Shown here: positions 1-64,000 of the stretch, piece by piece
How positions within the stretch are numbered: the first letter of the stretch is position 1
How the letters are laid out: every line of letters begins with the position of its first letter
Assembly (NCBI GenBank): GCA_030447865.1
Contig: JAUJOD010000001.1
Coordinates: 372,001 to 436,000 of the forward strand
Source: Nocardioidaceae bacterium
Lineage (GTDB): Bacteria > Actinomycetota > Actinomycetes > Propionibacteriales > Nocardioidaceae
Length of the DNA stretch: 64,000 bases
Reading direction: 5' to 3'
The notes under the pieces: model-generated
Told to the model about the DNA's origin: nothing
The model's database searches: none
Seen by the model: the letters and a program-made list of their open reading frames with translations, nothing else
Translations under genes and position numbers: made by a program

Positions 1-833
1 TCCGCCTCACGGATGGCCGTCACCATCGCGGCCAACTCCTTGGGCTCGAGGGCGAAGGGATGGTCTGGTCCGGGCTGGTCACGACTCAACGTGAAGTGCT
101 TCTCAATAATGCAGGCGCCGAGCGCCACTGCGACCACATCCGCGGTATGGCCCATCGAGTGGTCGCTCCAGCCGATGGGGATGTTGAAAGCGGCTGCGAG
201 GGTAGTGATCGCGCGCAGGTTGAGGTCGGCGAACTTCGGTGGGTAGTTGATGGCGCAGTGCAGAATAGCGATCTGGTCAGCCTTCGCGCCGTTGGCGGTA
301 TCGAGCGCCCGCTCGATGTCGCCGAGGCTTGCCATGCCGGTCGAGATGAGCAGCGGCTTGCCGGTGGCCGCACACTTCCCGATGAGCGGCAGGTGGTTGA
401 CCTCGTAGGACGCGATCTTGTACGCCGGGACGTCAAGCGACTCGAGGAGATCGACGGCCTCCTCCTGGAAGGGTGTGCTGAGAAAGTCGATGCCGCAGCC
501 CTTCGCGTGTTCGGCCAAGTCGCCGTGCCACTCCCAGGGAATCTCGACCCGCTTGATCAGATCCCAGACTGACTCCTGCTGCTCGAGCAGATCGGCGTCC
601 TTGAGGTACGACATCGTGGGGGTGTTGCGGCTGTAAAGGCCCTCTGCGGTGTAGGTCTGGAACTTGACGGCGTCCGCGCCCGCTTCGGCGGCCACCTCGA
701 TGAGGCGCTTGGCGGTGACAAGGTCGCGGTTGTGGTTGCTCCCGGCCTCGGCGATGACATACGCCGGACGCCCCGGCCCGACGAGTCGACCGGCGATGGG
801 GAAATCGCGGAGCCCATAGCTATGTGAACCCAT
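1..833 (-). CDS. pseI: Pseudaminic/nonulosonic acid synthase (PseI/NeuB family), 3' end cut by the window
   Basis: This enzyme condenses a 6-carbon amino sugar with phosphoenolpyruvate to make a nine-carbon nonulosonic acid. The 277 codons seen cover the TIM-barrel part; the C-terminal antifreeze-like (SAF) domain expected of the family would lie off the left edge. The N-terminus carries the family signature AEAGSNHNRD (about residues 23-32), followed by KFQTY and later STPF and KIAS blocks. The ATG at 833 is preceded by AAAGGAGG at 6-base spacing, so the start is firm. PseI is preferred over NeuB or legionaminate synthase because pseB, pseC, pseF and pseG lie next door; sequence alone does not separate these subfamilies. 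Confidence 0.88.
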   Translation of the reverse strand, partial: MGSHSYGLRDFPIAGRLVGPGRPAYVIAEAGSNHNRDLVTAKRLIEVAAEAGADAVKFQTYTAEGLYSRNTPTMSYLKDADLLEQQESVWDLIKRVEIPWEWHGDLAEHAKGCGIDFLSTPFQEEAVDLLESLDVPAYKIASYEVNHLPLIGKCAATGKPLLISTGMASLGDIERALDTANGAKADQIAILHCAINYPPKFADLNLRAITTLAAAFNIPIGWSDHSMGHTADVVAVALGACIIEKHFTLSRDQPGPDHPFALEPKELAAMVTAIREA

Positions 834-924
834 GATCGCCTCCTTTCCACGCCGCTGAGGACATCTCAGACTAGCCAGCGGGCAGGACCATCTCTACCGT
901 GCCGCCAGCTTTCATGGAGTTAAG

Positions 925-1851
925 ATGTGGCCCATGACATCGACTCTGAGCGCTGGAGTCGAGGAGGATGCGGGAGAGAAACCGCGGGTCGCGGCGCTGA
1001 CCATGGCGCGTGACGAGGCAGACATGCTGCCGCGCTGGATCGATTACTACGGTCGCCAGCTCGGCTCCGAGAACCTGATAGTTATCGATGACAACAGTGT
1101 TGACGGTTCCACCGAGAACTTGCCGTGCGCTGTGTACAGGATGCAGCCCGCGCCGTGGAAGTCGTCCTGGGTCGTTGCCCGGAGGAAGCTGGTCAGTGGC
1201 TTTGCTCGGGGACTCCTCGCCTGCTACGACGTGGTCCTTTACACCGATGTGGACGAGTACTTGGTGCCTGACCCCGTGCACTACGGCAGTCTCGCGCACT
1301 ACCTAAGTACGAACAGCGACCGCCCAGTTATTGCCGCGCTTGGCTTGAACGTTTTGCACAACCCCCGCTTTGAGCCGACGTTTGATCACAGCCGACCAAT
1401 CTTGGCACAACGCCGTTTCGTCAAGTTTTCCCCAGAGATGTGCAAGCCGCTCATCAAGCGAAGCCCGGCAGAGTGGTCTGCGGGCTTCCATGGCATAAAG
1501 TCCCCATTCGTCATCGACCGAGGGTTGCTGTTACTTCATTTGAAGTACTACGACATGTCGCGCTTAGCGGCGGTAGCGGAGCAGCGCCATTCTGTGTACC
1601 AGCAGGAGAGCCGAGGAAGCTCAGGCAGTGCCTGGGCCATCGGGGGTGACGAGCTTACCTCGCGGCTGCTCTCGTGGGTCCAGACTCCTCACGGGCAAGA
1701 CATCCCGGAGTTCGACCCGAACGAGCCCGACCTCAGTGACGTCGTCCAGCCCACTCGCCAGGGCGTCTATCGAAGCATGGGCGCTGACCTCACAGCCATG
1801 GAGGAGAACCCGCTTCGCCGGTTGCCCGGGGTCTTCCGCAATGTCCTCTGA
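925..1851 (+). CDS. Glycosyltransferase family 2 / GT92-like protein
   Basis: A 308-residue cytoplasmic protein resembling the Glyco_tranf_2_4/GT92 group. It has a GT-A style N-terminus with MARDEADMLPRW (about residues 27-38), the nucleotide-binding IDDNSVDGS (54-62) and the metal-binding acidic motif YTDVDEYL. A later HGIKSPF segment is typical of this group. It probably transfers a sugar during assembly of the surface glycan whose nonulosonic acid is made by the neighbouring pse genes. A GGAG sits 5 bases before the ATG at 925; a second ATG at 934 is possible. It is convergent with pseG, with an 11-base gap. The substrate is not predictable from sequence. Confidence 0.8.
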   Translation: MWPMTSTLSAGVEEDAGEKPRVAALTMARDEADMLPRWIDYYGRQLGSENLIVIDDNSVDGSTENLPCAVYRMQPAPWKSSWVVARRKLVSGFARGLLACYDVVLYTDVDEYLVPDPVHYGSLAHYLSTNSDRPVIAALGLNVLHNPRFEPTFDHSRPILAQRRFVKFSPEMCKPLIKRSPAEWSAGFHGIKSPFVIDRGLLLLHLKYYDMSRLAAVAEQRHSVYQQESRGSSGSAWAIGGDELTSRLLSWVQTPHGQDIPEFDPNEPDLSDVVQPTRQGVYRSMGADLTAMEENPLRRLPGVFRNVL

Positions 1852-1862
1852 CTCGATCCGCG

Positions 1863-2798
1863 TCACTCCACGCCAGCGGTCAAGGCTGCAACGATCCGGT
1901 GAGCTCCGCGCCCGTCTACGAGGGCCTGTGCCCGGTGCGAATGCGACTGGCGCGCCGTCCAGTCTGCGAGCCACCGCTGCACCCGCTCCTCAAGGAGCGC
2001 AGGTCGAGCGCTGACCTCTCGGCTCGTCCCCAGGCCGTGGACCACCTCTGCCTGCACCAACGCTTCGTAGTTGCCGCGTTGGTTGTCGGCGGCCCGGACT
2101 ATCGCGGTCGGCACGCCAAGATGACACAACTCATACACGCTGACGCCGGCAGCGCTGACGACTGCATCGGCCTCGGCCAGGGCCGTGATGGCGCCCAGCC
2201 CACGCTCGAGAGTGAGGAGGTCGACGCCCATGGCCGTCAAAACAGTGCGAAGGCGTTGTTCTAGTGGGCTATCACCGCCGCCGCCCAGGACAACGGCACC
2301 GCGTGTCACCTGCCCTGTGACCTGTCTGGGATCGCGGGCAAGGGCGCGGACCTGAGCCCGGATCGGCGCAAATGTGACACCCCGCAACAACGTGGCTGAC
2401 CCATCGTCGGGTCGCCACGCTGTCTGTGCCCCTAACCGGTAGTCGATGACGAAGTCTGCTGCCCGCCGCCCGAATCCGTCGTCCTCGAAGCTGGCCAGCA
2501 GCGAGCCCGCTCCGTGGATCGCTGCCCTAGCTTCGCCAATCTCGTAGGAGTCCAGCAACACGGCTTCAGCGCCGCGGCTATGCGCCAGGTTCGCCAGCGA
2601 AGCTACGTCAGGCGCCGGGGCGACCAACTCCACGCCGATGTCGGCGACCCACGGCTCCACCCAGCGGAGGTCTCCCAAGTCCGCGGCGAACACGACGGGG
2701 TGACCTGCGGCCGTGGCAGCTTCGGCCACCGCGAGCGACCGCATCACGTGCCCCGCCCCAACCGTGCTACCGCTCGCTGCTGCGATGACGAGCCGCAC
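1863..2798 (-). CDS. pseG: UDP-2,4-diacetamido-2,4,6-trideoxy-beta-L-altropyranose hydrolase (PseG-like)
   Basis: PseG removes UDP from the bacillosamine-type altrose nucleotide to give the free sugar used by PseI. The protein has a GT-B-like fold: an N-terminal GSTVGAGHVMRS loop (G-x-G-H-x-x-R, the presumed catalytic region) and a C-terminal half with VVSAAGVSVYELCHLGVP, typical of the MurG-like nucleotide-binding side. About 311 residues, so a stand-alone PseG without a fused PseH acetyltransferase domain. I chose the GTG at 2798, one base after the pseF stop; a TTG at 2813 overlapping pseF is also open. The tight spacing suggests translation coupled to pseF. Confidence 0.82.
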   Translation of the reverse strand: MRLVIAAASGSTVGAGHVMRSLAVAEAATAAGHPVVFAADLGDLRWVEPWVADIGVELVAPAPDVASLANLAHSRGAEAVLLDSYEIGEARAAIHGAGSLLASFEDDGFGRRAADFVIDYRLGAQTAWRPDDGSATLLRGVTFAPIRAQVRALARDPRQVTGQVTRGAVVLGGGGDSPLEQRLRTVLTAMGVDLLTLERGLGAITALAEADAVVSAAGVSVYELCHLGVPTAIVRAADNQRGNYEALVQAEVVHGLGTSREVSARPALLEERVQRWLADWTARQSHSHRAQALVDGRGAHRIVAALTAGVE

Positions 2799-2799
2799 G

Positions 2800-3528
2800 T
2801 CAGCCAGCCTCAAGGGACTTCTGCGCCACCGCCGCGTTTAGCTGGACGACGTCGCGCCGGGACCGTAGGAACGCGACAAGCTCCGCCCAGCCGACTATGC
2901 GGTCACCCAGCGCTTCGGTGACAGCCTGCAGCAACGCTAAGTCCTCGGCTGTGTCGAGGGTGACTCGAAGGTCGTCAGCCCTCGGCGCCACGCACAGCCC
3001 CAATAGCCGCCGGCCGGCGGGCTCCCTGTACAGCAAGCTGGTCACATGCTGGCGGTGAAACCCGACAGCCGACTCGTCGAGGCCACGCAACGTCGGCGCC
3101 GACACGAGTTCTACGTCGAGGCCACGCGGCAAGCTGCGCTGCAACGTCGTGGCCACGTACTCCCACGAGGGGTCGCTCCGCCACACCGCCACCACGAGGT
3201 CTACGAGTGAGGGGTCGAGCAACGGGCAGTCGGCGGTGATGCGCACCACCGCGTCAGCGGCGGTTTCCTCGAGGGCGAGTAGATATCGTGACAAGACGTC
3301 TCTCTCCGGCCCCCGGACACACCGGACGCCGTGCTGCGCGGCATACGCCGCCAACGCATCGTCACCAGCCTCAGTGCTGGTCGCAAGGACGATCTCGTCG
3401 AGCTCATCGCACGCCTCCAGCGACCGCGTCAGCCAACCGAGCACAGGACGACCGGCCAGCGGAGTGAGGACCTTCCTCGGTAGTCGTGTCGAACCCATTC
3501 GGGCCTGGATGACGGCGACGACGTGCAT
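2800..3528 (-). CDS. pseF: Cytidylyltransferase, CMP-pseudaminate synthase-like (PseF/SpsF)
   Basis: Predicted to activate the nonulosonic acid with CTP to the CMP-sugar donor. The N-terminus IQARMGSTRLPRKVL (about residues 6-20) is the nucleotide-binding signature of the SpsF/KdsB-type cytidylyltransferases, followed by RITADCPLLDP with the metal-binding aspartates. Length 242 residues, normal for the group. The open frame extends further upstream, but the ATG at 3528 has GGGAGG at 6-base spacing and matches the family N-terminus. It is divergent from pseB with a 164-base shared upstream region and is followed immediately by pseG. SpsF-like proteins also act on other sugars, so the substrate is inferred from the pse neighbours. 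Confidence 0.82.
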   Translation of the reverse strand: MHVVAVIQARMGSTRLPRKVLTPLAGRPVLGWLTRSLEACDELDEIVLATSTEAGDDALAAYAAQHGVRCVRGPERDVLSRYLLALEETAADAVVRITADCPLLDPSLVDLVVAVWRSDPSWEYVATTLQRSLPRGLDVELVSAPTLRGLDESAVGFHRQHVTSLLYREPAGRRLLGLCVAPRADDLRVTLDTAEDLALLQAVTEALGDRIVGWAELVAFLRSRRDVVQLNAAVAQKSLEAG

Positions 3529-3692
3529 AAGAATCCTCCCGTGTGGCGCGCGACGCCATTGCCGGTGCCAGCCAACGCCCGAGCTACTCCGTATCATTGC
3601 GTCTCACGCCGCCGATAGGCGAGGCAACTGACGACCGGGTGGCTCGGTTGCCCAGCGGACAAGACGTCGGCCCAGCGACGAAGGAAGTGTCC

Positions 3693-4676
3693 ATGTCGGC
3701 CCTCGCCGGATCCTCGATCCTCGTGACAGGCGGCACTGGTTCGTTCGGAAAGGCCTTCATCGAGTACGCGCTGACTCACCTCGGCCCCCGTCGGCTGGTG
3801 ATCTTGAGCCGCGACGAGCTCAAGCAGTACGAAGTACGACAACGGTTCGACGACGACCCGCGGTTGCGTTGGTTCATCGGTGACGTCCGCGACCGCCACC
3901 GCCTTGAGCGGGCCATGCACGGCGTCGACTACGTGATCCATGCGGCGGCTCTCAAGCAGGTCGACACGGCGGAGTACAACCCGTTCGAGTTCGTGCAGAC
4001 CAACGTCATCGGCTCGCAGCACGTCGTCGAGGCAGCGATCGACTGCGGGGTGAAGAAGGTCGTCGCGCTCTCCACCGATAAGGCGTCCAGCCCGATCAAC
4101 CTGTACGGCGCAACTAAGCTTTGTGCCGACCGGATCTTCATCGCCGCCAACCATTACGCGGCGGGTTATGAGACCCGGTTCTCCGTCGTTCGCTACGGCA
4201 ATGTGATGGGCAGTCGCGGGTCAGTAATCCCGCTCTTCCGGTCGCTGGCGGCCAAGGGACAGTCCCTGCCCATCACCGACAAGCGGATGACCCGGTTCTG
4301 GATCACCCTGCAACAGGCGGTGAGCTTCGTCGTCGACTCGTTCGACCAGATGAACGGCGGGGAGCTGTACGTGCCTCGTATCCCGAGCATGCGCATCATC
4401 GACCTGGCTGCAGCCATCGCCCCCACGGCTCCGATCCACGAGATCGGCATCCGCCCGGGTGAGAAGCTGCACGAGGAGATGATCGGCCCTGACGACTCCC
4501 GTCGGACGCTGCTGATGGACGGCCGGTACGTCGTGCTGCCGTACCTTGCCGGCTGGGGCTTCGTGCCCCCACCCGGAGGTGAACTCGTTCCTGAAGGCTT
4601 CGCCTACAGGTCGGACACCAACGACCTATGGCTCGGCGCGGAGGAGTTGCACGACCTTGTCGGGCGCTTGTCCTGA
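3693..4676 (+). CDS. pseB: UDP-N-acetylglucosamine 4,6-dehydratase (inverting), PseB
   Basis: First step of pseudaminic acid synthesis: an NADP-dependent extended short-chain dehydrogenase that dehydrates and C5-epimerises UDP-GlcNAc. The 327-residue protein begins with the Rossmann loop VTGGTGSFGK (11-20), then SRDELKQYE, the ALKQVDTAEYNPFE block and STDKASSPINLYGATK, which carries the catalytic T-D-K and the YxxxK-like residues. These are hallmarks of the PseB/FlaA1 group. The ATG at 3693 has AAGGAAG five bases upstream; the frame is open 50 codons further but that part is not conserved. A TATCAT box at 3592-3597 is a possible -10. pseC overlaps its last codons. Confidence 0.93.
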   Translation: MSALAGSSILVTGGTGSFGKAFIEYALTHLGPRRLVILSRDELKQYEVRQRFDDDPRLRWFIGDVRDRHRLERAMHGVDYVIHAAALKQVDTAEYNPFEFVQTNVIGSQHVVEAAIDCGVKKVVALSTDKASSPINLYGATKLCADRIFIAANHYAAGYETRFSVVRYGNVMGSRGSVIPLFRSLAAKGQSLPITDKRMTRFWITLQQAVSFVVDSFDQMNGGELYVPRIPSMRIIDLAAAIAPTAPIHEIGIRPGEKLHEEMIGPDDSRRTLLMDGRYVVLPYLAGWGFVPPPGGELVPEGFAYRSDTNDLWLGAEELHDLVGRLS

Positions 4677-5829
4677 CCCTCCGTCGTCGCGGCACAGCCA
4701 GCCGCTGCCGTACGGTCGCCAGTCTGTCTCAGAGCGCGACATCGCCGCGGTCGTCGAGATCCTGCAAGGGGACTGGTTGACCACCGGCCCCGCGGTCGGC
4801 CGCTTCGAGGACGCGCTTTCGGACCTGGCCGGCGCGCCCGCCGTTGTAGTCTCGTCCGGTACGGCCGCACTCCACACGGCGTACGCGGCCGCCGGAATCG
4901 GTCCCGGTGACGAGGTGGTGACGTCGCCGCTCACCTTTGTTGCCACGGCAGCGACGGCGGCGATGCTCGGTGCCACCGTGGTTTTCGTCGATGTCGAACC
5001 AGATACAGGGAATATCGATGCCGACGCCGCCGCAGCGGCAATGACGCGCTCGACAGCCGCCATCACCGGTGTCGACTACGCAGGACACCCCGTCGAGGCC
5101 GATGCGCTCAGCCGGCTCGCCCACAAACACGGCGCCGTGTTCGTCGAAGACGCCGCACACTCCATCGGGGGTAGTTGGCAGGGCCGCCCGGTCGGTTCAC
5201 TTGCCGACCTGACCACGTTCTCGTTCTACCCGACGAAGAACCTCACCACGGCCGAGGGTGGCGCGATCACCTCAACGGACGACGACTTGTTGGAGCGAGC
5301 ACGGCGGTTCCGCAACCACGGACTCGTGCGCAACCCGGCTGAGCAGCGCGAGCCCACTGAGGGTGGCTGGCACCAAGAGGTGCACTCGTTCGGCCTTAAC
5401 TACCGGCTGCCAGACGTCCTATGCGCGTTGGGGATATCGCAGTTGGCCCGGCTCGCCGTCTTCAAGAGCCGCCGGGCAGAGATCATCAAGGCCTACAACC
5501 AAGCCTTCGCTGACCTTGACGCGGTGAGCACGCCGCCTTGTCGCGAGGGTGCCGACCCGATGTGGCACCTCTATGCCCTGCGAGTGCACGACGGCCGGCG
5601 AGCTCAGCTGTACGACGCGCTGCGAGCGCAGGGAATCCTGGTGCAGGTCAACTACCTCCCCGTGCACTGGCATCCGGTCTTCGCCGACCTCGGCTACCGG
5701 CGGGGCATCTGCCCGCGGGCCGAGCAGTTCTACGCACAGCAACTGTCCTTGCCGCTGTTCCCCGAAATGACCGGCAACGATGTGGAGCGAGTCGCCTCAG
5801 CCGTACGGGCGTTCTTCGGACAACCGTGA
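4657..5829 (+). CDS. pseC: UDP-4-amino-4,6-dideoxy-N-acetyl-beta-L-altrosamine transaminase (PseC)
   Basis: Second step of the pathway: a PLP enzyme of the DegT/DnrJ/EryC1 family that aminates the PseB product. Family landmarks are LPYGRQSVSERD near the N-terminus, GDWLTTGP, SSGTAAL, VEDAAHSIGG and the PLP-lysine motif YPTKNLTTAEGG. About 390 residues from the TTG at 4657, which has GGAGGAG ten bases upstream and overlaps pseB by 20 bases; a CTG nearer the conserved LPYG is an alternative. The overlap argues for coupled translation with pseB. The last 33 bases overlap the convergent coiled-coil gene. Confidence 0.9.
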   Translation: MSGACPDPPSSRHSQPLPYGRQSVSERDIAAVVEILQGDWLTTGPAVGRFEDALSDLAGAPAVVVSSGTAALHTAYAAAGIGPGDEVVTSPLTFVATAATAAMLGATVVFVDVEPDTGNIDADAAAAAMTRSTAAITGVDYAGHPVEADALSRLAHKHGAVFVEDAAHSIGGSWQGRPVGSLADLTTFSFYPTKNLTTAEGGAITSTDDDLLERARRFRNHGLVRNPAEQREPTEGGWHQEVHSFGLNYRLPDVLCALGISQLARLAVFKSRRAEIIKAYNQAFADLDAVSTPPCREGADPMWHLYALRVHDGRRAQLYDALRAQGILVQVNYLPVHWHPVFADLGYRRGICPRAEQFYAQQLSLPLFPEMTGNDVERVASAVRAFFGQP

Positions 5830-6270
5830 TGTCACGGCCTCGACCTGCTCCTCGAGCTTGCGGAGCCGGTCCTCGTACCACGCAACACCACTCAGCCGGG
5901 CGCGGACTCGGTCGTGCTCACGGCGTACCTCCTCAACGACCGAGCGCGCCTCCGCCACCTCCTCAGTTGTTCCGGTCACTGGCCCCGAGCCGCTTTGCTG
6001 CTGGGAGAATCGGACCTCGAGAGCCTCCAACTGCGGGATGAGCCGTTGGAGTAGGGAAGCGCCGGTCGCCGCCTCGCGAGACACCTTGTCGAGATCCCGT
6101 CGCTGACGCTTGAGCCGGCTGTCGATGTCGGCGAGACGGCGGTCGTACTCAGCGAAGCGTCGCTCCGCCACCTCGTTGACTCGCGACTGAAGCGCGTCAT
6201 CAAGCCGTCCAGTCAACCGGCCCGGACGCGAGTGGGCGTCCCGGCCAGGCTGGAGCGACTTGTCCGGCAT
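5797..6270 (-). CDS. Coiled-coil protein of unknown function
   Basis: A 157-residue hydrophilic protein rich in Arg, Glu and Leu, with heptad-like spacing through about residues 20-75 and 105-150, predicting two long coiled coils around a short Gly/Ser/Thr-rich break. No signal peptide or membrane segment is visible and I recognise no family. The start is firm: GGAGG lies 6 bases before the ATG at 6270. It follows the GT29-like gene by 39 bases on the same strand and probably shares its transcript, which hints at a role in glycan assembly. Its 3' end overlaps convergent pseC by 33 bases. Confidence 0.65.
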   Translation of the reverse strand: MPDKSLQPGRDAHSRPGRLTGRLDDALQSRVNEVAERRFAEYDRRLADIDSRLKRQRRDLDKVSREAATGASLLQRLIPQLEALEVRFSQQQSGSGPVTGTTEEVAEARSVVEEVRREHDRVRARLSGVAWYEDRLRKLEEQVEAVTSRLSEERPYG

Positions 6271-6309
6271 GGCAATCCTCCACGGACGGGTTGGGGGGTG
6301 TCGAGGCTG

Positions 6310-7011
6310 TCAGGAGAGCAAGCGTATCCGCCCTTCATCGATCCATGCCGCCAACAGCCGACCCTCACGAGCGATGTGGTGCTCGGAGCCAACCGGGCAC
6401 GAGTCTCCCCACGCGTGCCGCCACTCGGTCTGGTCGGGCCGGTCGATCATCGAGAAGCCCGCGATCATGATCTCGGCCGCCGGAAACAGCATCATCGCGA
6501 CCCACACGGACATCAGGCCGGTGGTCGGCCACTCACGTCGGTTACGGCTATCGAGACCCAGCAGTTGAGACAGCGTCAGCGTCACCTCGCGGTTGGGTAC
6601 GTTGGCGATGCCGAGGTCAGCGGGCCACCATCTCGGTCGGCGGGTCGGCTCACGGTAGAGTCGGCCGGGCTCGACCACGAGGTAGAGCCGCTCGCGGTAG
6701 TGGTCGAAGACGAATGGCGTCGCGCGAAGCCCCCGGTTGAACACCACCACATCGACGCGGGCGCCCTGCTGCGGCGGCGTGTCTGGGGTGTCAAGGATGA
6801 AGCTGTTACAGCGGAAGACGACATCGCACCGATCGATGGCTGCCGCACGCTGGGGCGACGGCTCGAGGGGAGCGTTGCCGACGACCGCGATCAAGCGGAC
6901 GTCGGGACTCCGTGCGTATGCGGTCACCATCAGGCGGAGGTAATCCAGAGTCGAGGAGATCTCGACGTCGCTGGAGCATGCGACGGACCGGTGGGGATTC
7001 ACTCCCATCAC
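6310..7011 (-). CDS. GT29-like (sialyltransferase-fold) putative nonulosonyltransferase
   Basis: A 233-residue cytoplasmic protein with the order of motifs seen in GT29 sialyltransferases: VVGN (43-46) plus ID-x-x-DVVFRCNSF (59-71) resembling the L motif, PTTG...IMIAGFSM (162-188) resembling the S motif, and HHIARE (211-216) resembling the H-x4-E VS motif. These bind a CMP-nonulosonic acid donor, which the adjacent pse genes would supply. The obvious hypothesis is transfer of pseudaminic acid to a surface polymer. The start is GTG at 7011 or ATG at 7008; no strong ribosome-binding site is seen. Other families share a VVGN...PTTG pattern, so the assignment is moderate. Confidence 0.6.
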   Translation of the reverse strand: MMGVNPHRSVACSSDVEISSTLDYLRLMVTAYARSPDVRLIAVVGNAPLEPSPQRAAAIDRCDVVFRCNSFILDTPDTPPQQGARVDVVVFNRGLRATPFVFDHYRERLYLVVEPGRLYREPTRRPRWWPADLGIANVPNREVTLTLSQLLGLDSRNRREWPTTGLMSVWVAMMLFPAAEIMIAGFSMIDRPDQTEWRHAWGDSCPVGSEHHIAREGRLLAAWIDEGRIRLLS

Positions 7012-7095
7012 CGTAGCGTTGTCGATGTTGGCCAGCCGCCTTCGGTCGCCGACGTCGTGAGCCGTCGGAGCCCTTCGTTGGGCCGGTTGGCTCTG

Positions 7096-7995
7096 CTACG
7101 TCCAGGCTTGGGCTCGGGCGTCATTGAGTGACTCGATCAGCGCCGCAGCACGGCGGGGTTCGAGCCGGCCGGCCGCGACCGCCCGATTGGCCGTCGCCCG
7201 AGCGAGCACGACGTAAGCCTCAAGAACATTGGGTGAGGAGACCGTGAGGCTGCGTAGGTGCGCGCGCACCGTCTGCAGGTCACCGCGCACTATCGGGCCG
7301 GTCAGCGCGGCGTCACCGTAAACAAGGGCGTTGTCGAGGGCAGCGGTGAGCAGTGGACGCAGCATCGCGGCCGGATCGGTCGAACCAGCCGCCTTCAAGA
7401 CCTCCAGCGACTGGGCGACCAGCGTCACAAGATGATTGGCACCGTGCGCTAGGGCGGCGTGGTAGATCTCGCGCTCGTCTTCGGCCAGCCAGGCCACGCA
7501 ACCCCCGAGGATCTCGACCAGCTGTTCGGCGAACGGACGCTCGGCGGGGTTGCAGGTCACCCCGTACACGCATCCGGGCAGCCGGCCGAGGTCGATGTCA
7601 GTCCCGGTGAACGTCATCGCCGGATGCAAAGCGATCCCATGTGCGCCGATGGCGAGGGCGGGCCTGAGCACTGCCAGCCCGTGACGACCGCTGGTGTGGA
7701 TGACGCACTGACCGGTGCGCAAAGCCCCAGCGGCCGTCAGCATTCGGACGACGTTGTCGAGGCTGTCATCGGGCACCGTCAGCAGGAGCAGATCGCACGC
7801 CTTAGCCACCGCGGTGGGTTTATCGACGTGCACACCTGGCAACAGCGTCTCGATGCGGGTCCGAGAAGCCGCGGACTCCCCTGCGACTGCGGAGATGGGG
7901 TAGCCCGCCTCGGCCAAGCCCGCAGCCAGCACAGCGCCGACTCGGCCTGCACCAACAACTCCGACGGTGACCGGCGAACCTTCAGGACTCAGCAT
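7096..7995 (-). CDS. Rossmann-fold DUF2520 protein (putative oxidoreductase)
   Basis: A 299-residue protein with an N-terminal NAD(P)-binding Rossmann loop GVVGAGRVGAVLA (about residues 11-23), and a C-terminal helical domain including ALHPAMTF and ALAHGANHLVTL, the arrangement of the Rossmann-like/DUF2520 family related to 6-phosphogluconate dehydrogenase-type enzymes. Substrate unknown. The ATG at 7995 follows GCGAGG closely and starts right before the conserved domain; 45 further upstream codons are open but not conserved. In many actinobacteria this family sits next to panC; here it heads an apparent operon with the GT29-like and coiled-coil genes. Confidence 0.78.
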   Translation of the reverse strand: MLSPEGSPVTVGVVGAGRVGAVLAAGLAEAGYPISAVAGESAASRTRIETLLPGVHVDKPTAVAKACDLLLLTVPDDSLDNVVRMLTAAGALRTGQCVIHTSGRHGLAVLRPALAIGAHGIALHPAMTFTGTDIDLGRLPGCVYGVTCNPAERPFAEQLVEILGGCVAWLAEDEREIYHAALAHGANHLVTLVAQSLEVLKAAGSTDPAAMLRPLLTAALDNALVYGDAALTGPIVRGDLQTVRAHLRSLTVSSPNVLEAYVVLARATANRAVAAGRLEPRRAAALIESLNDARAQAWT

Positions 7996-8085
7996 GTGCC
8001 TCGCCTTTCCGGTCCAGTCGTCCGAAGAGATCGGGCGGGGTTTCGCTGGCGCACCCGGGCTAGAGTGCACCTCGATTTTAGCCGT

Positions 8086-8137
8086 CGGGACGTTCGTCCC
8101 GGTATGCCGAGCGCCCGTGGGATGACTCACACGGGCG
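8086..8137 (-). terminator. Two adjacent hairpins after the osmoprotectant-binding gene
   Basis: Just downstream of the binding-protein stop, 8112-8137 forms an 8-bp perfect stem (CGCCCGTG / CACGGGCG) with a 10-base loop. Positions 8086-8101 form a 7-bp stem (CGGGACG / CGTCCCG) with a 2-base loop. Neither has a T-run, as is common for actinobacterial terminators. The position between two same-strand transcription units fits a terminator. Confidence 0.45.
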
Positions 8138-8151
8138 TCCTCTCGGGCGGG

Positions 8152-9093
8152 CTACAGCAGGTCGTTGTCCTCGAGGTACTGCTGGGCCACGTCGGCCGGG
8201 TCCGCGCGCTCGAGATCGACCTTGGTGTTCAGCTCCGTCAGGTCTTCGGTCGTCAACGTGTCGGCGAGCTTGTTGAGCGCGTCAGCGACGTCGGGGTTGT
8301 CGGCCAAGAAGTCGGAGTTCACGGCGGGGATGAGGTTTTGGGCCGGCTGGATGTTCTTGTCGTCCTCGAGGACGACAAGGCCCTCGGCAGCCACATTGGA
8401 CTGCGTCGTGGCCACCTCGACCAGCTGCGACTCGCCCTTCTGCACCGAGTCGATTGCCTGCGGCGACCCATAACCGAGTGGCAGCACCTTGGTGATGTCG
8501 ATGCCGTACTCCTCGCTGAGCCCTGCCTCGCAGTCGGTGCGCCCTTCGCAGTCAGGGGCCGCCGCCAACACGATCGGCTGCCCCAGTTCCGCGAGATCAG
8601 ACAGTGTTGCCACGTCGTTTTGCTGAGCGAACTCCTCGGTTACGGCGAACGCGTTCTGGTCCGATGCCTCGGCCGGCTCGAGCAGCGTGATGTTCGCCTT
8701 CTCGGCGAGCGGCTCGAGCGCGTTCAGCGACTCTTGCGGATCGGGTGACGTTACTGGTTCGGCGTCCTCGCCGTTTTGGGTGATGTTGAGGAAGTCCGCC
8801 AGCGCACCGACGTACTCCGGCGCCACGTCGACGTCACCGGACTTCAGTTCTTGAATGTAGATGTCGCGCGTGTCGACAAGCTTGGTTGAAACGGTGTAAC
8901 CCTCGTTCTCCAGCAGCTGCGAGTACATCTCGGCCATGATCTCCATCTCGGTGAAGTTCTGACCAGAGAGGCTGACGCTGCCTTTGTCGCCACTTCCCGT
9001 GCCGCCGCCATTCTCGGCGTCGTTCGCGCACCCCGCACCTACGGCAGCGATTGCCACCAGGAGACTGACTGTGACTATGCCACGAAGAGCCAT
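8152..9093 (-). CDS. opuCC: Osmoprotectant (glycine betaine/choline-type) ABC transporter substrate-binding lipoprotein
   Basis: A membrane-anchored extracytoplasmic binding protein of the OpuAC/OsmX family, for quaternary amine compatible solutes. The signal peptide ends in a lipobox VGAGC with the lipidated cysteine at residue 22, followed by a Gly/Ser-rich linker. The body has LSGQNFTEMEIMAEMYSQLL and DVDVAPEYVG, both characteristic of this family. The ATG at 9093 has an AGGTGG-like ribosome-binding site. It is last in a permease-permease-binding protein unit and is preceded by an intercistronic hairpin. The exact ligand cannot be read from the sequence. Confidence 0.88.
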   Translation of the reverse strand: MALRGIVTVSLLVAIAAVGAGCANDAENGGGTGSGDKGSVSLSGQNFTEMEIMAEMYSQLLENEGYTVSTKLVDTRDIYIQELKSGDVDVAPEYVGALADFLNITQNGEDAEPVTSPDPQESLNALEPLAEKANITLLEPAEASDQNAFAVTEEFAQQNDVATLSDLAELGQPIVLAAAPDCEGRTDCEAGLSEEYGIDITKVLPLGYGSPQAIDSVQKGESQLVEVATTQSNVAAEGLVVLEDDKNIQPAQNLIPAVNSDFLADNPDVADALNKLADTLTTEDLTELNTKVDLERADPADVAQQYLEDNDLL

Positions 9094-9114
9094 GCCACAC
9101 CACCTTTTGTGTCC

Positions 9115-9131
9115 CGAGGGCGTTGCCCTCG
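9115..9131 (-). other. Intercistronic stem-loop between permease and binding-protein genes
   Basis: A perfect 7-bp stem (CGAGGGC / GCCCTCG) with a 3-base loop lies in the 81-base gap before the binding-protein gene. In ABC operons such structures often protect a transcript end and raise expression of the binding protein relative to the permeases. That role is inferred here. Confidence 0.45.
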
Positions 9132-9174
9132 CGTGTCCAGTGGGCGCACCCGCGCGGCACCCGTTCTTGTCGGT

Positions 9175-9909
9175 TCACGGTACCAGTGACGCTTCGGCTT
9201 TCAACGGTTTGGGGGTCAACCGGAATGATGCATGTCGTTCCGGCTCAAGCGCCCGCTGTGCCAGTGCGGCGAGCCCCTCGAGCACCAAGGCGAAGACCGC
9301 CACGACGATCGCGCCGGCAAGGCCCTTGCCGTAGTTGCCGTTGTAGAACCCGGCGACGATGATCGTGCCGAGACCAGGACCCGCCACCAGCGCCGCAATG
9401 GTGGCCGTGGCCCACACCTGCACCAGCGCCAGTCGCACACCTGTCGCGACCACCGGGAGTGCGAGCGGCAGCTCGACCTCGGTAAACACCTGCCGTTCGG
9501 CCATCCCCATGCCACGGGAGGCTTCGACGATGTCACGGTCGACCTCTCTGACCCCGACGTAGGCGTTGGTGATGATGGGCGGCAGCGCGAACAACACCAG
9601 CGCGATCAGAGTCGCCAAGCCAGCCCGCCCGTACGGTCCCAGCGTGTCGGTGCCCCACTCCGGCCCTGTCGACAGCAGCACAAGTACCGCGAAGGTCGGC
9701 ACCGCCCGGCCGACGTTGGAGATGTTGATCGCGAGGAACCCGCCCCGGCCCACGTGACCGAGCCACAAGGCGAAGGGCAGTCCAACCAGCATCGCGATGA
9801 GCAACGCAGTGACGGTGAGCAGCAGCTGCTGGCCGAGTTGGGCCACGATGCCGCCCGGACCGCTCCAGTTGGACCCATCCAGCAGGTAAGCGACCGCGTC
9901 ACCGAACAT
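9175..9909 (-). CDS. opuCD: Osmoprotectant ABC transporter permease (OpuCD/ProW-like)
   Basis: A 244-residue inner-membrane protein of the BPD_transp_1 family with about five or six hydrophobic segments. It carries the cytoplasmic EAA-type loop VEASRGMGMAERQVFTEVELPLALP (about residues 128-152) that contacts the ATPase, and GPGLGTIIVAGF near the C-terminus, typical of ProW/OpuC permeases. It begins 3 bases after the stop of the other permease, so the two are probably co-translated and form the channel pair. The ATG at 9909 is the natural start. Confidence 0.88.
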   Translation of the reverse strand: MFGDAVAYLLDGSNWSGPGGIVAQLGQQLLLTVTALLIAMLVGLPFALWLGHVGRGGFLAINISNVGRAVPTFAVLVLLSTGPEWGTDTLGPYGRAGLATLIALVLFALPPIITNAYVGVREVDRDIVEASRGMGMAERQVFTEVELPLALPVVATGVRLALVQVWATATIAALVAGPGLGTIIVAGFYNGNYGKGLAGAIVVAVFALVLEGLAALAQRALEPERHASFRLTPKPLKAEASLVP

Positions 9910-9912
9910 TGC

Positions 9913-10611
9913 TCACGCCCCCGCTCGCGCCCACGGAGTGAGCAGCCGTTGCACGAGCAGCAGCACCAGGTCCAGCGCCAACGCGAGGACGACGCACAGC
10001 AGGCTCGCTGCGAAGATCTCCGCCTTGAACGTGTTCTGCACGCCGTGCGCCAACAGGTTCCCGAGCCCGCCCGAGGCGACGATGGAGCCAACCGTGGTGA
10101 GGGCGACAGTCGACACGGTGGCTACCCGAAGACCCGCCATAAGCACCGGCAGCGCCAGCGGCAGCTCGACCTGCAGCAGCAAGCGAGTTTGCCCGTAGCC
10201 GCTTCCCATGGCGGACTCCCTGACCTCGTCAGGTACGCCGCTCAGCCCGGCGAGGGTGTTGCGCACCAGGATCGTCAGCGTGTAGAGCGCCAGTCCGATG
10301 ATCACCGTCGTGGCGCTGATGCCGGTGAACGGGGTCAGCAACGGAAACAGCGCAAGCGAGGGAATCGTGTAGATGCCGGTCGAGACACCCATGATCAAGC
10401 CTTCCAACCGGGAGTACCGGCGGGCGACCACAGCGAGTGGCACGGCCAGCACGAGCCCCAGCAGCACAGCTGCGACGGTGATCGTGACATGCTCGGTCGT
10501 GGCGCTGATGAGGTCGTCGGCCTTGTCGCGAAAGTACGACGGGCACACCCAGTTGTTCACCGCGCTGCTGTAACAGGACGCGTCCGGCGCTGCGCTCGCC
10601 AGTACAGTCAC
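9913..10611 (-). CDS. opuCB: Osmoprotectant ABC transporter permease (OpuCB/ProW-like)
   Basis: Second channel subunit, 232 residues from the GTG at 10611. The N-terminal SSAVNNWVCPSYFRDKADDL followed by EHVTITVAAVLLG is typical of one group of actinobacterial ProW proteins. The EAA loop is ESAMGSGYGQTRLLLQVELPLALP, followed by TVGSIVASGGLGNL. The frame stays open far upstream into the divergent ATPase gene, but that part is antisense to conserved ATPase sequence, so the GTG at 10611 is the only sensible start. This places it 3 bases from the divergent start of opuCA. Confidence 0.85.
   Translation of the reverse strand: MTVLASAAPDASCYSSAVNNWVCPSYFRDKADDLISATTEHVTITVAAVLLGLVLAVPLAVVARRYSRLEGLIMGVSTGIYTIPSLALFPLLTPFTGISATTVIIGLALYTLTILVRNTLAGLSGVPDEVRESAMGSGYGQTRLLLQVELPLALPVLMAGLRVATVSTVALTTVGSIVASGGLGNLLAHGVQNTFKAEIFAASLLCVVLALALDLVLLLVQRLLTPWARAGA
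10603..10608 (+). promoter_or_regulatory. Candidate -10 box for a leaderless opuCA transcript
   Basis: TACAGT ends 6 bases before the opuCA ATG, the spacing expected if transcription starts at the start codon. No convincing -35 is visible. On the other strand a weaker TACCGT has similar spacing to the opuCB GTG. The 3-base gap between the genes forces both promoters into coding sequence or leaderless starts. Confidence 0.3.
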
Positions 10612-10614
10612 GGC

Positions 10615-11793
10615 ATGGACGGTAGCGAAGATCTGATGATCCGGCTGCAGGGTGTCGGCAAGACCTACCCCGGAGGCACCGTCGCCGTACAGGAGCTCGA
10701 CCTGGATGTGCCGCGCGGACAGCTCGTCACGCTGGTAGGACCGTCCGGGTGCGGCAAGTCCACGACGCTGAAGATGATCAACCGGCTCATCGAGCCATCG
10801 ACTGGACGCATCGAGCTCGACGGCGAGGATGTCACCCGGGCAGACGCCGTCCAGCTGCGCCGCAAGATCGGCTACGTCATCCAGCAGATCGGCCTGTTCC
10901 CTCACCAGACCATTCGCGCGAACGTCGCGACGCTGCCGAAGCTGCTCGGCTGGGACAAGCGACGCACGAACGAGCGCGTCGACGAGCTGCTGACCACGAT
11001 GGGACTCGAGCCCAGCGAGTACGCCGACCGGTACCCGCACCAGCTGTCCGGCGGTCAGCGGCAGCGCGTCGGAGTCGCCCGGGCGCTCGCCGCCGACCCG
11101 GACGTGTTGCTGATGGACGAGCCGTTCGGTGCTGTCGACCCCGTGGTGCGAACTCGGCTGCAGGACCAGTTCCTTGCGATCCAGGAGACGTTGGCGAAGA
11201 CCGTTGTGCTGGTGACGCACGACATCGAGGAAGCGGTGCGGCTCGGTGACCGGGTGGCGGTCTTCGAGCCTGGCGGTCGGCTCGCCCAGGTAGACACCCC
11301 CGCACGGGTGCTGGGCGCGCCGGCTGACGACTTCGTCGCCGAGTTCGTCGGCGCAGACCGCGGCGTACGCCGGCTCGCGGTTACACCGGTCCAGCCCCTC
11401 GACCTCGAGCAACCGCCCGTCGTACACGTCAGTGACTCACTGGAGCGCGCGCGCTCGGTCATGCAGCAGGCCGACGCGCGCTGGGCCGTCGTACTCGACG
11501 AGCACGACCACCTTCGGGGCTGGGTGGGGCGGGACATTGCCGGTGAGGGGGACGTTTCTACCTCTGCGGTGCGCATGGATGCCTGGGTGCCCGCTGACGC
11601 CAGCCTAAGAGATGCGCTGGCGACGATGCTGCAGTGGGACGCCGGATGGGTCGCCGTACTCGACGGTGACCGTTACCTCGGCGTGCTGACGCCGGCAACC
11701 TTGCACGCGGCTCTACGGCGCTCGGTGACCGCCGACGAGGAGGGCGTCGAGCCTCGAGAGGTCAACCTCGCGACGCCTGGCCCGTTGCGCTGA
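10615..11793 (+). CDS. opuCA: Osmoprotectant ABC transporter ATP-binding protein with CBS domains (OpuCA)
   Basis: The motor subunit of the transporter, 392 residues. Walker A is GPSGCGKST (42-50), the ABC signature is LSGGQRQR (142-149) and Walker B is VLLMDE (162-167). The C-terminal 140 or so residues form two CBS-like repeats (SLERARSVMQQADARWAVVLDE and SLRDALATMLQWDAGWVAVLDG), which in OpuA-type proteins sense ionic strength. It is divergent from the genes for its two permeases and binding protein, which is unusual for this operon type. The ATG at 10615 is used; an internal ATG at 10636 is an alternative. Confidence 0.9.
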   Translation: MDGSEDLMIRLQGVGKTYPGGTVAVQELDLDVPRGQLVTLVGPSGCGKSTTLKMINRLIEPSTGRIELDGEDVTRADAVQLRRKIGYVIQQIGLFPHQTIRANVATLPKLLGWDKRRTNERVDELLTTMGLEPSEYADRYPHQLSGGQRQRVGVARALAADPDVLLMDEPFGAVDPVVRTRLQDQFLAIQETLAKTVVLVTHDIEEAVRLGDRVAVFEPGGRLAQVDTPARVLGAPADDFVAEFVGADRGVRRLAVTPVQPLDLEQPPVVHVSDSLERARSVMQQADARWAVVLDEHDHLRGWVGRDIAGEGDVSTSAVRMDAWVPADASLRDALATMLQWDAGWVAVLDGDRYLGVLTPATLHAALRRSVTADEEGVEPREVNLATPGPLR

Positions 11794-11919
11794 TCTCACT
11801 CGGGTGGCTGTTCGCACGCTGTTCCCCACCTGTTCGGTTAGCAGCATCGTGTGGACCGAGTGAAGTAGCTATGGTGCCCAGAGTTACCCAACCTCTCCAC
11901 TCTTACGGGGGCCTTCTTG

Positions 11920-13830
11920 ATGATGTTCGCAACCCACCACCGCAGTGCTCGTACCCGCAGTGCCCTTGCCGGCTCTGTGGCAGCCTTGACGGCGCTCGTC
12001 TCAGCCGGGACTGCGCAGCCCGCTCTGTCCATGCCAGCCGACGATTCCGGTCGAAGCGGCCGGGACGCGTACCAGCGACTTACGTCCGCGCGCGCCGACG
12101 CCGACATGGTCAGAGTCGACGTGCTGGCGATCAACGACTTCCATGGCGCCTTGGAGCCGGTCGACCCCAAACTCAGTTCGGCTGGCCGTATCAACAACAC
12201 GCCGGCCGGCGGAGCCGCCTTCTTGGCCCGGCACCTCGACAGGCTGCGTAACCGGGCAGAGAAGAACGAAGCCGCCACGATCACGGTGGCGGCTGGTGAC
12301 CTCATCGGTGCGTCACCGCTGCTGTCGGCGGCGTTCCACGACGAGCCCACGATCAAGGCGATGAACCGCATCGGGCTACAGGTCGCGTCGGTGGGCAACC
12401 ACGAGTTCGACGAGGGTTACCGGGAGCTGCTGCGGATGCAGCGCGGCGGCTGCCTCGATGACGGCGACGGACAGAACAACCAGGACTCCTGCCCTGCTGG
12501 CACTGGCTTTCGTGGTGCCAACTTCCAGTACTTGGGCGCCAATGTGCGCTGGGCCGAGCAGGAGGGACACCGCCGGCCCACCGTGTTCCCGGCGACCAAG
12601 GTGATCAAGGTGCAGGGCATCAAGGTCGGGTTCATTGGCATGACGCTGCAGGACACCCCCTCTATCGTCACCCAGTCGGGCGTGGCCGGTCTGAAGTTCA
12701 CCGACGAGGTGCGTACCGCAAACCGGATTGTGCCTGCTCTGAAGGAGCGCGGCGTCGAGGCGATCGTGGTGTTGCTGCACCAAGGGGTTGTCCCAACCGA
12801 CCCCGCCTCCTACGACTACTGCACCGGCATCACGGGTCCGGCGCTCGAGATCGGGAAGAACCTCCACTCCGAGATCGATGCGGTCATCACCGGGCACACC
12901 CACCAGCCCTATAACTGCGTGATCCATGGTCCCGACGGCCGTCGCCGGCTGATGACCAGCGCCGCGTCGTACGGCCGCCTCATCACCGACGTACACCTGC
13001 TGCTCAACCCGCGCACCGGTGACGTGGTTCGCCGCGCGGCGTACGCACAGAACAAGATCGTCACCAACAACCTCGACGGTCTCGACACCGACGACGCACC
13101 CGACGCGAACACCAGGCCGGTCCAGGCCCTGCTGTCGCTGATCGAGAAGTTCAAGGAGCTCGTGGAGCCGATCGCCAACCAGGTCGTGGGCCATATCGCT
13201 CCCGCCGCCGAGACCAATTCGCTCACGAGGAGCGTTGACGACTCCGGCGAGTCGCCGCTTGGGAACCTGATCGCGGACGCGCAGAAGAACGACCCATCTG
13301 TCGTGCCGCAGAGCGGCGAGAAGCCGGTGATCGCGTTCATGAACCCTGGCGGCATCCGGGCTGATCTGGTCGAGAACGAGAACGGAGACGTCACGTATGA
13401 GGCGGCGTTCACCGTGCAACCGTTCAACAACTTCGACGTGTCGATGGACTTGACGGGTCAGCAGATCCTCGACCTGCTCGAGCAGCAGTGGTCAGGCGCC
13501 AATGCCAGTTATCCCAAGATCCTGCAGGTGTCCGGCATCGAGTACACCTGGGACAGGTCGGCGGATCCAGGGGACAGGGTCGTCGACGGGTCGGTCGTCG
13601 TGGACCATGACGGCGACCCCAGCACGCCGATGGTGGCGCTTGTGCCGGTCGACACATACCGGGTCGTCGCCAACTCGTTCCTCTCCGACGGCGGTGACAA
13701 CTTCAGCGTCTTCACGGAGGGGCAGGACAAGTACGTCGGTGGGCTCGACATCGACGCGCTGACCCGTTACCTCGGCGACCACGACCCCTACTCGCCAACG
13801 CCGACCGATCGCATCGACGTACAGGAGTGA
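11920..13830 (+). CDS. Secreted 5'-nucleotidase / 2',3'-cyclic phosphodiesterase family protein
   Basis: A 636-residue exported metallophosphoesterase that would release phosphate from extracellular nucleotides. It has an Arg-rich N-region and a hydrophobic signal segment to about residue 37. The calcineurin-like domain shows INDFHG (71-76), GDLIGASP, GNHEFDEG (159-166) and GHTHQPY. The C-terminal 5'-nucleotidase domain includes NPGGIRADL and SDGGDNFSVF, substrate-binding elements of the family. No LPxTG anchor or membrane tail is seen, so it is probably released. The start is one of two consecutive ATGs (11920, 11923) or the TTG at 11917, behind a G-rich ribosome-binding site. Confidence 0.9.
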   Translation: MMFATHHRSARTRSALAGSVAALTALVSAGTAQPALSMPADDSGRSGRDAYQRLTSARADADMVRVDVLAINDFHGALEPVDPKLSSAGRINNTPAGGAAFLARHLDRLRNRAEKNEAATITVAAGDLIGASPLLSAAFHDEPTIKAMNRIGLQVASVGNHEFDEGYRELLRMQRGGCLDDGDGQNNQDSCPAGTGFRGANFQYLGANVRWAEQEGHRRPTVFPATKVIKVQGIKVGFIGMTLQDTPSIVTQSGVAGLKFTDEVRTANRIVPALKERGVEAIVVLLHQGVVPTDPASYDYCTGITGPALEIGKNLHSEIDAVITGHTHQPYNCVIHGPDGRRRLMTSAASYGRLITDVHLLLNPRTGDVVRRAAYAQNKIVTNNLDGLDTDDAPDANTRPVQALLSLIEKFKELVEPIANQVVGHIAPAAETNSLTRSVDDSGESPLGNLIADAQKNDPSVVPQSGEKPVIAFMNPGGIRADLVENENGDVTYEAAFTVQPFNNFDVSMDLTGQQILDLLEQQWSGANASYPKILQVSGIEYTWDRSADPGDRVVDGSVVVDHDGDPSTPMVALVPVDTYRVVANSFLSDGGDNFSVFTEGQDKYVGGLDIDALTRYLGDHDPYSPTPTDRIDVQE

Positions 13831-13918
13831 TCTAGCAGTGAGCGGCGCCCGTTCTCCAGTGACTTCGACGAGCTCGAGCACCGGGGATCGGGCGCCCCGG
13901 CCGGAGTGAGGCGCGACC

Positions 13919-15010
13919 GTGACGACGCCGTCTGACATCGCGCTGCTCCGACTAGCGGCACAACGGTTGGTCGGTCCGGGCTTCGAAACGGCGGCCGATG
14001 CCGTCCGCTGGATGACCGCCTTGCAGGCACAGGACTACCCGGGGGCGCTGACCTCGGTCGCCTTGCGCATGAAGTCCGGCGCCCGGCAGCAGGTGGAGAC
14101 GGCACTTGACGCCGGCGACGTGGTCCGATCTTGGCCGATGCGCGGAACGCTGCACCTGGTGGCGGCCGAGGATCTGCCCTGGATCTTGAGCCTCACGGCC
14201 GCGCGGCTTGTCGCGGGCGCAGCCACCCGACGTAAGCAGCTCGGCCTCGACGAGGGCACGCTGGAGCGCGCCCGCGAGCTGGCCGTGACTTCGCTGGAAG
14301 GCGGCCGTCGGCTGCGCCGCGACGACCTGCTCACCGTCTGGTCCGCCGCTGGTGTGCAGACGCAGGGTGGGCGGGGCTACCACATGCTGTGGTTCCTGGC
14401 CCAGACCGGAACGTTGTGCTTCGGCCCGGTCAGCGACGGCCAGCAGCAGCTGGTGTTGGTCGAGGAGTGGATTCGGCAACCGCGGCACCTGCAGCGGGAC
14501 GAGGCGCTTGGTGAGTTGGCCTTGCGGTACTTCCGCAGCCACGGCCCGGCGACGGTCAAGGACTTCACTCGGTGGACAGGCCTCGTGGCCGCTGATGTCC
14601 GGACGGGGTTGGCGCTCGCCCGCACCCGGCTGGCTCACTTCGAGCTTGACGGCGTCGAGTTCCTCCTTGACCCGGAGACCCCCGATGTGCTGGCGGTCGC
14701 GTTGAAGCCGGCGGGTTCGACGGGGAGCCGGCACCGGACCGCGGGCGAAGTCTTGCTGCTTCCCGGCTTCGACGAGTTCATCTTGGGCTACCTGGACCGC
14801 CGCGCCCAACTGCCCGCTGAGTTCGCTGACCGCATCGTCCCCGGTGGGAATGGTGTCTTCAAGCCGACTGTCGTCAGCGCGGGACAAGTCGTCGGTACGT
14901 GGGGACGCCGCGGACGCGGCGCCAAGCAGGAAGTCGCTGGTACGCCGTTCACGTCGTTCTCCGCCGACGTCGCGGCGGCGATCCCCGAGGTGTATGCCGC
15001 CCTTCCCTGA
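13919..15010 (+). CDS. Winged-helix DNA-binding domain protein (HTH_42/YcaQ-like)
   Basis: A 363-residue protein of the winged-helix family found widely in actinobacteria and related to the DNA-crosslink glycosylases YcaQ/AlkX. Supporting segments are ALQAQDYPGAL (about 34-44), SWPMRGTLHLVAAEDLPWIL, RYFRSHGPATVKDFTRWTGL and LLLPGFDEFILGY. The QAQD and RGTLH blocks are strong family landmarks. The catalytic QxD of characterised glycosylases cannot be placed with certainty here, so DNA repair is only a possibility. The GTG at 13919 has GAGG eight bases upstream. A decayed copy of its 3' end lies at 15682-15881. Confidence 0.78.
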   Translation: MTTPSDIALLRLAAQRLVGPGFETAADAVRWMTALQAQDYPGALTSVALRMKSGARQQVETALDAGDVVRSWPMRGTLHLVAAEDLPWILSLTAARLVAGAATRRKQLGLDEGTLERARELAVTSLEGGRRLRRDDLLTVWSAAGVQTQGGRGYHMLWFLAQTGTLCFGPVSDGQQQLVLVEEWIRQPRHLQRDEALGELALRYFRSHGPATVKDFTRWTGLVAADVRTGLALARTRLAHFELDGVEFLLDPETPDVLAVALKPAGSTGSRHRTAGEVLLLPGFDEFILGYLDRRAQLPAEFADRIVPGGNGVFKPTVVSAGQVVGTWGRRGRGAKQEVAGTPFTSFSADVAAAIPEVYAALP

Positions 15011-15101
15011 CGTCGTCTGGCGCGCGCGATCGGGGTCAACGATGTCGCCAGTGAACGCCGGTTGGGTGGCTGTGCTCCCGGAGACCACCTGAGCCGGCAA
15101 C

Positions 15102-15644
15102 TCAGGTGGATGAGAGGTGGTACTCCCAACCCGCGCGCCACATGAAGCGTTCAGCAGCCAAGTCCTCGAGGGGCACACCGTTGACGATGTGTTCCAACGC
15201 CCAGCGCGTGGCGATATGCCCGATGAGAAGGATGCGGGCTGAGGCCCAGCGGATCCGCAGGTCCTCGAGGGAGCCGCCGACCCGATGCACCGCCTGGCGC
15301 CAGCTTTCGCCTCCCGCGTAAGGCATGTCGATGTGCTGCTGCCGGCTGCCGTGAACGCTGGCCGCTGGCGTTCCGTTCGCTTCGCCGTAGTCGCACTCGC
15401 GTAGCCGCCAATCCACGAACCTGGGCGTGGAGGACTCAGCGAAGGCGATCGACGCCGTCTGGATCGCTCGGTCAAGATCGGATGAGAACACTGCTGTCAG
15501 GTTGTCTCGGCGCCGCCGGTCACCAAGCTCGGCGGCTTGCTCGAGCCCCCGAGCGGAGAGTCGACCAGGAAGCCAGCCCGTGGCGATCCCTCGCTCGTTG
15601 TCCTCGCTCGTTGAATGGGTCTCGAAGACCACGTGGACACCCAT
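15102..15644 (-). CDS. Histidine phosphatase superfamily-like protein with altered catalytic motif
   Basis: A 180-residue protein with the fold landmarks of phosphoglycerate mutase-like enzymes: ATGWLPGRLSARGLEQAAELG, SSDLDRAIQTA, LRECDYGEANG and a second catalytic-type histidine in LLIGHIATRWALEH. The usual N-terminal RHGxT motif reads ETHST instead, keeping the phospho-accepting histidine but replacing the flanking Arg and Gly. This looks like a lineage-specific subfamily rather than a random mutation, because the surrounding block is otherwise well preserved. The ATG at 15644 starts directly before the core strand; a GTG at 15662 is also open. Substrate unknown. Confidence 0.72.
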   Translation of the reverse strand: MGVHVVFETHSTSEDNERGIATGWLPGRLSARGLEQAAELGDRRRRDNLTAVFSSDLDRAIQTASIAFAESSTPRFVDWRLRECDYGEANGTPAASVHGSRQQHIDMPYAGGESWRQAVHRVGGSLEDLRIRWASARILLIGHIATRWALEHIVNGVPLEDLAAERFMWRAGWEYHLSST

Positions 15645-15681
15645 GCAAGCACCGTAGAGCACGTCACTTGGTCATGTTGAC

Positions 15682-15881
15682 GTGACGGGGAGCCGGTATG
15701 AGCCCAGTGTGCAGGCGGGTCTACGAGGAGATGACTCTCCGCTTCTCGCAGCTCACGACGACGTCCTTGGGGTCAACACGCTCGCTGAATCGGACGACGT
15801 CACGTCCGGCCCCCGGGCGTTAACGACGTTCTCAACGGACGTGGCCGAAGCGATCCTGGGGTGTACGCAGGCTTCCCGTGA
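15682..15881 (+). pseudogene. Decayed 3' fragment of a winged-helix gene like the one at 13919
   Basis: This stretch resembles the end of the neighbouring winged-helix gene with deletions and a frameshift. It starts with the shared 13-mer GACGGGGAGCCGG. It then encodes TTFSTDVAEAI, matching FTSFSADVAAAI, and after a one-base shift VYAGFP plus stop, matching VYAALP plus stop. The frame is open for 88 codons but the tail past the shift is not conserved, so I do not call it a gene. The gene-free stretch 15645-15987 otherwise shows nothing. Confidence 0.55.
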
Positions 15882-15987
15882 GTCGGGCCAGCGGGGGCTC
15901 GGCGGCCGGCCGCCCGCAAATAGGTTGTTCCAGATGCATGCTCGGTGATTCTGTTGGGCCACGATCTCGCAACCATAACGAGGACTC

Positions 15988-16818
15988 TTGACTCAGACCT
16001 CATACACGTCTGCAGGTATCGCCTATGACCGTGCTGGCCCCCGTGGTGACCTGCCGGTCGTCCTCATCCATGCTGGCGTTGCCGACCGCCGGATGTGGGA
16101 CTCACTATGGTCGGAACTCACGTCCGAACGGGATGTTGTCAAGCTGGATCTTCGTGGTTTCGGCGAGTCCGCGACCCGTCCGCGCGGCGTCCTCTCCCCG
16201 GTCGATGACGTGCTCGACACGTTGGCCGAGACCGGCATCGGCCGCAGTCACCTTGTAGGTGGATCCTACGGTGCCGGCGTGGCCATCGAGGTCGCGCTGA
16301 GGCGACCCGAGCTGGCGGCGTCCCTGCTGCTCAGCGCGCCTGGTGGAGCGCTCATCCCCGAAGTCACGCCCGACCTGCGTACGTTTATCGACGCGGAAAG
16401 ATCCGCGCTGGCCGATGATGACCTTGATGGTGCGGTAGAGGCGAACCTGACCTGGTGGGTCGACGGTCCCAAGCGAAACGCCGGCGAGGTCGATTCAGCG
16501 GTGCGCGACCTGGTCCGCGAGATGCAGCGGCGGGCATTCGAGGTGACGGCCGACTGGGACGACATCGAGGAGAGCGAACTCGACCCACCCGCCCTTGACC
16601 GACTTGCGGAGATCCGGGTCCCGACCTTGGTCCTGCTTGGTGCGCTCGATCTTGACGCCATTCGCCGCGCGGCACGGCGGGCAGCCGACTGCATCCCCAA
16701 CGCACGCCACGTCGAGTGGCCTGACACCGCCCACCTACCGTCGATGGAGCGCCCCAGCGAATTCCTGGGACTCTTGCGAACCTGGTTGACATCGTCCGAA
16801 CTGGCGCCACCCGACTGA
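15988..16818 (+). CDS. Alpha/beta hydrolase
   Basis: A 276-residue cytoplasmic alpha/beta-hydrolase fold protein. Seen in it are the oxyanion region LIHAG (26-30), DLRGFGES, the nucleophile elbow GGSYG with Ser93, a late aspartate in LLGALDLD and the histidine in DTAHLPSMERP, giving a complete Ser-Asp-His set. The length and lid position suit small esterases or lactonases; the substrate is unknown. The start is TTG at 15988 with GAGG four bases upstream. It stands alone between the winged-helix fragment and a broken HNH gene. Confidence 0.85.
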   Translation: MTQTSYTSAGIAYDRAGPRGDLPVVLIHAGVADRRMWDSLWSELTSERDVVKLDLRGFGESATRPRGVLSPVDDVLDTLAETGIGRSHLVGGSYGAGVAIEVALRRPELAASLLLSAPGGALIPEVTPDLRTFIDAERSALADDDLDGAVEANLTWWVDGPKRNAGEVDSAVRDLVREMQRRAFEVTADWDDIEESELDPPALDRLAEIRVPTLVLLGALDLDAIRRAARRAADCIPNARHVEWPDTAHLPSMERPSEFLGLLRTWLTSSELAPPD

Positions 16819-16854
16819 GGACGTCGCGACGACGTTGGCGATGTGGCTGCCGCT

Positions 16855-18125
16855 CTATGCGGTTTTGCTGGGTGGGGAGAAGTAGACCCATTTGTGTTGG
16901 ATGGGTTCGCCGATGGGGTGTTGGTACTGGTGCCGGTCGGGTGGGCCGGGCAGTGGGTCGTCGGGTGGGCGGGGTCGCCCGATGGTGATCGGGTCGCCGC
17001 GGTTGTCGGTGAACGTCAGCCCGTCGGGGAGGTCGGCGTTACCGGTGATGAGGAACTCGCCGCGGTGGTGGGCGTCGTGATGATGCGGGCACAGACAGAT
17101 CAGGTTCCAGGTGTCGGTGGGTCCGCCGTCTTTCCAGTGGATGCCGTGATGGACCTCCAGGTAAGCCCGGGCGACACAGCCGGGGTATCGGCAGCCGCGG
17201 TCGCGGTCTTCCACCAGCGGCGGGTGCGGTCCGGGACGATCCGCATGCTGCGGCCCACGTTGACCGGTGGCCCGTCGGTCTCCCCCACCGGGGCGACCTG
17301 GCCGGCGCAGGTCAGCTTCGCCAGCAGACCCGGTGGGAGAGCGGGGCCGGCGTTGACCCAGGCCCCGGTGGTGTCGAGGTGCACATACACCCGGTACTTG
17401 TCGACCCGCGAGGTGGGTTGCACGGTCGACAGGGACCGGTTGCACACCTCAACCAGGGCGTCAAACGAACTCACTTGCGGTTGCCCAGCCTGGAACAGCG
17501 CATCCTTCGCCTCCGCCAGCGCAGCCTGGATCAGCGCGCCTTGGTCGGCGGGGGCGTCCACCACCAGCCGGTACCGGGTGGAGTCATGAAACTGGGTCAC
17601 CCGCCCCGGTGCGACCGCCTCAGCAGCCAACCCGGTCGGTTCCGGGGAACCCGCGCCGGCGTCTTCAGCGCCAGGCTGCCCACCGGGCTCGTCCGCGGCA
17701 GCGGCGCTGAGGGTGTCTCCCGGCGGTGTGGTGAAGGTATAGCGGGACAGCGTCCGGCGGATCTGCGGCACGGTGGCGATCGTGGCGAACGACGCGGCCT
17801 CCTCGTCACAGAACTTGCCCTGATGCCGGGTCACCGCATGCACCTGCTCAAACGACAACTCACCAGCGGCGAGCTTCCCAGTGGTCACCGGCAACTCGGT
17901 GCTGGCGGCGGCCACCTCGGCAACCTGGCGGGCGCGTTCGGGGGACAGCCCGGTCTGCAACGTCAAGTAGTGCTCCACCGACCGGATGCCGTAGCCGCGC
18001 CACAGGTCGGTCTCGATCAGCTCAGCCGTCAATTCCACCAACGTCGCGTTCGCGACGTTGAGCACACCGCACGCGTCAGCAAGCCGGTCCTTGATGTCAG
18101 CGAGCTTCGCGTAACTCTCATCCAT
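16855..18125 (-). pseudogene. DUF222 (13E12 repeat) HNH endonuclease gene with a frameshift
   Basis: The N-terminal DUF222 part is open from the ATG at 18125 and reads through GKLAAGELSFEQVHAVTRHQG to RSMRIVPDRTRR. There the frame is lost around 17217-17221. The next frame continues at once with LVEDRDRGCRYPGC and a complete HNH nuclease core (LEVHHGIHWKDGGPT ... CPHHHDAHH), ending at 16855. Restoring one base in a CCG-rich run rejoins the two halves, so this is a single deletion or a sequencing error. Such genes are abundant and poorly understood in actinobacteria; in phages HNH proteins nick or cut DNA. With the frame as given, the nuclease domain would not be made. Confidence 0.82.
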
Positions 18126-18275
18126 GCATACAATCGTACACCTGTTCGACGACAACGGCCATACTTGAACGCGGATCTGTGGATAGATGGATCCGAGAAT
18201 AGGGCGGCTTCAGAGAACCATGAGCATGAGAAAGTCGACGACACGGCGAGCCCCTCCGCCTAGCCTTGCGGTGTC

Positions 18276-18821
18276 GTGGCGTTCACCAAGATTCTCAGGT
18301 CGCAAGTCGTCTTCATCGGCGGCCGTTCAGGGGTCGGTAAGACGACGGTCGCCGCCGAGATGCACGCTCAGTTGATCGCCCTGAGTGTTCAACATTGCTG
18401 GATCGAGGGTGACAACCTCGACATGGCGTACCCGACACCTTGGGAGCAGGGTCACGCCCTAGCAGAGGCGAACTTGGCCGCGATGTGGCGCAACTATAAG
18501 GCGGTTGGCTACACGCGGCTGATCTACACCAACACCGCCGCGGTTCGCGGTGACGTGATCCGCTCCCTCGTCGCTGCGCTGGGGGACGACCCTGCCGTAC
18601 ACGCGATCTTGTTGACATCGAGCGACGACGAGGCAGACCGGCGGTTGAGCCAGCGGGAGGTAGGGAGCGGGTTGGCGTGGCATTCGGAGCGAAGTCGCAA
18701 GGCGGCTCGGAAACTTGAGTCCCTCGCCCCGCCCTGGGTGCAGCGCGTCAACACCGACCATCGGCGGATCATCGACATCGCCCGAGACATCGTCGATCTC
18801 GTCGGGTGGGACCACAGGTGA
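18276..18821 (+). CDS. Small P-loop ATPase/kinase-like protein
   Basis: A 181-residue protein with Walker A GGRSGVGKTT (about 15-24), an acidic EGDNLDM block where small-molecule kinases bind substrate, and a lid-like Arg-rich segment RRLSQREVGSG. It belongs to the broad AAA_33/adenylylsulfate-kinase-like P-loop group, whose members phosphorylate small molecules including antibiotics. No closer family can be named. The GTG at 18276 is used; no strong ribosome-binding site is visible. A second protein of the same kind is encoded at 43572. Confidence 0.7.
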   Translation: MAFTKILRSQVVFIGGRSGVGKTTVAAEMHAQLIALSVQHCWIEGDNLDMAYPTPWEQGHALAEANLAAMWRNYKAVGYTRLIYTNTAAVRGDVIRSLVAALGDDPAVHAILLTSSDDEADRRLSQREVGSGLAWHSERSRKAARKLESLAPPWVQRVNTDHRRIIDIARDIVDLVGWDHR

Positions 18822-18897
18822 AGACCAGTGCGGGTTGCAGGTGGCCCTACTTCGCTCTACCGCGGACAACTACTCCGAGGCGGCACAAACCAGGACG

Positions 18898-19566
18898 TCA
18901 GCTACGGCTAGCGCAAGACGCAGCGCCGAGCCACGTGTGCAGGTTCCCAGCCCAACAGAATCCCAGCTTGGGTCTCCTCTCGCTGATCCACAGCCCCGGC
19001 ACCCTCTTGTCACCGCAGCGAGATCCCAGCAACTGGAAGCAATGGTTCTTCTCCAGCGAGTTCGGGAACTGCGTGATGAACGCCACCCCTTCCGCTGCCG
19101 TCAGCGGGCTTCGTCCCTTAGCCACAACGATGCGTAGCGCATCGTTTGGCCGAACTCCCAACGTCTCGTGCCCACGGTCGACATCGAAGATCACGTACGC
19201 TCTGGGGTCCGACAATTCGATCGACTCGACCGGCTCGAAGGTGTCGATGTCGGCAGTGTCGGGTGATACGAACCCTCGGCCCCCACCGAGCGACGTCAGC
19301 GGCATCGTCTTGGTGACGGGCACGAGCGACGTGCCGATCACGATGATGAATGGCACCCGTTCACGGGTTGGCTCGATGAGTGGCATGGCGGCATGGACGC
19401 GGTCGCGCAGCGGTTCGATGAGGCGCCGGAACGGAATCTCCGTCATGTTGGCGAGACTCGGATACCCATGGTGAACGAGGGTGGCTAGCTGTCGGTCGAA
19501 CTCTGCCTCGACCGCCTCTGCGGTCATCTGTACGGCACCGGCGTTGGTGAAGGCAACAGTTGGCAC
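18898..19566 (-). CDS. DUF5701 family protein
   Basis: A 222-residue soluble protein. The C-terminal GFCWAGNLHTWLGAASCASR is the clearest hallmark of the DUF5701 group, and DVDRGHETLGVRPNDAL and RSPLTAAEGVAFITQFP also fit it. The function is unknown; no catalytic motif, signal peptide or membrane segment is visible. The ATG at 19566 gives a normal length for the family. It is convergent with the kinase-like gene at 18276, with a 76-base gap, and lies just downstream of the folate cluster on the same strand without evident coupling. Confidence 0.7.
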   Translation of the reverse strand: MPTVAFTNAGAVQMTAEAVEAEFDRQLATLVHHGYPSLANMTEIPFRRLIEPLRDRVHAAMPLIEPTRERVPFIIVIGTSLVPVTKTMPLTSLGGGRGFVSPDTADIDTFEPVESIELSDPRAYVIFDVDRGHETLGVRPNDALRIVVAKGRSPLTAAEGVAFITQFPNSLEKNHCFQLLGSRCGDKRVPGLWISERRPKLGFCWAGNLHTWLGAASCASRS

Positions 19567-19627
19567 GTCGCCGAGTGTAGGACGACGTCCAAAAGGAGCG
19601 GTCGGAAGACGGATGTGGCGCCGCGAG

Positions 19628-20143
19628 CTAGCGGCCGTCGCTCGGGAACAGGTCGTCGTCCTCGATCCTCGGCACGCGGCAGGCCCGCTCCAACAGCAGC
19701 CCAGCGACGACGATGAGAATCCCGGCCACGGCTGCGCTGGCTGAGCGGATCACGCGCTCACGAGGCAGCACAACATCAAGTTGATCGATGAACTGCAGGG
19801 CAAGACCGACGTACCCACCTGCCACGAGCGCCCCGGTGAGCGCGCTCGCCTTGGCGATCAGCAGCAGGTTCACCGCCCGCTGCGCCTCGATCAGCCGACC
19901 CTCGCGATGCATTGTGCGGTACGTCGTGTAGGCCAGCACCGCAACCACGGCCGCGATCGCCAGCAGGGCGACCACCGATGTCCACTGCACCCGGGGCGCC
20001 ACGTTGTTGAGGCGCTCCGCGACCGGGACGAGCCCCCAGCCAAGCACCGCCCCCACCGTGAAGACGACGGCCAATGCGCTGATCCGGGTCGGGCCCACGG
20101 TGCCGCGCGGAGCGCTGGAGAAATCAGCCACGGGTGGGACCAC
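19628..20143 (-). CDS. DUF3180 family membrane protein
   Basis: A 171-residue protein with four predicted membrane helices (about residues 22-40, 54-72, 92-112 and 130-150), matching the actinobacterial DUF3180 family. That family is almost always encoded after folK, as here. The GTG start at 20143 directly follows the folK stop codon, so it is translationally coupled to the folate operon. Function is unknown; the constant neighbourhood suggests a link to folate metabolism or cell-envelope functions, but no active-site residues can be pointed to. Confidence 0.85.
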   Translation of the reverse strand: MVPPVADFSSAPRGTVGPTRISALAVVFTVGAVLGWGLVPVAERLNNVAPRVQWTSVVALLAIAAVVAVLAYTTYRTMHREGRLIEAQRAVNLLLIAKASALTGALVAGGYVGLALQFIDQLDVVLPRERVIRSASAAVAGILIVVAGLLLERACRVPRIEDDDLFPSDGR

Positions 20144-20710
20144 TCAGTCCAGGTGGAGGACGAGGTCCTGGCGGCGTGCCACCCCGGCGGTGCCGACAGC
20201 CGCCATCAGGTCGGCGACTGCTCCGCGGCCGGGAATCCGCGCACCCGAGTCAACCTCGTGCCAGGGCACCAGCACGAACGCCCGCTCATGCGCGCGCGGG
20301 TGGGGCAGGCGCAGCTCGTCGGTGTCGGACAACCGGTCGCCGAGGACGATGAGGTCGAGGTCGAGGGGCCGGGGCGCGTTGGTCTCCTCGCGTTCGCGCC
20401 CGTACGTCGTCTCGATCGCGTGCAGCCGGTCGAGCAGGGCAGCCACCGAGAGCGTCGTGTCGGCGAGCACCACCGCGTTGAGGAAGTCGGGTGAGCCGTC
20501 GGGGGCGTCAACCGGTGTCGTCTCATACACCGACGACACGGCTACCAGTCGTACGTCGGGGGTGTCTGCCAACGCGCCGATCGCTCCCTGCAAGGCGGCG
20601 AACCGGTCGCCAAGGTTGCTGCCAAGCGACAGCACCGCAGTTCTGATCGGCCGCATGCCCCCCGTTAACGGGTCGCTCTCGACCATGTACGGGTTGGGCG
20701 TCTCACTCAT
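20144..20710 (-). CDS. folK: 6-hydroxymethyl-7,8-dihydropterin pyrophosphokinase (HPPK)
   Basis: Transfers pyrophosphate from ATP to hydroxymethyldihydropterin, the substrate for FolP. The 188-residue protein shows LSLGSNLGDR (27-36), VSSVYETTPV, DFLNAVV and the signature RPLDLDLIVLGD with the two Mg-binding aspartates, then LPHPRAHERAFVL. About 20 extra N-terminal residues precede the family core; a start at the internal ATG (Met19) is possible. Its ATG overlaps the end of folB by 8 bases, so the two are coupled. Confidence 0.93.
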   Translation of the reverse strand: MSETPNPYMVESDPLTGGMRPIRTAVLSLGSNLGDRFAALQGAIGALADTPDVRLVAVSSVYETTPVDAPDGSPDFLNAVVLADTTLSVAALLDRLHAIETTYGREREETNAPRPLDLDLIVLGDRLSDTDELRLPHPRAHERAFVLVPWHEVDSGARIPGRGAVADLMAAVGTAGVARRQDLVLHLD

Positions 20711-21092
20711 CGCGACTCCGGTGGATGGTCACGCTGACGTCGTCAACGGTTACTGGCAACGGCGCGTGCGGCTTGTGGACGGTGACGTCGACCTCCGCCA
20801 CCGCCGTCTCGTCCAGGCAGATGTCAGCGAGCCGCTGCGCGAGCGTCTCGATGAGGTCTACCGGGTCGGCCGAGACCGCTGTGGCCAGCCGCTGCGTGAG
20901 GCCGGCGTAGTCGACAGCGGCGGTCAGGTCGTCGCTTGCTGCCGCCGGTCGGGTGTCAAGCCCGAGCATGACGTCGACGACGAACTGCTGGCCGCGCCGG
21001 CGCTCAGTCTCAAGGACCCCATGGTGGCCGTGGACGCGCAAGCCGCGAACCGCCAACCGGTCGGGAGGTGATGTGCCCGGTTGCTGCATCAT
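20703..21092 (-). CDS. folB: Dihydroneopterin aldolase
   Basis: Cleaves dihydroneopterin to hydroxymethyldihydropterin and glycolaldehyde. The 129-residue protein has the N-terminal RGLRVHGHHGVLETERRRGQ block with the conserved VHGHHGV and glutamate, then VDYAGL and LIETLAQRLAD with the substrate-binding glutamate. The frame is open upstream to 21347, but the ATG at 21092 has GGAG five bases before it and matches the family start. It lies 88 bases after folP and overlaps folK by 8 bases. Confidence 0.92.
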   Translation of the reverse strand: MMQQPGTSPPDRLAVRGLRVHGHHGVLETERRRGQQFVVDVMLGLDTRPAAASDDLTAAVDYAGLTQRLATAVSADPVDLIETLAQRLADICLDETAVAEVDVTVHKPHAPLPVTVDDVSVTIHRSRDE

Positions 21093-21180
21093 GGCGTCTC
21101 CGTCTGTGTGGCGTCCCGGCCAGACAGTACCGGTGACGCGGGCTGCATCGGCCGTGCGGGTCATTTGCGGCCGTTGACGG

Positions 21181-22044
21181 TCATTCACGCGCCTCGCGAG
21201 CCCACCGCGAGGCGACCTTGACCGCGTCCAGCGATCGGCGTACGTCGTGCACGCGCACGCACCAGACGCCGGCCGCGGCGCACAGCGCTGACACGGCCGC
21301 GGAGGCGTCGTCGCGCTGGTCAGCGGGGCGTCGCTCACCGTCGTCATCGGCGAGCAGCTCCCCGAGGAAACTCTTGCGCGAGGCCCCTACCAGCAGCGGC
21401 TGACCCAGCTCGTGCAGGGATTGCAACGCTGTCAGCAGCTGCCAGTTGTGGTCAGGTGTCTTGGCAAAGCCCAGTCCTGGGTCGAGCGCGAGCCGCTGCC
21501 TGGGCAGCCCAGCGGCGCTGGCTGCGTCGACGCGAGCCCGCAGCTCGGCTCGGACCTCAGCCACCACATCGGCGTACGTCGCCCGGTCCTGCATCGACGT
21601 GGAGTGTCCGCGCCAGTGCATCGCGAGGTAGGGCACGCCGAGCTCGACCACCGTCGGCAGCATGTCGGGGTCGGCCAGTCCGCCGGAAACGTCGTTGACC
21701 GCGACGGCACCCGCCTCGACGGCCGACCGGGCAACGCCCGCCCGCATGGTGTCGACGGTCACCACCGCGTCACCCTTTGCCAGCGCCGCCACCACGGGAA
21801 GCACCCTCGCCAACTCCTCATCGAGACTCGGCCGTTCGGCTCCGGGGCGGGTCGACTCACCCCCCACGTCGACAAGGTCTGCCCCGGCCTCCACCAGCTC
21901 CAGCCCGTGCTCGACCGCGGCTGAGCTGTCGAACCACAGACCGCCGTCGGAGAACGAGTCGGGGGTGACGTTGACGACGCCCATCACCAGACACCGGTCC
22001 GGCGTGGGCAGCCCATCGACGTACCGGGCGGGAGCGGCGAACAC
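21181..22044 (-). CDS. folP: Dihydropteroate synthase
   Basis: Joins hydroxymethyldihydropterin pyrophosphate to p-aminobenzoate; the sulfonamide target. The 287-residue TIM barrel shows both signatures: GVVNVTPDSFSDGG (22-35) and DVGGESTRPGA (59-69), then NDVSGG, AMHWRG, LDPGLGFAKT and VGASRKSFLG. The start is GTG at 22044, four bases after the folE stop, so it is coupled to folE. The insertion DDDGERRPADQRDD after SFLGELLA is a little longer than in many homologues but lies on a surface loop. Confidence 0.95.
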   Translation of the reverse strand: MFAAPARYVDGLPTPDRCLVMGVVNVTPDSFSDGGLWFDSSAAVEHGLELVEAGADLVDVGGESTRPGAERPSLDEELARVLPVVAALAKGDAVVTVDTMRAGVARSAVEAGAVAVNDVSGGLADPDMLPTVVELGVPYLAMHWRGHSTSMQDRATYADVVAEVRAELRARVDAASAAGLPRQRLALDPGLGFAKTPDHNWQLLTALQSLHELGQPLLVGASRKSFLGELLADDDGERRPADQRDDASAAVSALCAAAGVWCVRVHDVRRSLDAVKVASRWAREARE

Positions 22045-22048
22045 GCCG

Positions 22049-22654
22049 CTAACCGAGGATGAGGCTCATCGCCTCGGCCCGCGTCGCCGGGTCACGAAGC
22101 TGACCGCGCACAGCGCTCGTCACCGTCTTCGAGCCAGGTTTGCGGACACCGCGCATGGTCATGCACAGATGCTCGCACTCGATCACGGTGATGACGCCCC
22201 GGGGCTCGAGGATGCGCGTGAGGGAATCAGCTATCTGGGTGGTGAGCCGTTCTTGCACCTGCGGGCGGCGGGCGAAGACGTCGACGAGTCGAGCGAGCTT
22301 CGACAGGCCGGTGATCTGGCCCTTCGCGTTGGGGATATAGCCGACGTGAGCGACCCCATGGAAGGGGACCAGGTGGTGCTCACAGGTCGACCAGACCTGG
22401 ATGTCCTTGACCAGGACGAGCTCGTCGTGGCCGATGTCGAACGTGGTAGTCAACACCTCTTCAGGCGTCAGGTGCAGCCCGGCGAAGGTCTCGGCGTAAA
22501 CGCGCGCCACCCGCGCCGGTGTGTCGCGCAGCCCGTCGCGCTCGGGGTCCTCGCCGATCGCCACCAGCAGCTCTCGGACCGCCGCTTCCGCCCGCTCGGC
22601 GTCGAACTTCCCCACCGTCCACGCCGTAGGCAGGCGGATCGGGTCAATCCCCAT
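22049..22654 (-). CDS. folE: GTP cyclohydrolase I
   Basis: First step of folate synthesis: GTP to dihydroneopterin triphosphate. The 201-residue protein has the zinc ligand and active-site motifs [12 protein letters not shown] (Cys and two His), [27 protein letters not shown] and [12 protein letters not shown] with the second conserved cysteine. It is therefore the classical zinc-dependent type IA enzyme. The ATG at 22654 starts 8 bases after the ftsH stop; a longer frame upstream runs antisense-like through the ftsH tail and is not used. Confidence 0.96.
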
Positions 22655-22662
22655 GAGTTGGT

Positions 22663-24711
<2,049 letters not shown>

Positions 24712-24848
24712 CCGGAGCTAGGTGCTCCGTTCCTCCTGCCACTTGTCATCGGGGTTTGCTCCATTGTCGCCTATGCAGCCAAATCCGCGACCGGCGCGCA
24801 GGATGCACCGTTCAGTAGGACGGACAGCTGAGCCGATGCGTGCCTTGA

Positions 24849-25412
24849 TCAGGAGTAGACGTGCGGCGCGAGGGTGCCGATCGATCGCAGGTTTCGGTAG
24901 CGCTCGGCATAGTCGAGCCCGTACCCGACGACGAACTCGTCGGGGATGTCGAAGCCGACGTACTTCAAGTCGACCATCATCCGCTGCGCCGCTGGCTTGC
25001 GCAGCAGGGTGCAGATATTGACCGACGCCGGTTTGCGCGAGCTGAGGCTGGTGGTGAGCCACGACAGGGTCAGGCCGGTGTCGATGATCTCGTCCACAAC
25101 CAGCACGTTCCGGCCGGTGATGTCGGTGTCAAGGTCCTTGAGGATCCGCACCACGCCGGAGGAGGCGGTGCCTGAGCCGTACGACGAGATCGCCATCCAG
25201 TCCATCTCGACGTGCCGGACTAGAGCTCGAGCGAGGTCTGCCATCACCATGACGGCACCACGCAGGATGCCGACGAGCAGCAGGTCCTTGCCTTCGTAGT
25301 CCCGCTCGATCTCGCGCGCGATCTCCTGCAGGCGCTGCTGAATCTGCTCCTCGCTGATCAGCGTCGAGACAAGGTCATGCTCGACGTGGGCGACGTCCAC
25401 AGACTCCTCCAT
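24849..25412 (-). CDS. hpt: Hypoxanthine phosphoribosyltransferase
   Basis: Purine salvage enzyme making IMP or GMP from the base and PRPP. The 187-residue protein shows LLLVGILRGAVMVMADLARAL, SSYGSGTASSGVVRILKDLD, and the PRPP-binding loop VLVVDEIIDTGLTL, followed by FDIPDEFVVGYGLDYAERYR. All are diagnostic. The ATG at 25412 is preferred; a GTG at 25439 extends the protein by nine residues. It lies between tilS (39-base gap) and ftsH, the standard actinobacterial order. Confidence 0.95.
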   Translation of the reverse strand: MEESVDVAHVEHDLVSTLISEEQIQQRLQEIAREIERDYEGKDLLLVGILRGAVMVMADLARALVRHVEMDWMAISSYGSGTASSGVVRILKDLDTDITGRNVLVVDEIIDTGLTLSWLTTSLSSRKPASVNICTLLRKPAAQRMMVDLKYVGFDIPDEFVVGYGLDYAERYRNLRSIGTLAPHVYS

Positions 25413-25478
25413 GCGTGCGACGGGGTCATAGCGTGTCACAGCGCGGGCGGAGTCAGCCGTGGTGGGCGGGTCGGCGTG

Positions 25479-26492
25479 TCAACCGCAGGCCAACGGGCTC
25501 CCGTCGCCGCCCCCGGGCTGGCGTGCCTCGAACCGCAACGCGCCGTGCCGGCGGGTCGCCCGCACATGCCCCGGGAGGTCTACGCCGGCTTGCCCGTGCC
25601 AGTTGGTGACGAGGCGCTCAACTTCGTCGATGTGTACGGCGAACAGCTCGCCCCCCGGGCAGCCAGCAGCAAGTGCGGCGATCCGCAGTACGCGCCGACG
25701 TAGCGAAGCGGGGGCCGCCGACAGCACGGCCACGGCGAATGACCCGTCCTGCTGGCGGGCTGAGGGCAGCAGCTCCGCGGCCAACGAGTCGAGCGCGTCG
25801 GCGTCGGCGCGGGCCAGTGCGGCAGTGCGAGCGAGCGCCTGGGAGACGCCGGGGCCTAGCTGCTCCTCCAGCACCGGCAGTACGGTGCGGCGTACCCTCA
25901 CCCGCCGGTAACGCGGGTCGAGGTTGTGCGGGTCCTGCCAGTACTTCAGGTCCAACGCCCGGCAGGCCCGCTCGGTGCAGTCGCGGGTCAGCCCGAGCAG
26001 CGGCCGGCGGCACCGACCGGTGACCGGGGCCATCCCGGCGAGCGAACGCAGGCCACTGCCGCGGGCGAGGCCCAGCAGCACCGTCTCCGCCTGGTCGTCG
26101 AGGGTGTGGCCAAGCAGCACCACCGCGTCGAGCCTCTCCGCAGCGCGGTTGAGGGCGGCGTAGCGGGCGTCCCGAGCCGCCGCCTCCGGCCCCGCCCCGG
26201 CGGCCACGGTGACGGCGATGACCTCGACCGGGTCGCAGCCCATCTCCCGCAGCAGGGTCGCGACCTCGGCTGCTACGCCCGCCGATCCGTCTTGGAGGCC
26301 GTGGTCGACCACTAACCCACCGACCAGCCAGCCGGCCGCGGCGCCTTCGAACGCGGCACCAGCCGCCAGCGCGAGGGAGTCAGCACCACCGGAACAGGCA
26401 ACGAGCACCCGGCTGCCTGGGGCCACATCGGAGAGGGCGACGCGGACCGCGCGGCGTACGTCGGCAACGGCGGCGTCGAGCGCACCACCCAT
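25479..26492 (-). CDS. tilS: tRNA(Ile)-lysidine synthetase
   Basis: Converts the wobble cytidine of tRNA-Ile(CAU) to lysidine, an essential decoding modification. The PP-loop ATP pyrophosphatase motif SGGADS is at 34-39. GHTLDDQAETVLLGLARGSGLRSLAGM and RPLLGLTRDCTERAC follow, all typical of TilS. The C-terminal third is the substrate-binding domain seen in actinobacterial forms. Length 337 residues. It starts 6 bases after the stop of the metalloprotease gene upstream, so the two are likely co-transcribed. Confidence 0.94.
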   Translation of the reverse strand: MGGALDAAVADVRRAVRVALSDVAPGSRVLVACSGGADSLALAAGAAFEGAAAGWLVGGLVVDHGLQDGSAGVAAEVATLLREMGCDPVEVIAVTVAAGAGPEAAARDARYAALNRAAERLDAVVLLGHTLDDQAETVLLGLARGSGLRSLAGMAPVTGRCRRPLLGLTRDCTERACRALDLKYWQDPHNLDPRYRRVRVRRTVLPVLEEQLGPGVSQALARTAALARADADALDSLAAELLPSARQQDGSFAVAVLSAAPASLRRRVLRIAALAAGCPGGELFAVHIDEVERLVTNWHGQAGVDLPGHVRATRRHGALRFEARQPGGGDGSPLACG

Positions 26493-26498
26493 CGGTCG

Positions 26499-27659
26499 TC
26501 AGCCGTGCACGCGCGCCACCCACCGCGCGGGATCAGCGATCTCAGCCCGGTCGGGGAGGTTGCGGGGTGCCGCCCAGACCGCGTTGAACCCCTCCATCCC
26601 CACCTTGTCGATGACGCCGCGCACGAACACCGCACCATCGCGGTACTGGCGCATCTTGGCGTCGAAGCCCAGCAGCCGACGGATCAGCTGGTCGAGCGGG
26701 CCGGCGCCGGCGCGGCGCGCAGTGAACTTGCGGCGGATCTGTTCCACACTCGGTACGACCTCGGGCCCCACGCCGTCCATGACCACATCGGCATGGCCCT
26801 CGAGAAGCGACATGACCGCGGTGATCCGCTCGAGCACTTCCCTTTGCTCCTGGGTCTGCAGCAGGTCGAGCAGCGACGCCTCGGAGTCCCCGCGCACCAT
26901 CCGACCGACCTGCTCCAGCGCGTCGCGCAGCATGCCGGCGAGCTTCTGTGGGTCGAGCTCGGTGCTTTCCAGCAGGTGCGCGATCTCACCGAGCATGTGC
27001 TCGCGCAACCACGGCACCGCGGTGAACTGCACTCGGTGCGTCTCCTCATGTAGGCACACCCACAGCCGGAAGTCATGGGGATCGACTTCCAGCTCGCGCT
27101 CCACGTGTACGACGTTCGGCGCGACGAGCAGCAGCCGGCCGGCAGTGGCAGCTCCGGCAGTGCCCGTTCCGTCTCCATCGACCGCAACAGCGCCCGGCCG
27201 GTCCGCGTCCGCTCCAGCACTGCTGGCTCCGATGGCACCCACATCGACGAACGGGTCGAACTGTCCGAGCACTTTGCTCGCCAGGTAAGCGAGCAGACCC
27301 CCAGCCTCCACACCGGTGACCCGCGACCCGATCGCCGCCGTCATACCTCCCGAATCTCCGCGCTTCTCGGCCATCTTGGCGATCAGTGGCCGCAGCACGA
27401 CCTTGAAACCGTCAGCGTTGGCCTGCACCCACCCGGCTCGGTCGACGATGAGCACCGGTGCGGTGGCCGACTCGGCGTGCAGGCCGGTGTACGCGCGAAC
27501 GTGCCCCTCGGCAAGTGCCGCGGACTCCCGCAGCTCCCGCACCGTCTCGCGCGCCTCGTCCCGGCTGACGTCGGGGCCCGGCCGCATGAGCCGCTTGGCG
27601 GTGAGCACCGCCAAGTCCCAGTCGACCATCTCAGGGGTCCCGTGCGCTCCGTCTGCCAT
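26499..27659 (-). CDS. Zinc-dependent metalloprotease (DUF2342 / 'F420 biosynthesis associated' family)
   Basis: A 386-residue protein of a predominantly actinobacterial family. The putative zinc site is HEETH (204-208) in LWVCLHEETHRVQF, with a further EGHADVVMDGVG block that may supply the third ligand. No signal peptide is visible. The natural start is the ATG at 27659; the frame is open upstream but unconserved. The family normally sits directly upstream of tilS, as here. The substrate is unknown, and its older link to coenzyme F420 rests on phylogenetic co-occurrence only. Confidence 0.85.
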   Translation of the reverse strand: MADGAHGTPEMVDWDLAVLTAKRLMRPGPDVSRDEARETVRELRESAALAEGHVRAYTGLHAESATAPVLIVDRAGWVQANADGFKVVLRPLIAKMAEKRGDSGGMTAAIGSRVTGVEAGGLLAYLASKVLGQFDPFVDVGAIGASSAGADADRPGAVAVDGDGTGTAGAATAGRLLLVAPNVVHVERELEVDPHDFRLWVCLHEETHRVQFTAVPWLREHMLGEIAHLLESTELDPQKLAGMLRDALEQVGRMVRGDSEASLLDLLQTQEQREVLERITAVMSLLEGHADVVMDGVGPEVVPSVEQIRRKFTARRAGAGPLDQLIRRLLGFDAKMRQYRDGAVFVRGVIDKVGMEGFNAVWAAPRNLPDRAEIADPARWVARVHG

Positions 27660-27687
27660 GCCGTACACCGTACGTCCCTGCCGAGGA

Positions 27688-27713
27688 GGCCAGTCGTGGA
27701 GCGGAGACTGGCC
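27688..27713. other. Inverted repeat upstream of the metalloprotease gene
   Basis: GGCCAGTC and GACTGGCC form a perfect 8-bp stem with a 10-base loop, 29 bases before the metalloprotease start. There is no T-run. It could be a weak terminator for dacB or part of the promoter region. The rest of 27714-27918 is GC-rich with imperfect GAGCGACTC repeats (27873-27925) that run into the end of dacB. Confidence 0.3.
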
Positions 27714-27918
27714 GCTCACGCAGGCAACCAACAGCGCCCTGCGGTCGCACTGCCGCGCAGCTCGTAATCCAGGTGCAACCAGTGCACTCGGTTGACGAGT
27801 CGCGACACCCCTTACCCGGCCTGCCCCTTCCCCGCCACCACGGCTCGCGGCCCCGCCAACACCGCGAGGACTGAGCGACTCGGCGGCGCGACTCAGCGGA
27901 GCGACTCGACGGAGCGAC

Positions 27919-29466
27919 TCAGCGGTAGGTGGAGAGGAGCGCGGCGATGCGGTCGAGCCGGGCTCGCGCGGCGAGGGCACGTCGTTCCGGCACCTCGTCG
28001 GCGACCGCCGCGAACACCAAGGGATGACCGTCACGGGTGACCACCAGACCGGCGAGTCCGTGCACACCGGTCAGCGTGCCGGTCTTGGCTCGCACCACAC
28101 CCAGGCCGCGTGCGGCAAGGCCGAAGCGGTAGATCAGGCTGCCGGTAAAGCCGGCCACTGGCAGCGACGACACCACCGCACGCAGGTGTGGATACTCGGG
28201 ATCGGCGGCCAGCTGCAGTACGTCGATCAGCACCCGCACTGGTAGCGCGTTGCTGCGGGCTAGCCCGCTGCCGTCGCGCAAGGTGACGCGCGACAGGTCG
28301 ATTCCCAGCCCCGTCAGCGTCCGGCGTACGGCTTTCACGCCTGCGGCGGCAGACCCGGGCCGATCAGTCGCCAGCGCGACGTGCCGCAGCAGCACCTCCG
28401 CCGCCTCGTTGTCGCTGAGGGTGATGACGTGTTCGACGATCTCGTGCAGCGGTGCCGACTGTACGACGGCCAGCTGGCTCGCCGACCGCGGCGCACGGCC
28501 GCTGACGACCTCCGAAGCGACCTGCAGGCCGGCTGACCGCAACAGCGCCGCGAACCGCCACGCGGCGGCCTGCGCCGGGTCGGCCACCCGCGCATCCCCA
28601 CCCGCGGCCCTGCCCTCGTCGACCCACAGTGCGCTGATCGGGCTGACAACGTCGTACCGGATATACGTCGAGCGCCAGGCCGGGTTGACGGCGGGCCCCG
28701 AGAACACCGAGGTGTCATAGCTGAGCCGCACCCGCCGTACCCCGTCGTTCATCAGCTGCCGAGCCGTTGCCCGAGCCAGCTTGGCCAGGCTGGCCTCCTC
28801 CGGGTAGCCGGTCGACACATGCCTTGAGGGCGCTGACCTTGCCGTCGTCGTCAGCAACGGGTCTCCCCCGCCGACCAGCACCAGGTCATGCTTTGTCGCC
28901 CCGGTAACAACCGACGTCTCAAACCGGTGGCCCGGTCCGAGCACCGACAGCGCCGCCACAGATGTCAGCAGCTTCACCAGGGACGCCGGGGTCACGACCT
29001 GCGACCCGCCCAACCGGGTCAGTGGTCTCGACTCGCCAAGCTCCTCCACGGCCATCGCGAAGTGGTCGGCCAGCGCCCGGCTGTCGACGACCCTCTCGAG
29101 GAGCTGGGCAAGCTCCCGTCTCGAGATCGGATCAGCCGCCCGCGCCTCGCGAAGCACTGGACCGGCCGGTGACACCGCAGGCAGCTGCACGGCGGCCAGC
29201 GACGGCGGTTCGGCCTGCGACGGCGGTTCGGCCTGCGACGGCGGTTTGGCCGACGGCGGTTCGGCCGGCGGCGGTTCGACCACCGTCGGTTCGACCACCG
29301 TCGGTTCGACCAGCGGCGGCTGCGCCTGCTCCTTCGAAAGCGACGGAATGACCCCGAACTCAGCCGCCACCGCCGCCACCAGCACAAGGCAGACCACGAC
29401 CGTGCCCAGCCAGCGTGCCGCGGTACCACCGCGGCGGCTGCCCTTACGGCGATCAGGTCGGCGCAT
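27919..29466 (-). CDS. dacB: D-alanyl-D-alanine carboxypeptidase/endopeptidase (PBP4, peptidase S13)
   Basis: Trims or cleaves peptidoglycan cross-links outside the cell. The 515-residue protein has an Arg-rich N-terminus, one membrane anchor or uncleaved signal (about 19-36) and a proline-rich linker of EPTVVEP and SQAEPP repeats (50-90). The penicillin-binding domain follows with SLVK (162-165), SDN in LSDNEAAE and KTG in RAKTGTLTG, the full catalytic set. The ATG at 29466 is chosen over an upstream open extension because the anchor begins just after it. It is divergent from ppa and upstream of the metalloprotease-tilS-hpt-ftsH-fol block. Confidence 0.93.
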   Translation of the reverse strand: MRRPDRRKGSRRGGTAARWLGTVVVCLVLVAAVAAEFGVIPSLSKEQAQPPLVEPTVVEPTVVEPPPAEPPSAKPPSQAEPPSQAEPPSLAAVQLPAVSPAGPVLREARAADPISRRELAQLLERVVDSRALADHFAMAVEELGESRPLTRLGGSQVVTPASLVKLLTSVAALSVLGPGHRFETSVVTGATKHDLVLVGGGDPLLTTTARSAPSRHVSTGYPEEASLAKLARATARQLMNDGVRRVRLSYDTSVFSGPAVNPAWRSTYIRYDVVSPISALWVDEGRAAGGDARVADPAQAAAWRFAALLRSAGLQVASEVVSGRAPRSASQLAVVQSAPLHEIVEHVITLSDNEAAEVLLRHVALATDRPGSAAAGVKAVRRTLTGLGIDLSRVTLRDGSGLARSNALPVRVLIDVLQLAADPEYPHLRAVVSSLPVAGFTGSLIYRFGLAARGLGVVRAKTGTLTGVHGLAGLVVTRDGHPLVFAAVADEVPERRALAARARLDRIAALLSTYR

Positions 29467-29609
29467 GACTGCCCGCCTCGACGTGTACGTACTGACCCAC
29501 CTGCGCGACACTAACCGGTGGGTGCAACGGCGGCGCGCGCTGAAACCCGCTGGCAACGAACAAGCCCCCGGCAACAAGCAAGCCGCGACAACGAGCAAGG
29601 ATGTGCAGC

Positions 29610-30185
29610 GTGGAGTTCGACGTCACGATCGAGATCCCCAAGGGGCAGCGCAACAAGTACGAGGTCGACCACGAGACTGGACGGATCCGCCTGGACCGCA
29701 CGCTCTTCACCGCCACCCAGTATCCAGCCGACTACGGCTTCATCGACGACACCCTTGGCCTCGACGGCGACCCCCTCGACGCGCTGGTGCTGGTCTCTGA
29801 GCCGACCTTTCCCGGTTGCCTGATCAGGTCACGGGCGATTGGCATGTTCCGGATGACGGACGAGATGGGCGGCGACGACAAGGTGCTGTGCGTGCCGGCG
29901 AACGACCCGCGGCAAGAGCACCTCCGCGACATCCACCACTTCCCCGAGTTCGACCGGCTGGAGATCCAGCACTTCTTCGAGGTCTACAAGATCCTCGAGC
30001 CGGGCAAATCGGTGGAGGGGGCCACCTGGGTTGGCCGAGCCGCCGCCGAGCAGGAGATCGACGAGTCGCGGCAACGTCATCAGGAGAGGTACGGCGAGCA
30101 CGCCCGGACGCTCTTCACGCCCCCAGGTGCCTCGCCCAAGCCAGCCGCTGAGTCCTCCTCAGCCGCCACCCCCGAAACTCATTGA
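29610..30185 (+). CDS. ppa: Inorganic pyrophosphatase
   Basis: Hydrolyses pyrophosphate in the cytoplasm and pulls biosynthetic reactions forward. Family landmarks are the N-terminal [20 protein letters not shown], the metal-binding signature [32 protein letters not shown] and [18 protein letters not shown] chose the GTG at 29610 because actinobacterial homologues begin (M)[11 protein letters not shown]; an ATG at 29601 would add three residues. Length 191 residues with a Pro/Ala/Ser-rich C-terminal tail. It is divergent from dacB, and the order dacB/ppa is common in actinobacteria. Confidence 0.96.
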
Positions 30186-30206
30186 CCCTCCCCGGTCCCC
30201 CGCGAC

Positions 30207-30252
30207 TTGTCAGCGCGACGCAGGCCTGAAGTGGGGCCGTAGAGCCTGACAA
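30207..30252. terminator. Possible bidirectional terminator between ppa and the NlpC/P60 gene
   Basis: TTGTCAG (30207-30213) and CTGACAA (30246-30252) are a 7-bp inverted repeat around a 32-base loop in the gap between two convergent genes. There is no T-run and the loop is long, so this is weak. Confidence 0.3.
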
Positions 30253-30270
30253 CTCTCAGGGACGCCGGTG

Positions 30271-32253
30271 TCAGGGGCGACCGAAGAAGTCCGGTGTCTC
30301 CCAGGAGTAGATGCTCTCCACGCGCACGGTCGTCCCGGTGCGTGGCGCGTGGATCATCTGTCCGTTGCCGATGTAGAGCCCCACGTGGAAGATCGTGTTC
30401 GGGTTAGCCGGGTCACTCGACCAAAACACCAAGTCGCCAGGTTGCAGCTGGCTGGACGAGATCGGAGTCGTCGCGGCGTACTGCGCCACGGAGTAGTGCG
30501 GCAGGTACACCCCGGAGGTCCCCCAGGCGGCCATGGTGAGTCCCGAGCAGTCCCAGGCGTCCGGTCCCGCAGCGCCCCACACATATGGCTCGCCGATCTG
30601 CGCATAGGCAAACGAGATCGCTGCGGACGCACTGCCCGAGCTGGGCGGCGGGGCCGGGGCTGGTGCAGGAGGAGGAGCCGGCGCCGGAGGGGGACTCGGA
30701 GCGGGCGGAGGACTCGGGGCCGGGGCTGGTGCAGGAGGAGGAGCCGGGGCCGGGGCCGGGGCCGGGGCCGGGGGCGGAGTCGAGGCCGGTGCGGGCGCCG
30801 GGCTCGGGGCCGGAGGGGGACTCGGAGCGGGCGGAGGACTCGGCGCCGGCGGCGGGCTCGGCGTTGGAGAGGGGCTCGGCGTTGGAGAGGGGCTTGGCGT
30901 TGGCGTTGGCGTTGGCGTTGGCGTCGGCGTTGGCGTCGGCGTAGGCGTCGGCGTCGGGCTTGGCGTAGGCGTCGGGCTTGGCGTGGGCGTCGGCGTTGGC
31001 GTCGGCGTTGGCGTCGGCGTAGGGCTTGGCGTAGGCGTCGGGCTTGGCGTAGGCGTAGGCGTCGGCACGGGGCTCGGAGTCGGCTCGGGCGACGGACTCG
31101 TAACCGGAGCAGGACTGGGTAGCGGTGACGGGGAAGAGCTGGGAGCCGACTGCGGGCTTGGCGCGGGCTCGGGCGACGGACTCGTAGCCGGAACGGGGCT
31201 GGGCGCGGGTGCCGAAGACGGACTGGGAGCCAGCAGCGGGCTCGGAGCCGGGACGGGGGGGGACGCCGGTTCGGGGGCGGGGTCCGGGGCTGGTGCCGGG
31301 GCAGGACTGGGCGATGTTGGGAGCTCGCTCTCCACCTGTTGGCGTTCGGCTTGTCGCGCCAGGTGCTCGCGCCACTCTTGGCGTTCCGCTTGCAGCGCCA
31401 ACTGCTCGCGCCGCTCCTGTCGGGCTTGCCGCTCGAGCTGGCGTTGTTCTTCGCGCTGCTGCTCCAGCATTGCCAGCCGACGTTGCTCGGCCAACCGCTC
31501 CTCTCGACGCTGCTCGAGGCCCTCTTGTCGTTGGGTGGCAAGCTGCACCGAGATCTCTTGTGCTGCGGCGAGCTCGCGCAGCAACACCTCGCGTCGCTCC
31601 CCCAGGCTCACTACCGCGGCCTGCTGAGCTGCGACCGCTGCAACCGCTGCCTGCTTGGCCCGCGCCGCGGCCTGTTTGGCGTCCGCCGCTTCGCTGAGCG
31701 CCTGCTCAGCAGCCGCTTCGTAGACCTCCGCGAGATGGGCAGCCGCCTCCCAGGCCTGGAACCTCGCATCCAGGGCCCGCTCGGAGTCCTCGTACCGCGA
31801 CATCTGGGTGATGAGGTTGTGCGGGCCATTCGCGGTCAGTGCAGCGTTGAAAGCCGTCAGTCCGCTGCCAGCGGATTGCTGCGCAAGCACGAGCCCGGCG
31901 AGCTCCTCACGTGCGTTCGCGGCATGCGTCACGGCGCGGTCAGCGCGTCTGCGGGCATCGGTGACGGCCGCCGAGGCCTGCTGCCAGTGCAGCAGTGCGC
32001 CGTTGTAGGCCTCAGCCGCCTGCCCCGCAGCGACTGCCAAGTCCTCGAGCTCGGCGCCGGCTGCGGCAAGGTCAGCCTGGATGTCGCCCACCGACCGCTC
32101 TGCGTCAACGACCCGCTGCTGCGCTGCGGCCACGTCGTCTTGGCTCGGGATGACGGGAGCCTCGGGGTCCGCGGACGCGGTCGGGCTCAACGTGAGGGTG
32201 AGTACGACGGCCGCACCGACCGCAATCGACCTCAGGGGGGCTCGCGTCAACAC
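30271..32253 (-). CDS. Secreted NlpC/P60 peptidoglycan endopeptidase with a very long Pro/Thr/Ser linker
   Basis: A 660-residue cell-wall hydrolase. It has a signal peptide (about 1-28), a long helical coiled-coil region rich in Ala, Glu, Gln and Arg (about 35-315), a low-complexity linker of PSPTPTPT and PAPAPPP repeats (about 318-560), and a C-terminal NlpC/P60 domain. The catalytic Cys is in [11 protein letters not shown] and the His in [16 protein letters not shown]. The layout resembles RipA-type wall peptidases, in which the coiled coil blocks or positions the enzyme. The GTG at 32253 follows GAGAGG by nine bases; the frame is open upstream to 32370, but that part is the structured leader. 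Confidence 0.9.
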
Positions 32254-32255
32254 AG

Positions 32256-32400
32256 GTGGCGTCCTCTCGGTTCCCGCTGACGGATCGAGACCGCCGTAAA
32301 AGAACGACGGCCGCGAACCGGTTGCCCTGCGACGGTATCTACCTTCAGCCCCAATTGGAACATCTTTCACACAAATAACTCTGGTAACAGAGTAACTACA
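32256..32400 (-). ncRNA. Candidate c-di-AMP (ydaO/yuaA-type) riboswitch leader
   Basis: The leader of the NlpC/P60 gene starts with a small hairpin (ACTCTG/CAGAGT), then CCAATTGGGGCTGAAGG. It ends with GATCCGTCAGC, AACC and GAGAGGAC just before the start codon. The order and the GTCAGC-AACC-AGG block resemble the ydaO family, which in actinobacteria often precedes cell-wall peptidase genes. I cannot trace a clean closing P1 helix, so this is less secure than the leader at 46647. Ligand binding would be expected to lower expression. Confidence 0.55.
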
Positions 32401-32457
32401 TCAATGTGATTTTCCGACGCGATGAGAAATGGCGTAACAGAAGACCGGCGGGAGACG

Positions 32458-33231
32458 TTATTCGCCGGCGGGCCGCGGCGTTCGACGGTCCCGAAACGCC
32501 GCCATCGCCTCTTGTGCGACCTCGGAGGCGAACAGCCGGGCGGACAGCTCGACCAGAGCCTCACCGTCAGCGGCCATCGCAGCTCGCACGGGTGCGTTGA
32601 GCAGCCGCTTTGTCTCGGCCAACCCTTGCATCGGCACTGCCACAAGTTCATCAAGCAGTGCGCTGACGGCCTCGTCCAGCTGGAGGGCGGGCACCGCCTC
32701 CGTCACCAGACCCGAGCGGGCCGCCTCGACGCCGTCGAAGACGGCTCCCGTCAGGTACTTGCGGGCTGCGTCTCGATCGCCTAGCCGACTGCGCGTCGTC
32801 AGCGAGATGATCGCCGGCGCCAGGCCTAGCTTGGCCTCGGTGAACGCGAAGGTGGAGCTTTCAGTGACGAGCGCAACGTCGCAGGCGCCGACCAGCCCGA
32901 TGCCACCGGCGCGCACCGAGCCCCGTACCACCGCAACCACCGGGGTCAGCAGCTCGACGACAGTGACCAGCAACCCCAACAGCGCGCGGGTGCCGCGGTC
33001 CATACCAACCTCGACCGCCTCGGCCAGGTCGGCGCCGGCGCAGAAAGTTGGGCCGGTATGTGTCAAGACGACAACACGTACGTCGCTGGACGCGTCCGCA
33101 ACCCGCAAGTGCTCCAACAGCTCGGTCACCAGTCGCTCCGACAGTGCGTTGCGGTTCGACGGCGAGTCCAAGGTGATGGTGGCGACCTGGTCGCGCACCT
33201 CGAGGTGCACGAGCTCACTGGCGGAACTCAT
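32458..33231 (-). CDS. Enoyl-CoA hydratase/isomerase family protein
   Basis: A 257-residue crotonase-fold enzyme. It has the oxyanion-hole segments THTGPTFCAGADLAEA (about 58-73) and VRGSVRAGGIGLVGACDVAL, and the third family block FAFTEAKLGLAPAIISL. The catalytic glutamate pair of true hydratases is not clearly complete: the second position region reads GGIGLVGACD, so an isomerase or other acyl-CoA activity is possible. Its ATG overlaps the stop of the PAP2 gene by 4 bases, so the two are coupled, although no metabolic link is obvious. Confidence 0.85.
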   Translation of the reverse strand: MSSASELVHLEVRDQVATITLDSPSNRNALSERLVTELLEHLRVADASSDVRVVVLTHTGPTFCAGADLAEAVEVGMDRGTRALLGLLVTVVELLTPVVAVVRGSVRAGGIGLVGACDVALVTESSTFAFTEAKLGLAPAIISLTTRSRLGDRDAARKYLTGAVFDGVEAARSGLVTEAVPALQLDEAVSALLDELVAVPMQGLAETKRLLNAPVRAAMAADGEALVELSARLFASEVAQEAMAAFRDRRTPRPAGE

Positions 33232-34322
33232 GTGGTGGCAGGGTCTCGCCGGGCTGCGTCCCCGTCAGCGTTCTCTGCCACGGCTGGCGGGAACACGCCG
33301 ATCAGTCCGTCGCCGGACTGGTGCTGGTGGCGTTGCACCTCCATGGGATACCCGGTTGCCTTGGCACCGGCCCACACGGCGATGAACCCGATCGCGACCC
33401 CGGCGGCGTCGTCAAGCAGGTAGTGCCAACCGAAGTACACCGTCGAAACCGCGGTGAGCACGAAATAGACCCACATCGACCAGCGGACCCACTTGTTCGG
33501 GACGACGTAGTGGCAGATCAGGGCAGCCGTGAAGATGATCGAGACGTGCAGGGACGCGAACGCCGCCACGCTTTGCACCGAGTCGCAGGCGAACGGGTCG
33601 TGCCGGCACAGCTCCCGGTCTGTCGCCAGGTCGCTTTGCAGGAAGGTGACGCCGGTGGTGGGCAGGTCGGCGAACATCGACGGCTTGGCGAGGAAGGGGC
33701 CGAGCGAGGGCATCCAGTAGTAGCTCGCCGCGCCGAGGACCCAGTTCACGCACAGCGCGGTGACGTACCAGAAGCCGGTCGACACGTTCTTCGACCACAC
33801 CAGGGCTGCCCCGAGACTGAGCGGCACGAAGACGAGGAACACGACGTAGGCCAACGACAGCAGATGTGCGCTGAGCCCGGTGCCGAGGGCGGTGTGCAAC
33901 ACGTCGGCTGGGTCGTGGCCGAACATCAGTGCCTTGTCGAGCTTGAGCAGCACTCCGTCGTACAGAACGCGTTCCCGCACAAAGGGTAAGAACCCCTTGA
34001 GGTTCCGGTAGGCGACGTACACGACGTAAAAGCTGCCGAGACCCACCGAGACCAACGCCAGCCGGCTGCGCGTCCAGCGAGCTCGCGAGTACGCCTTGAA
34101 CGACTCACCGAAGTTCGAGAAACCCCGGTTGGTCATCACTACCCGCGGCACCACGTCGGCGAGATAGAACAGCAGCACGATCACCGGCAACCTGATGTAC
34201 GACGGCCCGGCCAAGCCGTCGGGATCGCGAAGCGGAAGGTCGTAGCGGTACGACGCCACCCACGCCAAGATGCCCACCGCGACAGCCAGCCCGACGGCGA
34301 ATCCGTAGGCTCGTCGGGTCAT
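33228..34322 (-). CDS. PAP2-superfamily membrane protein (inositol phosphorylceramide synthase-like)
   Basis: A 364-residue membrane protein with about six hydrophobic helices. The phosphatase-like active site is spread over SLHVS (in AFASLHVSIIFTA) and WHYLLDD (in VYFGWHYLLDDAAG), the second and third PAP2 motifs with their catalytic His and Asp. This motif spacing is that of the PAP2_3/Aur1-like group, which transfer phospho-headgroups onto lipids and include the cell-envelope enzymes of actinobacteria. Lipid phosphatase activity is the alternative. It is followed with a 4-base overlap by the enoyl-CoA hydratase gene. Confidence 0.82.
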   Translation of the reverse strand: MTRRAYGFAVGLAVAVGILAWVASYRYDLPLRDPDGLAGPSYIRLPVIVLLFYLADVVPRVVMTNRGFSNFGESFKAYSRARWTRSRLALVSVGLGSFYVVYVAYRNLKGFLPFVRERVLYDGVLLKLDKALMFGHDPADVLHTALGTGLSAHLLSLAYVVFLVFVPLSLGAALVWSKNVSTGFWYVTALCVNWVLGAASYYWMPSLGPFLAKPSMFADLPTTGVTFLQSDLATDRELCRHDPFACDSVQSVAAFASLHVSIIFTAALICHYVVPNKWVRWSMWVYFVLTAVSTVYFGWHYLLDDAAGVAIGFIAVWAGAKATGYPMEVQRHQHQSGDGLIGVFPPAVAENADGDAARRDPATT

Positions 34323-34485
34323 GGGTCACCTTGTCGTGCTCGACGGGGCGGCGCCGGACGGCCAGTTCCCACTCGTCGTACAACAACCGCGTCCCGCGTC
34401 GCTTGGGCTTCTCATCGTAGACCCCGGCTGGCTTCCTGCTGTTTACCTTTCCCCGCCCCTGGTTCTCGCGCAGCCGGCCCCCGGC

Positions 34486-34491
34486 TAGGCT
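34486..34491 (+). promoter_or_regulatory. Candidate -10 box upstream of the TPP riboswitch
   Basis: TAGGCT ends 7 bases before the first base of the riboswitch, the spacing expected for its transcription start. A weak TTCTCG lies 17 bases upstream at 34463-34468. The remainder of the gene-free stretch 34323-34480 shows nothing recognisable. Confidence 0.3.
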
Positions 34492-34498
34492 TGGACGC

Positions 34499-34588
34499 AC
34501 ACGACAGGGGAGCGCTTCGGCGCTGAGAGTGCGGACGATCCGCAGACCCTCGAACCTGATCCGGTTAGCACCGGCGAAGGGAGTCGAG
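34499..34588 (+). ncRNA. TPP (thiamine pyrophosphate) riboswitch
   Basis: A near-textbook THI element: GGGGAGC at the 5' side, CTGAGAGTGCGGA in the pyrimidine-sensing half, then ACCCTCGAACCTGATCCGG and CACCGGCGAAGGGAGTC. It ends 50 bases before the ykoE start and should switch off the ykoEDC transporter when thiamine pyrophosphate is plentiful. An AGG-rich segment and ribosome-binding site lie between it and the ATG, so translational control is likely. Confidence 0.96.
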
Positions 34589-34638
34589 TCTCGAGCAGGC
34601 ACCGCCTGCTTCCCCTCCCGATCTTTGGGAGGTATCTC

Positions 34639-35304
34639 ATGCCTGCTTCATCCCGCGCGCTGCCGGCGACACCTGGCCGGGAGATCGGCGCCTGGCGCAC
34701 CATCGACCTGCTCACCACGGCCGTCATCGGGGTGGTGTTCGGGGTCGCCTACTGGGGCTGGAGCTCCGGCTACACCGCGCTTTCGGACCCCATTTCGAGC
34801 GTCATCGGGCCTGCGAAAGGCCTGCTCGGCGGCCCGTGGCTGATCGCCGGCGTGGTCGGCGGCTTGGTCGTCCGACGGCCAGGGGCTGCCTTGATGGCCG
34901 AGTTCCTCGCCGCCGCCGTCTCCGGGATCCTCGGCACGCAGTGGGGCGCGACGGTCCTGCTGTCGGGTCTCCTGCAGGGCCTTGGAGTCGAGTTTGCGCT
35001 CGCCTTGTTCGTCTACAAGGTCTTCAACGTGTACGTCGCCGCTCTCGGTGGCGCCCTGGCCGCGGCGTTCGAGACGCTGTACGAGTGGGACGCGTACTGG
35101 GTCGGGCTCCCCACCGACTGGAAGTTCCAGTACCTGGGATTCTTCATGCTCTCCGGTGCGCTGGTGGCCGGCGTGGGTGGTTGGCTGCTCACCAAGGCGC
35201 TGGCGGCGTCGGGGGCGATTGACGCGCTGCCCGCGGGCCGAGAAGCCGCGGCGGGCGGAGAAGCGGGTACGGACAGAGAAGCGGCTCACGATCGATCCGG
35301 CTAG
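34639..35304 (+). CDS. ykoE: ECF transporter S component, YkoE family (thiamine-related)
   Basis: Substrate-binding membrane subunit of an energy-coupling factor transporter. The 221-residue protein has five to six hydrophobic helices between residues 22 and 195, and the YkoE-type blocks VAYWGWSSGYTAL, GPWLIAGVVGGLVVRRPGAAL and GTQWGATVLLSGLLQGLG. The C-terminus is a short charged Gly/Arg/Glu tail. The TPP riboswitch directly upstream supports thiamine or its hydroxymethylpyrimidine precursor as the ligand. GGGAGG precedes the ATG at 34639. The three genes encode a complete, dedicated ECF system. Confidence 0.92.
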   Translation: MPASSRALPATPGREIGAWRTIDLLTTAVIGVVFGVAYWGWSSGYTALSDPISSVIGPAKGLLGGPWLIAGVVGGLVVRRPGAALMAEFLAAAVSGILGTQWGATVLLSGLLQGLGVEFALALFVYKVFNVYVAALGGALAAAFETLYEWDAYWVGLPTDWKFQYLGFFMLSGALVAGVGGWLLTKALAASGAIDALPAGREAAAGGEAGTDREAAHDRSG

Positions 35305-35350
35305 CGGCCCCGGTCCATGCGCAACGATCCGACCGCCTGACGGCTATAGC

Positions 35351-36874
35351 GTGCCCAGCGTCGGATCTTTGCGCAGCGGGGGGGCTGACGTCCGCGTCAG
35401 GGGACTGACCTGGCGACCGGTACGACGCCGTACGCCCGTGCTGCACGAGCTCGACCTGTCGATCTCGGCCGGTGAGCGAGTGCTGATCGCCGGCCCCAGC
35501 GGGTCAGGGAAGTCGACACTGTTGCGCGCCATCGCCGGCCTGCTCCAGACCGCGGACCACGGGGACCTGTCGGGCAGCGTGCAGATCGGCGGTCGTGATG
35601 TCGCCGAAGCCCCCGGCCGCGTCGGGCTGCTGTTGCAGGACCCACTGGCTGGCGTGGTGGCAGAGACAGTCGGCCGCGACGTCGCCTTCGGGCTGGAGAA
35701 CCAGCAGGTGCCGCGTGAGCACATCTGGCCGCGCGTCGACGCTGCCCTGCGGGCGACCAGCTTCCCGTACGGCGTCGGCCATCCCACTTCGGCGCTGTCG
35801 GGCGGCGAGACGCAGCGGCTCATGCTGGCCGGGATGCTCGTGATTGACACGCCCGTGCTGCTGCTCGACGAGCCGACGTCGATGCTCGACCCGCAGGCGG
35901 CCGGCGAGGTACGCCGGGCGCTGCAAGCCGCCGTACAGGCCCGTGGGTGCACGACTGTCGTGGTCGAGCACCACCTCGAGCCGTGGATCGACTTCGCCGA
36001 CCGCCTGGTCGTGCTCGGTCACGGCGGCGAGGTGCTTGCTGATGGCCCGGTCAAGCAGGTCCTGGAAAGAGAAGGTCCCGGCCTTGCCGCCCGCGGCGTC
36101 TGGGTGCCCGGGCTTGCTCCGCCGACGCTGGTGCCCATCGCCGATGAGTTGGTGCGCCCGTCCGAGCCCGGGCCAGTCGAGCTCCTCCAGGCGAGCGACA
36201 TCGTGGTCACGTTGCCAGCGAGTCTGACTAACCCCAAGGCAGCGCGCCGGGTTGCCCTCGACGGCGTAGCTGCGGCGCTACATGCCGGGCGCGCCCTCGC
36301 GGTGACCGGAGTCAGCGGCGCCGGGAAGTCCACTCTGGTCTCAGTGCTGGCCGGTCTGCTGCGGCCAACCTCGGGTGAGGTGCGATCCCATCCCTCGCTG
36401 AGCACGCGCCGAGGGAACCAGCCGTGGCGGTGGCGCTCGCGCGACCTCGCCGCTCGACTGTCGTGGGTGCCCCAGACCCCAGAGCACGGCATCGTCACCT
36501 CGTCTGTCCTCGACGAGGCGCTGGCGTCGGCGCGCGCCTGCGGCCGCGACGCCGAAGTCGCCCGCAACCGAGCGTTGGGGTTGCTCGAGGCCTTCGGCCT
36601 CTCCCACCTCTCGGCCGCCAGTCCCTACCACCTGTCCAGCGGCGAGCAACGCCGGCTGATGGTCGCGGCGGCGCTCGCGCACGGCCCGTACGGCGTCTTG
36701 CTGGACGAGCCGACAGTCGGCCAGGACAGGAGCACCTGGGCGGTGGTCCTCGGAGCCGTCAGCGCCGCCCGCACCGACGGGTGCGCCGTGGCGGTGTCGA
36801 CGCACGACAAAGCGACGGTTGCGGCAGTCGCGGACGAGACCGTGCGGCTCGAGCGCGGACGAAGAGCGGTATGA
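35351..36874 (+). CDS. ykoD: ECF transporter duplicated ATP-binding protein, YkoD family
   Basis: The motor of the thiamine-related ECF transporter, with two ABC domains in one 507-residue chain. The first has Walker A GPSGSGKST, signature LSGGETQR and Walker B VLLLDEP. The second has GVSGAGKST, a slightly altered signature LSSGEQRR and VLLDEPTVGQ. The GTG at 35351 is used; a TTG at 35369 is nearly as good and neither has a strong ribosome-binding site. The frame is open well upstream over ykoE, but that part is out of frame with it and not conserved. The stop overlaps the ykoC start by 4 bases. Confidence 0.9.
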   Translation: MPSVGSLRSGGADVRVRGLTWRPVRRRTPVLHELDLSISAGERVLIAGPSGSGKSTLLRAIAGLLQTADHGDLSGSVQIGGRDVAEAPGRVGLLLQDPLAGVVAETVGRDVAFGLENQQVPREHIWPRVDAALRATSFPYGVGHPTSALSGGETQRLMLAGMLVIDTPVLLLDEPTSMLDPQAAGEVRRALQAAVQARGCTTVVVEHHLEPWIDFADRLVVLGHGGEVLADGPVKQVLEREGPGLAARGVWVPGLAPPTLVPIADELVRPSEPGPVELLQASDIVVTLPASLTNPKAARRVALDGVAAALHAGRALAVTGVSGAGKSTLVSVLAGLLRPTSGEVRSHPSLSTRRGNQPWRWRSRDLAARLSWVPQTPEHGIVTSSVLDEALASARACGRDAEVARNRALGLLEAFGLSHLSAASPYHLSSGEQRRLMVAAALAHGPYGVLLDEPTVGQDRSTWAVVLGAVSAARTDGCAVAVSTHDKATVAAVADETVRLERGRRAV

Positions 36875-37557
36875 ACTCCTTGACCCCACCTGGCCCGTTG
36901 TCGCTGCTGGCGGGCTGCCTGCTCCCGGTGGCAGGTGCCTTCGCGATTCGTGCTGTCGAGCCAGGGCTGCTCGGTATCGCGGCCGAGCTGGTGGCCTTCG
37001 GTTGGTTGGTGCGCGACTGGCGCCGTACCCTCCGCGGCCTGGTCTTCGGCGCCGTGGCAGCTGCCGGGATTGCGTTCACCACGTGGCTGTACGGCGGACA
37101 GGACCCGAATACGACGGGCGCTGCTGCACTGCGGATCCTCTACCTCGTTCTGCCGAGCGCCCTGCTGGCGCCGCTGATCCGGCCCAGCCAGTTGGCCGAC
37201 CACCTGGCGCAGCGGCTGCATGTGCCGGCACGAGGGGTGGTGGCTGCCAGCGCGGCGCTGCAGCGGTTGGACCTGATCGGTGAGTCCTGGCGTCAGGTGC
37301 AGCGGGCGCGCAGGTCACGCGGGCTCGGCGCCGACGGCAGCCCGCTGCGCTGGGTCAGGGCGTCGGCGGGCTCCGCCTTCGCGCTTCTCGTCGTCGAGCT
37401 GCGGCGGTCGGGAATGCTGGCCGTTGCGATGGACGCGAGAGGCTTCGAGGGCGCCGCTCGACGTACCTGGGCCGAAGGCGCACCCTGGGCAGCAGCTGAC
37501 ACGCTCGTGCTCACGCTCGCGGTCGGGCTGGCGATGCTGCCCTGGCTCCTAAGATGA
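36871..37557 (+). CDS. ykoC: ECF transporter transmembrane (T) component, YkoC family
   Basis: The integral-membrane coupling subunit, 228 residues with about five helices. The two cytoplasmic coupling helices typical of EcfT proteins are visible as short Ala-Arg-Gly motifs: ARRSRG (about residues 145-150) and DARGF, matching the conserved A-R-G triplets. The ATG at 36871 lies in an ATGA overlap with ykoD. It closes the ykoEDC operon; 45 bases later a lipoprotein gene begins on the same strand. Confidence 0.9.
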   Translation: MNSLTPPGPLSLLAGCLLPVAGAFAIRAVEPGLLGIAAELVAFGWLVRDWRRTLRGLVFGAVAAAGIAFTTWLYGGQDPNTTGAAALRILYLVLPSALLAPLIRPSQLADHLAQRLHVPARGVVAASAALQRLDLIGESWRQVQRARRSRGLGADGSPLRWVRASAGSAFALLVVELRRSGMLAVAMDARGFEGAARRTWAEGAPWAAADTLVLTLAVGLAMLPWLLR

Positions 37558-37601
37558 GGCTAGCCAGGCTCTCCCGGGCGCCGGTGGACTGAGGAGCGCA
37601 G

Positions 37602-38399
37602 ATGGGCAGGTCGCTGAGCCAGCTTCTCAAGTTGCGATGCCTAGGACGGCGCTGTTTCGCGTTGTGCTGGCCAGGGCTCTGGTGCCTGGTCTTGCTGTGC
37701 TCCCTGACCGCCTGCTCCAACGACAACGCACCGCGGCGCCCGAGCCTGGCCAAGGCTTCGGTCGGCGACTGCTACGGCGACGTCTCGGCCGCGCCCGTCG
37801 ACTGCAACTCCCCACACATCGCGCAGACGGTTTTCGTAAGCGACCACCCACCCGGTGGCGACCAGGCGGTCGCGCTGCTGCCATGCCGTGAGGCGCAGGC
37901 GAAGTTCCTCGGTCAGGACTTCAACACCCGGCTTGCCGTCGAGTTGTGGATCGCCAGCGACGCGTCGTGGTACCGGTGCGACGTACTGCTGAGGAACTCC
38001 ACTCGCGCCACGCAGGGATACCAGTCGCTCACCGGATCGTTGAAAGGGGTGCTGCGGCATGGTACGTCGATCGACCTGCAGGCGTGCCTCAACGCGGCGT
38101 ACGACCCGGCTGTCGACCAGACGTACGTCTCCTGCCGGGAGCCGCACGTCTCCCGGGAGCTGGCCGTCGCTCCAGCCATCGGGACGCTCGACGAGCCCTT
38201 GCCCGGCGACGTCGCCCAGCGCGCGGTCAGCGCGTGCAACGCGACGGCATCGGCAGAGGGGCAGTTGCTACCCGACCGGATCGTCACGGCGTTCTACCCC
38301 GAGACCGCCGACGCCTGGGCCAGCGGCGAGCGCACCGCCGACTGCTGGGTCACTGCGACCGACGGCACGCTGCCGGCGTTGACGGCACGACAGCGCTGA
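37602..38399 (+). CDS. Septum formation family lipoprotein
   Basis: A 265-residue exported lipoprotein. The signal region has several Arg residues, a hydrophobic stretch and the lipobox SLTAC with lipidation at Cys38. The mature part has two similar halves, each with paired cysteines (VGDCYGDV...VDCNSPH...LPCREA, then LQACLNAAY...VSCREPH...VSACNA), as in the septum-formation domain. In actinobacteria such proteins are membrane or wall associated with loosely defined roles near division. It lies 45 bases after ykoC and may share its transcript, though a functional link is not apparent. Confidence 0.72.
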   Translation: MGRSLSQLLKLRCLGRRCFALCWPGLWCLVLLCSLTACSNDNAPRRPSLAKASVGDCYGDVSAAPVDCNSPHIAQTVFVSDHPPGGDQAVALLPCREAQAKFLGQDFNTRLAVELWIASDASWYRCDVLLRNSTRATQGYQSLTGSLKGVLRHGTSIDLQACLNAAYDPAVDQTYVSCREPHVSRELAVAPAIGTLDEPLPGDVAQRAVSACNATASAEGQLLPDRIVTAFYPETADAWASGERTADCWVTATDGTLPALTARQR

Positions 38400-38512
38400 C
38401 CCACCGCGTCGAAGGCCGTACAGCCCGCGACGTCGAGCTGCGGCGCCGTGAAGAATTTCGTCAGTGTGGTGTGGCGATCGGCCTCAGTGCGATCTGGCTT
38501 ACACTCCGTTGT

Positions 38513-38743
38513 ATGGATGCGCTCACAATTCGTACTGGCCCGGAGGTTGAGCGGGCATTGGAGGTGCTGACCCGTGAGGGTCTGTCGCGCTCGGAGGCAG
38601 CCCGGAAGGCGATCCTTGCGGCTGAGCGGGCACACCGCCGGGCCCGGCTTCGGGCTGAGGCCGAGTCGCTGCGGGACGACCCCGAGGACGTCGCCGCCTC
38701 GCGTCAGCTGGCGGCAGAGATGGATGCCATCCGTGCGTGGTGA
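38513..38743 (+). CDS. Ribbon-helix-helix antitoxin
   Basis: A 76-residue CopG/MetJ-type DNA-binding protein. The N-terminal strand LTIRTGPEVERALEVL and the helix LSRSEAARKAILAAERA are typical of the fold, and the acidic C-terminal half would wrap the toxin. A TACACT box at 38500-38505 ends 7 bases before the ATG and there is no ribosome-binding site, consistent with leaderless transcription. The last 11 bases overlap the mazF-like toxin gene, the usual antitoxin-first order. Confidence 0.82.
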   Translation: MDALTIRTGPEVERALEVLTREGLSRSEAARKAILAAERAHRRARLRAEAESLRDDPEDVAASRQLAAEMDAIRAW

Positions 38744-39050
38744 CCTCTACCGGCTCAAAGCGCCCAAAGATGTCAGGGGTCACGAACAGGCCGGGGTGCG
38801 GTTCGCCGTGGTGGTGCAGTCCGATGACCTTCCGTTGTCCACGTGGGTAGTCGCGCCGACTTCTACCGGAAGGCGCGGCGCCTCTTTCCGGCCCGAGATC
38901 GACATCGACGGCGTGCAGACCCGAGTCATGGTCGAGCAACTGACCGTGGTTGACCCACAGGTCCGGTTGGGGGAGTTCGCGGGGCGGCTGGACGCCTCAG
39001 AGCTCCGGGCCGTCGACGCAGCGCTGCTGGTTGTGCTCGGTCTGGACTGA
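38733..39050 (+). CDS. mazF: MazF-like type II toxin (endoribonuclease)
   Basis: A 105-residue PemK/MazF-family protein expected to cleave mRNA when its antitoxin is lost. The N-terminal RGDLYRLKAP, the AGVRFAVVVQSD strand and the loop WVVAPTSTG carry the conserved Arg and Thr/Ser residues of the active site. The GTG at 38733 lies inside the end of the antitoxin gene, giving translational coupling. The toxin frame is intact, so the pair is probably functional, unlike the hicAB remnant at the right end of the window. Confidence 0.88.
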   Translation: MRGDLYRLKAPKDVRGHEQAGVRFAVVVQSDDLPLSTWVVAPTSTGRRGASFRPEIDIDGVQTRVMVEQLTVVDPQVRLGEFAGRLDASELRAVDAALLVVLGLD

Positions 39051-39088
39051 CCGCTTACCGGGGGTCACTCAGCGGGGACGCGGTAGCC

Positions 39089-40573
39089 TCAGCTCGAGGT
39101 GGGGAACCCCAGGTCGACAGCGCTTGTCGACGGGTCCGGCCACCGGCTGGTGACGACCTTCGTGCGGGTGTAGAAATGCACCCCCTCCGCGCCGTACATG
39201 TGCGAGTCGCCGAACAGGCTGTCGTTCCAGCCGCCGAACGAGTAGTAGGCGACCGGGACCGGGATCGGCACGTTGATGCCGACCATGCCGGCCTCGACCT
39301 CCTGCTCAAAGCGCTTGGCGGCGCCGCCGTCGCGGGTGAACAGCGCTGCGCCGTTTCCGAACGGGTTGGTGTTGATGATGCGCAGCGCCTCCGCTGCGGT
39401 GTCGACCCGCACGACAGCCAGCACCGGTCCGAAGATCTCGTCGCGGTAGACCTGCATGTCGGTGTTGACCGCGTCGACAAGACTCACGCCGAGGAAGAAC
39501 CCGTCACCGTCGAAGGCCTGGTCGCGTCCGTCGATGAGCACCTTCGCACCCTCGCCGGCGGCGATGTCGAGGTACGACGCCACCCGGTCGCGGTGGTCGC
39601 CCGTGATCAGCGGCCCCATCTGCGACTCGGGCTCGGTGCCGGGGCCGATGCGCAGGTCACCGACCCGCTCGGTGATCGCCTCGATGAGCGGGTCGGCAAC
39701 GGCACCGACGGTGACCACCACCGAGACGGCCATACAGCGCTCCCCCGCCGACCCGTACGCCGCCGACACCGCCGCGTCGGCGGCCATGTCGACATCGGCG
39801 TCGGGCAGCACGACCATGTGGTTCTTGGCGCCCCCGAGGGCCTGGACCCGCTTGCCCGCCCGGGTGCCGCGCTCGTACACGTGCCGGGCTACCGGCGTGG
39901 ACCCGACGAAGCTCACCGCCTGCACGGCTGGGGAGTTGAGCAGCCGGTTGACCGCTGCGGCGTCGCCTTGGACGACGTTGAAGACCCCGTCAGGCAGGCC
40001 TGCCTGCTGCAGCAGGTCCGCCAGCAGCAGCGACGGTGACGGGTCCTTTTCGCTCGGTTTCAGGATGAACGCGTTGCCGCACGCGATCGCGTTGGGAATC
40101 ATCCACAGCGGCACCATGACGGGGAAGTTGAACGGCGTAATGCCCGCGACGACACCGAGCGGTTGCTTCAGTTCGTGTACGTCGACACCGGTGGCCGCTA
40201 GCGCTGAGTGCCCACCCTTGAGCAGCTGCGGAATCCCACAGGCGTACTCCACGCAGTCCAGGCCCCGGGCCACCTCTCCAGCAGCATCGGACAGCACCTT
40301 GCCGTGCTCGGCGGTGATCGCTGCGGCCAGCTCGTCGCGGTGCTCGACGATCAGCTCGCGGAACCGGAAGAGCACCGTCGAGCGCTTGGCCAGGCTCGCG
40401 TGCCGCCACTCCCCGAACGCCTGCTGGGCCACCTCGATGGCGGCATCGACCTCCCCCACCGATGCGAGCGCCACCTCGCCGGTCTGCTGGCCGGCCGCGG
40501 GGTCGTACACCGGCGCCGTGCGCTCGAACGTCCCAGCCGGCACTCCACCGATGACGTGCCCGATCCGCTTCAC
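39089..40573 (-). CDS. mmsA: CoA-acylating methylmalonate-semialdehyde dehydrogenase
   Basis: Oxidises methylmalonate (or malonate) semialdehyde to propionyl- or acetyl-CoA with NAD and CoA, in valine, thymine or inositol breakdown. The 494-residue aldehyde dehydrogenase shows GITPFNFPVMVPLWM, FVGSTPVARHVYERG, the family-specific QALGGAKNHMVVLPDAD and the catalytic cysteine in GSAGERCMAVSV. Lack of the usual catalytic glutamate block (here ALGGAKNH) is a hallmark of the CoA-acylating branch. It begins in a 4-base overlap with the end of ppdK, an unexpected partner. Confidence 0.94.
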   Translation of the reverse strand: MKRIGHVIGGVPAGTFERTAPVYDPAAGQQTGEVALASVGEVDAAIEVAQQAFGEWRHASLAKRSTVLFRFRELIVEHRDELAAAITAEHGKVLSDAAGEVARGLDCVEYACGIPQLLKGGHSALAATGVDVHELKQPLGVVAGITPFNFPVMVPLWMIPNAIACGNAFILKPSEKDPSPSLLLADLLQQAGLPDGVFNVVQGDAAAVNRLLNSPAVQAVSFVGSTPVARHVYERGTRAGKRVQALGGAKNHMVVLPDADVDMAADAAVSAAYGSAGERCMAVSVVVTVGAVADPLIEAITERVGDLRIGPGTEPESQMGPLITGDHRDRVASYLDIAAGEGAKVLIDGRDQAFDGDGFFLGVSLVDAVNTDMQVYRDEIFGPVLAVVRVDTAAEALRIINTNPFGNGAALFTRDGGAAKRFEQEVEAGMVGINVPIPVPVAYYSFGGWNDSLFGDSHMYGAEGVHFYTRTKVVTSRWPDPSTSAVDLGFPTSS

Positions 40574-43308
40574 TTGTCCTCCTGACCTGAATGCCTAGTT
40601 GAGTTGGCGTCGGTGACCAGCAGGGAACCGCGAGCTGCCTCGAGGCGCGCTACCGGGACGCGGAACGGCGAGCACGACACGTAGTCGAGCAGGATCGACT
40701 CGAAGAAGTGGATCGAGTCGGGGTCGCCGCCGTGCTCGCCGCAGACCCCGACGACGAGGTCGCTCCGGGTTTCCTTGCCCTCCCAGGCGGCGATGCTGAC
40801 CAACCGGCCGACCCCGGCCGCGTCGAGCGTCTCAAACGGGCTGACGCCGAAGATTCCTGACTCGATGTAGAGCGGGAAGAACTTCGCCTCGACGTCGTCT
40901 CGGCTGAAGCCCCACGTCGTCTGCGTCAGGTCGTTCGTGCCGAACGAGAAGAACTCGGCCTCCTCGGCGATCTGGTGGGCCGTCATCGCGGCCCTCGGCA
41001 GCTCGATCATCGTGCCGATCGGGAAGCGCAGGTCGACATCGAGCTCCGCACCCACCTCGGCCACCGTGGCAGCAGCCTGCTCCCGGATGATCGCCAGCTC
41101 CTTGACGTCGCCGACCAGCGGCACCATGATCTCCGGCTGCGGGTCCAGCCCCCGCTTCCGCAGCTCGGCGGCGGCCTCCGCGATCGCCCGCACCTGCAGC
41201 AAGAACAAGCCGGGTACGACGAGACCCAGCCGCACCCCGCGCAGACCCAGCATCGGGTTCTGCTCGTGGTGACGCTGCACCTCCTTCAGCAGCTCCGCGG
41301 CTTCCTGGTCGGGCTGGCTGGTCGCCTCAGCGACCGCCACCTTCACCGAGAGGTCGGTCAGGTCGGGCAGGAACTCGTGCAACGGCGGGTCGAGCAGCCG
41401 CACCACGACGGGCAACCCGTCCATCGCCTCGAAGATGCCCATGAAGTCCTCGCGCTGCGGCGGCAGCAGCCGCGCCAGCGCCGACTCCCGCTGCTCCTCG
41501 CTGCGCGCCAGGATCACCTGCTCGACGATCTTGCGCCGTGGTCCCAAGAACATGTGCTCAGTGCGGCACAGGCCGATCCCCTCGGCGCCAAACACTCGGG
41601 CCCGGCCAGCGTCTTCGGGCGTGTCGGCGTTCGCGCGCACCCCCATCCGGCGGACGGAGTCGGCGTGCTCCATCAGCCGCACCACCGCGTCGATCAACTC
41701 CCCGCGCTCGGTGTCTGCCTCTTGGTCAGCAGCGGCACGCCGGTCGGGCGCCAGCAACGCCTCCACCACCGCACTCGCGGTCACCGCCACCGCGCCGGTG
41801 AACACCTTGCCCGTCGTGCCGTCGATCGACAGCAGGTCGCCCTCCTTGACGCAGACGCCGCCGGGCGCACGGAACTCCCGCGCCTGCGGGTCGACCCGCA
41901 GCGCCTCGACACCAACCACGCACGTGCGACCCATTCCCCGAGCCACCACGGCGGCGTGTGACGTCTTGCCGCCACGACTGGTCAGCACGCCCCTCGCCGC
42001 GATCATGCCGCGGAGGTCGTCGGGGTTGGTCTCCCGACGTACCAAGATCACGTCCTCACCCTGGGCCGCCCATGCCACAGCGGTGGCCGAGTCGAACGCA
42101 GCCTTGCCGACAGCGGCCCCCGGGCTCGCCGCCATGCCGGTCGCGATCAGCTGCTCGTCGTCGGTCACGTCGAACTGCGGGAACATCAGCTGAGCGAGCT
42201 GGGCTCCGGTCACGCGCCGCAGTGCCTCGTCGAGGTCGATGACGCCCTCGTCGACAAGCTGCACAGCCACTCGGAACGCCGCAGCGGCGGTTCGCTTCCC
42301 GACCCGGGTCTGCAGCATCCACAGCGTGCCCCGCTCGACGGTGAACTCGATGTCGCACAGGTCCCGGTAGTGCGACTCCAGCGTCGACATGATCGACAAC
42401 AGCTGCTCGTACGACGCGGGGTCGGTCTCACCGAGAGCGGTCAGCGGCAGCGTGTTGCGGATGCCCGCGACCACGTCCTCGCCCTGCGCGTTCGGCAGGT
42501 AGTCGCCGTACACGCCTCGATGGCCGGTGGCAGGGTCGCGGGTGAAGCACACGCCGGTGCCGGAGTCGTCGCCAAGGTTCCCGAAGACCATCGAGCACAC
42601 GTTGACGGCGGTGCCGAGGTCGTCGGGGATCCGCTCGCGCCGGCGGTAGACCTGCGCCCGCTCGGTGTTCCACGACGAGAAGACGGCACGCACCGCGAGC
42701 TCGAGCTGCCGACGCGGGTCCTGGGGGAACGGCTCGCCGGTGTGGGTGTTGACGATGTCCTTGTACGTCGACACCAGCTCCCGGAAGTCGTCGGCACCCA
42801 GGTCCAGGTCGGTCTTTGCACCTCGGTCGGCTTTGAGCTGGTCCAGCGCGTCATCGAAGACGGATCTGTCGATGGAGAGCACGGTGGCACCGAACATCGA
42901 CAGCAGCCGGCGGTAGGAGTCCCAGGCAAACCGGGGGTTGTCGGAGACCTTGACCAGCCCCTCGACGGAGTCGTCGTTGAGGCCGACATTCAAGACCGTT
43001 TCCATCATGCCCGGCATGGAGAACTTCGCCCCCGAGCGCACCGACACCAGCAGCGGGTCGTCGGCCTGTCCGAGGGTGCGTCCCATCCGCGCCTCGAGCG
43101 CCGCCAGGTGCTGCTCGACCTCCTCGGCAAGCTGTTGGGGCACCTCACCGGTGCGCAGGAAAGCGCGGCACGCCTCGGTCGTGATCGTGAAACCCGGCGG
43201 CACCGGCAGCCCGAGGTTCGTCATCTCGGCGAGGTTGGCGCCCTTGCCCCCCAGCAGGTCCTTCTCCCCGGCGCCGCCCTCGTGGAAGTCGAACACGTAC
43301 CTCGGCAT
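40570..43308 (-). CDS. ppdK: Pyruvate, phosphate dikinase
   Basis: Interconverts pyruvate, ATP and phosphate with phosphoenolpyruvate, AMP and pyrophosphate. The 912-residue protein has the N-terminal ATP-grasp domain (GGKGANLAEMTNLGLPVPPGF near residue 21), the swivelling phosphohistidine domain with the catalytic His in GGKTSHAAVVARGMG, and the C-terminal PEP-binding barrel with LCRTEHMF, GLRGVRLG and the catalytic cysteine in VVGVCGEHGGDP. All three domains are intact and full length. No gene for its regulatory protein is seen nearby. A pyrophosphate-driven role fits an organism that also makes a soluble pyrophosphatase. Confidence 0.97.
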   Translation of the reverse strand: MPRYVFDFHEGGAGEKDLLGGKGANLAEMTNLGLPVPPGFTITTEACRAFLRTGEVPQQLAEEVEQHLAALEARMGRTLGQADDPLLVSVRSGAKFSMPGMMETVLNVGLNDDSVEGLVKVSDNPRFAWDSYRRLLSMFGATVLSIDRSVFDDALDQLKADRGAKTDLDLGADDFRELVSTYKDIVNTHTGEPFPQDPRRQLELAVRAVFSSWNTERAQVYRRRERIPDDLGTAVNVCSMVFGNLGDDSGTGVCFTRDPATGHRGVYGDYLPNAQGEDVVAGIRNTLPLTALGETDPASYEQLLSIMSTLESHYRDLCDIEFTVERGTLWMLQTRVGKRTAAAAFRVAVQLVDEGVIDLDEALRRVTGAQLAQLMFPQFDVTDDEQLIATGMAASPGAAVGKAAFDSATAVAWAAQGEDVILVRRETNPDDLRGMIAARGVLTSRGGKTSHAAVVARGMGRTCVVGVEALRVDPQAREFRAPGGVCVKEGDLLSIDGTTGKVFTGAVAVTASAVVEALLAPDRRAAADQEADTERGELIDAVVRLMEHADSVRRMGVRANADTPEDAGRARVFGAEGIGLCRTEHMFLGPRRKIVEQVILARSEEQRESALARLLPPQREDFMGIFEAMDGLPVVVRLLDPPLHEFLPDLTDLSVKVAVAEATSQPDQEAAELLKEVQRHHEQNPMLGLRGVRLGLVVPGLFLLQVRAIAEAAAELRKRGLDPQPEIMVPLVGDVKELAIIREQAAATVAEVGAELDVDLRFPIGTMIELPRAAMTAHQIAEEAEFFSFGTNDLTQTTWGFSRDDVEAKFFPLYIESGIFGVSPFETLDAAGVGRLVSIAAWEGKETRSDLVVGVCGEHGGDPDSIHFFESILLDYVSCSPFRVPVARLEAARGSLLVTDANSTRHSGQEDK

Positions 43309-43422
43309 GGTGCGATCCCCTCGTCCCTGGTGCCCCTCATCCCTGGAGGCTCGGGCTCATCTTGCCGTGGATGCCGCGCGAGCAACACCTTGGCCTCCTA
43401 GCGGGTAGGCACTACGTGGCTG

Positions 43423-43553
43423 GCTGGTGAGGGCACCGCTGAGGACGCCTACGTGTTCGTGGCCGACCTGCGCAGCCGCCTCGCCAAACCGCGTCCAGCC
43501 ACCACGGACGGCCACCAGCCGTACCTAGAGGCGGTGGAGGCATCGGTTGGACG
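43423..43553 (+). mobile_element. Transposase remnant (IS1-like DDE domain fragment)
   Basis: In the gap between ppdK and the kinase-like gene, one frame reads GEGTAEDAYVFVADLRSRLAK then TTDGHQPYLEAVEASVG. This matches the middle of IS1-type transposases, where a 'DLxxRLxxRxQ-TTDG--PYLEAVE-AFG' block carries a catalytic aspartate. Both ends are missing and no inverted repeats are visible, so it is a scar. The rest of 43309-43422 shows nothing. Confidence 0.68.
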
Positions 43554-43571
43554 GACAGACTGCCTGGCAGA

Positions 43572-44111
43572 GTGGGCAGGGTGCTTCTTCTGCTGCTGAC
43601 TGGACCCCCCGGCGCTGGGAAGAGCACCGTCGCTACTGCCGTGCACGACCGGCTGGGCGAGAACGGCGTTGCTAACGCGATGGTGGAGGCCGACGAACTG
43701 CGACGTTGCTATCCGGGATTGGCCGAACAGCGCCTATGCGAGCACGTCGCCTTTCTGGTCAGGTCATACCAGGAGGCTGGGCACGATCTGTTTGTCATTA
43801 CCGAAACCCTTGAAGACCTCGCGGACTATCAACAGCTGGTCGCGGCTGTTGCGCCAGATCAGGTTTTCCTCGTGCGGCTCGACGCCGCGGCTGAAGCCTT
43901 GCAGGCGCGGATCACGGACCGAGAGCACGCTGCGTGGCCTGGCTTGCCGGGCTTACTGGCGTCGGCCGCGCGGTTGGCTTCGTCCATGCGTCTGCTGCCA
44001 AACGTTGATCTCGTCGTGAGCACTCAGGCAGAGTGCGCTGAGGACGTAGCCACCCGCGTCTTGACTGCCTTTGATGCATGGCGACGGTCAACCGGACCCA
44101 CTACCTCCTAG
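43572..44111 (+). CDS. Small P-loop kinase-like protein
   Basis: A 179-residue protein with Walker A GPPGAGKST (11-19), an acidic substrate-site segment VEADELRR and a lid region RITDREHAAW. It has the same layout as the protein encoded at 18276, including a predicted WxxEAD-type core, and is probably a distant relative. Members of this AAA_33-like group phosphorylate small molecules or act on antibiotics, but nothing specific can be said. The start is GTG at 43572 or GTG at 43581; the ribosome-binding site is weak. It begins just after a transposase scar. Confidence 0.7.
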   Translation: MGRVLLLLLTGPPGAGKSTVATAVHDRLGENGVANAMVEADELRRCYPGLAEQRLCEHVAFLVRSYQEAGHDLFVITETLEDLADYQQLVAAVAPDQVFLVRLDAAAEALQARITDREHAAWPGLPGLLASAARLASSMRLLPNVDLVVSTQAECAEDVATRVLTAFDAWRRSTGPTTS

Positions 44112-44198
44112 CTCTTTCGCTGCCGACTCGGGCGGCGACAGCGCTAGGTACGATGAGGCCGACCGAGGTGCGCCGCACGCCTCGACGGGAGGACATCC

Positions 44199-44648
44199 GT
44201 GGCACCGATCCGCAAGGTGGGCGTCACCGTGCTCGGGTGGCTCCTCGTCCTCGCCGGCATTCTGGCGCTCGTGCTGCCAGGCCCTGGGTTGCTGTTGCTG
44301 CTCGCGGGTCTGGTAGTGCTGTCGGGTGAGTACGAGTGGGCCGAGCGCCGTACCGACCCGGTCAGGGAGAAGGCCATCGCTGCCGCCCGGATGGGCGTCG
44401 CGACGTGGCCGCGGATCGTGCTCAGCGCCCTCAGCGCCTGCCTCGTCATCGCCACGGGCGTCTTCTGGTGGGTGAACCCCCGCATCCCGCAGATCGGGCC
44501 GGTCGGGCCGGAGCTGCCGTTCGGCGGCCGGGCGACCGGCTCGGGGATCGTCTTGTCGGGGTTGGTGGCGCTCGGCCTGCTGATCTACAGCGCGGTGAAG
44601 TTCCGCCGCGAGGCCGCCGCGGAGCACGAGTCGGCGGCCGTCTCCTAG
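44199..44648 (+). CDS. PGPGW / TIGR02611-type membrane protein
   Basis: A 149-residue inner-membrane protein with four hydrophobic segments (about residues 7-24, 28-42, 72-92 and 118-134). The signature PGPGLLLLLAGL lies in the first loop and second helix, and the protein starts with basic residues. The family is common in actinobacteria and has no known function. The start is GTG at 44199 after GGAGG at 44190-44194. It ends 9 bases before lpdA, but co-transcription does not obviously imply a shared role. Confidence 0.8.
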   Translation: MAPIRKVGVTVLGWLLVLAGILALVLPGPGLLLLLAGLVVLSGEYEWAERRTDPVREKAIAAARMGVATWPRIVLSALSACLVIATGVFWWVNPRIPQIGPVGPELPFGGRATGSGIVLSGLVALGLLIYSAVKFRREAAAEHESAAVS

Positions 44649-44657
44649 GGTGGCGAC

Positions 44658-46052
44658 ATGAGTTCTCACTTCGACGTCGTGGTGCTGGGTGCCGGCCCCG
44701 GCGGCTACGTCGCGGCGATCCGCGCCGCTCAGCTGGGACTGAAGACGGCCATCATCGAGGAGAAGTACTGGGGTGGCGTCTGCCTCAACGTCGGCTGCAT
44801 CCCCAGCAAGGCGCTACTGCGCAACGCTGAGCTGGCGCACCTGTTCCGCGACGACGCCAAGACGTTCGGCATCTCTGGTGACGTGACCTTTGACTTCACG
44901 GCGGCGTACGACCGCAGCCGCAAGGTCGCCGACGGCCGGGTCAAAGGCGTCCACTACTTGATGAAGAAGAACAACGTCACCGAGTTCGAGGGACGCGGCA
45001 CGTTCACCGACAGCTCAACCCTGCAGGTGGCGCTGGGCGATGGCGGCGAGGAGACGGTCACCTTCGACAACGCCATCATCGCTACCGGCGCCACCACCCG
45101 GCTGCTTCCGGGTACGTCGCTCAGCGAGCGGGTGGTGACGTACGAAGAGCAGATCATGACCGCCGACCTGCCCGGCTCGATCATCATCGCCGGCGCGGGG
45201 GCCATCGGCGTGGAGTTCGCCTACGTACTCGCCAACTACGGCGTCGAGGTCACGATCGTCGAGTTCCTCGACCGGGTAGTGCCGCTGGAGGACGAGGAGG
45301 TCTCGACGGAGCTGGCCCGCCGGTACAAGAAGCTCGGGGTGAAGGTGCTGACCTCGACGCGGGTCGACGCGATCGACGACACCGGCGACATCGTCAAGGT
45401 GACGGTCACCAAGGGCGACAGCCAACAGGTGCTTGCGGCAGACAAGGTGCTCCAGGCGATCGGCTTCGTCCCCCGCGTCGAGGGCTACGGGCTGGAGGGC
45501 ATCGGCGTCGAGCTCACCGACCGGGGGGCCATCGCTGTCGACGGTCGGATGCGCACCAACGTGCCCGGCATCTACGCGATAGGTGACGTGACAGCGAAGC
45601 TGATGCTCGCGCACAACGCTGAGTCGATGGGGATCGTGGCGGCGGAGACCATCGCGGATGCCGAGACGATGGAGATCGACTACGTCATGGTGCCGCGAGC
45701 GACGTACTGCCAGCCGCAGATCGCCAGCTTCGGCTACACCGAGGCACAGGCCCGTGAGCTCGGCCGGGAGATCAACGTCGCGAAGTTCCCCTTCACCGCG
45801 AACGGCAAGGCACACGGACTCGGCGACCCGAACGGGTTCGTCAAGCTCATCGCCGATGCGGAGTACGGCGAGCTGCTCGGCGGGCACCTGATCGGACCCG
45901 ACGTGGTGGAGCTCCTGCCGGAGCTCACCCTCGCTCAGCAGTGGGATCTCACGGCAACTGAGGTTGCCCGCAACATCCACGCCCACCCCACGCTGAGCGA
46001 GGCGGTCAAGGAAGCAGTGCACGGCCTCGCCGGCCACATGATCAACTTCTAG
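44658..46052 (+). CDS. lpdA: Dihydrolipoyl dehydrogenase
   Basis: E3 flavoenzyme of the pyruvate, 2-oxoglutarate and related dehydrogenase complexes; reoxidises lipoamide with NAD. The 464-residue protein has the FAD loop [13 protein letters not shown] (9-21), the redox disulfide [13 protein letters not shown] with Cys42 and Cys47, the NAD-binding [13 protein letters not shown] and the C-terminal active-site His in [10 protein letters not shown]. All catalytic residues are present. GGTGG precedes the ATG at 44658. It is convergent with the M15-like peptidase gene, with a 17-base gap. Confidence 0.96.
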
Positions 46053-46069
46053 GGCCGGCCCCCGCGACT

Positions 46070-46630
46070 TCAGCCCTGATAGGTGCGGTCGTGTGGAGTC
46101 GCCTGGTAGCTGATGTGAACGTGGTTCCTGTGGTTAGCGGTGGCACTACCGGCGTCGGCCATCAGTCGCCAGCCCTCGCTGGCCCGCTCAACCGACCAGA
46201 TCCGCTGCTTCCAGATGATGTAGGTGATGTTCAGCTGCTCGTGGTGCTTCCTGGAGAACTCGGCGATGCGGTGCCCCTTGGCTTTGTGCGAGTACACCAT
46301 GAAGTCCGCGGCGAGACCCTTGCCGTGGTCACCTGTGGACGATCGGTAGCCGTAGACCGTGCGGACGGCGTACCTGTGCTTGACGAATCGGGAAGACCAC
46401 GTGGCGTGCGTCTGCAGCCCCCAGGTCTCGGTGCCCGCACCGTCTGCATAGGTGAGGCCACCGACGGGGATGTAGACGGCACCACTGTTGTCGACGGAGT
46501 GCGCGGCGGCGGGCCCGACTACGGCGCTGGTGGCGCCGGTGCCGGCGAGGCAGAGAGCAAGGAGAGTAGCGGCGACCCGGCGGCCGCGATGGGAACGTGG
46601 TCGGCGGTGCCGACCAGGGGAAGCGGACAT
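46070..46630 (-). CDS. Secreted M15/VanY-like peptidoglycan peptidase
   Basis: A 186-residue exported protein with a long Arg-rich N-region and hydrophobic segment (cleavage around 43-45). The mature domain has zinc-site-type motifs GDHGKGLAADF (His102, Asp109) and NHRNHVHIS (His170, His172), the pattern of M15 DD-carboxypeptidases and the related 'ARB-07466' domain. It probably trims wall peptides. The ATG at 46630 follows GGAAGGG by nine bases. Its leader is a c-di-AMP riboswitch (46647-46800), which links the enzyme to wall-stress or osmotic control. Confidence 0.82.
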   Translation of the reverse strand: MSASPGRHRRPRSHRGRRVAATLLALCLAGTGATSAVVGPAAAHSVDNSGAVYIPVGGLTYADGAGTETWGLQTHATWSSRFVKHRYAVRTVYGYRSSTGDHGKGLAADFMVYSHKAKGHRIAEFSRKHHEQLNITYIIWKQRIWSVERASEGWRLMADAGSATANHRNHVHISYQATPHDRTYQG

Positions 46631-46646
46631 AGGAAAAACCCTTCCT

Positions 46647-46800
46647 ACGCCTGCGGGGTTAACTGTCGGGTTCGGGCTTGGAAGGTTCCCGGCCGCGTCA
46701 AACTGGTGCGGCTACACCCCAAGGCCGGAGCGGCTGCTCCGACCGGAAGACCTGGGTCCCCCGCTCCTGCCCGATGTGGTGGGATGGGCACCCGTGGCGT
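46647..46800 (-). ncRNA. c-di-AMP riboswitch (ydaO/yuaA family)
   Basis: The leader contains the ydaO hallmarks in order: GAGCGGGGGACCCAGG, then TTGGGGTGTAGC, then CCCGAACCCGACAGTTAACCCCGCAGGCGT. The closing P1 helix pairs ACGCC (46796-46800) with GGCGT (46647-46651). The GAGCGGGGGACCCA and CCGACAG-TAACC-CGCAGGCG blocks are near-consensus. It ends 16 bases before the start codon and includes nothing that codes. The ribosome-binding GGAAGGG follows directly and can pair with the TTTTCC before the ATG, suggesting translational control. Confidence 0.9.
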
Positions 46801-46847
46801 GGTCGGGGGCAGGATTCGGCATTCCGACCGGGCGCGAGCGCTTGTAA

Positions 46848-46860
46848 ACCGCTGAGCGGT
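46848..46860. promoter_or_regulatory. Perfect 13-bp palindrome at the promoter of the M15-like gene
   Basis: ACCGCT-G-AGCGGT overlaps the candidate -10 box on the minus strand, in a position where a bound repressor would block transcription. No regulator gene adjoins it, so the function is inferred only from position. Confidence 0.35.
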
Positions 46861-46887
46861 ATAAACGACTCATCACGACGCTAACAA
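46858..46887 (-). promoter_or_regulatory. Candidate promoter for the riboswitch-controlled M15-like gene
   Basis: On the minus strand TTGTTA (46882-46887) and TATACC (46858-46863) are separated by 18 bases. Each matches 4 of 6 positions of the vegetative consensus. Transcription would start about 50 bases before the riboswitch closing helix. Confidence 0.4.
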
Positions 46888-47096
46888 GTCGCACAACTAT
46901 GCGCTACCCCGAATCACAGCTCTGGGGTCGCACAGCGCCAGTCGCTCGCACGCCCTTGCCTGACGTTGTACCTGCCAAAGTACTGACCGAAGTCGGCTTT
47001 CAGGGGAGAAAACTGGCTGGTTCGTTGACTTTGGTCAGGACTTTGGCACGGCTGTGGATGGCCGGGTGCTCCTGGATGGCGGGGTGCTCCCTGAAT
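46888..47096. other. Gene-free stretch between the M15-like promoter and galK
   Basis: No conserved frame, RNA or repeat array is visible here. It contains the short near-repeat GGATGGC(C/G)GGGTGCTCC at 47055-47089. It lies downstream of galK on the minus strand, so a terminator is expected, but I cannot point to a convincing hairpin. Confidence 0.4.
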
Positions 47097-48227
47097 CTAG
47101 CCAGGATCCGGTTCGACGCTGGCCGCGCCCCGAGCCGGCGAGGCGGCCCAGATGGTTGGCTCCCGCCAACCGTGCTCGTCGTAGGCCGCGCGAACCGACT
47201 GCTTCACCGCGCCTGCGGCGGCGCTTGGGCACAGCGCGATCGCACAGCCACCGAACCCACCCCCGGTCATCCGGGCCCCCAGCGCCCCCGCGAGCAACGC
47301 TGACGAAACCGCCACGTCGAGCTCCTCGCACGACACCTCGAAGTCGTCGCGCAACGACTGGTGTGAGGCGGTCAACAAGCCGCCGATCTCCGCCGTCTGA
47401 CCGGCGGCCTCGAGCCGCTGGACTACGTCGCTCACCCGGTGGATCTCCGTGACGACGTGGCGCGCACGCCGTAGCAGAACCGGGTCGGAAAGCGACGTGA
47501 CCTGATCGAGGGTGGCATCGCGCAGCGAGTCGAGGCCGAGCCTGGAGGCCGCCTCCTCACAGGACGTCCGCCGGTCGCCGTACTCGCTGCCTGCGAGCTC
47601 GTGCTCGGCGTGGGTGTCGATGACGAGGAGGGTGAGGTCCGCGTGGTCGGGGTCGAAGGGGACCGCACGGGTCTGCATCGTCCGGCAGTCGAGGAACAGC
47701 GCATGCCCCTCCTCGCACAGCATCGAGGCGAGTTGGTCCATCGACCCGGTTGGCACCCCCACGAAGTCGTTCTCGGCTCGACGGGCCAGTGCGGCGATGG
47801 TGACCCGGTCAAGCCCCAGCCCCAGCTCAGCGTTGATCGCGCAGGCGACGGAGCACTCCAGCGCGGCCGACGATGACAGCCCCGCGCCGACGGGTACGTC
47901 GCTACGGATCGTCACCTCGAGCCCGCTGATGCCGCCAGCCGGGTCGCCCGCCCCCTCGGCCGGCTGGTCGATCTTCTCGCGCACCGCCCAGACCACGCCT
48001 GCGACGTACGCCGCCCAGCCGGTGACGTCGCCGGGCTGTACGTCGACCGAGAACGTGGCCGGTTCGTCCGCCGTGTCAGAGGTAACCGTGACGACGCCAC
48101 TGTCGTTCGCGGTCACGGACGCCGTGGTCGCCATGGAGAGGGCAAACGGCAGCACGAGACCCTCGTTGTAGTCGACGTGCTCGCCGATGAGATTGATGCG
48201 TCCCGGCGCAGCCCATGTCGCGGTCAT
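47097..48227 (-). CDS. galK: Galactokinase
   Basis: Phosphorylates galactose at C1 in the Leloir pathway. The 376-residue GHMP kinase has the galactokinase signature GRINLIGEHVDYNEG near the N-terminus, the GHMP ATP-binding motif PVGAGLSSSAALE, and the C-terminal RMTGGGFGGCAIAL. The ATG at 48227 directly precedes the conserved start; a longer frame is open but unconserved. galT and galE are not adjacent. It is divergent from the GH51 arabinofuranosidase, and both could respond to sugars released from arabinogalactan, though the promoters look separate. Confidence 0.93.
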   Translation of the reverse strand: MTATWAAPGRINLIGEHVDYNEGLVLPFALSMATTASVTANDSGVVTVTSDTADEPATFSVDVQPGDVTGWAAYVAGVVWAVREKIDQPAEGAGDPAGGISGLEVTIRSDVPVGAGLSSSAALECSVACAINAELGLGLDRVTIAALARRAENDFVGVPTGSMDQLASMLCEEGHALFLDCRTMQTRAVPFDPDHADLTLLVIDTHAEHELAGSEYGDRRTSCEEAASRLGLDSLRDATLDQVTSLSDPVLLRRARHVVTEIHRVSDVVQRLEAAGQTAEIGGLLTASHQSLRDDFEVSCEELDVAVSSALLAGALGARMTGGGFGGCAIALCPSAAAGAVKQSVRAAYDEHGWREPTIWAASPARGAASVEPDPG

Positions 48228-48302
48228 GCCTCTGCACTCATCATCTGGGTCAGCCCGCCTGTCCTCACGCATTCCAGCAAAGCGACCCCGCGTCGCAGTC
48301 CC

Positions 48303-48320
48303 CCGCCGTGCCCACGGCGG
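48303..48320. promoter_or_regulatory. Perfect GC-rich palindrome between galK and the GH51 gene
   Basis: CCGCCGTG-CC-CACGGCGG is an 8+2+8 bp perfect inverted repeat in the 187-base divergent region. It may be an operator for either gene; no regulator gene is nearby. Confidence 0.4.
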
Positions 48321-48358
48321 CGTAGGGTCAAACCCCGGGTGAACTGAAGCGGTACACG

Positions 48359-48386
48359 ATCTTTACAAACGGCATCTTTACAAACG
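48359..48386 (+). repeat. Tandem direct repeat (ATCTTTACAAACG, twice) before the arabinoside operon
   Basis: The 13-mer occurs at 48359-48371 and 48374-48386, with a 15-base period, 29 bases before the GH51 start. The AT-rich repeat stands out from the GC-rich surroundings and sits where a -10/operator region would be. It may bind an activator or repressor, or reflect a local duplication. Confidence 0.55.
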
Positions 48387-48414
48387 ACGCGCCGAACGGA
48401 TAGAACGGCAGGTG

Positions 48415-49968
48415 ATGAAGTCGGTGACGCTGACACTCGATCCGGCCTTTCGGGTGGGACGCGTTGACCCCCACCTGTTTGGTTCCTTCGTAGAGCACAT
48501 GGGGCGGTGTGTCTACACGGGCATCTTTGAGCCCGGCCATCCCACCGCGGACTCCAACGACTTCCGACAAGACGTCCTCGACCTCACCCGCGAGCTCGGC
48601 TGCACAATCGTGCGCTACCCCGGCGGTAACTTCGTGTCCGGCTACCGGTGGGAGGACGGGATCGGCCCCGTCGACCAGCGACCGCGGCGCCTTGACCTGG
48701 CCTGGAAGACCATCGAGACAAACGAGGTCGGGGTCGACGAGTTCGCCACCTGGTGCAGAGCCGCGGGCGTCGAGCCGATGATGGCGGTGAACCTCGGCAC
48801 CCGGGCGGTCCAGGAGGCCACCGACCTGCTCGAGTACTGCAACCATCCCGAGGGTACGGCGCTGTCGGACCTGCGGCGGTCCAACGGCCAGAAGGAACCG
48901 CACGGCATCAAGGTCTGGTGCCTCGGCAACGAGCTCGACGGGCCGTGGCAGGTCGGGCACAAGACCGCGGCCGAGTACGGCCGGCTGGCAGCGGAGACTG
49001 CGCGGGCGATGCGGATGGTCGACTCGACCATCGAGCTGGTGGCCTGCGGCAGCTCCAACACCTACATGCCGACGTTCGCGGCGTGGGAAGCCACGGTGCT
49101 CGAGCAGTGCTACGAGCTGGTGGACTACGTCTCGCTGCACAACTACTACGAACCCGTCGACGGCGACGTCGACAGCTTTCTCGCCTCCGCCGTCGACCTC
49201 GAGCGAGCCATCGAGGCACTGGTGGCCACCGCCGACCACGTCGGGGCTCGGCTGCGCTCGCCCAAGAAGCTCCGGCTCTCCGTCGATGAGTGGAACGTCT
49301 GGTACCAGCAGGACTTCGCCGGCCAAGACAACCTCGACTGGGCCGAGTCGCGGTCACTGATCGAAGACAGGTACGACGTCACCGACGCCGTGGTGGTCGG
49401 GTCGCTGCTCATCACGCTGCTGCGCCACGCCGACCGGGTCGGCATCGCGTGCCAAGCGCAGCTGGTGAACGTGATCGCACCCATCCTGACCGAACCGGGA
49501 GGACCCGCCTGGCGGCAGACGATCTTCCACCCGTTCGCCCAGATGGCGCGACACGCCCGCGGGGAGGTGCTGCGCGTCGACATGCACACCCCGACGCACC
49601 ACACGGCGCTGTACGGCGATGTCGCGCTCGTCGAGGCGACGGCGACGTACGACGACCAGTCCGGCGAGCTGGCCATCTTCGCGGTCAACCGCGACCGGGC
49701 CGAGCCAGTCGAGATCGACCTCGACGTGCGCGGATTCGCCGAAGGGTGGAGACTCGAAGCCACGACCTTTCACCATGACGATCCCGCCACCCGTAACGTG
49801 GTCGAAGACCCCGACCGGGTCGTCCCTCGTCGGTTGGAGCAGACCAACCTCACCGAGGGGCACCTGGCCGGTGTCCTTCCACCGCTGTCGTGGAACGTGC
49901 TTCGTCTCGTCCCCACCGCAACTGAACCTTCCCCCTCCTCAACCGACCGCAAGGAGCAGCAAGCATGA
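48415..49968 (+). CDS. Alpha-L-arabinofuranosidase, GH51
   Basis: A 517-residue cytoplasmic enzyme that releases arabinose from imported arabino-oligosaccharides. The TIM barrel has the acid/base glutamate in GNELDGPW (Glu173) and the nucleophile glutamate in DEWNVWY (Glu292), and the C-terminal beta domain is present. RYPGGNFVSGYRWEDGIGP is a further GH51 landmark. There is no signal peptide, so it acts after uptake by the ABC transporter encoded next. The ATG at 48415 is preferred to the GTG just before it. Its stop overlaps the binding-protein gene by 4 bases. Confidence 0.94.
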   Translation: MKSVTLTLDPAFRVGRVDPHLFGSFVEHMGRCVYTGIFEPGHPTADSNDFRQDVLDLTRELGCTIVRYPGGNFVSGYRWEDGIGPVDQRPRRLDLAWKTIETNEVGVDEFATWCRAAGVEPMMAVNLGTRAVQEATDLLEYCNHPEGTALSDLRRSNGQKEPHGIKVWCLGNELDGPWQVGHKTAAEYGRLAAETARAMRMVDSTIELVACGSSNTYMPTFAAWEATVLEQCYELVDYVSLHNYYEPVDGDVDSFLASAVDLERAIEALVATADHVGARLRSPKKLRLSVDEWNVWYQQDFAGQDNLDWAESRSLIEDRYDVTDAVVVGSLLITLLRHADRVGIACQAQLVNVIAPILTEPGGPAWRQTIFHPFAQMARHARGEVLRVDMHTPTHHTALYGDVALVEATATYDDQSGELAIFAVNRDRAEPVEIDLDVRGFAEGWRLEATTFHHDDPATRNVVEDPDRVVPRRLEQTNLTEGHLAGVLPPLSWNVLRLVPTATEPSPSSTDRKEQQA

Positions 49969-51317
49969 ACCGCACACCCAGTTCGACCGAGCAGTCCCCC
50001 ATCCCATCGGTGTTCACCCGCCGTCGCTTCCTCAGCTTGAGCGCGCTCACCACGGCCGCGCTGGTCACCGGCTGTGGCGGTGGTACGACCGTCGGTGGCA
50101 GTGAAGAAGGCGTCGGGGGCTTCGAGGGCACCTACGACGGCCCGGCCGTGACCCTTGACTACTGGAACGGCTTCACCGGCGGCGACGGCCCGGCCATGGA
50201 CGCCCTGGTGAAAAGGTTCAACGCCGACCAGAAGAACATCACGGTCAAGCAGAACACCATCGAGTGGGGCGACTTCTACACCCGTCTCCCGGCTGCTGCC
50301 GGCGCGGGCCAGGGTCCAGACGTCGGTGCGATGCACCTTGATCAGATCGCCACCCAAGCAGCCACGAAGATCATCGTGCCCGTCGACGACGTTGCCTCCG
50401 CGCTCGGGCTGACCGAGGACGACTTCGCCGCGTCGGTGTGGCAGCCGGGTATCTACCAGGACAAGCGCTACGGCATCCCGCTCGACGTGCACTGCCTGGC
50501 CATGTACTACAACAAGGACCACTTCGAGAAGGCTGGCATCGACTCCCCGCCCACTGACGCGGCGAGCCTCGAGGAAGCGTGTCAGAAGCTTCAGCAGGCG
50601 GGTGGCGTCGAGTTTCCGTTCTGGATGCCGAACCAGTGGCCGGCACACCTGATGTTCCTCAGCTTGCTGTGGCAGTTCGGCGGGGAGCCGTACGGGGGAG
50701 ATGGCACCGAGGCCACCTTCGGCTCCGAAGAGGGAGTCAAGGCACTCACGTGGATGAAGGAGCAGGTGGACAAGGGCTTCAGCCCCGCCAACGTCGACAT
50801 CGACGCTCAGTACACCGCCTTCAAGAATGGGCAGAACTCGATCACCTGGGACGGCATCTGGCAGATCAACGACCTGGAAGAGTCCGGAATGAACTGGGGG
50901 ATCGCGCCGCTGCCGACGATCGGTGAGCAACTGGCGTCGTGGGCAAACTCCCACAACTTCTTCCTGACCTCCCAGGCGGCGCAGGACACCAACAGCGCCA
51001 ACGCCGCCAAGGTGTTCATCGGCTGGATGAGCCAACAGTCGGCAGCGTGGTCCGACGCCGGCATGATCCCAGCGCTCAACGAGGCACGGGAGAGTCCCGA
51101 GTACGAGAACTCGCCGCAGGCGGCGCTCGGAGAGCAGGTCGACAACCTGCACTTCCTGCCGGCCGTCCCGGGGCTGGGCACGGTGCAGGCCGAGACGCTC
51201 GAGTTGGCGGTCAACGCGGCGATCCTCGGTCAGAAGCCGGTGGAGGAAGCCCTGAGCGAGGCACAGAGCAACGCCACCGAGCTCATGCAGAAGAACGCCG
51301 AAAAGTTCGGGGGCTGA
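49965..51317 (+). CDS. Sugar ABC transporter substrate-binding lipoprotein (CUT1 family)
   Basis: A 450-residue extracytoplasmic binding protein. It has a twin-arginine signal TRRRFLSLSA (residues 18-27) and a lipobox LVTGC with lipidation at Cys37, so it is a Tat-exported lipoprotein. The mature part is a family-1 solute-binding fold (LDYWNGFTGGDGPAMDALVKRFN near 54-76, typical of oligosaccharide binders). AAGGAGC lies about ten bases before the ATG at 49965. The GH51 and GH43 neighbours indicate arabino-oligosaccharides as the ligand, by inference. Confidence 0.92.
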   Translation: MNRTPSSTEQSPIPSVFTRRRFLSLSALTTAALVTGCGGGTTVGGSEEGVGGFEGTYDGPAVTLDYWNGFTGGDGPAMDALVKRFNADQKNITVKQNTIEWGDFYTRLPAAAGAGQGPDVGAMHLDQIATQAATKIIVPVDDVASALGLTEDDFAASVWQPGIYQDKRYGIPLDVHCLAMYYNKDHFEKAGIDSPPTDAASLEEACQKLQQAGGVEFPFWMPNQWPAHLMFLSLLWQFGGEPYGGDGTEATFGSEEGVKALTWMKEQVDKGFSPANVDIDAQYTAFKNGQNSITWDGIWQINDLEESGMNWGIAPLPTIGEQLASWANSHNFFLTSQAAQDTNSANAAKVFIGWMSQQSAAWSDAGMIPALNEARESPEYENSPQAALGEQVDNLHFLPAVPGLGTVQAETLELAVNAAILGQKPVEEALSEAQSNATELMQKNAEKFGG

Positions 51318-51323
51318 TGGGCC

Positions 51324-52283
51324 GTGGCAACCGTCACGCCGGTCAAGCCGCCGGAAAAAGCGGTCCCACCGCCGGTCAGCGCCAACCCGATGCGGGACCA
51401 CCCGCTCACCGCCTGGCTTTTCCTCGCTCCTTACCTGGTGCTCTTCGGCGGTTTCGTGTTGCTGCCCATCGGCCTGGGGCTATGGATGAGTCTGCACAGC
51501 TGGGATCCGCGGCTGCCCGCCAAGCCCTTCATCGGGTTGGAGAACTACGCTGACCTGATCGACCCCGGCTCGGTGTCCTTCGACCCGTTCTGGAACTCCA
51601 TGCAGGCCACCGGCATCTTCACGCTGTTCAGCGTGCCGCTGCTGATCGTGGTGCCGCTCGCGGTCGCTGTCGTCATGAACGAGCGCTTCCCCGGGCGAAA
51701 CCTGTTCCGTGCCGTGTACTTCGCGCCGTACGTCTTGGGCGTCGCGGTGGTGGGTGTCGTCTGGCGGTTCCTGCTCGACGCGAACATCGGACTGGTGAAC
51801 CACTACCTCGGCGTCATCGGGCTATCCGGGAACATCCCCTGGTTGAGCTCGCTGCCCGAGGCGTGGGTGGCTCTTGTCGGTGTGACGGTGTGGTGGACGC
51901 TGGGCTTCAACGCGGTCATCTTCCTCGCCGGCCTGCAAGACATCCCCCGCGAGCAGTACGAGGCGGCCGAACTCGACGGGGCGAGCACCTGGCAGAGCTT
52001 CCGAAACGTGACGTTGCCGAACCTGCGGCCGGTGACTGCCTTCGTCTTGATGATCACGATCATCGCGTCCGCCAACATGTTCGGGCAGTCCTTCATCATG
52101 ACCAACGGTGCGCCCGGGACGGAGACCCGCACGGCCATCTTCGAGATCGCCAACACCGGCCTGCGTGAGTTCGCGATGGGAGAGGCGGCGGCGGCGAGCT
52201 GGATCCTGACCGTACTGCTCATCATCGCCTCGCTCGGGGTCTTCTGGTTCTTCCGCGAGAAGGAGGAAGGTGGCCGATCATGA
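51324..52283 (+). CDS. Sugar ABC transporter permease (MalF-like)
   Basis: A 319-residue inner-membrane subunit with six predicted helices. The cytoplasmic EAA loop EAAELDGASTWQSFRNVTLPNLRP (about residues 213-236) is characteristic of CUT1 permeases. The start is GTG at 51324, 6 bases after the binding-protein stop. It overlaps the second permease gene by 4 bases. With that partner it would form the channel for arabino-oligosaccharide uptake. A cytoplasmic N-terminus of about 30 residues rich in proline precedes the first helix. Confidence 0.92.
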   Translation: MATVTPVKPPEKAVPPPVSANPMRDHPLTAWLFLAPYLVLFGGFVLLPIGLGLWMSLHSWDPRLPAKPFIGLENYADLIDPGSVSFDPFWNSMQATGIFTLFSVPLLIVVPLAVAVVMNERFPGRNLFRAVYFAPYVLGVAVVGVVWRFLLDANIGLVNHYLGVIGLSGNIPWLSSLPEAWVALVGVTVWWTLGFNAVIFLAGLQDIPREQYEAAELDGASTWQSFRNVTLPNLRPVTAFVLMITIIASANMFGQSFIMTNGAPGTETRTAIFEIANTGLREFAMGEAAAASWILTVLLIIASLGVFWFFREKEEGGRS

Positions 52284-53092
52284 AGGCGCTGCGCTACAGC
52301 GTGCTCGGCCTGCTGACAGTGCTCTTCGTCAGCCCGCTGGTGTTCATGCTTGTGACGTCGTTCAAGACGCGGGCGGAGGCGGTGCAGACGCCACCGTCCT
52401 GGATACCGGACGCGCCGACGCTTCAGGCGTACCGGCTGATTCTCGACGCTGCCGAGACGCCGGTCTTCCGGTGGTTCGGCAACTCGATGATCGCTGCCAC
52501 CCTGAACTCCATCCTGGTGGTGGCGACCTCCGCTCTCGCCGCCTACGCCCTGGCACGGCTTGAGTTCCGCGGGCGCAAGATCGTCATGGCGCTGATCATC
52601 GCCACCTTGTTCGTGCCGCCGGTGATCTTGGTGATCCCCAACTACGAGGTCGTCAACCAGCTGCAGTGGCTCGACAGCCTGATTGCCATCATCGTCCCGA
52701 CAGCCGCCAACGCGTTCGGCGTCTTCTTCCTCCGGCAGTTCTTCCTGCAGCTCCCCCGCGAGCTGGAGGAGTCGGCGTTCCTCGACGGCGCCAACCGGTT
52801 GCAGGTGTTCTGGAAGGTCATCCTGCCGCTGTCAAGGCCGGCGCTGGCAACACTTGCCCTGCTGGCGTTCCTGACGAACTGGAACGACTTCCTCTGGCCG
52901 GTCTACGTGCTGTTCAGCCCGGAGAACCAGACGCTCCAGGCGGGCCTGTCGACGCTGCAGTCGGCCAACAGTGTGCGCTATGACCTGCTGATGGCGGGCG
53001 CTGTGATCGCCAGCGCACCGGTCCTGCTCCTGTTCGTCTTCGCGCAACGCTTCGTGATCGAGGGAGTCTCCCGCTCCGGTCTGAAGGGGTGA
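52280..53092 (+). CDS. Sugar ABC transporter permease (MalG-like)
   Basis: Second channel subunit, 270 residues and about six helices. The EAA loop reads EESAFLDGANRLQVFWKVILPLSRP (about residues 160-184) and the C-terminus has the family's FVIEGVSRSGLKG. It starts in an ATGA overlap with the first permease and its stop overlaps the next gene by 4 bases, so the unit is tightly coupled. No ATPase gene follows; the CUT1 systems of many actinobacteria share a common ATPase (MsiK type) encoded elsewhere. Confidence 0.93.
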   Translation: MKALRYSVLGLLTVLFVSPLVFMLVTSFKTRAEAVQTPPSWIPDAPTLQAYRLILDAAETPVFRWFGNSMIAATLNSILVVATSALAAYALARLEFRGRKIVMALIIATLFVPPVILVIPNYEVVNQLQWLDSLIAIIVPTAANAFGVFFLRQFFLQLPRELEESAFLDGANRLQVFWKVILPLSRPALATLALLAFLTNWNDFLWPVYVLFSPENQTLQAGLSTLQSANSVRYDLLMAGAVIASAPVLLLFVFAQRFVIEGVSRSGLKG

Positions 53093-54606
53093 GCCTCGAA
53101 GGCCGTCAGGTTGATCGCCGTACCCTGCTCAAAGGCGTCGGCCTGACGGCCGTGCTGGGCCTCAGTGGGCTTCCGCTCGGGTGTGACCAAGCCCCGTCAG
53201 CTGTCGACGGAGCCCCGACGCCTGCAGGCGGGCAGCCCGGCATCCTCGGCCTGTCATTCCGCGTCCAGACGCAGTACCGGCCGTTCGAACTGCTGGCGCC
53301 CGGGTTCGAGCAGGTCCGCATCCAGCCCGGTCCGGCGCGGTCGTTGGTCCGCCTCGACGCCGGGCCGGTAGCGCCGTTCGCAGCGGTCGAGCTGTCGGTG
53401 GCTGCCATCGACGGCGCCGAGGTGGTGGCGGGTCTGTTCAGCGCCAGCGGCGACTCCGTCGCTGCGGTGTTCTCGCCGGCCCGGCGGCAGGTGCGGATCG
53501 AGGTGCGCCGAGACGGCGACACCCGGGTGGTCGCCGAGACAGCCGTCGAGCTGCAAACGCCCGTCAAGGCAGCCTTCGCGGTGTGCGAGAACCAGGTGAC
53601 AGCGCTCGTCGACACCGGCGACGGCTGGCAACCCGTGGTGACGAACCGGGACGACGTCGCCGCCCTGATCGACCTGCGTGACCCCGCAACGCTGGCGACG
53701 TTCTCCTACGGGTACGGCGTCGGCGGGACAGGCGGCGAGGCCCGGTTCAGCCGGGTTACGGCGGGGCCGTTCGGCATGGCCGGGCTGCGCGACCCTCACC
53801 TGGTGCAGCGGCCGGACGGTACGGCGTACATCCGCGACGGGAAGGCCTACCTGACGTTCACGTGCGCCGGTCTTGGCTTTTTCCAGCAGGCGCACTGGGG
53901 GGTGTTCACCTTGGACCTCGCTGACCCCACCCAGCTACGACAGGTGGCCCAGTTGTACGCACGACGCGACGGCTTGCTGCTGGGCGACCATGCCGGGCAG
54001 CTCGTCATCGATGAGCGGGGTGACCGCTTCATCGCGCTGAACACCTCGTGGGGGGACTTCGACGATGGCGGAGTCCACGCCTTGCACACCGCCACCAGCG
54101 ACGACGTGCTCAGTGGGGTGCACCTGCTGGAGACCAAGCGACTTGACCTGCCGACGAAGCTCAGCAGCTGGGACCCCGGGGCGACGCAGATCGACGGCCG
54201 ATGGCACGTCTCGTTCGTCGAGAGTCCCTCGCAGGACCCCTTCGACTTCCACCCGGCGCTCGCAGCCGGGCCCGTCGGGGCGGCGTACGACCAAGGGTTG
54301 GAGCTGGTCGGCGCCGACCCTTCGCTGCACCAGTGCGAGGGTCCGATCCTGCAGCGGGTCGACGGGGAGTGGTTCCTGCTCGCCAGTGACGGCGAGACCC
54401 GGGAGTATCCCGTCTACGACTTGGCGATGAAGCGGCTGGGCGCCTTGGACGCGCCGTACGGCACCAACATCCCCCACCCGCAGATCGTTCCCCGCCCCGA
54501 CGGTGGGTGGCTCATGGTCACGTTCGAGGGGACGCAGTACGCCGAGGAGATCCTCGGGTACGGCGGCCACGGGGACTTGGTGATCATGTCCTCGGGTCCG
54601 CGCTGA
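53089..54606 (+). CDS. Tat-exported lipoprotein with a GH43-like beta-propeller domain
   Basis: A 505-residue protein with a twin-arginine signal DRRTLLKGVGLT (residues 9-20) and lipobox LPLGC (Cys32). The first 180 residues resemble a small beta-sandwich, and the rest shows the repeating strands of a five-bladed propeller (GMAGLRDPHLVQRPDGTAY, WDPGATQIDGRWHVSFVES, GPILQRVDGEWFLLASDG), as in GH43/GH32-type enzymes. The DPHL block may carry the catalytic base aspartate; other catalytic residues are not assigned. It is the last gene of the transporter operon and probably trims or binds arabino-oligosaccharides at the membrane. Confidence 0.7.
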   Translation: MSLEGRQVDRRTLLKGVGLTAVLGLSGLPLGCDQAPSAVDGAPTPAGGQPGILGLSFRVQTQYRPFELLAPGFEQVRIQPGPARSLVRLDAGPVAPFAAVELSVAAIDGAEVVAGLFSASGDSVAAVFSPARRQVRIEVRRDGDTRVVAETAVELQTPVKAAFAVCENQVTALVDTGDGWQPVVTNRDDVAALIDLRDPATLATFSYGYGVGGTGGEARFSRVTAGPFGMAGLRDPHLVQRPDGTAYIRDGKAYLTFTCAGLGFFQQAHWGVFTLDLADPTQLRQVAQLYARRDGLLLGDHAGQLVIDERGDRFIALNTSWGDFDDGGVHALHTATSDDVLSGVHLLETKRLDLPTKLSSWDPGATQIDGRWHVSFVESPSQDPFDFHPALAAGPVGAAYDQGLELVGADPSLHQCEGPILQRVDGEWFLLASDGETREYPVYDLAMKRLGALDAPYGTNIPHPQIVPRPDGGWLMVTFEGTQYAEEILGYGGHGDLVIMSSGPR

Positions 54607-54628
54607 GCCAGCGAGTCGAGGAACCTCC

Positions 54629-54643
54629 GCGTGAACTTCACGC
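54629..54643. promoter_or_regulatory. Perfect 15-bp palindrome upstream of the secreted GH43 gene
   Basis: GCGTGAA-C-TTCACGC is a 7+1+7 bp perfect inverted repeat, 41 bases before the GH43 start and 23 bases after the transporter operon. It is a good size for a LacI- or GntR-type operator. Without a T-run it is a poor terminator. Confidence 0.45.
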
Positions 54644-54684
54644 AAACTCTTGCCGTGCGGGGTAGATGGGAGCACAGTTAGCCC

Positions 54685-56562
54685 ATGACGCACACCCTTC
54701 GCCGTCTCATGCCTCTGCTCCTCGCTGCCGCGCTCGTGCCGCTGACGGCCCTGCCCTCGGCCGGCTCCGACGCCGACTTCTACCACAACCCCCTGAAGCC
54801 GCAGATACCGAACGACGGTGTGGTGCGCAGCTGCGCCGACCCGACGGTGCTCCGTGGGCAGCAGGAAGGTGATCGCAACTGGTACATGTACTGCACGACC
54901 GACCCGCTCAACGACGGCGACACCGCCGGTGACGGTCCGATTGACTTCCACCCCATCCCGATGATGCGCAGCCGCGACCTGGTCAACTGGACCTACGTCG
55001 GCGACGCGTTGCCGCACCCGCCGGGATGGGCGGACACAGGAGCGGGGCTGTGGGCTCCCGACGTCGTGTACTCCGAGGCGTACGACCGCTACTACCTGCT
55101 TTACGTCGTGACCAATACGGATCGGTCCGTCAGCGGAGTGGACTGCGAGAACGACAGCGCGATCGGCGTCGCTTGGAGTGACAGCCCCACCGGGCCATGG
55201 CAGACTAGCGAAACCCCCGTCGTGCCTCCTCGGAAAGACCCGAACAACCCCGACCCCTGTGCCTTCTTCTGGACCTATGACCCCGACGTGCTCGGTGACA
55301 CCATCGGGGCGAACGGCATCCTCTACTACGGCAGCTACTACGGCGGCATCTTCGGCACCCACGTATCGGTGGGACCGCGCACGATCAAGATGACCGGCGC
55401 GCCGGTGCAGGTCTCGATCGGCAACCGCTACGAGGGCGCGAACGTCGTAAAGCGGGGCGACTCGTACTACATGTTCGTCTCCGCCACCAACTGCTGCAAC
55501 GGCCCGCTGACCGGCTACAGCGTGTTCGCCGGACGGTCGCAGTCGCCACTTGGCCCGTTCGTCGACCGAGAGGGGAACTCGTTCCTCCAAGGCCGCGTCG
55601 GCGGAACTCCGGTGCTCAGCATGAACGGCAACCGCTGGGTCGGCACCGGACACAACTCGGTCTTCCGTGACTTCGACGGTCAGTGGTGGACCATCTACCA
55701 CGCCGTTGACCGGCACGACCCGTACTTCGAGAGCGAGCCAGGCTTCACCAAGCGCCCGGCGCTGCTCGACCCGGTGGACTGGGTCAACGGGTTCCCGACA
55801 GTCAGAGGCAACCGGTGGGCGTCGGACAAGAGAATGCCAGCCCCGGCCGCGCAACCCGGCGAGGAGTCGCTGTACCGGCCGGACGTGCTGGGCAAGGACC
55901 GGATGGCTCACCCGCTGTTCCGACTCTCCGACAACTTCAAGTCGGGGACGATGAGCAGGCTGTGGGAGTGGGTGCGCCAGCCCGATCCCTCCGAGTACGA
56001 GTTCGGCAACGAGAGGTTCAAGTTCCGCACGCAGCCAAAGGATCTGCACACCGACAGCAATAACGCGTCGGTGCTCACCGAGCCCACGCCGAACCGGGAC
56101 TACATGGTGCAGACGAAGGTGAAGCTGCCTGTTCCTGAGGAAGGCTGCTGTCACAACTACGCGCAAGCCGGCCTGGTGATCTACGACGGTGACGACAAGT
56201 TCATCAAGCTCGCGCACGTGTCGATCTGGGAGACCCGGCAAACCGAGTTCGCCAAGGAGGTTCCCGCCGGTCGCGAGGGATTCCCCCGGTACGGCAACAC
56301 GGTAATCGGCCCGCCCGCCGACTGGACCTACCTGCGGATCGTCAAGCGGCACACGGAGCGCCCGAACGGCAAGATCGTGGAGCTCTACACCGGTTACAGC
56401 AGCCAGGACGGTGACCGCTGGGTGCGCGGCGGCACCTGGACGCACAACCTCGGCGGCGACGCCCGCATCGGGCTGGTGTCGATGGGTGCTCCCAATGCCG
56501 ACGAGCGTTACTGGGCCGAGTTCGAGTACGTGCGGGTCTGGGCGGTGCAACCACCAGGCTGA
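54685..56562 (+). CDS. Secreted glycoside hydrolase family 43 protein (arabinanase/arabinofuranosidase-like)
   Basis: A 625-residue exported enzyme with a cleavable signal peptide (about residues 1-27). The five-bladed propeller has SCADPTVLRG carrying the presumed base aspartate, GAGLWAPDVVY, FFWTYDPDVLGD, NRYEGANVVKRGDSYYMF with the likely acid glutamate and TGHNSVF. A C-terminal beta-sandwich (from about residue 415, SDNFKSGTMSRLWEW) resembles the DUF1349-like module often attached to GH43 enzymes. It would cut arabinan or arabinoxylan outside the cell, feeding the transporter encoded upstream. The ATG at 54685 has a GGAG-type ribosome-binding site. Confidence 0.9.
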   Translation: MTHTLRRLMPLLLAAALVPLTALPSAGSDADFYHNPLKPQIPNDGVVRSCADPTVLRGQQEGDRNWYMYCTTDPLNDGDTAGDGPIDFHPIPMMRSRDLVNWTYVGDALPHPPGWADTGAGLWAPDVVYSEAYDRYYLLYVVTNTDRSVSGVDCENDSAIGVAWSDSPTGPWQTSETPVVPPRKDPNNPDPCAFFWTYDPDVLGDTIGANGILYYGSYYGGIFGTHVSVGPRTIKMTGAPVQVSIGNRYEGANVVKRGDSYYMFVSATNCCNGPLTGYSVFAGRSQSPLGPFVDREGNSFLQGRVGGTPVLSMNGNRWVGTGHNSVFRDFDGQWWTIYHAVDRHDPYFESEPGFTKRPALLDPVDWVNGFPTVRGNRWASDKRMPAPAAQPGEESLYRPDVLGKDRMAHPLFRLSDNFKSGTMSRLWEWVRQPDPSEYEFGNERFKFRTQPKDLHTDSNNASVLTEPTPNRDYMVQTKVKLPVPEEGCCHNYAQAGLVIYDGDDKFIKLAHVSIWETRQTEFAKEVPAGREGFPRYGNTVIGPPADWTYLRIVKRHTERPNGKIVELYTGYSSQDGDRWVRGGTWTHNLGGDARIGLVSMGAPNADERYWAEFEYVRVWAVQPPG

Positions 56563-56651
56563 ACCCCGCAGGCGCGGGCGGTGGGCGGGTAGCCACCCGA
56601 CCCGCGCTGACCGGCTAGGGCTGACCGGCTCTTGGGTCGGGCGCTACCCGG

Positions 56652-57923
56652 CTAGGGCCCGGTTGGGAACCAGGCGTCGAGCAGGTCGTTGCGGAACTTG
56701 CCCGTGGGGTCGTAGCGTCCCATGAGCGCGGCGAAGTCGCCGTACCGCTCGTACTGGCTCGCCAGCGCCGTTGGGGCGAGGGTGAAGAGCTTGCCCCAGT
56801 GCGGGCGGGGCTGGAACGGCGCGAGCTGCTCCTCGATCGCCCCGAGCACCCTCATCACCGCTGGGGTGTCGGGCACCCAGGTGAAGTGGACGCCGACCGT
56901 GTCGCGCCGGTAGCACGGGCTCAGCCACAGGTCGTCGCGGGCGACCGTGCGGATCTCCGAGACCTGGACGAGCGGGCCGACGCGATCGCGGATGCTGTCG
57001 ATGGCTGCCAGTGCTTCGACGGCGTGCTCACGCGGCAGTAGGTACTCGGACTGCAGCTCCTGCCCGCTGCTGGGCGTGAACTCCATCCGAAAGTGCGGGA
57101 GCCGGGCATGCCATGCACCCGCCACGCCGAGCTGCTCGGTGCAGTTCTCGACGGGCATGCCGACGATCGGATGGCGCTGCCCGTCGGCCAGCGTGGCACC
57201 CAACCACCGCGCTGGTGCCGCTGCCAATTCGCGCCCGTCGCGGCGGTGCTTCAGCCAGACCTGGTGAAAGCCGGGGCGACGCCAGTCGGTGAACAAGCTG
57301 ACGCTGTAGGCGCTGGCGAAGAGCTCCTCGATGTGGTCGTCAACCGCTGTGCGCGGCAGGTCGTCGTACACCCACTGGCTCACCTCGAAGGCCGGTACGA
57401 CGTCGAGTGTCACCGTCGTCACCACCCCGAGGGCACCGAGCCCGACGACGGCTCCGCAGAACAGGTCGCCGTCGCGCTCGCGGCGGAGGTTGACGAGCTC
57501 ACCGTCGGCAGCGACCAGTTGCAGCGCTGAGACGGCTGTCGCCAGGCTGCCGACGCTGTTGCCCGCCCCGTGCGTGCCGGTCGCGATCGCGCCGGCAACC
57601 GATATGTGCGGCAGCGACGCGAGGCCGGGCAGGGCGTAGCCGGACTGGTGCAGGCTGGCGGCGATGTCGCCGTACCGCATTCCGGCGCTTACGGTCACGG
57701 TGCGCCGATTGGAGTCGAGAACGCAGCGCTGCGGCAAGGCCGCCACGGAGACGAGGTCGCCGGTGGTGTCGGCGATGCGGTTGAAGGAGTGGCCGGTGCC
57801 GACCGGCCGGAGGTCGCTGCCGGCGGCGACAAGTTCCTGGAGCTGCTCGACCGAGGTGGGGGCGTGGACCCGGTCGGCGCGGTACCGGATGTTCCCGGCC
57901 CAGTTCGTCGGCCGCCTGTCCAT
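56652..57923 (-). CDS. FAD-linked alditol oxidase (AldO-like)
   Basis: A 423-residue flavoenzyme closely following actinobacterial alditol oxidase: TNWAGNIRY at the start, the covalent FAD-histidine motif GTGHSFNRIAD with His45, SLPHISVAGAIATGTHG, AYSVSLFTDWR, HFRMEFTPSSGQELQSEYL and RPHWGKLFTL. It oxidises the terminal carbon of xylitol, sorbitol or related polyols and makes hydrogen peroxide. D-arabinono-lactone oxidase is the near alternative. The ATG at 57923 matches the family N-terminus; the frame is open upstream through the run-on end of cadI. It sits beside the arabinoside locus but on the opposite strand. Confidence 0.87.
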   Translation of the reverse strand: MDRRPTNWAGNIRYRADRVHAPTSVEQLQELVAAGSDLRPVGTGHSFNRIADTTGDLVSVAALPQRCVLDSNRRTVTVSAGMRYGDIAASLHQSGYALPGLASLPHISVAGAIATGTHGAGNSVGSLATAVSALQLVAADGELVNLRRERDGDLFCGAVVGLGALGVVTTVTLDVVPAFEVSQWVYDDLPRTAVDDHIEELFASAYSVSLFTDWRRPGFHQVWLKHRRDGRELAAAPARWLGATLADGQRHPIVGMPVENCTEQLGVAGAWHARLPHFRMEFTPSSGQELQSEYLLPREHAVEALAAIDSIRDRVGPLVQVSEIRTVARDDLWLSPCYRRDTVGVHFTWVPDTPAVMRVLGAIEEQLAPFQPRPHWGKLFTLAPTALASQYERYGDFAALMGRYDPTGKFRNDLLDAWFPTGP

Positions 57924-58440
57924 GGCTGACCCTATCCGGCGAGCGCCTTGCATGGGCCAAAGACTGCATCGCGCGAAGCGTCCGACTCCCACGTTTTGGG
58001 AACAACACCGCGCTCCGACTCGGCGGCGCGTGCCCGCCTACCCTGCTCGTCAGCGCTCGTCGATGAAAGGTCGGGCTGCCGTTGAGCACGGTGTAGATCT
58101 CCCAGGACTCCCCGTTCGGGGCACCCTGCACCCAGAACTTGTCCTGCTTGGCGTAGCAACACGTCGTTCCGCGTTCGTCTCTTGAGGCGAGGCCGTGCTC
58201 GGACAGTCGTGCCTGCTCGGCATCAACCGTGTCTACGTCTGCGACCTCGACACCGAGGTGATTCAGGGAGCCACCCTTGCCAGGGTTCTCCAGAAGAACC
58301 AGCTTGAGTGGCGGCTGATCAATGGCGAAGTTGGCATAGCCGGGGCGACGCTTGGCAGGTTGAGCCCCGAACAGTTTGGTGTAGAAGGCAACCACCTCAT
58401 CGACGTCATTGACGTTGAGGGCGAGCTGTAGTCGTGACAT
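57499..58440 (-). CDS. cadI: ArsI/CadI-type metalloenzyme with a run-on, probably frameshifted C-terminus
   Basis: The first 125 or so residues are a complete VOC-fold ArsI/CadI protein (MSRLQLALNVNDVDEVVAFYTKLFGA at the start, His61 in LNHLGVEV, the Cys94-Cys95 pair in GTTCCYAKQDK, EIYTV). Relatives break C-As bonds or are cadmium induced. After GSPTF the reading frame continues 190 residues without homology, over the aldO gene in another frame. Removing one T from the TTT at about 58067-58069 would give GSPTFIDER and a stop, so an insertion is likely. GAGAGG precedes the ATG at 58440, which lies next to an ArsR operator. Confidence 0.75.
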   Translation of the reverse strand: MSRLQLALNVNDVDEVVAFYTKLFGAQPAKRRPGYANFAIDQPPLKLVLLENPGKGGSLNHLGVEVADVDTVDAEQARLSEHGLASRDERGTTCCYAKQDKFWVQGAPNGESWEIYTVLNGSPTFHRRALTSRVGGHAPPSRSAVLFPKRGSRTLRAMQSLAHARRSPDRVSHGQAADELGREHPVPRRPGPRPHLGRAAPGTCRRRQRPPAGRHRPLLQPHRRHHRRPRLRGGLAAALRSRLQSAHRDRKRRNAVRRHRRQPAPVRLRPARPRVAAAHIGCRRDRDRHARGGQQRRQPGDSRLSAATGRCRR

Positions 58441-58453
58441 GGTCGCAGCCTCT

Positions 58454-58485
58454 CTGATCGTATAGATACACATCTATACGATCAG
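58454..58485. promoter_or_regulatory. Perfect 14+14 bp palindrome: probable ArsR-family operator
   Basis: CTGATCGTATAGAT-ACAC-ATCTATACGATCAG is a flawless inverted repeat between divergent cadI and arsR, ending 14 bases before cadI. Size and AT-rich core suit a dimeric ArsR/SmtB repressor released by metal. A half-like ATATAGAT at 58512-58519 lies beside the arsR start and may be a second site or its -10 box. Confidence 0.8.
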
Positions 58486-58521
58486 GTTGCCGCAGATATC
58501 GATGTCTGTCAATATAGATCC

Positions 58522-58926
58522 GTGTCTAAGTTGTTGACCGAACTCACACCGACCCAGACTCTGGCCTGCTGTTCTCCTCTTCGGGAAGAACCGCTGGCCT
58601 CAGACCAAGCCGAGCGGATCGCACCGCTGCTCAAAGCGCTCGCCGACCCGGTGCGTCTCCGCCTCCTCTCGCTGGTGGCCTCACACCCCGATGGCGAGGC
58701 GTGCGTCTGCGATCTCGCTGGGGCGTTCGACCTCTCGCAGCCCACCATTAGTCACCACCTCAAGGTCCTGCACCAGATCGGACTCTTGGATCGCAGCAAA
58801 CGGGGGATATGGGTCTACTACAAGGCCCGCTCCACTGCGCTGGCTGATGTCGCGGCACTGATCGGCGGAAGCGCCCCGCTCCCTGATACGCAGCGCTCCC
58901 TGACGCCGGGCGGTAGAACCGCCTAG
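58522..58926 (+). CDS. arsR: ArsR-family metalloregulator
   Basis: A 134-residue winged-helix repressor. ALADPVRLRLLSLVASH (about 40-56) is the dimer/turn region, FDLSQPTISHHLKVLHQIGL (69-88) the recognition helix. Metal-binding cysteines are visible at the CVC of ACVCDLAG (61-63) and at Cys16-Cys17 near the N-terminus. The CVCDL motif is that of arsenite/antimonite sensors, and the second pair may add a cadmium-type site. The GTG at 58522 is used; no good ribosome-binding site is seen, and it is divergent from cadI over the palindromic operator. Confidence 0.93.
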   Translation: MSKLLTELTPTQTLACCSPLREEPLASDQAERIAPLLKALADPVRLRLLSLVASHPDGEACVCDLAGAFDLSQPTISHHLKVLHQIGLLDRSKRGIWVYYKARSTALADVAALIGGSAPLPDTQRSLTPGGRTA

Positions 58927-58943
58927 CGTGTCTCATGGCCGCT

Positions 58944-60227
58944 TTACCCGGGTCGGGGTTTGAGGCGTTCGTGTCGGATGGGTCTTCGCATTGGGTCGAT
59001 GCGTTGGGGTGGGATGACCTCTGGGATGCCGTCGCCGGCCATGATCACCGCCCATTCGCCGGTGTCGAGGAGGCGGTGGTGCCAGGAGCACAGCAGGCAC
59101 CCGTTGGTGATGTCGGTGGGTCCGCCGTGGTGCCACGCTTTGATGTGGTGGGCTTCGCACCAGGCGGGTGGGCGGTCGCAGCCGGGCCAGACGCAGCCCT
59201 TTGTCGCGGACGGCCAGCGCGATGCGTTGGTGACGGTCGAACAGCCGTTGGGACATGCCGAGGTCGAGGATCTTCGACGGCCCGTCCAGAACCACCGGCA
59301 GCAGCCCGGCGTTGCAGGCCAACCGGCGGGCCTGGCCGGCCGAGATGACACCGCCGGTGTCGAGGGTGGCATCGCCGACGCCGGTGGCCAACGTGGCGGC
59401 GTCGATGGTGACCACGATCTGGGCGTTGCCGACCCCGTGCTGAGGGAGCTTGTCGACCGGGAGGTGTTCGATGAGTTCCAGGAACGCCCGCCCCCGCCGC
59501 TGCGGGTAGGTCAAGGCCCCGATCTCGGTGTCACAGTGCACACCATCAACGTCCAGCAGATCGGATGTGCCTGGCCCGTGCACCATCTCGGCCACGCCGG
59601 TGCCGGGTGGGTGCGGCGGGGGGCGGCCAGGGCATCCAGGGCGGTGGTGAGCATATCGAGCTGCAGATTGGGCAGTTTGCCGGAGAACCGGCCAATCCCG
59701 TCGAAGCCCTTGCGGGCCGAGAACGTGGTTTCCTGTAACGCCCGGGCTTCCTCAGCCTCCAGCAGCGCCGCGAGTTTGGTGTCGGCGCCGTCGGGGTCGA
59801 CCACCTCGATGACATGGTTGGCCAGGTGCCGCAACTCGGTGTAGCTGAACCGGGGCGCCTGCTCAATCAGGTAGACCTCCGCCTGGTCTCGGGCGGCCAG
59901 GTCCACCGTGCCGCTCAGCCCGGTGACGGTCTCGGCGATCAGCGCCGCCTGCTCCGTGCTCAGCTCACCCTTAGACCAGGCGGCCCGAGTGGCCAGCACC
60001 GTGTCGTTCACGGCGCGGGCGCGGGCCACGATCCCCGCCGCGGCACCCCGAGACAGACCATGAGTGGACGCGAGCCAGGCGGTCGGGGAGGACGGTTCGA
60101 GTCCGTGGACGCCGAGCACTTTTGCTTTGGCCGGCCGAATCGTCCTTCGAGATCCGGACTGCCGAGCCCGACGCCACACAAAGTCGTGCACAACGAGTAC
60201 TAAGGATGCTCGCCGCGCCGACGCCAT
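58944..60227 (-). pseudogene. Second DUF222 (13E12) HNH endonuclease gene, 5'-decayed and twice frameshifted
   Basis: Three frames must be joined to read the protein. The first (from about 60130 to 59600) holds AWLASTHGLSRGAAAGI and WSKGELSTEQAALIAETVTGL. The second (59595-59205) has VHGPGTSDLLDVDGVHCDTEIG and LDLGMSQRLFDRHQRIALAVRD. The third (59210-58944) has KGCVWPGCDRPPAWCEAHHIKAWHHGGPTD and SWHHRLLDTGEWAV, the HNH core. Breaks lie near 59600 and 59205. The usual N-terminal 50 residues are not recognisable either. Unlike the copy at 16855, this one is beyond a simple sequencing error. Confidence 0.82.
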
Positions 60228-60271
60228 AACCGTCGCGTGTGCAAGGCTGGAGCGAGGGTGAGGAGGGGGAC

Positions 60272-60337
60272 ATGGTTCGCAAGGAGATCGGCCGCAGCTT
60301 AGGCAACGCTATGGGGAGACGTGCGTGCCAACCGTGA
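60272..60337 (+). CDS. Possible 21-residue leader peptide or small protein
   Basis: An ATG at 60272 with a perfect AGGAGG five bases upstream opens a 21-codon frame (MVRKEIGRSLGNAMGRRACQ...) that stops at 60337, 13 bases inside the next gene. The ribosome-binding site is stronger than that of the membrane protein it overlaps, suggesting translational coupling or a small basic protein. No homologue is recognised. Confidence 0.4.
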   Translation: MVRKEIGRSLGNAMGRRACQP

Positions 60338-60636
60338 GCAGTTCTCGACCGTACGTCTCGGCGCTTATCTTCCACGTGATGCTGCTAACTGCCGCGTCCG
60401 CGTTCCTTACGTTGACCCGGTCCGGTCCGGTGGGCGGCGCGAACATCGGTGCCGGTCTAGCGCTGCTGTTGATCGGCGGCCTCGGCCTTCCGTGGTCACT
60501 GCTCGATCTGATGGGAGTTCTGCCCAACTGGAGGCAACCGGCGGAGACGTCTTTCCTGGTCACCTGCGCCCTGCTCAACGTACTGCTGCACGGGGCGCTC
60601 TCGCTGTTCTTGATGCGTCGAAGGCGCATCGACTGA
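60325..60636 (+). CDS. Small membrane protein of unknown function
   Basis: A 103-residue protein with three hydrophobic helices (about residues 10-29, 38-58 and 75-95) and a basic C-terminus LMRRRRID, typical of a small inner-membrane protein. No family is recognised. The GTG at 60325 follows GGGGAG by seven bases, and an earlier GTG at 60321 is out of frame. It overlaps the end of the possible leader peptide. It is convergent with the VOC gene, leaving 111 bases between them. Confidence 0.6.
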   Translation: MPTVSSSRPYVSALIFHVMLLTAASAFLTLTRSGPVGGANIGAGLALLLIGGLGLPWSLLDLMGVLPNWRQPAETSFLVTCALLNVLLHGALSLFLMRRRRID

Positions 60637-60747
60637 CTCACCGCGGCGGTGAGGCGTGTCTTCCGGCTGACCGCTCCTCCCTGTGGTTTGGGAGCGTTGC
60701 GGCGGCCTTTGGCGAGGCGCGTGGGTGGCGCAGTATCGCCGCCCGAG

Positions 60748-61104
60748 TCACTCCACGCAGAGGCAGAAGGGGTGCCCCGCTGGGTCGAGGAACACTCGGA
60801 ACGACGTACCAGGTTGGTGGTCGGGCTTGGTCGCGCCCAGGTCGAGCACCGCAGTCTCGCAGACGTCGAGGTCGTCGACGACCACGTCGAGGTGCACCTG
60901 CTGGGGGACATCCTGGTTCGGCCATTCAGGCGGGGTGTAGGACTCCACCTGTTGAAAGCAGATGCACTGACCGTACTCCGCGCGGACCTCAGCCCAGTCA
61001 GAGGAGACGTCGACCTTCCAATCCAACATCGCGCCGTAGAACGTCGCGAGAGCGCCTGGATCTGGGCAGTCGATGACGATGCTTGGAAATCGTGCGATAG
61101 CCAT
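60748..61104 (-). CDS. VOC superfamily (glyoxalase-like) protein
   Basis: A 118-residue single-domain protein of the vicinal oxygen chelate fold. The first beta-alpha-beta unit reads FPSIVIDCPDPGALATFYGAMLDW, and the second QQVHLDVVVDDLDVCETAVLDLGA, ending with FRVFLDPAGHPFCLC. The His and Glu-type ligand positions of the family are partly present (QVHLDV, CVE end). No substrate can be inferred. The ATG at 61104 is chosen; the frame is open upstream to 61305 but that part is not conserved. It is divergent from the esterase gene at 61328. Confidence 0.82.
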   Translation of the reverse strand: MAIARFPSIVIDCPDPGALATFYGAMLDWKVDVSSDWAEVRAEYGQCICFQQVESYTPPEWPNQDVPQQVHLDVVVDDLDVCETAVLDLGATKPDHQPGTSFRVFLDPAGHPFCLCVE

Positions 61105-61327
61105 GCAGGGATGGTACGGGCCATTGCGGACGACTCCCGTCCGGATCTCGCCATGACGGGCAGATGGTGGCTCCACACCACCGCCGACCGGGCTCTGCTC
61201 GTCGGTAACAGCACGTTCCGCGGGGACGGCCCGAATATGGAGGCGCCCCACGGCAAGGACACTGCGGCTGCGAATCGTGCGGTGACCCTGGCGGTTCCTC
61301 CACACCCCCGCTGACTACGGTGAGGAG

Positions 61328-62374
61328 ATGTTGCCGTGGTCCGCCGACTTTGCCGGCCGAATCGATGAGCACGTCATCGAGAGTGCGCTCTTGCGGGGCA
61401 ACCCATTGGGAGATCCGCACGAACGCCCGCTGTGGGTGTACGTGCCGCCGGGCTACGACGACGAGCCCGAGCGCCGCTACGCCTCGATATACGTGATCCA
61501 GGGCTACACCGGGCACGTCAGCATGTGGCGCAATCGGACGGCGTTCCGGCAGCCGTTCATCGAGACGGCCGATGATGTGTTCGCGCACGGTGAGGCGCCG
61601 CCAGCGATCGTGGTGTACGTCGACGCCTGGACTGGTTACGGCGGGAGCCAGTTCGTGGACTCGGCAGGGACCGGCGCCTACCACTCGTACCTCTGCGACG
61701 AGATCGTTCCGTTCATCGACAGCCAGTATCGGACGATCGTCAGCCCCAACCACAGGGCGATCAGCGGCAAATCCAGCGGCGGCTTTGGTGCCATGGTCAC
61801 CCCGATGCTCCGGCCGGATCTGTTCGGCGCCCTGTCAACGCACGCTGGCGACTCACTGTACGAGTTCTGCTACATCCCGGAGTTCGCAAAGGCTGTTCGG
61901 TTTCTGCGTGAGTACGACGGCGACATCCAGCAGTGGTGGGCCGACTTTCGTGGGCGCACGTCGTTCACCAAGGAGGCGGACCAGACGCTGTTGATGACGC
62001 TTGGAGTGGCCGCGTGCTTCTCGGCAGCTCCCGATGGCACCCCCTTGCTGCCGTTCGATCCCACGACTGGTCAGCTCGTCTCTGAGGTATGGCAACGGTG
62101 GCTCGACTGGGATCCGGTACGCATGGTCGAGCGCTATGCCGACGCGGTCAAGTCGTGGCGTGCCGTGTGGATCGACGGCGGCACCCGGGACGAGTGGTAC
62201 CTCGACATCGGCGCACAGGCGTTCCAGCGCGAGATCACCCGAGCCGGTCTGTCCGAGGAGCGGATCCACTTTGAACTGTTCGACGCCGGGCATGGCGGGA
62301 TCGACTACCGATATCCACTGGCGCTCAGGTGGCTCGCCCAGCGGATCGCTCCGACCGATCAGTCCGCACGCTGA
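61328..62374 (+). CDS. Putative esterase (alpha/beta hydrolase, esterase D/antigen 85-like)
   Basis: A 348-residue protein of the 'putative esterase' family. Landmarks are RPLWVYVPPGYDD (33-45), YVIQGYTGH, the nucleophile elbow GKSSGG with Ser149, and a late histidine in DAGHGGIDYRY. No signal peptide is evident, so it probably works in the cytoplasm, in contrast to antigen 85. The ATG at 61328 has GTGAGGAG directly upstream. It is not obviously in an operon; the next gene is convergent, 33 bases away. Confidence 0.83.
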   Translation: MLPWSADFAGRIDEHVIESALLRGNPLGDPHERPLWVYVPPGYDDEPERRYASIYVIQGYTGHVSMWRNRTAFRQPFIETADDVFAHGEAPPAIVVYVDAWTGYGGSQFVDSAGTGAYHSYLCDEIVPFIDSQYRTIVSPNHRAISGKSSGGFGAMVTPMLRPDLFGALSTHAGDSLYEFCYIPEFAKAVRFLREYDGDIQQWWADFRGRTSFTKEADQTLLMTLGVAACFSAAPDGTPLLPFDPTTGQLVSEVWQRWLDWDPVRMVERYADAVKSWRAVWIDGGTRDEWYLDIGAQAFQREITRAGLSEERIHFELFDAGHGGIDYRYPLALRWLAQRIAPTDQSAR

Positions 62375-62407
62375 ACCTAGAGAGCCCGCGTCGACCTGAT
62401 CAGCGGG

Positions 62408-62854
62408 TCAGCCAGACGGCTGCTCGGCCTCTGGGGCGGCCGCGTCGACCATCCACTTGATGCCGTACTTGTCAGTGAAGCTGCCGAAGTAGTCGCCCCA
62501 GAATTGCTGGTCGAACGGCATCTCGACCTCACCGCCCTCGCTGAGGCCGTCGAAGACCCGCTTGGCATCCTCGGGGCTGTCAGGGTTCACGCACACGTAG
62601 CACGTGTTGCCGGGGATCACCGTGCCCATGCCTGGCGGCACGTCGGAGCCCATCAATATCGAGTCACCGATCGGCAGGGAGATGTGCATGATGCCGTCGG
62701 CCGAGGCCTCGTGCGACACGTCGGTAGCCGCGTCGGAAGGCATGTCGGAGAACTTGCTGACGGTGGTGTACTCGCCGCCGAAGACGGACCTGTAGAAGTC
62801 GAACGCCTCCATGCAATTGCCCGCGAAGTTGAGATAGGGGTTGGCCGAGGCCAT
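62408..62854 (-). CDS. PhnB-like VOC family protein
   Basis: A 148-residue VOC protein of the PhnB/3-demethylubiquinone methyltransferase-like group. It begins NPYLNFAGNCMEAFDFYRSVFGGE, followed by HISLPIGDSILMGSD and MPFDQQFWGDYFGSFTDKYGIKWM, which are highly characteristic. The function of most members is unknown. The ATG at 62854 follows GGGAGGAG at seven bases, so the start is firm although the frame stays open to 63034. It ends 33 bases from the convergent esterase gene. Confidence 0.9.
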   Translation of the reverse strand: MASANPYLNFAGNCMEAFDFYRSVFGGEYTTVSKFSDMPSDAATDVSHEASADGIMHISLPIGDSILMGSDVPPGMGTVIPGNTCYVCVNPDSPEDAKRVFDGLSEGGEVEMPFDQQFWGDYFGSFTDKYGIKWMVDAAAPEAEQPSG

Positions 62855-63125
62855 AACGGGCTCCTCCCGGGTCGTGGTTGCTGGATCGGTTGCCACCCTG
62901 CCACCAGGCATCGACAGGGACAAGAGGCCCCAGACGAAGTTCATAATGCGTTTGCTTGGTTGCCGAGCGATGGCGATTCGAGATGATCTTGCCAAGACTG
63001 CGACAGCTGGGGGCCCCACCAATGGGCCCGACACCGATCACGTGCAGCGCTGGGCGGACACTGACAGCGGACGAGCTCGGGCGACCAGGAGTGCCGCCCA
63101 CGCCTCCGCGCCAGAACGCATCGAA
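62855..63125. other. Gene-free stretch before the tRNA fragment
   Basis: No conserved frame, RNA or repeat was recognised here. The first bases are the ribosome-binding site and promoter region of the PhnB-like gene. It is read as chromosomal sequence next to the putative attachment site. Confidence 0.4.
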
Positions 63126-63164
63126 GCCGCCTGTCGGAATCGAACCGACGACCTTCGCATTACG
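63126..63164 (-). repeat. 3' half of a tRNA-Thr(CGT): probable attachment-site remnant
   Basis: On the minus strand CGTAATGCGAAGG, GTCGTCGGTTCGATTCCGAC and AGGCGGC give the 3' anticodon stem, variable region, a perfect T-arm and the 3' acceptor strand of an actinobacterial tRNA-Thr(CGT). The 5' half (acceptor GCCGCCT and D-arm) is absent. Integrative elements commonly leave such duplicated 3' halves as att sites. The direction implies the intact tRNA lies past the right edge of the window. Confidence 0.7.
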
Positions 63165-63305
63165 CGTCCGACCGGGCCCGCATACCCGTTGCCCGTGAGC
63201 CCTGTGGTCCAGCTTGATTCGTTCGTCACCGCGAACCCCGTCAGGTGGGCTTTGGTGACCGGCCAGGGACACTTCGGGGACACGCCCTGACTGACGTCCT
63301 CGCCG

Positions 63306-63746
63306 TTAGTGGCTGATACGCCTGGACCGCGCTGCCTTGCGGTCCTTCTTGGTCGGTGGAACGTCGGACTTGACCTCCTGGTAGGCCGCCAACTGTGAGA
63401 TGCGCTGAGGGCTTGACTCGAGGAGTTTGCCGACGTCACGCACGCTGAGGCGCTCACCTTCCCGGAGCTCTACGACAACTTTGCGGCAGATGCCTTCTCT
63501 TGATAGACCGCTGCCTGCTTGGCCATTCCAGGGCTTGACGGATCTCGTCTTCTATTGCGTCCGGAAGGACAGGCGACACTCGACCTCTACTGCGTCCGGC
63601 TGGGTATCCGTCATTATCGCGATGGCGTCCTACACCATCTCCTCGACCTGGTCGAGGCGCTTGGCCTGGGTGAACAAGCCGGGCACCTCGGGGACCGCGA
63701 TGGCCCACCAGTCCCCGGTATGGGTCACCTTGGCAGTGACCTTCAT
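63306..63746 (-). pseudogene. hicB: Decayed HicB antitoxin gene
   Basis: From the ATG at 63746 the frame reads KVTAKVTHTGDWWAIAVPEV, PGLFTQAKRLDQVEEMV, then a TAG where relatives have a codon before DAIAIM. It continues DAIAIMTDTQPDAVEVECRL to a second TAG. The middle part, DAIEDEIRQALEW, is in another frame, and the end KVVVELREGERLSVRDVGKLLESSPQRISQL returns to the first frame up to a TAA at 63306. The N-terminus and the C-terminal helix-turn-helix are clearly HicB, but one nonsense change and two shifts break it. It overlaps hicA by 4 bases in the normal toxin-first order. Confidence 0.72.
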
Positions 63747-63994
63747 CTGATGACTCCCATGTGTTTGAGAATTGCCTGGGCGGTGATTTGGTTGATCTCT
63801 GTGTGACGGGCGACCACCGTCTGCTTGTCACCGACCTTCGTGTGATGAACCGCGCCATGAGGCTCAGAGTCCGGCCGACTCGGGCACAATGGCGTTCGTG
63901 AGGGTCCTGAGCACCGCGCCAGGTGTACACCAACCCGTGGATGACGGTGCGCGAGGACGTCGTGCGGCGTCAGGACGGGTCCACCGGTCGGCAC
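63743..63994 (-). pseudogene. hicA: HicA toxin gene remnant
   Basis: The last 35 or so codons read HGAVHHTKVGDKQ and VVARHTEINQITAQAILKHMGV, the double-stranded-RNA-binding-like C-terminal half of HicA mRNA interferases, including the catalytic-type histidine region. Upstream, the matching N-terminal part (ERHCARVGRTLS) is in a different frame, joined by a shift near 63862. The frame drawn here is open to 63994 but its first 45 codons are not conserved. The toxin is probably inactive. Confidence 0.6.
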
Positions 63995-64000
63995 GCCGTG

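Follow-up and report, generated by a model that had tools for sequence, protein, structure and literature searches.

A compact actinobacterial branch of GT29 glycosyltransferases encoded beside nonulosonate pathway genes and a coiled-coil partner gene

Within a 64,000-nucleotide stretch of DNA from a Nocardioidaceae bacterium (the window), a 233-residue open reading frame on the minus strand encodes a compact relative of animal sialyltransferases (family GT29). It belongs to an actinobacterial branch in which gene linkage points to three donor pathways: pseudaminate (Pse), Neu5Ac, and Kdn-like. The gene is paired throughout the branch with one for a coiled-coil protein (CC). As a relative of sialyltransferases that lies beside nonulosonate genes and shares CC with its relatives, the protein probably attaches the sialic-acid-like sugar made by those genes to the cell envelope. 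We propose, at odds of roughly three in four, that it is a soluble, single-domain, inverting CMP-nonulosonate transferase, here a pseudaminyltransferase, which would act on an envelope glycan or glycolipid and be positioned by CC. Few pseudaminyltransferases have been characterised, and what is known of GT29 biochemistry comes mostly from animals. The linkage to donor pathways and the CC pairing are new here; the only bacterial GT29 survey that we found is of proteobacteria (Petit et al. 2018, PMC5811610).

RESULTS

A GT29-type gene within a pseudaminate cluster

The genes around the open reading frame are as follows.

1..833, minus strand: PseI/NeuB-like nonulosonate synthase, cut by the left window edge (244 bases lie beyond it)
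925..1851, plus strand: family-2-like glycosyltransferase within the cluster (PF13704, E 1.1e-10)
1863..2813, minus strand: PseG-like UDP-sugar hydrolase (TIGR03590, E 4.6e-22, 78.9 bits against a cut-off of 153.55)
2800..3597, minus strand: PseF-like CMP-sugar synthetase (cytidylyltransferase; PF02348, E 1.6e-24; TIGR03584, only 22.2 bits against 205.7)
3543..4676, plus strand: PseB, UDP-GlcNAc 4,6-dehydratase (inverting), start probably near 3693 (TIGR03589, 477.4 bits against 407.75)
4546..5829, plus strand: PseC-like aminotransferase, start probably near 4711 (TIGR03588, 421.8 bits against 423.5, 1.7 under)
5797..6270, minus strand: coiled-coil partner CC, 157 aa, two predicted long helices (residues 16 to 93 and 102 to 152)
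6310..7011, minus strand: GT29-type glycosyltransferase, predicted CMP-pseudaminate transferase, 233 aa (PF00777; AlphaFold2 model)

The GT29 reading frame is intact, with candidate starts at GTG 7011 and ATG 7008. PF00777 (Glyco_transf_29) is the only Pfam family that matches it, above the gathering score (E 1.8e-5, 24.7 bits against a cut-off of 23); NCBIfam gave no match for it. A preliminary description of this DNA had claimed the motif order of GT29 for the protein. The motifs lie in that order, with VVGN at residues 43 to 46, ID..DVVFR.NSF at 59 to 71, PTTG...IMIAGFS at 162 to 187, and HHIARE at 211 to 216, and the PF00777 score places the resemblance beyond chance. The protein lacks an N-terminal hydrophobic anchor; its hydropathy peak begins at residue 166, within a helix of the fold.

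Sequence-only searches of PDB chains gave weak matches, indicating that the kinship to animal GT29 is remote in sequence. Phmmer with the single sequence found only ST8Sia3 (E 0.36). A profile of 16 relatives placed ST6Gal1 (E 0.0037) and ST8Sia3 (E 0.011) on top, and the first 8 of its 11 matches were GT29. With a profile of 42 relatives, the first five matches were GT29 (best E 0.0064), followed by avidins (E 0.7 to 0.9) and one further GT29. At E<=1, PF00777 was matched by all 16 relatives of the smaller set and by 36 of the 42 in the larger one, six having no match.

The preliminary description had also placed CMP-pseudaminate synthesis next door, and homologues of all six of PseB, C, H, G, I, and F do adjoin the GT29 gene. 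Only PseB scores over its curated cut-off; PseC and PseI fall less than 2 bits short, and PseF, PseG, and PseH fall far short. The PseI-like synthase is 1.5 bits under the PseI cut-off and scores higher as NeuB, also under cut-off, while KdsB-type models outscore TIGR03584 on the PseF-like gene. A PseH-like acetyltransferase gene, well under its cut-off, follows the PseI-like gene outside the window. In the region from window position -2635 to about 9900, the pse cluster sits between the housekeeping genes panC and lysS, so read by eye, and a glycine-betaine (OpuAC-type) ABC transporter operon. Pfam confirmed OpuAC in locus L025 and in L018, which is nearly identical to the window.

The predicted fold is nearest to GT29

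An AlphaFold2 model built from the 16-row alignment has a mean pLDDT of 86.3 and a pTM of 0.85. All 29 Foldseek matches in the PDB at E<=0.001 are mammalian GT29 chains, with moderate query TM-scores (0.44 to 0.61), and no GT42 structure is among the 50 matches listed. Among the matches listed by VIA-align, the first 14 entries are GT29 (Z 11.8 to 16.0), the best being ST3Gal1 (2wnf; Z 16.0, 3.2 A, 183 residues), and ST3Gal1, ST6GalNAc2, and ST6Gal1 all rank above ST8Sia3. The GT42 enzymes CstI and CstII, whose donor is CMP-sialic acid, have a related fold and appear lower in the same list (Z 8.6 to 10.4), with the unrelated HPPK (Z 10.1) in between. The predicted fold is thus of the GT29/GT42 kind with GT29 nearest, and the model has the GT-A variant 2 fold of solved GT29s. 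Identity to the mammalian GT29 structures is 18 to 20% over aligned residues.

Active-site motifs are largely conserved

Four segments of the protein, all on the minus strand, correspond to the sialylmotifs.

6739..6894: equivalent of sialylmotif L, about residues 40 to 91 (N46, D60, R67, N69), from alignments to ST8Sia3 and ST6Gal1 and from conservation
6451..6528: equivalent of sialylmotif S, residues 162 to 187 (PTTG...AGFS), from conservation and a register common with L062
6406..6423: candidate equivalent of motif III, residues 197 to 202, W-x-H-x-W-G replacing W-x-H-Y-Y, from conservation and the L062 register
6364..6381: motif VS, H211-x4-E216, with the predicted catalytic base His211, from conservation and the registers of ST8Sia3 (SHQLPAE) and L062

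Two alignments were used. A1 has 16 rows; L011 was excluded for an in-frame stop, and L001 is the window itself. A2 has 42 rows, comprising 38 of 39 loci (L055 was excluded, as the contig cuts its gene), the second copy of L031, L008, L016, and the window; its row L018 is almost identical to that of the window. Invariant in all 42 rows of A2 are N46, D60, R67, G165, G185, S187, H211, and E216, so that H-x4-E and the L-motif residues Asn46 and Arg67 are kept in every homologue aligned. This conservation and the predicted fold both agree with the GT29 kinship claimed in the preliminary description. In motif S, T163 (41/42) and T164 (40/42) are nearly constant, with P162 kept in only 26 rows and F186 in only 18. 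In motif III, H199 is found in 35 rows (Y in the other 7) and W197 in 28 (Phe or Leu in 14); the two tyrosines of H-Y-Y are not kept, their positions being A, Q, or H and then mostly W. Neither of the positions equivalent to the cysteines of the animal L-S disulphide carries a cysteine in any of the 42 rows. The VS register agrees with the alignment to ST8Sia3, though this stretch scores below zero when taken alone. L062, an intermediate actinobacterial GT29 domain with the full HYYD, aligns with an hhalign probability of 96% and supports the S, III, and VS registers.

Residue 69 is Asn in 28 rows of A2 and Thr in 14. Every one of the 25 Pse rows has Asn there, and 14 of the 17 Neu and Kdn-like rows have Thr, marking a possible donor-linked site that is confounded with descent.

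Human ST3Gal1 offers a functional reading of these residues. As described for that enzyme (PMC6884586), the CMP phosphate is bound by N147 and N170, the latter also being able to bond the C8-OH of the sugar, while W297 stacks on cytidine and S268/T269 contact the sugar. H299 is given there as the acid and H316 as the base, the latter in an H-x4-E motif with E321; H299A and Y300A mutants are inactive, and N170A is much weaker. Counterparts of the functional residues so described occur in the same order in our protein, with equal local spacing for S/T-T-G, W-x-H, and H-x4-E, and we propose N46, N69, W197, T163/T164, H199, and H211 as the equivalents. Strict equivalence is countered by the position of Y300, needed in ST3Gal1 by that account, which is A, Q, or H among the relatives in A2. 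The changes at N69, H199, and W197 in some rows also speak against the proposed function.

Relatives occur in five named families and are rare in a class-wide sample

Scanning contigs of whole genomes yielded 39 GT29 loci in 38 genomes (L018 and L050 belong to one assembly). Hosts are Nocardioidaceae, Amycolatopsis, Gandjariella, Actinokineospora, Blastococcus, Thermomonospora, Amnibacterium, another Microbacteriaceae genome, and unplaced actinobacteria. The homologues are 39 to 96% identical across these loci, which represent five named families and unplaced genomes. A protein search within the same bacterial family found 17 copies in 15 of 197 genomes. Profile scans matched 7 of 394 genomes of the class (4 strongly, the own genome included) and 2 of 196 genomes of the order (own included), indicating that the gene is rare. 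A six-frame PF00777 scan missed the window's own gene, and in the phylum it matched 2 of 396 genomes and missed the own genome again; such family-model scans therefore undercount the actinobacterial branch. No relatives were found in viral contigs, plasmids, or phages. Three genomes (G001, G031, and that of L031) carry two GT29 copies, and in the L011/L028 relative a stop lies near the 5' end, ahead of the conserved part.

L018 (G001:C30) is a 15-kb contig 98% identical to the window throughout and therefore does not count as independent evidence. The genome that contains it is assigned to a different genus and also has a distant second copy of GT29, so that the near-identity perhaps reflects a misbinned contig or a recent transfer. 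A flanking DUF2520 gene (73% identity) was considered as the edge of a transferred cassette and rejected, given the 98% identity across all 15 kb.

The preliminary description had suggested a pseudaminyltransferase of an undescribed bacterial branch. In searches of open-licence PMC papers, mostly by ranked listings, we found no account of the actinobacterial branch, nor any description of a GT29 pseudaminyltransferase or of a GT29 coiled-coil pairing. GT29 as such was already known from bacteria, namely, alpha-, gamma-, and epsilon-proteobacteria, whose proteins are described as keeping the sialylmotifs and lacking both anchor and disulphide cysteines (PMC5811610). By that paper's description, the protein of the window resembles them in all these respects. 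The actinobacterial proteins differ in their hosts and in a gene linkage that suggests donors; the trees in that paper are stated not to have permitted function prediction, and its main text does not contain "actinobacteri," "nocardioid," or "amycolatopsis."

The branch is linked to three donor pathways

Nonulosonate genes accompany GT29 at all 39 loci: in flanks of up to 10 kb at 32, within 20 kb at 4 (L034, L037, L039, and L041), and on another contig at 3 (L036, L046, and L055). A genome-wide search, which covered 30 of the 38 genomes with GT29 loci, matched NeuB in 30 of 30 and strongly in 29, with a strong NeuB on the GT29 contig within 17 kb in 24. The exception, Thermomonospora echinospora, has a contig that stops inside the CMP-synthetase gene near GT29. 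In the family sample, 13 of 15 GT29 genomes have a strong NeuB, compared to 43 of the 182 others (Fisher p 1.7e-6, an overstatement since the genomes are related). The two GT29 genomes without one are 77 to 84% complete assemblies in which GT29 adjoins pse genes.

Pathway type varies with lineage. Nocardioidaceae loci have pse genes, the label of L036 coming from its likeness to Nocardioides albus and a PseI-like match. Loci of Amycolatopsis, Gandjariella, Blastococcus, and three Actinokineospora have NeuC, NeuB, and a CMP-synthetase, that is, the Neu5Ac pathway; these labels derive from family models for one Amycolatopsis, where NeuC passed its cut-off and NeuB did not, and for one Blastococcus synthase, with tblastn for the others. 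The loci that we call Kdn-like have a fusion of CMP-synthetase and phosphatase; they are those of Actinokineospora enzanensis, Amnibacterium, the Microbacteriaceae genome, an unplaced actinomycete, and Thermomonospora (cut by the contig end). For the phosphatase half of L054, the one scanned, the KdsC model gives 101.3 bits and that for KDN-9-phosphate phosphatase 86.5 bits, all scores being below cut-offs.

In a tree of the A2 rows, the 25 Pse rows form one side of a branch (support 82/85), and the Neu and Kdn-like rows interleave. All 25 come from one bacterial family, so that donor and descent are confounded. The A. enzanensis GT29 groups with its Neu5Ac congeners (support 89/91), suggesting that the donor may have changed while the transferase was kept; this change is not certain, as a further strong NeuB lies on a different contig of that genome. 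Pseudaminate is likely the donor only in the Nocardioidaceae branch, with the same enzyme type lying beside Neu5Ac and Kdn-like pathways elsewhere.

A coiled-coil gene accompanies all 42 aligned GT29 genes

The CC gene lies just downstream of GT29 in 42 of 42 rows, 41 of them found in a first pass with the window sequence alone; later passes used a model made from those same CC genes. Neither the single sequence nor the final model found any other CC match in the loci among 7,299 ORF segments, a count that leaves out matches in L058 and L059. In the 197-genome family sample, strong CC matches (E<=3.1e-19) occur in 15 of 15 GT29 genomes and in none of the 182 others, with 17 CC copies to 17 of GT29; six other genomes have weak matches only (E 1e-4 or worse). 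Counted from the first possible start codon in 39 of the 42 rows, the start and stop of the two genes overlap by 4 or 10 bases in 29, and gaps of 7 to 85 bases separate them in the other 10. The gap in the window is 39 bases.

The CC model shows two long helices (pLDDT 85.8, pTM 0.43). Among 18 aligned proteins, CC length ranges from 111 to 214 aa, with starts unverified, and the common part is the C-terminal EVRxEHxRxRARL...YEERLRRLE. CC may form a complex with GT29, and a faithful partner of this kind is open to experiment. In the Nocardioides albus group (L034, L036, L037, L039, and L041), the next gene after the GT29-CC pair encodes a family-2 glycosyltransferase, of about 767 aa in L039.

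Proposed function and alternative explanations

In the proposed mechanism, the donor is a CMP-activated nonulosonic acid, in this genome most likely CMP-pseudaminate from the neighbouring genes, and a hydroxyl group on an envelope glycan or glycolipid would receive the sugar. His211 would act as the base and His199 would help the leaving group, with the CMP phosphate held by Asn46 and Asn69, the cytosine stacked against Trp197, and the co-encoded CC positioning the transferase. Inverting transfer with a His base would follow the GT29 mechanism as published (PMC8433944).

Flagellin was rejected as the acceptor; the own genome has no flagellin match, which makes an envelope acceptor likelier. 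Maf and other-family pseudaminyltransferases share the predicted CMP-Pse donor and have a different fold. PF01973 (DUF115), the family to which Maf belongs, had no match in the own genome, a weak test whose control matched only in archaea. At ten Pseudonocardiaceae loci (L026, L027, L033, L040, L045, L049, L042 to L044, and L047), the cluster adjoins GlfT1 and the galactan-export genes Wzm/Wzt, labels given by family models on L040 and by tblastn on the others. A neighbouring family-2 transferase of N. insulae matches a TarS-linker model, with a score below cut-off. A Kdn-containing wall polymer has been reported in Streptomyces coelicolor (PMC7831098). Together, these observations hint at an envelope polymer as the acceptor.

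How firmly the protein is placed in GT29 can be judged against two other readings. The region is crowded with overlapping ORFs on both strands, which would allow for a chance motif match in a spurious ORF; this has a negligible likelihood and is rejected by conservation, as homologues exist at 39 loci, the catalytic residues are kept, and the model is of high confidence. Membership in GT42 (the Campylobacter CstII type) is also rejected as very improbable. GT42 structures do share the fold, and a small protein with neither the animal disulphide nor the anchor could fit there, but all 14 GT29 entries listed by VIA-align outrank every GT42 entry, Foldseek has none among its 50 listed matches, and PF00777 is the sole Pfam match. 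H-x4-E is, in the published descriptions, a GT29 motif, and the sialylmotifs are described as weakly conserved in GT42 (PMC5811610).

Two further readings accept the GT29 fold. The enzyme might make a poly- or oligo-nonulosonate chain, like some ST8Sia, rather than adding a single residue. ST8Sia3 was the best match in two of three PDB sequence searches and second in the other, no second transferase is common to all clusters (a family-2 gene occurs at 8 of 39 loci), and three genomes have the two GT29 copies mentioned above. The fold comparison, however, ranks three other sialyltransferases above ST8Sia3, and Wzm/Wzt export genes were recognised beside only 10 of 39 loci, leaving chain synthesis distinctly unlikely. 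We consider it less likely again that the protein uses another donor or has lost activity, with the nonulosonate moved by another enzyme, for instance the family-2-like transferase at 925 to 1851. The presence of that second transferase gene in the cluster and the variation of H199 and N69 among relatives would fit. However, tblastn did not find the gene at the other linked loci, its sole match being L018/L058, a single contig that is almost the same as the window in sequence; moreover, GT29 accompanies three nonulosonate pathways and the catalytic His and Glu are invariant. Transfer of a single nonulosonate, here pseudaminate, to an envelope acceptor remains our preferred reading.

A tentative extension, which we regard as unlikely, is that GT29 and CC together make up a two-protein capping device in actinobacterial envelopes. 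The variable-length CC would set the distance of the transferase from the chain-building enzymes, and a terminal nonulosonate cap (Pse, Neu5Ac, or Kdn-like by lineage) would set chain length. The analogy is with the Klebsiella O-antigen chain terminators ORF7-O4 (of GT137) and WbbB, in which, as described (PMC11231755), a CMP-Kdo transferase is likewise combined with a long coiled coil that sets glycan length. There the coiled coil is within the transferase protein and its role is reported as shown, whereas here it is encoded by a separate gene, the transferase fold is GT29, and a terminator role is conjectural. If true, Gram-positive bacteria would have, in GT29, a counterpart of the CMP-Kdo terminators and their coiled-coil rulers; pseudaminyltransferases would enter GT29; and the origin proposed for eukaryotic GT29, proteobacterial and linked to mitochondria, could be weighed against a further bacterial branch.

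Comparison with other GT29 proteins

Mammalian GT29 enzymes (ST3Gal1, ST6GalNAc2, ST6Gal1, and ST8Sia3) share with the actinobacterial protein the predicted fold, the motif order L-S-III-VS (with motif III kept only in part), H-x4-E, and, as described for them, CMP-binding Asn residues. The actinobacterial protein differs in its length of 233 aa, in lacking the anchor and the L-S disulphide, in having H-x-W-G for H-Y-Y, and in the presence of bacterial donor genes and a CC partner gene. The disulphide has been termed completely conserved in GT29 (PMC6884586). Because this compact, soluble branch is linked to three CMP-nonulosonate pathways, donor choice in GT29 can be studied on small enzymes that require neither a disulphide nor a membrane, and a Gram-positive branch bears on the origin of animal sialyltransferases. 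GT29 genes have been reported as more numerous in a deep forest soil metagenome (PMC8921678).

Two other actinobacterial proteins carry GT29 domains. In L062 (844 to 3147, plus strand), at least 768 aa long, a GT29 domain with HYYD and H-x4-E is fused to a group-1 glycosyltransferase domain. In L063 (1093 to 2574, minus strand), from the same class and a different family, the GT29 domain lies behind an N-terminal half with weak TPR matches.
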